The notes below the pieces were generated by a model. The model had not been told where the DNA came from. It saw only the letters and a program-made list of their open reading frames with translations, and did not search any database. Made by a program: the position numbers and the translations under genes. From the IMG/VR virus record IMGVR_UViG_3300029914_000120, positions 1 to 25,974 of that record: a DNA stretch of 25,974 nucleotides; one strand, written 5' to 3'. Below are positions 1 through 25,974 of this stretch, piece by piece. The DNA comes from a virus. Numbering within the stretch: position 1 is the first letter of the stretch; each line of letters opens with the position of its first letter.

Positions 1-405
1 TTCCGCAAGAATCCTGCTCGCAAGCGCGCAAGGAACGGCGAGCCGGAATCCGCCCCCATCGGCGGCCCTCCGGCGAAGTGGATGATCTTCCATCCAGACA
101 CGGGATTCGGCAAAGCCGAGAAGCTCCGCGCAATCTGGGATAACTGCTGCTCCATGTGGCCCTGGATGGAATACGCCGATCGCGATGCGCTGGAGGACTA
201 CTGCCGCTGGAAGCTGGAAGTCGACGAAGGCCGAAAGCTTTCCGGCGCTGAGATCTCCGCGATGAAGAGCATCCGTTCTGAACTCGGCGGAACCGGCAGT
301 GGCCGCGCGCGCCTCGGCGTCCGTTCTTCGCGTCCAGGCGTTCCGGCAAAGCTGGCGAAGATCGCGGATCCGCGCGCCGCGTTCCTGGCGCAGAAATACG
401 GGTAA
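1..405 (+). CDS. terminase small subunit (5'-truncated by window edge)
   Basis: DNA-recognition subunit of the packaging motor. The reading frame is open from base 1, so the true start lies left of the window; the ATG at 82 is internal, because the residues before it (PIGGPPAKW and an Arg/Lys-rich stretch) look coding. The visible 134 residues have the make-up of P27-like small terminases: a basic N-terminus, a Gly-Pro-Pro segment, then helices with Trp residues around AIWDNCCSMWPWMEYADRDAL and a YCRWK helix. It ends 9 bases before the large terminase start, the usual TerS-TerL order. The family call rests on pattern and position, not on a decisive motif; the position next to TerL is the stronger evidence. 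Confidence 0.75.
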   Translation, partial: FRKNPARKRARNGEPESAPIGGPPAKWMIFHPDTGFGKAEKLRAIWDNCCSMWPWMEYADRDALEDYCRWKLEVDEGRKLSGAEISAMKSIRSELGGTGSGRARLGVRSSRPGVPAKLAKIADPRAAFLAQKYG

Positions 406-414
406 TGCGCATCG

Positions 415-2106
415 ATGTCCAGCCGCCCCCGGTCCGTTGCCCAGAAGTACATCGCCGACGTGCTCGCCGGCCGTGTGCTCACATCGAAGTTGGTTCGCCT
501 TCAGATCGAGCGCCACGTCCGCGATCTGAAGGAAGGCTCAAAGCGCGGCCTGGTCTTCAGCCGCAAGTCGGCGCAGCGCGTCATTGACTACTTTCCGCTC
601 TTCTGCTGTGGCGTCGACGGCGACTACTACGGCGTTCCCATCGTTCTCGACCCGGCATGGCAGGCGCTGCTCTGGATCCTATATGGCTGGAAACGTAAGG
701 ATGAGAAAGGGCGCAAGCGTCGCCGCTTCAAAATTGCCTACAGTGAGATGGGGGCGGGTAATCTTAAGTCCCTCATCCTCTCCGGCCTCTGTCTCTATGA
801 GCTCCACGCCTTCGGTGAGCGCGGCGCCCAGGTCTACGCCGCGGCCACCGATCGCAAAACCGCACGCCGCGTCTTCGATACCGCCTCCACGATGGCTAAG
901 GAGTCGGAATACCTTCGCAGCCAACTCCTCATCGGCAAGGAGAACATCGCCGACGTCGGCACGAACAGCAAGTTCGAACCCTGCGCTTCTGAGGATCAGA
1001 ACCTGCAGGGGCTACGGCCTTCCTTTGTCTGCATTGACGAGCTGCACGCGCACGCCAATGACGGCGTGTGGAACGCCTTCTACAGCCGCCTGGGTAAAAC
1101 TACCCAGCCGCTCATGTTCGCAATTACCAACAGCGGCTACAACCGCAACTCTGTTTGCTACAACCAGCGTGAGTATTCCGAGAAAGTTCTCAGCGGCATC
1201 ATCCCGGACGACACATGGTTTGCCTGGATCTGCGGTCTCGATCCGGAGGACATCGAAGATCCCGACGGCTGGCAGGACGAAACCAAGTGGCCCAAGGCGA
1301 ACCCTTGCTGGGGCACGGCCATCAAGCTCGCTGAAATGCGAGAGCAGGCCGTCAAAGCCCAGGGCGATCCCAGCTCGCTCAACACGTTTCTTCGCTTCCG
1401 TCTCTGCATCTGGACCACGAATTACTCCATGTGGATGCCCATGGATAAGTGGGAGCTTTGCAAAACTGCTATCCCCCGCGAGCAGCTCAAGGGCCGGCGC
1501 TGTTTCGGCGGCCTCGATCTGTCCACCACTACCGATATTTCGGCCTTCGTTCTTCTGTTCGAACCAACTCCGGAGGATCCGCTCTGGCATGTTCTGCCGT
1601 TCTTCTTTCTGCCCAAAGACAACATCGCCTTCCGCTGCAAGCGCGATCGCGTTCCCTATGACGTGTGGCAGCGCGCAGGCCTCTTTGAGCTGACTGAAGG
1701 CAACATCATCGACTATCGCTTCATCCGCGCCCGTATCAATAAGCTCGCTGCGGAGTTTCAAATCGAGCAGATCGCCTACGATCGCTGGAACTCAACCGAC
1801 ATCGTCACCAACCTCACTGAAGACGGCTTTGAGATGGTCAAGGTCGGCCAGGGCTTTGCCAGCATGGCCGCCCCCACCAAGCGCCTGTTGGAGCTTGTGC
1901 TCGGCGGTGAAATCGCTCACGGCGGCAACCCGGTCCTGCGTTGGATGGCCTCCAACGTTATTGTTGAAACGGATCCGGCCGGCAACATCAAGCCGGACAA
2001 AAGCAAGAGCCGCGAAAAGATCGATGGAATTGTCGCCCTCATCATGGCCGTCACCGGCGTGATGGCCGCAACGGCGCCATCCTCAAACGAACTCATCGTG
2101 TTCTAG
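415..2106 (+). CDS. terminase large subunit (ATPase and nuclease)
   Basis: Motor protein that translocates DNA into the prohead and cuts the concatemer. Of 563 residues, the N-terminal ATPase half has a Walker A-like segment GAGNLKS (113-119), a Walker B CIDELH (D208, E209) and the coupling-motif-like AITNSGYN. The C-terminal RNase H-like nuclease half has GLDLSTTTD (D368), AYDRWN and KIDGIVAL (D537) as likely metal ligands. Length is normal for HK97-type TerL. The Walker A is odd: relatives usually read GKGNGKS, and here Leu replaces the Gly before Lys. No clear ribosome binding site precedes 415; an ATG at 405 is in another frame. Portal follows after 8 bases. Confidence 0.95.
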   Translation: MSSRPRSVAQKYIADVLAGRVLTSKLVRLQIERHVRDLKEGSKRGLVFSRKSAQRVIDYFPLFCCGVDGDYYGVPIVLDPAWQALLWILYGWKRKDEKGRKRRRFKIAYSEMGAGNLKSLILSGLCLYELHAFGERGAQVYAAATDRKTARRVFDTASTMAKESEYLRSQLLIGKENIADVGTNSKFEPCASEDQNLQGLRPSFVCIDELHAHANDGVWNAFYSRLGKTTQPLMFAITNSGYNRNSVCYNQREYSEKVLSGIIPDDTWFAWICGLDPEDIEDPDGWQDETKWPKANPCWGTAIKLAEMREQAVKAQGDPSSLNTFLRFRLCIWTTNYSMWMPMDKWELCKTAIPREQLKGRRCFGGLDLSTTTDISAFVLLFEPTPEDPLWHVLPFFFLPKDNIAFRCKRDRVPYDVWQRAGLFELTEGNIIDYRFIRARINKLAAEFQIEQIAYDRWNSTDIVTNLTEDGFEMVKVGQGFASMAAPTKRLLELVLGGEIAHGGNPVLRWMASNVIVETDPAGNIKPDKSKSREKIDGIVALIMAVTGVMAATAPSSNELIVF

Positions 2107-2114
2107 GGAGCCGC

Positions 2115-3806
2115 ATGGGAATTTTCGCCGGACTACTCGAAGATCAGCGCCAATCACTGGCAGTTGAGCGCCGATCGAACCTCGAAAACCCGTCGGTCCC
2201 GCTCTCACTCGCCTCGTTTCTAGGCTGGCTTGGGGCCGGTGAACCCACGGCTTCGGGTGAAGTCATCAACGTCCAGACCGCCATGCAGGTCACCGATTTC
2301 TATATCGGCCTGCGCTGGCTTGCCCAGGCCGTCGCTTCGTCGCCTCTCGTCATCTATGAGCTGCAGGGAAACGGCACAAAAGAGCGCATCGATCACGATC
2401 TGACGTGGATCCTCGCCAACGAGCCCAATGACGAGATGTCCGCGGTGCCTTTCTGGGAGTCGCAAGTCGGCGCCATGGCTTCCGCCGGCAACAGCTATGC
2501 GGAGATCATCCGCGACGGCGCAGCTCGCCCGCGCGGCCTCTATCCGCTCTCGCCTGGCGTCACCGAGCCGCGGCGCAACAAGAATGGCGTTCTTGAGTAT
2601 GTAACCCGCTCCGGAATGCAAACCGGCATCGAGCGCGTCATCGCCAAAGAAGACATGGTCCACTGCCCCCTGTTCTCTTTCGACGGGTTGAAAGGTTTCT
2701 CGCCAGTCACCTGCGCGCGGCAAACGCTCGGCCTGGCGCGGGCTACTGAGAAATTCGGTGCAAAGTTCTTTGGCAATGGCGCCATGCCGCTTTCCATCTT
2801 TACCCCGGAGGTGGGCAACAAGGTTACGCCCGATCAAGCCGCCGCGCTCAAAGAGTCTTTCGAGCGCAACTATGGCGGAGAAAATTCGCTGCGCACCGCC
2901 GTGCTCACTGGCGCGTTCAAGCTTCAATCGCTCGGCTTCTCTCCCGAGGATTGCCAGTTCATCCTCACCCAGGGTTTTACTCGTTCCCGCATCGCCGCCT
3001 TGCTCGGTCTTCCGCCTCACGTTATCGGAGACACAACCAGGCTCAGCAACAACAACCACGAAAATCAGACTCTGCAGCTTGTTACTGACACGCTGCGGCC
3101 CTACTGCAACCGCATTGAGAAAGAGCTGCTCCGCAAGCTCATGCCGCGCAGCGGCCCCAAGGCCTTCAAGTACGTTATCGAGTTCGATTTCACCGAGCGC
3201 CAGCGCGGCGATTTTGTCACCACGCAGCAGGGCTTTGCTCTGGGCCGCCAGTGGGGCTGGCTCTCCGCAAACGACGTCCGCCGCGCCCTGGGCCTCAACC
3301 CTGGCGGTGCGGAGCTCGACATCTATCTGTCGCCGCTCAACATGCTTGACGCCAAGCAGGTCCTGCTCATGCCGCCACCCAGCGACGATAACGACGAAGC
3401 CGGCGCGGCGCTCGATGAAAGCCAGCGCACAGTTCTCGCCCGCTATGTCGTTCGCTATGGCAAGGCCTTTGTGCAAGCGTTCCAGGCCGCCGGCTCCGAT
3501 CTTGAAAGGCTCTCGGCCGAGTTGCAGCCCGTGGTCGCTCTCATCGCCGACGGCGCAATCCATCACGATCCCTTTGGGCCCCGTGATGATTCCGCCGGTC
3601 AACGCATCGCCGGCGAAGCTATCGCTGCCGTCATACGCCGCTTGAAGAAACGCGGAGCCGCCTGGATCTTCGACGTCAACATCTGCCGCGCGGAGTTCCG
3701 CCGCGTCATCCGCGCCATTCACATCCGCACCGCCCGCGAAAGCGCAGCCATCGTTGCTTCGCGGCAAATCGAACCTGAAACCGAGGAGGAAGAACATGGC
3801 GATTGA
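2115..3806 (+). CDS. portal protein, HK97 family
   Basis: Dodecameric ring at one capsid vertex through which DNA enters and to which the connector binds. The 563 residues open with a short variable segment. The family core follows: YIGLRWLAQAVASSPLVIYE near residue 65, SAGNSYAEIIRD near 120, FFGNGAMP near 218, and GFTRSRIAALLGLPPHVIGD near 290. The core ends around residue 420. An Ala-rich helical tail of about 140 residues follows, longer than in HK97. A GGGAG ribosome site sits just before ATG 2115. The 3' end overlaps the protease start by 11 bases, which suggests translational coupling. Confidence 0.93.
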   Translation: MGIFAGLLEDQRQSLAVERRSNLENPSVPLSLASFLGWLGAGEPTASGEVINVQTAMQVTDFYIGLRWLAQAVASSPLVIYELQGNGTKERIDHDLTWILANEPNDEMSAVPFWESQVGAMASAGNSYAEIIRDGAARPRGLYPLSPGVTEPRRNKNGVLEYVTRSGMQTGIERVIAKEDMVHCPLFSFDGLKGFSPVTCARQTLGLARATEKFGAKFFGNGAMPLSIFTPEVGNKVTPDQAAALKESFERNYGGENSLRTAVLTGAFKLQSLGFSPEDCQFILTQGFTRSRIAALLGLPPHVIGDTTRLSNNNHENQTLQLVTDTLRPYCNRIEKELLRKLMPRSGPKAFKYVIEFDFTERQRGDFVTTQQGFALGRQWGWLSANDVRRALGLNPGGAELDIYLSPLNMLDAKQVLLMPPPSDDNDEAGAALDESQRTVLARYVVRYGKAFVQAFQAAGSDLERLSAELQPVVALIADGAIHHDPFGPRDDSAGQRIAGEAIAAVIRRLKKRGAAWIFDVNICRAEFRRVIRAIHIRTARESAAIVASRQIEPETEEEEHGD

Positions 3807-4530
3807 ACGCCGCTTCATCAAGGGCGCAAGCATCCGCGCCGTCAAGGGCGACAAGCCCGGCATCGCGGGCATTGGCGTTGTCTATGACCAGGTCTATGAC
3901 AATGGGTGGTTCAAGGAAGTGGTCAAGCCCGGCGCTTGCGCCCGCGTCCTCAGCGAGAGCCAGGACGTGCGCTGTCTCTTCAATCACGACGTCAACCAGG
4001 TCCTGGGCCGCACTAAATCCGGCACGCTCCGCCTGCAGGATTCCTCCGAAGGCTTTGGCTTCGATTGCGACACGGATCCGGCAACCAGCATCGGTGCCGA
4101 CGTCCGCTCCATGATCGAGCGCGGCGACGTCGACGGCTGCAGCTTCAGCTTCAACGTCCGCAAAGACACCTGGTCTGACGAGTTCGATGAGAACGGCCGT
4201 TATGTTTCCAGCACGCGGTCAATCGAAGACATCGACATGTTTGACGTCGGCCCCGTCACCTTTCCGGCCTACACGCAAACCAGCGTGGGCGCGCGTAGCG
4301 CCTGGCCGGATGGTGTGCCGGCAGAGCGCCGCAGCCACATTGAGCAGCTCCGCGCCGCGCCGATCCGCAGTAAGCGGGATGAAGGTTGCGAGTGCAACTG
4401 CGAGCCGTGCGACGCCGGCCGCTGTGAAGACTGCGACAACCCTGACTGCAGCGACGAAAACTGCCGTTGCGAAGGTTCGCGTTGCCGGTCGCTGTTGCTT
4501 CGCGCTCGTGCCCATATTCACGCCGCTTAG
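3796..4530 (+). CDS. prohead protease (U35/HK97 type) with Cys-rich tail
   Basis: Serine protease that trims the capsid protein's delta domain during head maturation. ATG 3796 is chosen over an in-frame upstream start because GAGGAGGAAG lies directly before it. The domain covers roughly residues 15-170: KPGACARVL, CLFNHD with catalytic candidate H64, VLGRTKSGTL, and DGCSFSFNV with nucleophile candidate S116, followed by DVGPVTFPAY. After residue 195 comes a tail of about 45 residues with eleven cysteines (for example CECNCEPCDAGRCEDC), then Arg-rich residues. The tail looks metal-binding. I recall similar Cys-rich tails in other phage proteases but cannot check this. Confidence 0.93.
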   Translation: MAIERRFIKGASIRAVKGDKPGIAGIGVVYDQVYDNGWFKEVVKPGACARVLSESQDVRCLFNHDVNQVLGRTKSGTLRLQDSSEGFGFDCDTDPATSIGADVRSMIERGDVDGCSFSFNVRKDTWSDEFDENGRYVSSTRSIEDIDMFDVGPVTFPAYTQTSVGARSAWPDGVPAERRSHIEQLRAAPIRSKRDEGCECNCEPCDAGRCEDCDNPDCSDENCRCEGSRCRSLLLRARAHIHAA

Positions 4531-4551
4531 AGCCGCTTTCGAGGTGAGAAA

Positions 4552-4821
4552 ATGAATTCAAATATTCGTGTTTTCGATGTCCGACTCATGAAAATCTCGC
4601 GCGAACCTGCTCGCTTCTTGCCGCTTGAAATCGTAGTCATAGCTGATTCTTTTCCGCAGGCTGCTGAGGCGGCGGTGATTCGCGCAAACGATATTGTAAA
4701 AACTCGCGCCTTAAGCGGCGCGGCAGACAATACAGGCGTCGTTTTTGAAGGTTTCACTGTTGAGGATGTCTCCAGTATGACGGTGGTCCGCGAAAATGCA
4801 GCGCTCGCAAGGGGCGTCTGA
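4552..4821 (+). CDS. hypothetical protein between protease and capsid genes
   Basis: Unrecognised 89-residue protein. It is preceded by GAGGTGAG at good spacing to ATG 4552 and lies 21 bases after the protease, so expression is likely. The sequence reads as a compact alpha/beta domain (FLPLEIVVIADSFPQAAEAA near residues 23-42, then GFTVEDVSSMTVV near the end). Cysteine is absent. Codon use is visibly less GC-rich than in neighbours, hinting at a different origin. Scaffold genes often sit here, but the capsid protein carries its own delta domain, so that role is not needed. Function unknown. Confidence 0.75.
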   Translation: MNSNIRVFDVRLMKISREPARFLPLEIVVIADSFPQAAEAAVIRANDIVKTRALSGAADNTGVVFEGFTVEDVSSMTVVRENAALARGV

Positions 4822-4822
4822 C

Positions 4823-4843
4823 CATTGATCACTGACAACTGTT
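4823..4843 (+). repeat. heptad array 1 (CACTGAC subtype, 3 units)
   Basis: Three 7-bp units (CATTGAT, CACTGAC, AACTGTT) start 2 bases after the stop of the preceding gene. They are followed by GTTTTTCGTTTCCG, which resembles the array-to-hairpin junction at 20291-20305. About 110 bp without a recognised gene then lead to the capsid ribosome site, as if extra DNA had entered the element. Confidence 0.7.
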
Positions 4844-4951
4844 TTTCGTTTCCGTTGCGGCCCAGCGCCGCTGCCTTCAAGGGCAATCGGATGCGTACGT
4901 CTTCCTGGCAACGGCCGCGCCGCCAACAGGTCAACCGCAACTTTCAACCCA

Positions 4952-4971
4952 GTTTTTCCGGGAGGAAAAGC
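4952..4971 (+). promoter_or_regulatory. Shine-Dalgarno hairpin of major capsid gene
   Basis: GTTTTTCC and GGAAAAGC can form an 8-bp stem (one G-U pair) closing a GGGA loop. The ribosome site GGGAGG spans loop and right arm, and the stem ends one base before ATG 4973. Same design as at 8957 and 20297 with changed outer pairs. Confidence 0.6.
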
Positions 4972-4972
4972 A

Positions 4973-6328
4973 ATGGCTATACAGGAACTCAAACTGAAGC
5001 GCGGCCAGCTCGGCACGGAAGCCAGCCGCCTGGCGGCGGAGTCAACCAAGCTTGCAACTAAGGTGGGCCGCTCCGTAGATGAAGTCGCAAAAGCGAAGGA
5101 GCTTCGCACGCAAGCCACTGTCATGCTCGACGAGGCTGACACCATCACCGAGCAGATCACCCTGCTCGAACGCAGCGCATCCCTCGAAGAGCGCAATGGT
5201 CGCATTAACCCGTCGCCCCGCCCCAACCCGGGCACTGAAGAGCCTGCGGCGCGCACCGATGCGGCGGCCTCCAGGCTGCTCACCAACGCGGTTGAGGTCT
5301 ATCTCCGCTTCGGTGAGCAGGGCGTGGAAAAGATGTGCACGCAAGAAGAGCGGGCCGCTTTCAAGGGTGGCCGCCGCGATGCGCCTGTCCGCCACATCGT
5401 TATTGGCGGCGAGCGTCGCGACATCACGGAGGGTGGCACTGGCGCTTATATCGTGCCGCAGGAGTTCTATCCGGAACTCATCTCCGGTAAAAAGTTCGTT
5501 GGCAACCTGGTTGGCAGCGTCCGCAAAAAGGTCACCGCGGGCAATGGCGCGCCCATGAAGATCGGCCTGGAGAACGACACCGCGAATTCCATCGTCATCA
5601 TGACGGAGGATACGGATGTCACCGAGACCGATCCAACCCTTAGCGGTTTCACTGGGTCGACCGACACCGGGGCGACGCTCATCAAGGTTTCCAGGCAAGA
5701 GCTTGCGGATTCGGGCTTCAACCTTGTTTCGATCTTCCGCGATCGGCTCACCAAGCGCTATGCCCGTGGCCTTGAGAACTTCATCGCCAATGGTGACGGC
5801 GCAAATGTCCAGTCGTTGCTCAGCACTTCCGTTACCGGTGCGCCATTTGCAGGCAGTTCCGGCACCACCTTCGGTACGGACACCTTCAACATCACCGCAA
5901 CCAACGCGGGCCCCGGGTACGCGGACTTCAATGCCTGTGAAGGTCTCCTGGATCCGGTCTATGAGCCGAACGCCGCGTGGTTCATGCACAAGTCCACCCG
6001 CGTCTACGTGGCAGGGCTTCTCGATACCCTGAACCGTCCGCTCTTCCAGCCCAACCCGCAAAGCGGCATGCTTGACCAGATCCTGGGCTATCCCATCAAG
6101 CTCACCGCATACTATCCCATCGCCACCACGGCCGGAGCCAACGCAGTTACCTTCGGCGATCACGAGGAAGGCTACCTGCTCCGCACCGATGGCGACCTGG
6201 TTGTCCAACGGCTTGACGAGCGCTTCGCCACACAGTTGATGGTTGGGTTCCTGGCTTACACCCGTTTTGGCGGCTACATCACCAACCCGGGTACCAATCC
6301 CATCGTGGGCATGCAGACGCACTCCTAA
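4973..6328 (+). CDS. major capsid protein, HK97 fold, with delta domain
   Basis: Shell protein of the icosahedral head. Of 451 residues, about the first 85 form a charged coiled-coil delta domain (LKLKRGQLGTEASRLAAEST onward), which acts as internal scaffold and is removed by the protease. A Pro-rich linker follows (NPSPRPNPG). The fold proper begins near residue 150 with GAYIVPQEFYPELISGKKFV, the typical N-arm entry. SRQELADSG and RYARGLENFIANGDG match the long spine helix, and the C-terminal part GGYITNPGTNPIVGM is typical too. GGGAGG precedes the ATG and lies in a hairpin, which may tune this highly expressed gene. Confidence 0.95.
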   Translation: MAIQELKLKRGQLGTEASRLAAESTKLATKVGRSVDEVAKAKELRTQATVMLDEADTITEQITLLERSASLEERNGRINPSPRPNPGTEEPAARTDAAASRLLTNAVEVYLRFGEQGVEKMCTQEERAAFKGGRRDAPVRHIVIGGERRDITEGGTGAYIVPQEFYPELISGKKFVGNLVGSVRKKVTAGNGAPMKIGLENDTANSIVIMTEDTDVTETDPTLSGFTGSTDTGATLIKVSRQELADSGFNLVSIFRDRLTKRYARGLENFIANGDGANVQSLLSTSVTGAPFAGSSGTTFGTDTFNITATNAGPGYADFNACEGLLDPVYEPNAAWFMHKSTRVYVAGLLDTLNRPLFQPNPQSGMLDQILGYPIKLTAYYPIATTAGANAVTFGDHEEGYLLRTDGDLVVQRLDERFATQLMVGFLAYTRFGGYITNPGTNPIVGMQTHS

Positions 6329-6340
6329 GCAGTTGTCATC

Positions 6341-6370
6341 GCAGCCACTGGCTACCGGGCTGGTGGCTGC
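6341..6370 (+). terminator. strong hairpin downstream of capsid gene (possible terminator or mRNA-stabilising element)
   Basis: GCAGCCAC and GTGGCTGC are perfect 8-bp arms, and the interior can add further pairs with G-U wobbles. There is no T-run after it, so it is not a classical intrinsic terminator. It sits 12 bases after the capsid stop codon and just before heptad array 2. Confidence 0.45.
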
Positions 6371-6371
6371 T

Positions 6372-6413
6372 CTCTGACCACTGATCTCTGAAAACTGGCA
6401 ACTGACAACTCGT
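6372..6413 (+). repeat. heptad array 2 (6 units)
   Basis: Six consecutive 7-bp units: CTCTGAC, CACTGAT, CTCTGAA, AACTGGC, AACTGAC, AACTCGT. The core CTGA/ACTG recurs exactly every 7 bases. The array runs into the SD hairpin of the next gene, overlapping it by two bases. Confidence 0.85.
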
Positions 6414-6428
6414 TCACTGGAGGTGAAC
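6412..6428 (+). promoter_or_regulatory. Shine-Dalgarno hairpin of the probable decoration gene
   Basis: GTTCAC and GTGAAC pair perfectly around the loop TGGAG. The SD GGAGG is split between loop and right arm, and the stem ends two bases before ATG 6431. The stem sequence is unrelated to the capsid and tail-tube hairpins, but the geometry is the same. Confidence 0.6.
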
Positions 6429-6430
6429 TC

Positions 6431-6889
6431 ATGTCGCACACCACCACGCTCTCCAACCTCAACGTCGCGGTTCCCGCCACTGGCGCGCCTGACTACGGCG
6501 GCGGGGCAACGGATTTTGCGTTGCTTTGCCTCGCGCTTATCGCCATCAACTCGGGCTTCTTCGGCGCAGCCAAGTACACCGCCGCTGGCGCCATCGCTGT
6601 TCCGGCTGTCGGCACCGCCACGGCCTTCCTGAAGGCTGGCTCCGCGGCCGCAATGACTCTTGCCGCTCCGGTAACCGGTGCGCCCAGCGCCGGCGGCCAG
6701 GACGGCGTTAACCTCACCATCATCGCGGAAGATGCCTACGCGTACACCGTCACCACGCCCGCCAACGGCATTGTTGGCTCCAAGCACGTCGCCACATGGA
6801 CCGCCGCGGTCGGCAACAGTATCGACCTGGTCGCTCAGGGCGGTGCATGGTGGCCGGCGGGTACGCCTGCCGGAGTCGCCCTCACCTAA
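6431..6889 (+). CDS. probable capsid decoration or head fibre protein
   Basis: 152 residues, rich in Ala, Gly, Thr and Val, with no charged coiled coil and a predicted all-beta character. The C-terminal two thirds (AGSAAAMTLAAPVTGAP, DGVNLTIIAED, AYTVTTPANGIVG, VGNSIDLVAQGGAWWP) follow a pattern I associate with small beta-rich phage proteins encoded next to capsid genes. Those may decorate the shell or sit on fibres. The start is set by GGAGG 8 bases upstream. Position directly behind the capsid gene supports a decoration role; no enzymatic motif is visible. Alternative: a minor structural protein of unknown place in the virion. Confidence 0.65.
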   Translation: MSHTTTLSNLNVAVPATGAPDYGGGATDFALLCLALIAINSGFFGAAKYTAAGAIAVPAVGTATAFLKAGSAAAMTLAAPVTGAPSAGGQDGVNLTIIAEDAYAYTVTTPANGIVGSKHVATWTAAVGNSIDLVAQGGAWWPAGTPAGVALT

Positions 6890-6950
6890 ACTGCACAGAT
6901 TTTCTTCCGCCGGGGCGGTCCTGTTGCCGGGGCTGCTCCGGTTCTTTTCG

Positions 6951-6985
6951 AACTGTTATCTGTAACTTGCCATCTGCCATCTGGT
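6951..6985 (+). repeat. heptad array 3 (ATCTGCC subtype, 5 units)
   Basis: Units AACTGTT, ATCTGTA, ACTTGCC, ATCTGCC, ATCTGGT lie 5 bases upstream of the 61-aa gene at 6991. The core is shifted to ATCTG, a third subtype of the same period-7 design. Confidence 0.7.
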
Positions 6986-6990
6986 GCCTC

Positions 6991-7176
6991 ATGAAGACAT
7001 CTATCGTCATCGCCGCTGATAACTTTCGTCCTGCAGGCTGCCTGCGCCCGGCGATCCCCGGCGAGGTTCTTTATCCACCCGCCGCGATCGCCAAGCAGCT
7101 CGTCAAAGACGGCCTCGCCATCCCCGCAAAGCGCGCCCCTGAGTTTGCAGTCCGTAAGCCGAAGGAATCTCGCTAA
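6991..7176 (+). CDS. small hypothetical protein upstream of connector
   Basis: 61 residues starting MKTSIVIAADNFRPAG and ending in a basic tail (RAPEFAVRKPKESR). Its stop TAA directly abuts the ATG of the connector gene, so the two are probably translated together. The middle (IPGEVLYPPAAIAKQLVKDG) could be a short beta-hairpin plus helix. No strong SD precedes ATG 6991; only heptad array 3 lies there. Small genes of this kind are common between capsid and connector genes, where some encode structural accessory proteins. Function unknown; the coding call rests on codon pattern and tight packing. Confidence 0.6.
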   Translation: MKTSIVIAADNFRPAGCLRPAIPGEVLYPPAAIAKQLVKDGLAIPAKRAPEFAVRKPKESR

Positions 7177-8082
7177 ATGGCTCTTAACGTCCAACAACTG
7201 GCCGGCCCGCTCATCGAGCCCATCACGCTCGCTCAGATGCATGCGCAGTGCCGCGTAGACGCGAGCTTCACGGGGGATGACTCACTCTTCGCCATCTATG
7301 GCCCTGCGGCGCGCCAGGTAGCGGAAAAGGTCACTCGCCGCGCCTTCTTCAATCAGACCTGGCAGCGCACTCTGGACAACTTTCCCATCGCCGGCAGCTT
7401 TGATTACACATCTTCGCCCGCCGATCGGTGGAACGCGCCCACCTATGGCGCTCTCTGGAACCGCCTCGCCATCGACCTGCCTAAGGGCCGCGCGCTGGCA
7501 ATCAACTCCATCGGATACGTCGACGGTAACGGCAACCCGCAGACTTTGTCGGCTTCGTCCTATTCTCCCGATCTCAGCGGCGACGTGCCGCGGCTCTTTC
7601 CCGCGCAGATCTCCAGCGGCGGCCAGGTGTGGCCCTTCACCGGCGTCTATCAGCCTGGCAGCGTCAACATCCAGTGGCAGGCCGGCAGCTACGTGCAAAA
7701 GGTTACTGAAACTTTTACAGTGCCATCGAGCCCCGGTCCTTACGTCTACAACCTTCTGCAGCCCGGCGTCACTGGCGGCATCGCCGTCTCTACCACCGGG
7801 GGCACGCCGGTCCCAGTTTCTGGCTGGTCTGCCACCTATCCCGGGGTCGGCACAACCTCTGTTCTCACGCTTCCCTCCGCACAGGCCGGCGCAACGCTCT
7901 CTGTCACCTACTACGTCGCTAACACGCCGGCTAACGTCCTGGTGGCCTTGCTCATGCTCGTTGCTCACTTCTACCGCAACCCTGAGGCCACCACGGACCT
8001 CGAAATGAAAGACCTGCCCTTCGGTGTGCAGGCGCTGCTCGGCTCTGAAGTCATAGAGTGGACGGATTACCGCCCATGCTGA
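7177..8082 (+). CDS. head-tail connector, gp6-like, with internal insertion
   Basis: Forms the ring below the portal. The first 170 of 301 residues follow the gp6-like plan: EPITLAQMHAQCRVD, DDSLFAIYGPAARQVAEKVTRRAFF with QTWQRTLDNFPI, then IDLPKGRALAINSIGYVDGNG and VNIQWQAG. The family's C-terminal helix is also present (VLVALLMLVAHFYRNPEATT). Between them, at about residues 176-250, lies an extra segment of about 75 Gly/Thr/Val/Ser-rich residues that looks like a beta domain, making the protein much longer than the usual 100-200 residues. AAGGA precedes the start. The 3' end overlaps the next gene by 7 bases. Confidence 0.85.
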   Translation: MALNVQQLAGPLIEPITLAQMHAQCRVDASFTGDDSLFAIYGPAARQVAEKVTRRAFFNQTWQRTLDNFPIAGSFDYTSSPADRWNAPTYGALWNRLAIDLPKGRALAINSIGYVDGNGNPQTLSASSYSPDLSGDVPRLFPAQISSGGQVWPFTGVYQPGSVNIQWQAGSYVQKVTETFTVPSSPGPYVYNLLQPGVTGGIAVSTTGGTPVPVSGWSATYPGVGTTSVLTLPSAQAGATLSVTYYVANTPANVLVALLMLVAHFYRNPEATTDLEMKDLPFGVQALLGSEVIEWTDYRPC

Positions 8083-8447
8083 GGCAATCTGTTCTCAACC
8101 CCTCTATCCGTGCGGGCGAACTCACCCGCCAGGTCAGCTTCGCGCATGTCAGCGTCGCGCAAGACGGCAGCGGGCAGCCCATCAACACCTGGTCCAACTA
8201 CCTCACCACGCGCGCCAAGATGGAGAACTTGAGCGGCCAGCAGCTCTATCAGTCTGACAGCTTCACCGCGCAGGGCATCTGGCGCATTACGCTTCACTAT
8301 CACGCCGGCATCGTCTCGGGCGATCGCTGCTTCTACGCGCCATCCACCGGCACGCCGCACACCTTCGATGTGCAACTCGTCAATGACATCCTCGAACGTC
8401 ACCGCGTCCTTCAACTCACCTGCCTTGAAATCGACGGGAGCAGCTAG
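8076..8447 (+). CDS. head-tail joining protein (head closure)
   Basis: 123-residue protein that closes the connector after packaging. Family pattern: IRAGELTRQVSFAHVS near the N-terminus, DGSGQPINTWSNYLTTRAKMENLSGQQLYQ in the middle, then a beta strand set ending HRVLQLTCLEIDG. This matches the phage head-tail joining (Phage_H_T_join) plan. ATG 8076 overlaps the connector's stop (7-base overlap). A GTG at 8058 is possible but has no better ribosome site. The DUF3168 gene follows after 2 bases. Confidence 0.85.
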   Translation: MLRQSVLNPSIRAGELTRQVSFAHVSVAQDGSGQPINTWSNYLTTRAKMENLSGQQLYQSDSFTAQGIWRITLHYHAGIVSGDRCFYAPSTGTPHTFDVQLVNDILERHRVLQLTCLEIDGSS

Positions 8448-8449
8448 CC

Positions 8450-8911
8450 ATGATCGAGGTCGGCATCGGTCAACTCATCGGCGGCTACGCGCAGGGACTG
8501 CCCGCCATCAAGACGCAGCAGCTGCAGGCCGTCAACGCGCTCATCGGCACCCGCTTCTATCCGGTGGTCCTCCCGGAGAATCCAACCTGGCCCTGCGCCA
8601 GCTATCAGCTCATCTCTGACACGCCGGGTTATACGCTCTCCGGTCCGTCGGGGCTTGATGTCAAACGCATCCAGATCGACGCCTGGTCGGGCGGTCCAAC
8701 CAACGCCAGCTTTCTAGTCGCTAAACAAATCGCTCTCGCCATCCGGCTTCTGCTCGCCGGGTCTAAATCAACTCCATACTTCGCCGGCAAGCTTCCAGAC
8801 GGCAGCCGTGTTGCCGCCATCCTTGTTGCGGGCTCGCATGACAGTTTCGAGCAGGACGCCCGCGCCTACCGCAGCTCCGTGGATTACATGATCCACTTCT
8901 ACCCCGCGTAA
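8450..8911 (+). CDS. tail terminator or completion protein, DUF3168-like
   Basis: 153 residues; this family caps the tail tube and joins it to the head. The sequence opens with a helix, then YPVVLPENPTWPCASYQLIS, the typical strand-loop of DUF3168/gpU-like proteins. SGLDVKRIQIDAWSG, a central helix (NASFLVAKQIALAIRLLL) and a final strand SSVDYMIHFYPA follow. GGGAG lies 9 bases before ATG 8450. Its place between head closure and tail tube is the expected one. Confidence 0.85.
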   Translation: MIEVGIGQLIGGYAQGLPAIKTQQLQAVNALIGTRFYPVVLPENPTWPCASYQLISDTPGYTLSGPSGLDVKRIQIDAWSGGPTNASFLVAKQIALAIRLLLAGSKSTPYFAGKLPDGSRVAAILVAGSHDSFEQDARAYRSSVDYMIHFYPA

Positions 8912-8923
8912 CCTGGTGGGCCT

Positions 8924-8958
8924 TCACTGTCCACTAATTGCTAACCACTAACCACTGA
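8924..8958 (+). repeat. heptad array 4 (CCACTAA subtype, 5 units)
   Basis: Units TCACTGT, CCACTAA, TTGCTAA, CCACTAA, CCACTGA occupy most of the gap between tail terminator and tail tube. The last unit shares its final two bases with the SD hairpin. Confidence 0.85.
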
Positions 8959-8975
8959 TTTTCCGGAGGAAAATC
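8957..8975 (+). promoter_or_regulatory. Shine-Dalgarno hairpin of tail tube gene
   Basis: GATTTTCC and GGAAAATC pair perfectly over 8 bp around a GGA triloop; the stem ends two bases before ATG 8978. Compared with 20297-20315 the second base pair is A-T instead of T-A, a compensatory change that keeps the stem. Confidence 0.65.
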
Positions 8976-8977
8976 CT

Positions 8978-9502
8978 ATGACCATCACCGCCCAGACTCA
9001 GGAAGGCATGGGCTCGCTTATTGCCATCGGAACGCAGGGCGGCTCGCCCACCTACACGCAGATCGGCGGCAACACGGAGATTGAGCCGCCCCAGCCCAAG
9101 TGGGGTAAGGAAGATGTCACCACGCTGCCCATCGGCGCCAGCGGCACCACGCCGCCCACCCTCACCGGAGCCAGCTTCCTCCGCAAGTTCCTCAAGACGC
9201 TGCAGGATGGCGGCGAGCCCAAGCTTACCGGCTTCTGGCAATCGGGCGACCCCGGCCAGATCGCGCTCTATGCGGCTTACAATCAGCCCTCGAACTCCAC
9301 TTACGGATCCGTCTACCCTTTCAAGATCATCCTGCCGGTGAACCTGGCCGGTGGCCAGCTCACAACCGGGGACACTCTCACTTTCAGCGCCCATGTTATG
9401 GAGTTCGCCATGGGCAAGGCTGAACCTGGCAAGCCCGTCCCCTATTCCGCCGCGCTACAGGTGGATGGCTCCGTCGCACCCACTTACACGGAAGGCAGCT
9501 AA
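8978..9502 (+). CDS. major tail tube protein, lambda gpV-like
   Basis: 174-residue subunit stacked as hexamers into the tail tube. Typical features: MTITAQTQEGMGSLIAIGT start, strand TQIGGNTEIEPPQPK, a loop naming PPTLTGASFLRKFL, helix and strand around GDPGQIALYAAYNQPS, then YPFKIILPV and TLTFSAHVMEFAMG, which match the tail-tube fold of the phage tail tube (TTP) family. It lacks a C-terminal Ig domain. The strong ribosome site inside a hairpin fits a highly expressed structural gene. It is followed by a moron insertion before the chaperone genes, where lambdoid phages normally go straight on. Confidence 0.88.
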   Translation: MTITAQTQEGMGSLIAIGTQGGSPTYTQIGGNTEIEPPQPKWGKEDVTTLPIGASGTTPPTLTGASFLRKFLKTLQDGGEPKLTGFWQSGDPGQIALYAAYNQPSNSTYGSVYPFKIILPVNLAGGQLTTGDTLTFSAHVMEFAMGKAEPGKPVPYSAALQVDGSVAPTYTEGS

Positions 9503-9543
9503 CGGAAAATAGCCGCGGTTTGCGGTAACGCTTCCAGGGCCGC

Positions 9544-9569
9544 TGTTATACTGGCTGCCCTGGAGGGGT
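9544..9569 (+). promoter_or_regulatory. extended -10 promoter and ribosome site of moron gene 1
   Basis: TGTTATACT is an extended -10 (TGn-TATACT, TATACT at 9547-9552). The best -35-like TTGCGG (9520-9525) is 21 bases upstream, too far, so the TGn motif would carry activity. CTGGAGGGG lies just downstream as ribosome site. The stretch TATACTGGCTGCC is nearly repeated at 10006. Confidence 0.6.
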
Positions 9570-9570
9570 C

Positions 9571-9996
9571 ATGGTAAAGCGTTCGTTGCTCTTCGCACTT
9601 CTCTTTTTTGCAGCGTGCGGCGTATTTGCGCAGTCCACCGCGCGTGTCGTTTTTTACCGGCCTAAATATGCGGCCGTCTCAACGCACCTTGACAGTGCCT
9701 CGGTGTGGATTGATGGCGTCAAGGCGGTCATTATCGATCCGCGGCGACGTGCGGTTGCGGAGCTGCCGGAAGGTAAGCATGAGTTTCGTTCTAATTCGAA
9801 GTCGGATTTGATCGTTATCAACCTCGAGGCTGGCAAAACATATTACCTGCGCCAGGGCTACGGCTACCCCAGCGCCTGGATAAGGAATATCGTCACGCAG
9901 GTCGACGCGGATACTGGGGAAGCTCAAAGTCGGGATATGAAGCTTGTCGATCGCGCCAGCGTACTCGATCATCATTTGATTACCGAGCCGCGTTGA
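9571..9996 (+). CDS. moron 1: secreted DUF2846-like protein
   Basis: 141 residues with an N-terminal signal peptide: two basic residues, a core of Leu/Phe/Ala (SLLFALLFFAACGVFA), and a likely signal peptidase I site after VFA. A lipobox reading FAAC is conceivable but weak. The mature part (STARVVFYRP, a segment on a bound or displayed DG loop VWIDGVKAV, LPEGKHEF, VINLEAGKTYYLRQGYGY) follows the DUF2846 plan of small periplasmic or lipoprotein-like domains. It sits in a unit with its own promoter between tail genes, so it is probably made from the prophage and acts on the host envelope. I infer a role in envelope change or exclusion; no direct evidence. Confidence 0.75.
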   Translation: MVKRSLLFALLFFAACGVFAQSTARVVFYRPKYAAVSTHLDSASVWIDGVKAVIIDPRRRAVAELPEGKHEFRSNSKSDLIVINLEAGKTYYLRQGYGYPSAWIRNIVTQVDADTGEAQSRDMKLVDRASVLDHHLITEPR

Positions 9997-10002
9997 AAGC
10001 CG

Positions 10003-10026
10003 TGCTATACTGGCGGCCTTGGAGTG
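10003..10026 (+). promoter_or_regulatory. extended -10 promoter and ribosome site of moron gene 2
   Basis: TGCTATACT is an extended -10 (TATACT at 10006-10011). It is followed by GGCGGCCTTGGAG as leader plus ribosome site before ATG 10031. Fifteen of about 18 bases agree with the block at 9547, so the two promoters look duplicated. No -35 at usual spacing. Confidence 0.6.
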
Positions 10027-10030
10027 CATT

Positions 10031-10366
10031 ATGAGCAACGGTTTCAAAATCTTCCTCGTCGTTACCGGCGTTCTGGCTGTGGGCATCGTGGCCGTTGGCG
10101 TGATGGCATCGCAGGCTGGCATCCAGGCTGACATGATTCCAGGGCTGCTTCTGATTTTGGCGGCTGCGGTTATCTACTTCCTGCCGACCCTCGTTGCGGG
10201 TGTCCGCGGGTGCAAGGCTGGCGCTGGCATCGTGATCGTCAACATCTTTCTCGGCTGGACGTTCATTGGCTGGGTCGTCGCTTTGGCCTGGGCTGCTGCT
10301 GGTGAACGGAAACTGCTGCCAGTATCAACGGATCCCTTGTTGCCGCAAATGGCCGGCAAAGCCTGA
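10031..10366 (+). CDS. moron 2: superinfection-immunity (Imm-like) membrane protein
   Basis: 111 residues with three hydrophobic segments: about 6-27, 37-57 and 70-93. The second and third carry the hallmark of the superinfection immunity family (PF14373, T4 Imm-like): AAVIYFLPTLVAGVRG, then NIFLGWTFIGWVVALAWAAA. In T4 this type of protein blocks DNA entry of related phages at the inner membrane. The gene has its own promoter and ends just before an intrinsic terminator, the classic moron layout. ATG 10031 follows TTGGAG by 6 bases; an in-frame ATG at 10019 lies inside that ribosome region and is less likely. Confidence 0.8.
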   Translation: MSNGFKIFLVVTGVLAVGIVAVGVMASQAGIQADMIPGLLLILAAAVIYFLPTLVAGVRGCKAGAGIVIVNIFLGWTFIGWVVALAWAAAGERKLLPVSTDPLLPQMAGKA

Positions 10367-10387
10367 CTCTTTAAGAATTGAACTGAA

Positions 10388-10412
10388 GGGTCGCCTCCGG
10401 GCGGCCCTTTTT
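10388..10412 (+). terminator. intrinsic terminator closing the moron unit
   Basis: GGGTCGCC and GGCGGCCC form an 8-bp GC-rich stem (one G-U pair) with loop TCCG, followed by five T. It lies 21 bases after moron 2's stop and 12 bases before the chaperone start. Late transcripts reading through from the head genes would need antitermination or partial read-through. Confidence 0.8.
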
Positions 10413-10424
10413 ATTGGAGAAAAC

Positions 10425-10853
10425 ATGTCCGATTCCCCGAAGTTCCTCTTCGAATTCGACGAACCGAATGAGAAGGCCAGCATCACTGTTGAAGGCCGCA
10501 CTTACCGCATCTTTTACGATCTCGACGCCATCGAAATGTTCTATCTCATCTTCGGCGTCAACCCTGCCATTGAGGGCGTCGGCCTGCAGCCCATGCGGCT
10601 CGCGGTCCTGCTCTGGTGTGGCCTGCTGCGCTATGAGCCTAAGATCGAGTCGGATTTCGTCAAGTCCTGGTTTACGCCGCGCAGCATGCGGGACCTGGCC
10701 GTGGGCACGTTTAAAGCGTGGTCTCTCTTTGTGCCGACTCCTGTGAAAGAGGCACCAAAACCAAACCCTCGGAAAGCCCGACGGGCGCGGCGTGGTGGCG
10801 GCACTCCCGCAGCATCGCGCGCTACCACCTCGGGCTCTCCCTCGTTGAATTAG
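10425..10853 (+). CDS. tail assembly chaperone G (unshifted product)
   Basis: 142-residue chaperone that coats the tape measure protein during tail assembly. GGAG precedes ATG 10425. The N-terminal 100 residues form the usual small mixed domain (VEGRTYRIFYDLDAIEMFYLIFGVN, LAVLLWCGLLRYEPKIESDF, MRDLAVGTFKAWSLFV). The unshifted end is a basic tail (KARRARRGGG). A -1 slip at the heptamer AAACCCT (10763-10769) would leave about 115 residues of G and continue into the T frame. Both products are normally needed at a set ratio in siphophages. Confidence 0.85.
   Translation: MSDSPKFLFEFDEPNEKASITVEGRTYRIFYDLDAIEMFYLIFGVNPAIEGVGLQPMRLAVLLWCGLLRYEPKIESDFVKSWFTPRSMRDLAVGTFKAWSLFVPTPVKEAPKPNPRKARRARRGGGTPAASRATTSGSPSLN
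10763..10769 (+). other. probable -1 programmed frameshift site A_AAC_CCT
   Basis: The heptamer fits X_XXY_YYZ in the zero frame of G (codons AAC 10764-10766 and CCT 10767-10769). The -1 frame is open from 10715 to 11206. Six bases downstream GCCC-GAC-GGGC (10776-10786) can form a small hairpin. Position in the G-T overlap just before the tape measure is where such sites are conserved. Confidence 0.7.
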
Positions 10854-11206
10854 GCCGGCTGTCTCTCAAGGATTTTCACGCTCTTTACGAATGCCACGCA
10901 AACGCGCGAGAGGATGAGGCTCGTCTCTTCGGCCACGTTATCTGCGCCGTAGTCAATGGCAGCTTCTATCGGCCTAAAGATGACGTTACACTCTCCGATC
11001 TTGGCTTTGATGCTCCGGAAACCTCGGCGCAGGCCTCGACGGAGGGGGCAGCCGCGCGGGCCGATTTGGTTCGCATGTGGGCCATGGAAATGGTCGCCAA
11101 TCATCCAGCCAACTTGAAGCGGGAGAAGCTGAATGTCGATGAGCCTCAAGATGGATGGGCTGGAGCAGCTCCAGGGCAAGCTGAAGCTGATGAGGGAAGC
11201 GGCTGA
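10769..11206 (+). CDS. tail assembly chaperone T part of G-T fusion
   Basis: Reading frame entered by the -1 slip; about 145 residues after the junction, giving a G-T fusion near 260 residues. The segment TGAAWWRHSRSIARYHLGLS, then LVELGRLSLKDFHALYECH, resembles the T domain, which typically has an aromatic/Arg-rich start and a short helix pair that recruits tail tube subunits. Nothing resembling a ribosome site and start precedes it in its own frame (only a GTG at 10718, inside G). This supports expression as fusion. The 3' end overlaps the next gene by 74 bases, unusually far. Confidence 0.75.
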   Translation, partial: SESPTGAAWWRHSRSIARYHLGLSLVELGRLSLKDFHALYECHANAREDEARLFGHVICAVVNGSFYRPKDDVTLSDLGFDAPETSAQASTEGAAARADLVRMWAMEMVANHPANLKREKLNVDEPQDGWAGAAPGQAEADEGSG

Positions 11207-11627
11207 GGGTGAGGCCGCGCGCCAGGGTGTAACGGCCGGCGGCAATGTCATCCGCGATGCCATGCGCTCTGAAGCTCCGGTTCTCGATGAGAAGACGGCG
11301 CATAGCACGGCTCTTGAGCCGGGCGCGCTCAAGGCCGATATCTCCACGCGCGTGGAGAAAAACAAGGATGGGCTGATCACCGCTTTCATTGGTCCCGGCA
11401 AGCGCACCTCGCATGTCGCCCTGTGGGTGGAGCGGGGGCATCTGCTGGTCAAGGGTGGCCAGCTGCCTTGGACCAATGGCAAGCGTAAACGCAGCGGCGC
11501 AGGGCGCGCTGTAATGCATGTCCCCGCTCACCCGTTCCTGAGGCCGGCATATGACGGCAGCAGGCGAGCCGCGCTGCAGGAGTTTGCTGAAACGGCCTGG
11601 GCGGTATTGAGAAAGGCGGTAAGCTGA
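11133..11627 (+). CDS. HK97 gp10-like tail component
   Basis: 164 residues. The pattern MDGLEQLQGKLKLMREAAEGEAARQGVTAGGNVIRDAMRSEAP, then HVALWVERGH, PAHPFLRPAYDGSRRAALQEF fits the HK97_gp10 family (neck or tail-completion proteins). GGGAGAAG stands 9 bases before ATG 11133; ATG 11139 is also possible. The gene normally lies between head closure and tail terminator. Here it is displaced to between the chaperone and tape measure genes, starting inside the T frame and ending on the TGATG that starts the tape measure. Confidence 0.85.
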   Translation: MSMSLKMDGLEQLQGKLKLMREAAEGEAARQGVTAGGNVIRDAMRSEAPVLDEKTAHSTALEPGALKADISTRVEKNKDGLITAFIGPGKRTSHVALWVERGHLLVKGGQLPWTNGKRKRSGAGRAVMHVPAHPFLRPAYDGSRRAALQEFAETAWAVLRKAVS

Positions 11628-13876
11628 TGGGCACTGCTGTCATGGGTGCGGTAACCGCGCAGTTTGCCGCCGACTCGCGTAACTTTGATTCGCAGATCGC
11701 CAAGATACAGAAGGATCTGAAGGCGACCGGCGAAGCGGCCACGCAGGCAGCGGCGAAGGTCAAGCTGGGCGGCGATGTGGCCGACAAGGTCGCTGCGGCC
11801 CAGGCGAGGGCTATGGAGCGCGCCCGAGCCGCCTGGGACAGGGAGCTGGCGGCGCAGGACAAGCGCCTTGCGAAGGAGCAGCAGCTTGCTCGCGCCAAGG
11901 AACTGGCTGCGCTTAGGCAGGATATTGAAACTCGCGCAATTAAGGCGGCGGCGCTTGCCCAGGAAGAACTGAATGCCCAGCGCGAAATGGGCGAGAAGAT
12001 CAAGGGTGGCCTCGAGATGGCAGGCTTCGGCGGTCTGCTCGCCATCCCTGCAGCTATTGAGGGTTTGAAGGAGATGTTCAAGGGCACCATGGAGACCGGC
12101 GTCGAGATCGGTCACATGAATCAGCAGACCGGCATCTCGGTTGAAACGCTTTCTAAGCTCAAATTTGTTGCGAGTGAGAATGGTATCGAATTTGAGGCGC
12201 TGGCGAAGGGTTTCAAGAAGCTCTCTACTGAGGCCTATGAGGCCGGCAACGGTGGCCAGGCGGCGTTGAAGTCTTTTGCCGGGCTCGGCATCACCGAGGC
12301 TGATCTGGCTGCCAAGGGGAACGACCTGTACGCCGTGTTGGCGATGGTCTCTGACAAGTTCAAAGACATGCCGGATGGGATCCAGAAAAACGCGCTCGCA
12401 ACGCAGCTCTTCGGCAAGGCCGGTCAAACGCTGATTCCGGTGATGAACGATCTGGCGGCGTCGATGGAGGAGGCTAAGTCGAAGGCCGCCGTCTATACGG
12501 AAGTGGACATCCAGAAGATGGAGCGGATGCATAAGGCCACCAAAGATCTTGCCGCTGAGTGGGAAAAACTGAAGGAAGTAGCCGTTTCTACTTTTGGCCC
12601 GGCACTCAGTGGCTATCTCGGTTTCGTAATGCAGCAGCAGGATGAAAGCAATCAAAAGTGGCATGAAATGCTTTCGACGATCCAGCAGATTCACTCTGAG
12701 CTTAGTGGTGCTTCGCGGATCGATCTTTCAACGCATTTCGTTCCCGGCGTGCCCTCCAGCCTCATGGACCTTCCCACCAAGCCGGTCAAGCCTGCCGGGG
12801 GCGGCGGTTCCGGATCTGATGATGCCATGACCATCAACCTCGCCAACCTGTTCAACCAGCAGGTGGAGGATCAAACCAAAAACGTTGACGCCAACCGCGC
12901 GCAATCCGCGAAGATCGCCGCCGATATGGCTGCAGGCGCCGCTGCCTGGCAAGCGTTCCTCGCCCAGCTGCAGTCGGCCCAGGGCGCATCGGCGCTCGCT
13001 GCCTTCGGGGGCTCCAGGGCTCCGAACGTTTCCCTTGCGCCGCAGAAAGCGGCTAGTTTCTTCGCTGAGGTCACTCAAGGCCTCGATGATTGGATCAACA
13101 AGGTTACCGACGTGCGCAAGGAGATCGGCTCCCTGGCAAAGAGCGTCTTCGCCGATGTGAACAATGAGCTCGTCAAGCTGATGACTGGCAAGTATCACCG
13201 TGGCGACGCGGGCAAAATGCTTCAGGGCGTCGCCGGCAACTTCGCCAAGACTGGACTGCAGATGACGGAGGGCAGCCTGCTCAAGGCCTTCGGCATGGAT
13301 AAGAAGCTGGGCTCCAGGGGCAATCCGTCTCACGTCGTCGTCGACAACATGGGCGCGGGCATGGGCGGTCCGCCGTCGGGCACGCTTGGCAACCCTCTCG
13401 GTGCTTCCGGCGATTCGCCATGGGGCGCGGGCGGCTCCGATGCCGCGGCTGCGCTCAAGGGTGCCGGCGGCATCATCGGCAGCATGGGCGGCGTGGTCAG
13501 TGGCATCCTCGGCGCCTTCAGCGGCGGCGGCGTTCCCTCTGCGCCTATGAGCATGTTCAGCGGCATGATGGCCGATGGCGGCCTTATGAATACCGGCGGC
13601 TTCTACCTCACCAGCGAGCGCGGCCCGGAGCTGGTGCAGGTGGGCTCTACCAGCCGCATCAATAACAGCCGCGACACCGCCCGCATGATGGGCGGCGGCG
13701 GTGGCCGCGACGGCGCTTTCTATGACTTCAGCGGAGCCAACTTTGGCGGCGCATCGGCTGCCGAAATGAAGCAGTACCTCAACTCAGCCCTTACGCGTAT
13801 TCACGGCTCCGCGGTCCAAAGCTCAGCAATGCTTGAGCGTGAGCGTAAGCGTCGCACTCCCGGCCGCGGCATGTAG
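11627..13876 (+). CDS. tail tape measure protein
   Basis: 749 residues that set tail length (roughly 110 nm by the usual rule of about 0.15 nm per residue; an estimate). Residues 1-130 are a highly charged Ala/Lys/Arg/Glu coiled coil. The conserved tape-measure domain follows at about 145-330: QQTGISVETLSKLKFVASEN, GFKKLSTEAYEAGNGG, LFGKAGQTLIPVMNDL. A hydrophobic patch lies near 310-330. The C-terminal part is Gly/Ala/Met-rich (GGIIGSMGGVVSGILGAFSG), with GGFYLTSERGPELVQVG as seen at the end of many tape measures. ATG overlaps the stop of the gp10-like gene (TGATG). Confidence 0.92.
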   Translation: MGTAVMGAVTAQFAADSRNFDSQIAKIQKDLKATGEAATQAAAKVKLGGDVADKVAAAQARAMERARAAWDRELAAQDKRLAKEQQLARAKELAALRQDIETRAIKAAALAQEELNAQREMGEKIKGGLEMAGFGGLLAIPAAIEGLKEMFKGTMETGVEIGHMNQQTGISVETLSKLKFVASENGIEFEALAKGFKKLSTEAYEAGNGGQAALKSFAGLGITEADLAAKGNDLYAVLAMVSDKFKDMPDGIQKNALATQLFGKAGQTLIPVMNDLAASMEEAKSKAAVYTEVDIQKMERMHKATKDLAAEWEKLKEVAVSTFGPALSGYLGFVMQQQDESNQKWHEMLSTIQQIHSELSGASRIDLSTHFVPGVPSSLMDLPTKPVKPAGGGGSGSDDAMTINLANLFNQQVEDQTKNVDANRAQSAKIAADMAAGAAAWQAFLAQLQSAQGASALAAFGGSRAPNVSLAPQKAASFFAEVTQGLDDWINKVTDVRKEIGSLAKSVFADVNNELVKLMTGKYHRGDAGKMLQGVAGNFAKTGLQMTEGSLLKAFGMDKKLGSRGNPSHVVVDNMGAGMGGPPSGTLGNPLGASGDSPWGAGGSDAAAALKGAGGIIGSMGGVVSGILGAFSGGGVPSAPMSMFSGMMADGGLMNTGGFYLTSERGPELVQVGSTSRINNSRDTARMMGGGGGRDGAFYDFSGANFGGASAAEMKQYLNSALTRIHGSAVQSSAMLERERKRRTPGRGM

Positions 13877-13881
13877 CGCGG

Positions 13882-13923
13882 TTCACTGTGAACTACGAAC
13901 TATGAACTATGAACTGCGAACTC
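13882..13923 (+). repeat. heptad array 5 (TGAACTR subtype, 6 units)
   Basis: Units TTCACTG, TGAACTA, CGAACTA, TGAACTA, TGAACTG, CGAACTC lie between the tape measure stop and the ribosome site CCGGAG of the fibre gene. From here rightward all arrays are of the TGAACTR subtype. Confidence 0.92.
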
Positions 13924-13946
13924 TAACCTTCCATCCGGAGATCTCA

Positions 13947-16184
13947 ATGCGAATCCAAAACCTTCGCGCGGCCCTGGCCGTGCTCGCGGGGCTGTTTTTC
14001 TCTGTCGTTGCCGGCGCAACCGCGCAGGTTCCTGTGGGCTGGGTGCAGGTGTCCGCCACCAACCAGATGAATGGCGGCGCTCTGGTCGCCAGCGGCACAG
14101 TCAACTTCTATCCGGTGAACAATAGCATCCAGCCTCTCAGCCTGCGCGTCGCCGGGGGTACGGGTGCGGCGGCCACGGCCACCTTTGGCGTGGGCATCAT
14201 CTCGCAGACGCCCGGTTCCGGTTACAGTGGCTCGTGGACCTGCACGGTTGTGGGTGGAACCTATTCCTCGCTGGCCACCTGTACGGCCACGGTCTCGAGC
14301 GGTGGCCTGGTCTTCGCCATCCCCTATCAGGGCCAGTACACGGTTGCGCCTACGGGCATCACCTTCACCGGTGGCACCTATACCGCGGGCTCGCCGGCCA
14401 GCGCAGTTATCACGCTTGGGGTCAGCGGCACCACTGTCACGGCGGGCGGGTCTGGCTACGCGGGAACTATCGCCGTCTTCCCCAGTTGCACCACGCAGCC
14501 AACATCCACCGTTACGGTGTCGGGCGGCGCTGTCGTCGGCTTCACCGCATCCGGCGGCATTTGCCCCACCAGCTCCGTCGTCTCCATTCTTGGCAGCGGC
14601 CAGGTGGGGCCTGCGCCCTTCACGGCCACGGTCACAAACGGCGTATGGAGCATCCTTGTGCCGGACACGGTCTCCACGTTTCCCGCCAACCCCTGCTACA
14701 ACATCATCGTTGTCGACAACGCCAGCGGCCAGACTGACTCCGGCCCTGGCTATAGCTGTGTGCAGCCCGCCGGATCCGGCACGGCCGTGAGTGGCGGCGC
14801 GGACTGGTGCACCGCGCAAACCAGCACGGCCGGCGGGACGTGTAACTTTGATATCTACCCGCCCAATCTCTCGGCTAACGTCACCGTTCAGACAGGCCCC
14901 GTTGGGCCAACCGGCCCAACGGGGCCGACAGGTGCTACGGGCGCAGGGGGCAATGCGACGCTTACTTCCGGTTCTAGCGGCCAGCTTACGCAGGTTACCG
15001 GCAGCACCACATTCGCTGGCATCAGCGGTACCAGCGTCAGCGGTTCCGGCACCTCGCAAGTGGTCACCTACCCAGGCCAGGTGGCCGCTTATTCGGTGCA
15101 GGTCAACGGCGCGTCCTCAGCTGTGGCGCTGTCTAGCAATGGCGGAATCTATCAGAACATGGGCACTACGGCTAACGAGCAGACGCTGTGGGGTAGCCGT
15201 GTGGGCATAGCTATCCCTGTGCCTTACGTCATGCCCACCGGGACCGCTAAGAACATTGCTTTTGATGTGGTGCCGTTGGCGGGGGCGACGAACTTTAGCT
15301 CCAGCACGGGTGAGGCGTGGGTTGATATTTGCGACGGAGGTTTTTCCACGCCATGCAACCAGTCGGGCACTGTGAATTATGAAACCATCCGGCTGGGGAT
15401 ACTGTCAACCGGGGATGGGTTCCTTTCATCTGAAGCGGGCGGCACTGGGACTATTCATAACCTTTTCCTTCAGAATAGCTTTGGCAATGTGATGATTGGC
15501 AGCGAGGGAACTACAGAACCGGCATGGCCACTGGTTGTAGCGGAGACGACGAATCCGGCCATTCAACTTACCGATGGGACTGGGACAAATTCCTGCTATT
15601 TATCCAAAGTAAGTTCATCAAACGCATTTATCTCCGGCGCAGCAGCGAACGACCAGATTGATCGCTGCACGGGCGGGAACATGCTTTTCGGCAGTAACTC
15701 ATCCACCCCCGGACCAACGCTGGAAATTACTCCTGGAGCACCGGGCACTGTAGAGTCGTTCGGTAATTTAATGGTGCTCGATCCTCACGGTCATGCTTCA
15801 GCGGAGACGCATGCCTCATCTGACTGCGTTAGCGGCGGCGGGATTACAACGGTCAATACTGGCGGCGCGGTGACAAGTACGGCGCTCAGCTGTCTTCCGG
15901 CTTACGCTTGGATTGATTCGATTGGCTACATCATCACCACAGCCATAACCACAGCTACGAGTTTCACGGTAGGGGATTCCGGATCGGCAACCCGCTACAG
16001 TTCATGCCAGTTCTCTGGCGGTGCTCAGTCAATGGCTCTGGGGGCGACGGGCGACTGTGATGCTGGTCAATACAAAATAGGTGGCACTGCTCTCCCGGTG
16101 CAGTTGACTTTCAACACGACTCCGGGGGCTGGGGTCGTGCGCATCATCGTTAAATATCACATTGGCGTGCCCCCCGCCAGCTAA
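13947..16184 (+). CDS. secreted collagen-like fibre or adhesin
   Basis: 745 residues. ATG 13947 is chosen because CCGGAG lies 7 bases upstream; the frame is open further but would translate the heptad array. The N-terminus is a good signal peptide: RIQNLRA, a hydrophobic core ALAVLAGLFFSVVAGA, cleavage near ATA-QV. Residues 40-300 are Gly/Thr/Val-rich beta repeats with several cysteines. GPVGPTGPTGPTGATG (about 317-332) is a collagen-like segment, and the rest is a beta-rich C-terminal part ending VRIIVKYHIG. The 3' third (from about 15250) is visibly less GC-rich, suggesting a swapped tip module. Place behind the tape measure suggests a virion fibre, but the signal peptide suggests export; both remain open. 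Confidence 0.7.
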   Translation: MRIQNLRAALAVLAGLFFSVVAGATAQVPVGWVQVSATNQMNGGALVASGTVNFYPVNNSIQPLSLRVAGGTGAAATATFGVGIISQTPGSGYSGSWTCTVVGGTYSSLATCTATVSSGGLVFAIPYQGQYTVAPTGITFTGGTYTAGSPASAVITLGVSGTTVTAGGSGYAGTIAVFPSCTTQPTSTVTVSGGAVVGFTASGGICPTSSVVSILGSGQVGPAPFTATVTNGVWSILVPDTVSTFPANPCYNIIVVDNASGQTDSGPGYSCVQPAGSGTAVSGGADWCTAQTSTAGGTCNFDIYPPNLSANVTVQTGPVGPTGPTGPTGATGAGGNATLTSGSSGQLTQVTGSTTFAGISGTSVSGSGTSQVVTYPGQVAAYSVQVNGASSAVALSSNGGIYQNMGTTANEQTLWGSRVGIAIPVPYVMPTGTAKNIAFDVVPLAGATNFSSSTGEAWVDICDGGFSTPCNQSGTVNYETIRLGILSTGDGFLSSEAGGTGTIHNLFLQNSFGNVMIGSEGTTEPAWPLVVAETTNPAIQLTDGTGTNSCYLSKVSSSNAFISGAAANDQIDRCTGGNMLFGSNSSTPGPTLEITPGAPGTVESFGNLMVLDPHGHASAETHASSDCVSGGGITTVNTGGAVTSTALSCLPAYAWIDSIGYIITTAITTATSFTVGDSGSATRYSSCQFSGGAQSMALGATGDCDAGQYKIGGTALPVQLTFNTTPGAGVVRIIVKYHIGVPPAS
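14895..14926 (+). repeat. perfect 14-bp inverted repeat inside collagen-like coding region
   Basis: GGCCCCGTTGGGCC and its exact complement are separated by AACC. It encodes the Gly-Pro-Val/Thr repeats of the collagen-like segment. It could form a very stable RNA hairpin or a recombination hot spot between fibre modules. Confidence 0.85.
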
Positions 16185-16202
16185 CCATTGAAAGGAAAGT
16201 GA

Positions 16203-16592
16203 ATGAAAAAGTTGCTTGTAATTTTCGCACTCGTTTTGGCATGTGCCGCGCAGTCAGTCGCGCAGGATAACAACGTTCGCCACATCGACTTCACGCAAGT
16301 GCTGAACGGCCTTGACGGGAAACCTGTAATGGGTGGCGACGCAAAAAACCCGACGCAACTCACCCTCAGCGATGTTGCGATTACGGCTCTGGAGACGCCG
16401 CTGGAGGAAGATAGGGGGTTGACGGGGAAGGCGAAGTTTGAGCTGGACGACCTGGCTCGGCGTGTCTATCGCAATAAGAGTGCGGTGCTAAGTCCGGAAG
16501 ATCAGACGCTTCTGAAAGATCGGATAGCCAGGCTCTATGGGCCGCTTGTGGTGGGCGTGGCCTGGCGGCTGATTGACCCGACCGTTAAATAG
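16203..16592 (+). CDS. small phage protein with signal peptide
   Basis: 129 residues. AAAGGAAAG precedes ATG 16203. A clear signal peptide (KKLLVIFALVLACAAQSVA, cleavage before QDNN) leads a domain reading IDFTQVLNGLDGKP, LTLSDVAITALETP, KFELDDLARRVYR, LSPEDQTLLKDRIARLYGPL, VVGVAWRLIDP. I recognise this as a small domain found in many phages, usually without signal peptide and without known function. Here it is coupled to export, like the fibre before it. It may act in the periplasm during lysis or adsorption, but this is inference from location. Confidence 0.75.
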   Translation: MKKLLVIFALVLACAAQSVAQDNNVRHIDFTQVLNGLDGKPVMGGDAKNPTQLTLSDVAITALETPLEEDRGLTGKAKFELDDLARRVYRNKSAVLSPEDQTLLKDRIARLYGPLVVGVAWRLIDPTVK

Positions 16593-16647
16593 CTCAAATT
16601 TTTACCTTCGGTACTCTCTTCGATTCGCATCGCGAAAGGGGTTTGTC

Positions 16648-16851
16648 ATGAATTCAACTCTCGCCAATATCTGGCAGCATCCCCGCACCTCGGCCATGGG
16701 GCTTCTGCTCGCAACCGTTACCATCGCCGGCGCGCTCTCGCAGCAAGGAGTCACGCTGGGCCACGCCGGTACCGGCACGGTGGTCACTCTCATTTCGGGC
16801 ATCGCAACCGCGCTGCTCGGTCTCCTCGCGAAGGATCCGCGCTCCAACTAG
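16648..16851 (+). CDS. holin-like small membrane protein
   Basis: 67 residues with two hydrophobic stretches: GLLLATVTIAGALS (about 18-31) and TGTVVTLISGIATALLGLLA (about 42-61), joined by a short Gly-rich loop and ended by a charged KDPRSN. Size and two-segment topology fit class II holins, which make the membrane holes that release the endolysin. Its position a few genes before an M15 peptidase supports lysis. AAAGGGG lies 9 bases before ATG 16648. A small membrane protein of other role is possible, since no sequence motif is diagnostic. Confidence 0.55.
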   Translation: MNSTLANIWQHPRTSAMGLLLATVTIAGALSQQGVTLGHAGTGTVVTLISGIATALLGLLAKDPRSN

Positions 16852-16891
16852 CTCCATATCCCCCGCACAACCTCAACCGGCAACCCACTCC

Positions 16892-16906
16892 GCGCCAAGG
16901 AGGCGC
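16892..16906 (+). promoter_or_regulatory. Shine-Dalgarno hairpin upstream of 16913 gene
   Basis: GCGCC and GGCGC pair perfectly around loop AAGGA; AAGGAGG is the ribosome site. The stem ends 6 bases before ATG 16913. No heptad array adjoins it. Confidence 0.5.
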
Positions 16907-16912
16907 ATCCCC

Positions 16913-17206
16913 ATGTCCAATATCTTCGTAAGTTTCGCCATCGACGTCGAGCACGGCGTTGAAATCGCCGCCGAAGATCTGCTCAAGTTAGCGCCAAAGG
17001 TTGAATCGGCAGCCGCCAACGCACCGCAGACGGTCGCCTCGCTGGCTCTCGTTGCAGGTTCCATTGAGACCGCCGTTAATGACGCGATCGCCGCCGGCGC
17101 AAACCCCACGTCGCTGGTCATCACACTGCCGACGGATCTGAAAGACTTCGTCGCGGTGTGGACCAACATCAAGGCCGCGCTTGCAACCCAGGGCATCAAG
17201 GTCTAG
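16913..17206 (+). CDS. hypothetical helical protein
   Basis: 97 residues, unrecognised. It reads as amphipathic helices (EHGVEIAAEDLLKLAPKVES, ANAPQTVASLALVAGSIETA), a short beta segment (TSLVITLPTDLKDF) and a final helix VWTNIKAALATQGIKV. There is no signal peptide or membrane segment. AAGGAGG lies 11 bases before ATG 16913, within a small hairpin. It sits between the holin-like gene and a membrane-anchored coiled-coil gene, so a lysis accessory role is possible but not shown. Confidence 0.7.
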   Translation: MSNIFVSFAIDVEHGVEIAAEDLLKLAPKVESAAANAPQTVASLALVAGSIETAVNDAIAAGANPTSLVITLPTDLKDFVAVWTNIKAALATQGIKV

Positions 17207-17215
17207 CAAGCAATT

Positions 17216-17243
17216 CGGTGGCACGGCTCCAGTCGTGCCACCG
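17216..17243 (+). repeat. REP-like perfect hairpin
   Basis: CGGTGGCACG and CGTGCCACCG are exact 10-bp complements around GCTCCAGT, just after the stop of the preceding gene and 3 bases before heptad array 6. There is no T-run. It could be an mRNA-end stabiliser or a REP-type chromosomal repeat. Confidence 0.7.
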
Positions 17244-17246
17244 GCT

Positions 17247-17281
17247 TCAACTGTGAACTAAGAACTGTGAACTGCGAACTG
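17247..17281 (+). repeat. heptad array 6 (TGAACTR subtype, 5 units)
   Basis: Units TCAACTG, TGAACTA, AGAACTG, TGAACTG, CGAACTG. It runs from a REP-like hairpin to the SD hairpin of the next gene. Confidence 0.92.
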
Positions 17282-17282
17282 T

Positions 17283-17295
17283 TTCGCGGAGCGAA
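17283..17295 (+). promoter_or_regulatory. Shine-Dalgarno hairpin of 17300 gene
   Basis: TTCGC and GCGAA pair around a GGA triloop; a further G-C pair is possible with one bulged T. The ribosome site GCGGAG lies across it, 4 bases from the start. Confidence 0.5.
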
Positions 17296-17299
17296 CCTC

Positions 17300-18019
17300 A
17301 TGAGCAAACTGATTCTCAACACGCTCGGCGCCGCCGGCGTCATGGCGCTGTGTGCGCTTACATACGCTCTGGCCTGCTGGTCGAACGCGGGCAAAGCTGT
17401 CACGTCTTCCGCGTCTCACCTCGACGGCGTTCTCACCTCGGCGGACGCCGCGATGAAGACGCTCAACCATCCGTGCGCGCCCGGCCCCTGCGGCACGCTG
17501 GCTGAGGTTGACAAGGCCGTGGTGCACCTCAGCGATATAACCGTCGCCGTGCAGCAGCAGGCCAACGCCAGCGGCAAGCTTATGCAGCACGCATCGGCAA
17601 CGCTTGACGGTATTGGCCTTGACGCGCGGAGCGAGCTCGCCGATCTGAAAGCCGCCACCACCGCAACCACGGGCCTGGTGGAAGATGGCCGCCAGGTCAT
17701 GGTGCAAACCAACCGCGACCTGGTCACGCTCAACGATTCTTTCGCAGCCTTGAAGCCTGTCATCGATCATGCGGACTCTGTGGTCGATCACGTCGATGTG
17801 GCCGTCAGTTCTATCACGCCCGACGCGCAACGGCTGGTAAAGAACTCAGCCGATGGCGTTGGCCAGCTCGCGGGCATCGCCGGCGACACGCACAAAATGA
17901 CCACGCACATTGAGAAGGACTTTGACGCGCCCGCGCCCTGGTGGAAGAAGACAATCCCCATGGCCAGCGACGCCGCCAAGTTCTACGCATGCGCCGTGCA
18001 GCATGTTTGTGTCAACTGA
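17300..18019 (+). CDS. membrane-anchored coiled-coil protein
   Basis: 239 residues. ATG 17300 is chosen from the CGGAG site; the longer frame would translate the heptad array. The N-terminal segment LNTLGAAGVMALCALTYALACW is a membrane anchor or signal peptide. It leads a long Ala/Asp/Val-rich helical domain with regular heptads (LKAATTATTGLVEDGRQVM, VIDHADSVVDHVDVAVSSI). Near the end come WWKKTIPM and two cysteines. No enzymatic motif is visible. The layout (anchor plus long periplasmic helix) recalls an inner-membrane spanin or a chemoreceptor-like rod. Neighbouring holin-like and peptidase genes make a lysis role thinkable; an outer-membrane partner is not obvious. Confidence 0.7.
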   Translation: MSKLILNTLGAAGVMALCALTYALACWSNAGKAVTSSASHLDGVLTSADAAMKTLNHPCAPGPCGTLAEVDKAVVHLSDITVAVQQQANASGKLMQHASATLDGIGLDARSELADLKAATTATTGLVEDGRQVMVQTNRDLVTLNDSFAALKPVIDHADSVVDHVDVAVSSITPDAQRLVKNSADGVGQLAGIAGDTHKMTTHIEKDFDAPAPWWKKTIPMASDAAKFYACAVQHVCVN

Positions 18020-18312
18020 GTTTCACTTCGGCAGCGCAGATGCCACCCTGCTCCGCCGGATCCCCGCGCCAGCTTTTGGGGAAGGGCTGGCGTGGGTCGA
18101 TATTCCACCGCAGACGAAGGGCTCGCAGTTCTGGAGAGAAAGATCGGGAGGATTGCCGTTCCCTAGATTCCGGAGACGGGGACGTCGTAGAGGCAAAAGC
18201 CGGAAACCGATTGATCTCGCAATTCCAGAGAGCCCGCACCAATGTAGCAAACGGCGGGGCGTGCTTAGTAGCGCAATGCGAAAAGCGCCCCCGCCGGAAG
18301 TGAGGAGATCTG
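18020..18312 (+). other. 293-bp gap without a convincing gene
   Basis: Open frames cross this stretch but give Arg/Pro-rich, low-complexity products typical of non-coding GC-rich DNA. Short coding-like pieces appear in two different + frames (STADEGLAVLERKIGRIAVP, then DVVEAKAGNRLISQFQRA in another frame). This could reflect a decayed small gene with a frameshift. No heptad array or terminator seen. Confidence 0.5.
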
Positions 18313-18753
18313 ATGCAACTCACCGAACACTTTGCCGACACTGAACTCGGCGTCGCCGGCGCGGATCCGCGTCTCATTCAAAACGCATCGTTTCTCTGCC
18401 TCGGCGTTCTTGAGCCGCTGCGCCTGCAGTTCGGGCCGGTGGCCGTGCATGATGGTTACCGGGACCTGGCACATAACCTGCGGGTCGGCGGCAAGCTGGA
18501 TAGTTACCACTTGTTCATAGGCGGTCAGGCAGCGGCGGATATCAGCGTCACGGGCGAAGGCTGCGACGCGGTGTTTGACTGGCTTCGGCTTGAAAGCGGG
18601 CTTCCATTTGACAAAGTGATTCTGGAACGCAACGCGCAAGGGTTCTCCGCCACGGTGCACATTCAGGTGGACAGGCTCAACGCGCCTCGCCGCCAGGCCT
18701 TTACCGGCTCAACCGGCGATGCCACGGACTACATTCCTTCGACTGTGAACTAA
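18313..18753 (+). CDS. M15-type D-Ala-D-Ala peptidase, probable endolysin
   Basis: 146 residues resembling M15 zinc peptidases that cut peptidoglycan stems. Landmarks: LTEHFADTELGV start, VLEPLRLQFGPVAVHDGYRD, HNLRVGGKLDSYH (H66), AAADI (D76), and TVHIQVD (H116). The three expected zinc ligands are present, but H66 and D76 are nine residues apart rather than the usual six (SxHxxGxAxD), a three-residue insertion IGG-like. GAGGAG precedes ATG 18313. The last residues (STVN) and the TAA stop are encoded by heptad array 7. With the holin-like gene it would form the lysis pair. Confidence 0.75.
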   Translation: MQLTEHFADTELGVAGADPRLIQNASFLCLGVLEPLRLQFGPVAVHDGYRDLAHNLRVGGKLDSYHLFIGGQAAADISVTGEGCDAVFDWLRLESGLPFDKVILERNAQGFSATVHIQVDRLNAPRRQAFTGSTGDATDYIPSTVN

Positions 18754-18780
18754 GAACTAAGAACTAAGAACTGTGAACTG
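18739..18780 (+). repeat. heptad array 7 (6 units, supplies a stop codon)
   Basis: Units TCGACTG, TGAACTA, AGAACTA, AGAACTA, AGAACTG, TGAACTG. The stop codon of the peptidase lies inside (TAA at 18751), and the ribosome site ACGGAG of the next gene follows directly. Confidence 0.92.
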
Positions 18781-18799
18781 ACGAACGGAGCTGCGCGAC

Positions 18800-19450
18800 G
18801 TGAGTTACCCCACTTTCAACGGCTGGACCATCATCGATCCGCCGCCCTCGCCTGGCTTTAGTGGCATTGTGCTGCGCATGATTGACACGGTGGGTAAAGT
18901 GCGCTCGCCCTTCTCTGCGCAATCGCAGGTGCAGCTCTGGCCTGGCGCGGATTGGTGGGAGTTTGAATACGAGATGCCGCCGCTTTCCCTGGCGCAGGCT
19001 GCCGACTGGCAAGGCTGGCTAGCGTCGCTGCAGGGGGGCGCTAACGTCTTCCAGGTTGGTGATTCCAACCGCCCGCAGCCGCAGAACCCGGTGACAGGTT
19101 CCATCCCGGTGTGCGCAACGGGTGCGCTGCCCTCGGCCGTCAACCTGGCGGGCGCAACATCCCTGGCTACCAGCGGCTGGCGGCCATCGCAATCGCGCGT
19201 CCTGTTGCGCGGCGATTACTTGCAGGTGGGCTATCGGCTGCATATCGTACTGCAGGCCGTCAGCAGCGACGTCAACGGCGACGCCACTATCAACGTATGG
19301 CCCAGCCTCCGTGAGCAGCCCGTGCAGGGGCAGGCAGTCATCCTCAATTGCCCCAAAGGCCTATTCTGGCTTGCTTCCAACGCGCGGCAGCTCTCCATCT
19401 CCGTCACCCGGCTGTCCGCCGTCGGCTTCAAGTGTGTGGAGGCGAGATGA
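18800..19450 (+). CDS. minor tail protein, distal-tail/DUF2460 position
   Basis: 216 residues, GTG start at 18800 behind ACGGAG. The N-terminal half (FSGIVLRMIDTVGKVRSPFS, LWPGADWWEFEYEMPPLSLA, WLASLQGGANVFQVGDSN) reads as a beta-rich tail-tip domain; the second half is also beta-rich and ends SISVTRLSAVGFKCVEAR. It is first in the order distal tail, hub, NlpC/P60, tip, which matches GTA- and lambda-like tips. I assign it to the tail tip by position and style rather than by a firm motif. ATGA overlap with the next gene suggests coupling. Confidence 0.7.
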   Translation: MSYPTFNGWTIIDPPPSPGFSGIVLRMIDTVGKVRSPFSAQSQVQLWPGADWWEFEYEMPPLSLAQAADWQGWLASLQGGANVFQVGDSNRPQPQNPVTGSIPVCATGALPSAVNLAGATSLATSGWRPSQSRVLLRGDYLQVGYRLHIVLQAVSSDVNGDATINVWPSLREQPVQGQAVILNCPKGLFWLASNARQLSISVTRLSAVGFKCVEAR

Positions 19451-19683
19451 AGACAGTGGGCGGTGAACGGTGCGCATTAAGCAGCAAAGCGCTTCCGCGC
19501 TGCCGTAAGGCGGTTCTCCGCCTCTCGCAGCATGAATGGCCGCTTGTTGGCGGCGGTTCGCTGCGTCTTCTGCCGATCGAGGAAGAACGTGAGCTCATCG
19601 GGGATCTCCGGGCTTTTGCTTTGACTGAGAACTGTGAACTAAGAACTGTGAACTGTGAGCCGGAGGCGAACCATGCCTCGTAA
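19447..19683 (+). CDS. small overlapping hypothetical in tail-tip operon
   Basis: 78 residues starting MKTVGGERCALSSKALPRCR. The start overlaps the upstream stop (ATGA) behind GGAGGCG, and the end overlaps the hub gene by 11 bases. The core LSQHEWPLVGGGSLRLLPIEEERELIGDLRAF looks like a real folded segment with acidic helix. The last 19 residues (LTENCELRTVNCEPEANHA) are the translation of heptad array 8, so the protein tail is repeat-encoded. Function unknown. Confidence 0.6.
   Translation: MKTVGGERCALSSKALPRCRKAVLRLSQHEWPLVGGGSLRLLPIEEERELIGDLRAFALTENCELRTVNCEPEANHAS
19621..19655 (+). repeat. heptad array 8 (5 units, inside a reading frame)
   Basis: Units TTGACTG, AGAACTG, TGAACTA, AGAACTG, TGAACTG, followed by TGAGCCGGAGG as ribosome site of the hub gene. 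It is read through as coding sequence by the small gene at 19447 because that one frame lacks stops. Confidence 0.92.
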
Positions 19684-20224
19684 CCTCGCCACGCCGAATC
19701 AGACGGCCGTCCTGAGTCAGTTTGTGGAGCTGGTGCTCCTTGTTCGTCTCGACTTTGCGCCGGAGACGGTCTATCTCTGCTCTGCCCCGTTCAATCTGGT
19801 TTGGGGCGGCCAGACGTGGCTCGGCGTCGGCGCGCTGGGCAAGGTGTCTGGAGTTACTGAGGCTTCTGAAGTGGGCGCGCAGGCCACCGTGCTCACCATG
19901 ACGGGGATACCTGTGGAGTATATGGGAGACGCTCTTCAGGTGATTGTCTATGGCGGCGTGGCGCAGCTCTATGTGGGGTTCCTGTCCGCCGGCGCTTTGG
20001 TGACGGACCCCATCCCGGCAAATCTCGGCTTGATCGACGCGCCGGATCTCGACGTGGACGCGCCAACCAGCACCATCTCCATCACCATTGAAAGCGAGAT
20101 GGCCGATCTGCAGCGTGCGCGCGGCGGCCGCCTCACCACCTGCGACCAGCGCAGCCGGTTCACCTTTGATGCCTGCTGCGATATCATCTCGCAGATTCAG
20201 GACAAGCTGCTGCTCTGGCAGTAA
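19673..20224 (+). CDS. tail-tip hub protein, DUF2163-like
   Basis: 183 residues. The sequence MPRNLATPNQTAVLSQFVEL, LVRLDFAPETVYLCSAPFNL, VWGGQTWLGVGALGKVSGV, TEASEVGAQATVLTMTGIP fits the N-terminal half of DUF2163 proteins, the hub of GTA and related tails. SLGLIDAPDLDVD-like and ITIESEMADLQRARGGRLTT with CDQRS follow. GTA hub proteins are longer, so this is a short version. CCGGAGG precedes ATG 19673. The NlpC/P60-like gene downstream matches the known tail-tip order. Confidence 0.75.
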   Translation: MPRNLATPNQTAVLSQFVELVLLVRLDFAPETVYLCSAPFNLVWGGQTWLGVGALGKVSGVTEASEVGAQATVLTMTGIPVEYMGDALQVIVYGGVAQLYVGFLSAGALVTDPIPANLGLIDAPDLDVDAPTSTISITIESEMADLQRARGGRLTTCDQRSRFTFDACCDIISQIQDKLLLWQ

Positions 20225-20226
20225 GG

Positions 20227-20240
20227 CAGTTCGCAGTTCG
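20227..20240 (-). repeat. inverted heptad pair (2 units, opposite orientation)
   Basis: CAGTTCG twice, the reverse complement of the CGAACTG unit, 2 bases after the hub stop codon. With the forward array at 20284-20297 it can form a 14-bp stem (two G-U pairs) around 43 bases. Confidence 0.8.
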
Positions 20241-20269
20241 TAGCCGGTTTCGTATGCGGGATGTGATTC

Positions 20270-20297
20270 GCAACTGTGACCTGTGAACTGTGAACTG
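20270..20297 (+). repeat. heptad array 9 (4 units)
   Basis: Units GCAACTG, TGACCTG, TGAACTG, TGAACTG. The last base is also the first base of the SD hairpin of the NlpC/P60-like gene. Confidence 0.92.
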
Positions 20298-20315
20298 TTT
20301 TTCCGGAGGAAAAAC
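20297..20315 (+). promoter_or_regulatory. Shine-Dalgarno hairpin of NlpC/P60-like gene
   Basis: GTTTTTCC and GGAAAAAC pair perfectly over 8 bp around a GGA triloop and end two bases before GTG 20318. Same geometry as the tail tube hairpin, with a T-A pair swapped for A-T. Confidence 0.65.
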
Positions 20316-20317
20316 CC

Positions 20318-20761
20318 GTGATTCATCGCAAGCAAAACTGGCAGACGCTGCTGCACAACTTCCTTGAGCAGCGCAAAGACGAGCCCTTTGCCTGGGGCGC
20401 GAACGACTGTGCGCTTTTCGCGGCCGATGCGGTCGCCTCATTCACCGGCTCGGATCTCGGCGACGGCTTCCGCGGCCAGTATTCCGATGAGGCCGGCGCG
20501 CTGGCGCTGATGAAGGCCACCTGCGGCTCTCCGGATGCGCTGGCGCTCGGCGTCTACCTTTGCGCTAAGGCAGGCTTCGCGCCCTGGTCTCACGTCAACT
20601 TCGCGCGCCGTGGCGACGTCCTGGTCCTGGCCAATCCGGATGGTTCGCATTCGCTGGGCATCGTGGCGCTCAACGGCGTCCATGCGCTCTTTGTTACCAC
20701 GGGCGGCCTGCGCCGCATGCGCGTCCGCGATTGTGTAGCCGCATGGAAGGTGGGGGCGTGA
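20318..20761 (+). CDS. NlpC/P60-like tail-tip peptidase (DUF6950 type)
   Basis: 147 residues, GTG start behind CCGGAGGAAAA. FAWGANDCALFAADAVASFTG carries the catalytic Cys candidate in the DC motif of the DUF6950/NlpC-P60 type. A second segment RRGDVLVLANPDGSHSLGIV, then GVHALFVTTGG, matches the following strands. Such proteins sit at the tail tip and are thought to cleave peptidoglycan during infection or assist tail assembly; in lambda the counterpart is K. A His to complete the dyad is H665-independent: the HSLGIV histidine is a candidate only by position. The stop overlaps the next start (TGATG). Confidence 0.8.
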   Translation: MIHRKQNWQTLLHNFLEQRKDEPFAWGANDCALFAADAVASFTGSDLGDGFRGQYSDEAGALALMKATCGSPDALALGVYLCAKAGFAPWSHVNFARRGDVLVLANPDGSHSLGIVALNGVHALFVTTGGLRRMRVRDCVAAWKVGA

Positions 20762-20976
20762 TGGCGCAGTTCACAGTTCGTAGTTCGCAGTTCGCAGCAC
20801 GGCTGGACGCTCCGTGTCCCGCTTGTGGCGCGCACGCGGGGCATCCTTTCGTGGCGTTCTCGCGTTACAACCCAGCGCCGGCGCTGATGCGTGGTTTTCA
20901 TCGCGAGCGCCGGGCTTTAACTGTGAACTATGAACTGCGAACTGTGAACTGCGAGCCGGAGGCACACCATGGCTAA
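20761..20976 (+). CDS. small CxxCG protein flanked by inverted heptad arrays
   Basis: 71 residues. Start ATG overlaps the upstream stop behind AAGGTGGGGG; the 3' end overlaps the tip gene by 8 bases. The middle CPACGAHAGHPFVAFSRY has a CxxC plus two His, a possible zinc site. The N-terminal residues QFTVRSSQFA are encoded by an inverted heptad array, and the C-terminal VNYELRTVNCEP by a forward array. So only about 40 residues are not repeat-derived. Function unknown. It may be a genuine small protein or the by-product of a repeat-flanked insertion. Confidence 0.5.
   Translation: MAQFTVRSSQFAARLDAPCPACGAHAGHPFVAFSRYNPAPALMRGFHRERRALTVNYELRTVNCEPEAHHG
20767..20794 (-). repeat. inverted heptad array (4 units, opposite orientation)
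   Basis: CAGTTCA, CAGTTCG, TAGTTCG, CAGTTCG, the reverse complement of the TGAACTG unit. It pairs with the forward array at 20917-20951 to form inverted flanks around 122 bp. Confidence 0.92.
20917..20951 (+). repeat. heptad array 10 (5 units)
   Basis: Units TTAACTG, TGAACTA, TGAACTG, CGAACTG, TGAACTG, then CGAGCCGGAGG as ribosome site of the tip gene. The last 14 bases are the exact complement of the first 14 of the inverted array at 20767. Confidence 0.92.
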
Positions 20977-23900
20977 AGCAATAATCGGCGCGGTCGAAAT
21001 CGGCGTGGGCGTCGGTCTGCTCGTCATGCAGCCGGAGCTTGCGCCTCTCTCCTGGGGCCTCATCATGTCCGGCGCGGGCATGGAGGTGGCCTATGTGGCG
21101 GAGATGTTGCAGGGTAACCCCGCGCTCACGGCAAGCGCCAAGCTGCCGGCTGCGCCCCGCGAGTTTGTTGTGGGCATGGTGCGCAAGGGGTGCACGTTCA
21201 TCTATCAGTCCACGACGGGGCATCAGCTGAATGAAGTCCCCATTTGGGCGGCCAACGCATGCCAGGCTATTGTTGCCGTTTACGTCGACCAGCGGAAACT
21301 CTATTACATTGACAACCCGACCGCCGATGGCTCGCCTTATGGTGGGGGCGTTGGCGATGGCAACACCTACCAGGACGATAGCGGTAATAATTACAGCTTC
21401 GGCAGCGAGACGGCTGCCTGGCACACACTGGGGCAGCTCTGGTCTTCTGGCGCATGGTCCGCCGGCATGACGGCCACGCGCGTCCAGTTGGCGACCGGCG
21501 ACACCGCATCGACCTTCGCGGCTACCACCATCGGCGTAACTATCAATGGAACGGTCTTTGTCTTCGGCTGCCTCGTGCCAGGCACAGCGGGTTCCTCCAG
21601 CAGCGTCTTCTCTGGCGCGGCCGCCGCGGGGACACAAGTGACTGACGGCGGTATTTTGTGGGTCAATCTGGGCCCCGCGCCTGGCGGATATTGGTTCAGT
21701 GCGCTCAACGGGCAGGATACCTCTCAGTGGCTCAATAACTGTCTCTGTGTGAACCTCTGCGCCTCCTATCTGAAGTTCACTTATGATGCCAATGTCTTCA
21801 GCGGGCCGCCGCAACTCCGGGCCACGATTATGGGCGCAAACGATGTTTACGACCCGCGCACCAGCACCTACGGGTACAGTACCAACAGCGCGCTCGTCTG
21901 CGCGTGGCTCATCGTAAATCCGGAGGTCGGCTTTGGCGCAACCCCGGGCACTCCGAAGGCGGCGGCGCTCTGGGCTGGCGTCTATGAGGGCATCTTTGGC
22001 GACCAGTTGATTGCCGCGGCCAACCTGTGTGATGAGCAGGTGCAGCTCACCGTCGGTTCTGTCGCCGGCAGCCCTACGCCCGCGCCTCCGTGGCAGCCAT
22101 TCGGCAACTACAATATCGGCGACCATTTCAACTACGGCAGCGACATCTTCGTAGTGAACACCGCCTACGTGTCGGGCGCGTACTTCGGCGAAGACGACGG
22201 TACGCATATCACCGAGATTATCGGCAGCGGCCTGAACCCTTCTACATACGAGAGTCGCTACACATGCAACGGCTATTTCAACTCTGACCAGGAGCCGGGG
22301 CAGATCCTCTCTTCAATGCTTATGTCCTGTGAGGGGCGCATCGTGCGTCAGGGCGGCGGTTATCTGATTTACCCGGCCGCCTGGTATGGCACCAGCCTCA
22401 ACTTCGGGGCGGATGACCTGTGCGGCGCCGTAAAATGGTCGCCCTCGCGCAAGTTCCGCGATCGCGTCAATTGCATGCGCGGAACCTTTATCTGCCCGCA
22501 GTACCCTTATAACCAGGTTGGCTACAGCTACGACTACAAGAATGGGGGCGTCTTTAACGGCGAGTGGCAGCCGACAGACATTCCGCCTTACGCGCAGGAT
22601 TATCTCCACGGCTACGGCCTCATCACGGATCCGGGCCAGGGCGATGCGAACCTGGTGCAGGATGGCGGCGTGCGGCTCTATGGCGACCGGCACTATCAGT
22701 TCGTCATTTCGGTGGCCCAGGCTCAGCGCCTGCTCAAGATTTATATGCTGCGTAACCGTTTTGCGGGCTCGGGCACTTTTCCCATGAAGCTCTCTGCGCT
22801 GCAGGCGCAGTCGCAGGATGTGATGAATTTCACGTTTGCGCCGCTCAACATGGTGGATGCCTATCTCGAAATCAGCAAGTTTGATTGGGTGTTGGCGGAG
22901 GGAGACGATGCCGGCGAGGGCGACGCGCCGCGGGCTATGCGCCTTACCACGCAGATCGAACTGCAGCTCACTGACCCGAGTGTCTACGAGTGGACGGCGG
23001 CCGAGGAGATGACTCTCTACGATCAGCCGAGCCCCGCGCTCAATAACCCATTCGCCGTTTCCGCGCCTGCCTCGTTGACGGCCATCTCAAACCTGAGTAC
23101 CGCGCTGGTCTCGCCGGATGGCACGGTGACCCCGCGTATCGAGCTCACCTGGACGGAGTCCGCGGATCCGTTCGTGACCAGCGGCGGCGACGTGCAGGTG
23201 CAGATCTCGCCGCACAGCGCCGGCGCCTGGGCAGATGTGGCCACGCTGAATGGGACGGCTGCTTTTATCTACATCGGCAACGTGGTCACCGGCAATGCCT
23301 ACGATTTGCAAGTGCGCTTCCGGCGCGGCTCTGGCGCATATTCCGCATGGTCGCAGCTCATCAATGTTGTTTGCGGCTTCGTCGTCAATGCAACCGGCCT
23401 CAACGCCGTTGCGCCGGCCGGCACGCTCTCCGCTGTCACCACTTCCGCCACCGTGTCCGTCATTCTGATCGGTAACTTTACCGGCACGGCGGCCGGTGTC
23501 AGCGGTTCGTTTGTGCCGAGTCCCACAGACATCACCGCCCTCACGCCGCAGACGCTTTATTACGTCTACTTCATTGAGTCGGCCTTCGCTACCGGGACCA
23601 TCACGCCGATCGCCACAACCAACATCAATGACTTTCTGAACGTGCCAGGTTATTGGTTGATAGGCTCCATCCTCACGCCGCCATGGACCGGCGCCGGATC
23701 CTACTATGCCCCTTCCAACTACAACGATCTCGGCCCATTTCAAACCAACTCGCCCACTTATGCGTATGACGGCAACTTCGCAACCCGCGCAAGCATAACG
23801 TCCAACGCCTATAGCGGATCCTCTTTTGGTGAGTGCCTCTATGAGGATTTCCCGGCCGTCACGGTGGGGGCCGGCAAGCAGCTCAATGTGAATGCGGCGG

Positions 23901-24286
23901 TCTCTGTCCCTGGCGGCCCTGCGCTGTGGGCCATCACCGCATGCATCGGCGGCGGCAGCAAGCCGCAGGGGGTTGAACTGCAGGCCTTCAATGCGCGTGG
24001 CGCGTGGGCGGCCACAACTGCCTATGCGGTGTGGGACACGTTCACTGAGAGCGGCATTACTTATCTCGTGGTCTCCGCCTATACCTCCGGGGGCACCTTC
24101 GGATCCACGGATATTGCGGCAACATGCGTAGTGCTCGCCTCCGGGAATGCCTCTGCTGCGCAGACCACCTATGCCGTGACTGTGCCAACCGGCACCTTGA
24201 TCAGCGGCATAACCGTTGACGTCGCACTCAACGCACCCGCCAGCATAGGCGCGTTTGTCTACGCCTATGAGATTTGGATCCAATGA
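20969..24286 (+). CDS. tail-tip / receptor-binding protein (lambda J-like)
   Basis: 1105 residues, largest gene of the window. It begins with a hydrophobic segment (IIGAVEIGVGVGLLVMQ). The hub-like core follows: FVVGMVRKGCTFIYQST, LTVGSVAGSPT, YFNSDQEPGQILSSMLMSCE near 440, KWSPSRKFRDRVNCMRGTFI near 490, RHYQFVISVAQAQRLLKIYM-like near 580. A fibronectin-III-like region lies near 720-800, and a Ser/Thr/Gly-rich C-terminal part probably binds the receptor. Three inserts resemble small carbohydrate-binding modules: about 193-234 (GTAG, VTDGGILWVNLG), 374-411 (WQPFGNYNIGDHF) and 1010-1052 (AYAVWDTFTESGITYLV). CCGGAGG precedes ATG 20969. Confidence 0.88.
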   Translation: MAKAIIGAVEIGVGVGLLVMQPELAPLSWGLIMSGAGMEVAYVAEMLQGNPALTASAKLPAAPREFVVGMVRKGCTFIYQSTTGHQLNEVPIWAANACQAIVAVYVDQRKLYYIDNPTADGSPYGGGVGDGNTYQDDSGNNYSFGSETAAWHTLGQLWSSGAWSAGMTATRVQLATGDTASTFAATTIGVTINGTVFVFGCLVPGTAGSSSSVFSGAAAAGTQVTDGGILWVNLGPAPGGYWFSALNGQDTSQWLNNCLCVNLCASYLKFTYDANVFSGPPQLRATIMGANDVYDPRTSTYGYSTNSALVCAWLIVNPEVGFGATPGTPKAAALWAGVYEGIFGDQLIAAANLCDEQVQLTVGSVAGSPTPAPPWQPFGNYNIGDHFNYGSDIFVVNTAYVSGAYFGEDDGTHITEIIGSGLNPSTYESRYTCNGYFNSDQEPGQILSSMLMSCEGRIVRQGGGYLIYPAAWYGTSLNFGADDLCGAVKWSPSRKFRDRVNCMRGTFICPQYPYNQVGYSYDYKNGGVFNGEWQPTDIPPYAQDYLHGYGLITDPGQGDANLVQDGGVRLYGDRHYQFVISVAQAQRLLKIYMLRNRFAGSGTFPMKLSALQAQSQDVMNFTFAPLNMVDAYLEISKFDWVLAEGDDAGEGDAPRAMRLTTQIELQLTDPSVYEWTAAEEMTLYDQPSPALNNPFAVSAPASLTAISNLSTALVSPDGTVTPRIELTWTESADPFVTSGGDVQVQISPHSAGAWADVATLNGTAAFIYIGNVVTGNAYDLQVRFRRGSGAYSAWSQLINVVCGFVVNATGLNAVAPAGTLSAVTTSATVSVILIGNFTGTAAGVSGSFVPSPTDITALTPQTLYYVYFIESAFATGTITPIATTNINDFLNVPGYWLIGSILTPPWTGAGSYYAPSNYNDLGPFQTNSPTYAYDGNFATRASITSNAYSGSSFGECLYEDFPAVTVGAGKQLNVNAAVSVPGGPALWAITACIGGGSKPQGVELQAFNARGAWAATTAYAVWDTFTESGITYLVVSAYTSGGTFGSTDIAATCVVLASGNASAAQTTYAVTVPTGTLISGITVDVALNAPASIGAFVYAYEIWIQ

Positions 24287-24564
24287 CAGCACACGATCTC
24301 ATCCGCGATATCTTCAGCCGTCACCAGGCCGGCGTCCCTGGCAATGAGCGCATCGTCACGCCGGCGCAGATCGACTTCCTCCGCCGGCTCTGCGACGCGG
24401 ATGAGGAGGGTGCGAAGGCGGTGCACCCTGGGCGCGGCCGGAGTTTTGTCTGGGCTCCGAGCGGGCGCGACAAGTACCTCATCAATGAGGCTGAGGGAAG
24501 GAAACCGAACAAGATTACGCGCATGGCGAATATTGTGGCCACCGGCGCGGGCAGGCTGTTTTGA
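24283..24564 (+). CDS. small hypothetical after tip gene
   Basis: 93 residues; ATG overlaps the tip gene's stop (ATGA). Charged N-terminal helices (LIRDIFSRHQAGVPGNERI, TPAQIDFLRRLCDADEEGAK) are followed by a basic segment with SFVWAPSGRDKYLIN. No signal peptide. It could bind nucleic acid, as the basic middle and helices suggest, but no family is recognised. Overlap with the TTG start of the next small gene at the other end means it is part of the same transcript. Confidence 0.65.
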   Translation: MTAHDLIRDIFSRHQAGVPGNERIVTPAQIDFLRRLCDADEEGAKAVHPGRGRSFVWAPSGRDKYLINEAEGRKPNKITRMANIVATGAGRLF

Positions 24565-24740
24565 CCTGGCCGCCATTGAATCCGCTGCATTACAACGCGG
24601 ACCGGGAAATGATCGGCCATGAACTTGTCCCGATGGATCGCGGGTCTGAAGGGGTCTTTTGGTGCAGTGTATGCGGCGGCCATCCCGATGATCCGATACA
24701 TCAGCCTGGCTGGAGCGTCGAGTCAGCGCCGCCGTTTTAA
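24561..24740 (+). CDS. 59-aa zinc-ribbon-like microprotein, TTG start
   Basis: Short frame starting at TTG 24561, which overlaps the previous stop (TTGA). Translation TWPPLNPLHYNADREMIGHE, then FWCSVCGGHPDDP, with a Trp, CxxC and His, ending APPF. The CxxCGGH core resembles a half zinc-ribbon. ATG 24609 is an alternative start giving 43 residues; coding-like sequence before it (aromatic and Pro-rich, no stops) favours the TTG. It is the last + strand gene. The companion small gene at 20761 has a similar CPACG core on the other side of the tip gene. Confidence 0.6.
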   Translation: MTWPPLNPLHYNADREMIGHELVPMDRGSEGVFWCSVCGGHPDDPIHQPGWSVESAPPF

Positions 24741-24799
24741 GTTCCGGGGTCGAATACGGAGAAGAAAGGAGGTCGCGGACTTTCGCCAGAGCAGCCGCC

Positions 24800-24832
24800 G
24801 CGGGCCGATCGGTGTGACTACCTCCGGCCCGC
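24800..24832. terminator. hairpin between converging gene blocks
   Basis: GCGGGCCG and CGGCCCGC are exact 8-bp complements around 17 bases, placed between the end of the + strand late genes and the end of the minus-strand block. There is no T-run on either strand. A bidirectional stop or mRNA-end structure is likely but unproven. Confidence 0.4.
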
Positions 24833-24837
24833 GTTAC

Positions 24838-25059
24838 CTAGGTGATGCTGAGAATTTTGTTCTCGCCCTTACAGTTGCACGCCCAGCAGAAATTGGCCTC
24901 GTCGCCCGCTTCAATCAGGTTGCGGATCGCTTCGCCTACCGCTCCGGTGCCCGGGCAGCCGTTTTCTTCGATCACGAAGTGAGCATTGGCCTCGTCTGGT
25001 ATCTCAACTTCTATTTCGAAAGTGCACAGTACTCTGACTTTTCGCATGGTTCCTTTCAT
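24838..25059 (-). CDS. conserved small phage protein (CWACN type)
   Basis: 73 residues. ATG at 25059 (minus) follows GAGGGAGAG. The sequence KVRVLCTFEIEVEIPDEANA, IEENGCPGTGAVGEA, FCWACNCKGENKILSI matches a small family I have seen in many phages and islands, with the CPGTG loop and final CWACN-GENKI motif. Three to four Cys could bind a metal. It is the last gene of the minus-strand run; role unknown. Distance of 28 bases from the previous gene fits an operon. Confidence 0.75.
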   Translation of the reverse strand: MKGTMRKVRVLCTFEIEVEIPDEANAHFVIEENGCPGTGAVGEAIRNLIEAGDEANFCWACNCKGENKILSIT

Positions 25060-25087
25060 CGTTTCTCTCCCTCACTTTGTCTCAACT

Positions 25088-25417
25088 CTAACGGCCCGCG
25101 CTACCTTCATCAAGGCGCTGCAGCAGCCGCTCCAGCTCTTCCGTTGTCAGAGCTTGCTCCGGCCCGAAGCAGATCAGACCGGGGTTCTCATGCGCCCAGG
25201 TGTCCAGGTCGCCCACTTCGCCCGTTGGGGAAGCCATCAAGGCGATGTAATCGAAGTCGCCGGCGTCGCGGTAAGCCATGATGATCCAGCCGTCTGAAGA
25301 GAAAGCTGCGATGCTGTCGGCGACGTGCTGCAAGGGCGGCGGGAGAACGTGAAGCGGCGCTTCGTTGTTGGCGATCGCGCGAAGGATCGAGGCCGCCTGC
25401 TCACGACTGACGGTCAT
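25088..25417 (-). CDS. hypothetical acidic protein coupled to RHH gene
   Basis: 109 residues. ATG at 25417 overlaps the stop of the upstream RHH gene (ATGA), so translation is coupled. The sequence has an N-terminal helix (SREQAASILRAIANNEAPLH), a central DGWIIMAYRDAGDFDYIALM strand pair, a TGEVGDLDTWAHENPG loop and a C-terminal helix ALTTEELERLLQRL. It resembles the DUF7693-type plan in outline, which I state tentatively. With the RHH protein it could be a toxin-antitoxin-like or regulator pair, but no toxin signature is visible. Confidence 0.7.
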   Translation of the reverse strand: MTVSREQAASILRAIANNEAPLHVLPPPLQHVADSIAAFSSDGWIIMAYRDAGDFDYIALMASPTGEVGDLDTWAHENPGLICFGPEQALTTEELERLLQRLDEGSAGR

Positions 25418-25602
25418 TTGCCGTCGCGTTCGATGAATTCGGCGATCGCAATCTGAATTGCGGCGCTGCGGACGATACCCTTCCGCTTGGCAATCTTGTC
25501 CATCTCTCTCAGATGCTCGCGGCGCACGCGGAGGGTTACGGAAGAAGTGCCGTCGGCTGATATTTCCGGCGCGGCCGTCGATTTTTTCTTGGTGGCATTC
25601 AT
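25414..25602 (-). CDS. ribbon-helix-helix regulator, likely leaderless mRNA
   Basis: 62 residues. A short charged arm (NATKKKSTAAPE) precedes a CopG/Arc-like fold: strand SSVTLRVRREH, helix LREMDKIAKRKGI, helix RSAAIQIAIAEFIERDGK. Such dimers bind DNA through the strands. No ribosome site lies upstream of ATG 25602. The promoter's -10 (25609-25614) ends only seven bases before it, so the transcript probably starts at or next to the AUG, as for lambda cI from PRM. It may repress its own promoter through the palindrome at 25653. It also leads the minus-strand operon. Confidence 0.78.
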   Translation of the reverse strand: MNATKKKSTAAPEISADGTSSVTLRVRREHLREMDKIAKRKGIVRSAAIQIAIAEFIERDGK

Positions 25603-25608
25603 GCGCGG

Positions 25609-25638
25609 ATTCTAATAATGCCGTTAATACTTTGTCAA
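25609..25638 (-). promoter_or_regulatory. sigma70-like promoter of minus-strand operon
   Basis: On the minus strand TTGACA (25638-25633) and TAGAAT (25614-25609) are separated by 18 bases; the -35 is perfect and the -10 matches five of six. Expected start of transcription is at about 25602, the A of the start codon. Confidence 0.75.
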
Positions 25639-25652
25639 TACGCGGTTATTCG

Positions 25653-25679
25653 GTATCGAATTGTCTTGCAATCGGATAC
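25653..25679. promoter_or_regulatory. 27-bp imperfect palindrome, candidate operator
   Basis: GTATCGAATTG and CAATCGGATAC are complementary at 9 of 11 positions with a 5-bp spacer. It lies just upstream of the -35 of the RHH promoter, a usual place for a regulator or activator site. Confidence 0.5.
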
Positions 25680-25723
25680 AAAAGGAGGATATAAACGCAC
25701 CACGGGACGGAGAGCACATCGCC

Positions 25724-25894
25724 TTAGCTGGAAGGCCGCTTCCCCTGAATAATGCCTTCCTGCTCGGCGAGCCGCGTCAGTGCCAACCGCATCACATTCG
25801 CCTGGTCAATCTGCAATTTATCTGAGAGACGCTTTAGCTGGCTCCGCTGGATCGAGCTTAAGCGCAATGTCGTCGAATGCGGCATTTTGACCAT
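25724..25894 (-). CDS. second, short ribbon-helix-helix protein
   Basis: 56 residues. ATG at 25894 (minus); a second ATG lies three codons in. The sequence PHSTTLRLSSIQRSQLKRLS, then DKLQIDQANVMRLALTRLAE, reads as a CopG-like strand plus two helices, much like the neighbour at 25414 in design though not in sequence. Ribosome site is weak. Its stop is about 90 bases before the promoter of the other RHH gene, so it is transcribed separately, probably from a promoter beyond the right edge of the window. It may be a phage regulator or a host antitoxin. Confidence 0.65.
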   Translation of the reverse strand: MVKMPHSTTLRLSSIQRSQLKRLSDKLQIDQANVMRLALTRLAEQEGIIQGKRPSS

Positions 25895-25974
25895 GCTTTG
25901 ATCGTAATGTGCGGTTTGGGTGGCAATCAGGTAGCTGATCGCGCCTCAATGGCACCTCAGGCACTCTCCTGTCA

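Follow-up and report, generated by a model that had tools for sequence, protein, structure and literature searches.

Probable host-type heptameric repeats at gene boundaries of a tailed phage and a probably incidental 71-codon ORF that crosses two of them

Introduction

Intergenic heptamers of the types GGGAATC and GGGGA(C/T)T have been described in Xanthomonas and Nostoc; in the sections of that account used here, one strand lies close after stop codons and the other close before start codons, inverted pairs possibly form stem-loops, and the places of the repeats are conserved while their copy number changes (PMC4692102). The same sections report intergenic heptamer repeats from several bacteria and state that their function is open (PMC4692102). 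Direct repeats of TAACTGA are known from marine Beggiatoaceae, cyanobacteria and Bacteroidetes, and the sections of the source used here place them in forward orientation, just upstream of starts, in sets of 2-6 (PMC4679880). No published account of GAACT heptads in Acidobacteriota or phages was found in the literature searched, which comprised sources other than subscription journals.

Here we analyse a stretch of 25,974 bp from a tailed-phage record, referred to throughout as the window, in which arrays of a GAACT heptad lie at gene boundaries. A preliminary description had picked out two facing arrays as putative mobile or recombining ends of a small cassette, carrying a CxxCG mini-gene, between an NlpC-like gene and a tail tip gene.

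Gene order and heptad arrays of the phage

The genes of the phage run in the order terminase, portal, major head protein, tape measure, distal tail protein, phrog_2048 tail protein, DUF6950 and J-like tip. Two further records, G001 and G002, are near-identical to the phage and extend it upstream by up to 11.9 kb; they carry further heptad arrays in this extension, and both end before the NlpC-tip junction. The genes around that junction are as follows.

19655-20224, tail gene upstream of DUF6950, its stop just before the short reverse array 20226-20243
20318-20761, + strand, DUF6950 gene (the NlpC-like gene of the preliminary description), PF22262 E 3.5e-33, phrog_2134
20969-24286, + strand, tail tip / central fibre J-like gene, phrog_5616 and phrog_31

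Eight places in the window carry the heptad; the bracketed NlpC-tip stretch is thus one of several.

13885-13922, + strand, heptad array, core ending 24 nt upstream of the start at 13947
17249-17282, + strand, heptad array, core ending 19 nt upstream of the start at 17300
18742-18779, + strand, heptad array, containing the stop codon of gene 18313-18753, core ending 20 nt upstream of the start at 18800
19624-19658, + strand, heptad array, core ending 18 nt upstream of the start at 19673
20226-20243, - strand, short heptad array just past the stop of tail gene 19655-20224
20272-20298, + strand, heptad array, core ending 21 nt upstream of the DUF6950 start, inverted partner of 20226-20243
20765-20797, - strand, reverse heptad array (AGTTCNN on the + strand), TRF period 7, 4.7 copies, core beginning 6 nt past the DUF6950 stop, 5' hairpin arm
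20919-20951, + strand, forward heptad array (GAACTNN), TRF period 7, 4.7 copies, 3' hairpin arm

The array unit is GAACTNN, in which NN is GT, GC, AA, AC or AT. The 26-kb window holds 14 matches to GAACTNNGAACTNNGAACT and none to the reversed pattern, and a uniform scan of it for short tandem arrays of periods 4 to 12 returned six, all with period 7. The arrays are therefore not a product of chance.

Their placement in the window, counted with genes named by hand rather than from scripted gene calls, is regular. A GGAG site lies downstream of every forward array; in five of the six, the distance from the array end is 7-8 nt to GGAG and 18-21 nt to the start, and in the sixth it is 14 nt to GGAG and 24 nt to the start. 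At 20919-20951 the GAACT core ends 7 nt ahead of GGAG and 18 nt ahead of the tip start. Both reverse arrays begin 3-6 nt past a stop codon. The inverted arrays that had been claimed at 20767-20794 and 20917-20951 are real, and their limits were right to within a few bases by TRF and repeat pairing: in a repeat search, 20765-20797 pairs with 20921-20953 as inverted 33-nt arms, 88% complementary and 123 nt apart. A second, smaller inverted pair (20228-20239 and 20285-20296) lies one gene upstream, and four further gene boundaries of the window carry a single array each.

Two more spacers of the window, at 6367-6410 and 8941-8956, hold weak heptad-like stretches of other sequence (AACTGGC/AACTGAC and CTAACCA), likewise a short way upstream of Shine-Dalgarno sites. 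A near-perfect GC-rich hairpin at 17207-17248 (GGTGGCACGG...GTCGTGCCACC) lies directly 5' of the array at 17249-17282.

The NlpC-tip junction in relatives

The preliminary description had proposed a comparison of this junction in related phages, with relatives that all carry the gene between diverged, non-repeat ends as the outcome that would speak against it. That is not what is seen: the mini-ORF is absent from the junction in all 12 relatives compared, a set that includes two near-identical pairs (G010/G014 and G329/G517). The tip start overlaps the DUF6950 stop or lies at most 71 nt past it in 11 of the 12, compared with which the window spacer is an extra 207 bp. Among the ten relatives other than G009 and G020, all with 71 nt or less, six have overlapping genes.

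G009 is the closest relative (76% identity in DUF6950), and its junction holds an unrelated 149-aa ORF (L092 9019-9468) that starts right past the DUF6950 stop and gives a sub-threshold ASCH-domain match. The possibility that the mini-ORF is a decayed copy of this ASCH-like ORF was discarded, as the two show no similarity. A near-identical empty allele of the junction was not found, the nearest relative having another ORF there. With the mini-ORF in none of the 12 relatives, 11 short junctions and a different ORF in G009, the NlpC-tip junction is, on this comparison, evidently a variable slot. The two junctions that precede it measure 6 and 7 nt in G009 (by ORF limits); in the window they measure 204-222 nt, depending on which start is taken, and 93 nt, which identifies the array-bearing spacers as expansions.

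In G020 the junction carries a heptad array of another type, CCCCTGA (L002 5448-5479), and no cassette; it is the only period-7 array in 10.4 kb. This array sits ahead of a Shine-Dalgarno hairpin, TTTTCCGAAGGAAAA, which a TTTTTCCGGAGGAAAAA hairpin ahead of DUF6950 in the window resembles. In a prophage relative (G482, L298 15385-19873), about 4.5 kb is inserted between a phrog_2048-like tail gene and DUF6950. Searches of viral contigs by peptide patterns found no relatives of the tip gene, and viral sequences gave no stretches matching a back-translated CPACGAHAGHP pattern and none matching an array-to-start pattern.

Heptads in cell genomes and other viral contigs

A four-copy GAACT pattern matched contigs of many phyla, with Acidobacteriota among the matches listed. 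Three-copy matches were present in 17 of 17 genomes picked because they contain arrays, at 9 to 353 each, and the reversed control gave 0 to 7. In the family of G263, the broad GAACT pattern was found in 32 of 120 genomes and its reversed control in 11 of 120; there are thus other heptads, and the GAACT unit is not diagnostic by itself. The dialect of the phage, GAACTRY, occurred in five of 299 genomes of the class to which G026, a Candidatus Sulfotelmatobacter record, belongs, and was most frequent in G263 (16 matches). Relatives of the phage portal (E<=1e-20) were present in 27 of 250 genomes of the G263 family, the best at 55% identity. Because heptad patterns and dialect are shared and portal relatives occur there, the host of the phage is likely to be found in or near the G263 family, among Acidobacteriota of the class of the Terriglobia records. 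The class and family names are inferred from a Terriglobia record (L107, G024) and an Acidobacteriaceae record (L143, G030) that fall within the groups searched.

In regions chosen around arrays, period-7 arrays numbered 47 in G028 versus at most four at any other period, and 17 versus none in G275. Antisense (AGTTC-sense) arrays in co-directional spacers are placed towards the stop in 11 of 11 cases in G028, 2/2 in G263, 3/3 in G275, 2/2 in G034 and 24/28 in mixed genomes. Forward (GAACT-sense) arrays are nearer the next start in 4/10, 0/3, 2/4, 1/1 and 8/24 cases across five cell sets, which is less regular than in the phage. Arrays of opposite sense that neighbour each other within 400 bp follow the order reverse-then-forward in 39 of 44 cases, the two of the window included, and they lie between co-directional as well as convergent genes. 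In 77 loci of other viral contigs, some of which are stretches of one contig (three of 80 had been dropped as the phage of the window itself), 11 of 12 opposite pairs are reverse-then-forward, and a stop codon is no more than 12 nt away from 19 of 31 reverse arrays. All loci used for polarity were fetched for containing GAACT arrays, and they inform on placement rather than prevalence. Host and viral genes were called with a home-made script, and single placements can be wrong; in the window this script treated the mini-ORF and the ORF at 19447-19683 as genes and scored some arrays there as intragenic.

A locus common to G263 and G314 has kept the arrays on either side of a small gene in place with altered copy number and variable letters, which argues for in-place growth and turnover as opposed to transposition. 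Copy-number change at a conserved place was thus seen at this cell locus. In the same genomes (L304 8368-8812 and L308 4503-4930), a small gene lies between arrays in the opposite sense, with GAACT before it and AGTTC after it, and their copy numbers differ between the two genomes. Several arrays in L354, L359 and L361 (G275) and in L121 have a common non-repeat inner flank like GGTTTTACTGAGAAC, which suggests a conserved seed next to the heptads.

Repetition of the interiors was examined with 16 query stretches, namely 14 paired-array interiors and two single-array spacers of the window, compared by BLAST with the collected loci. One related pair only was recovered, both members in G028, a genome rich in paired arrays (L334 11399-11530 and L337 1117-1248, on opposite strands, 78% identical over 133 bp), and it is the only hint of a copied unit. 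A search of the whole G028 genome with this element returned 74 places, of which only itself and one other covered the interior; the remainder matched the heptad ends alone. The interiors of the window matched only themselves among the collected loci and relatives. When compared with the features of MITE-like elements, the junction therefore has the terminal inverted repeats (33-nt arms, 88%) and lacks the repeated interior.

The 71-codon ORF

Two ORFs of similar build cross arrays in the window.

20761-20976, + strand, CPACG mini-ORF of 71 codons, its ATG overlapping the DUF6950 TGA (TGATG) and its end overlapping the tip start
19447-19683, + strand, second like-built ORF of 78 aa, with an ATGA overlap with the upstream stop, crossing a heptad array and ending past the next start

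The mini-ORF contains CPACGAHAGHP and, as had been reported, both flanking arrays are read as protein, the frame running through the two of them. The ORF at 19447-19683 ends in ELRTVNCEPEA, a C-terminus that the mini-ORF matches since the array and the next 20 nt are nearly identical at the two places. In simulated spacers built from window heptad units and a Markov interior, the chance of the frame being open was 15% for the mini-ORF and 11% for the other; that both are open together is mildly unexpected.

The GC content of the mini-ORF by codon position is 0.68/0.54/0.61, and that of its interior 0.76/0.63/0.63. Neighbouring genes are mostly about 0.6/0.5/0.75, and the third position of the mini-ORF is unlike that of most of them. 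Pfam gave a weak match to PF24623 (Phage_zn_bind_8, a phage zinc finger), with E 0.056 and 13.6 bits versus a cut-off of 24, in which the alignment covers the CPACGA part. The same family scored 6.6 bits in the genome search, and at E<=1 it also matches in eight of 14 control genomes. There was no NCBIfam match to the mini-ORF at E<=1 and no PHROGs match at E<=0.01. Among 50,697 phage records there was no significant homologue, the best match having E 0.02. Against 398 family genomes, 79 matched at E<=0.1 where about 40 were expected, the best at a weak E of 0.0025, and the excess is perhaps due to common CxxC motifs. The candidate of a zinc-finger mini-gene, pursued from the weak Pfam match through 29 genomes or records, the phage records and the 398 cell genomes, yielded nothing significant and was set aside. 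An AlphaFold model from the single sequence, which is a weak test, had a mean pLDDT of 43 and no confident fold. The 71-codon ORF is probably incidental and not a selected gene.

RNA folding at the junction

The facing arrays form the arms of a predicted hairpin.

20755-20980, + strand, hairpin predicted in the intercistronic RNA, with an MFE of -123.5 kcal/mol and z -7.5; none of 200 shuffles was as stable

The smaller inverted pair at the previous gene folds with z -2.8, and the single-array spacer at 19445-19680 has an unremarkable fold (z -1.3). Modelled accessibility of the tip start without a ribosome is 0.35, and the 22 starts of the window span 0.22-0.56; sequestration of the tip start was rejected on this mid-range value. 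A model ribosome raises accessibility to 0.67 when placed at the ORF end and to 0.45 at the DUF6950 stop, and leaves it at 0.35 in mid-ORF. Within 19000-21500 no Rfam match was found at E<=0.1, and a structured RNA of a known family was rejected. A Rho-independent terminator between DUF6950 and the tip gene was likewise dismissed; none was called there, and the scan total was six versus a shuffle mean of 8.8. The predicted hairpin may be functional, and the modelled folds and accessibilities would allow a role in coupling without singling coupling out.

Origin of the arrays

We favour, with a probability of about 0.7, the explanation that the arrays are host-type intergenic heptameric simple-sequence repeats which have grown at gene boundaries, and that the ORF that runs through the two arms at the NlpC-tip junction is probably incidental. 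The arrays have the features of that class of repeat: tandem units of seven bases, scattered between genes, with strand polarity at gene ends. The placement rule in the phage is AGTTCNN just past a stop codon and GAACTNN just ahead of a Shine-Dalgarno sequence, and a spacer bearing arrays at both ends will hold a facing pair, such as that at 20.77-20.95 kb, as this rule predicts. Replication slippage or unequal recombination within the spacer would create the arrays and alter them, and they would be tolerated because both edges halt where a stop codon or ribosome-binding site begins. Where a spacer holds both array types, the arrays face each other and the transcript could fold into a long hairpin, of which 20755-20980 would be the largest case. 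The 121 bp between the arms would then be ordinary spacer DNA and the 71-codon ORF open mainly by chance. Against this explanation, the regular distance of 18-21 nt between array and start could reflect a leader function under selection and not passive filling, and PF24623 gives its weak match to the mini-ORF. The start and end overlaps of the mini-ORF also resemble those often found in real phage genes, and a second ORF has the same layout, the two open frames together being mildly unexpected.

The proposal that a tiny mobile or recombining cassette, with the inverted arrays as its terminal inverted repeats, carried the CPACG mini-gene into the NlpC-tip junction is very improbable, and we reject it in favour of repeat growth. 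It draws on the 207 extra bp at a junction that measures no more than 71 nt in 11 of 12 relatives, on the complementarity of the 33-nt arms (88%) and on the one heptad-ended G028 pair with a common interior (78% over 133 bp). However, the interior of that element is covered by just one of the other 73 matches in G028, the interiors of the window match only themselves in the loci compared, the junction of G020 holds another heptad without a cassette, and polarity at gene boundaries already predicts the facing order. What stands of the insertion proposed in the preliminary description is the extra DNA relative to kin, none of the 12 having the mini-ORF and 11 having at most 71 nt or an overlap; a discrete cassette is not supported, as interiors are not repeated, apart from one related pair, and G020 bears another heptad. 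Heptads as mobile or recombining ends find no support, given the single arrays at four other gene boundaries of the window, the interiors unrepeated but for that pair and the in-place change at the G263/G314 locus. A real small accessory gene, placed between the K-like and J-like tail genes, coding for a zinc-binding CxxCG protein and later overgrown at its ends by heptads, is unlikely. The TGATG overlap with the upstream stop and the overlap with the next start are in keeping with such a gene, as are the weak Phage_zn_bind_8 match (E 0.056) and the presence of another small ORF in the slot of the closest relative, G009. That match, however, reaches 13.6 of the 24 bits needed and the family is matched at E<=1 in eight of 14 control genomes, the 50,697 phage records hold nothing significant, the family-genome matches are weak, and both the codon-position GC, unlike that of most neighbours, and the pLDDT of 43 speak against it.

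It is also rather improbable that the junction is a selected intercistronic RNA device, in which post-stop and pre-Shine-Dalgarno arms would pair, the tip start would be opened by a ribosome that terminates on the NlpC-like gene or translates the bridging ORF, and copy number would tune tip output. The hairpin z scores of -7.5 and, at the previous gene, -2.8 are in its favour, together with the spacing of 18-21 nt from starts in five of six forward arrays, the ORFs that bridge the spacers 19451-19672 and 20762-20968, and the rise in tip-start accessibility from 0.35 to 0.67 with a model ribosome at the ORF end. Yet the tip start is not specially hidden (0.35 within the range 0.22-0.56 of 22 starts), no ORF bridges the spacer 20225-20317, which holds the other inverted pair, the spacer fold at 19445-19680 has z -1.3, and relatives do without such a device. 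We give the same low weight to a wider version, that the heptad code of the host has been adopted as interchangeable RNA arms in the tail operon, with AGTTC post-stop arms pairing with GAACT arms before ribosome sites, bridging ORFs carrying ribosomes through the hairpin and copy number setting the output of the next tail gene.

A phage with the heptad dialect of one host lineage, its arrays set at a nearly constant distance from starts, offers a small genome for measuring slippage, host-phage repeat exchange and effects on translation. It also calls for caution in annotation: an ORF that crosses heptad arrays is easily taken for a gene, and a pair of inverted arrays for a mobile element.

Comparison with known heptamer repeats

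As far as the part of the source used here describes them, the Xanthomonas and Nostoc heptamers share with the phage arrays a unit of fixed and variable letters, intergenic spread, stop/start polarity and inverted pairs able to form stem-loops. The phage unit GAACTNN differs from the GGGAATC type described there in having no G-runs for quadruplexes, and the repeats here are also in a phage and at a near-constant distance from the Shine-Dalgarno sequence. Elhai and others (2008) reportedly found small dispersed repeats of Nostoc embedded in heptameric repeats; those elements associate with heptamer arrays, whereas the phage has no repeated interior. The copy number of 7-bp tandem repeats upstream of hmw1A and hmw2A is said to tune their expression in Haemophilus influenzae, and the phage arrays resemble these in being 7-bp tandem repeats ahead of a gene. 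Phage_zn_bind_8 (PF24623) aligns with the CPACGA part of the mini-ORF at a score far under its cut-off. The TAACTGA repeats, in the part of their description used here, are like the phage arrays in being heptamer arrays with an AACT core that lie forward just upstream of start codons. They overlap the expected ribosome-binding site, however, whereas each forward array of the window precedes a GGAG site, and the phage unit is GAACT(GT/GC/AA/AC/AT) rather than TAACTGA.
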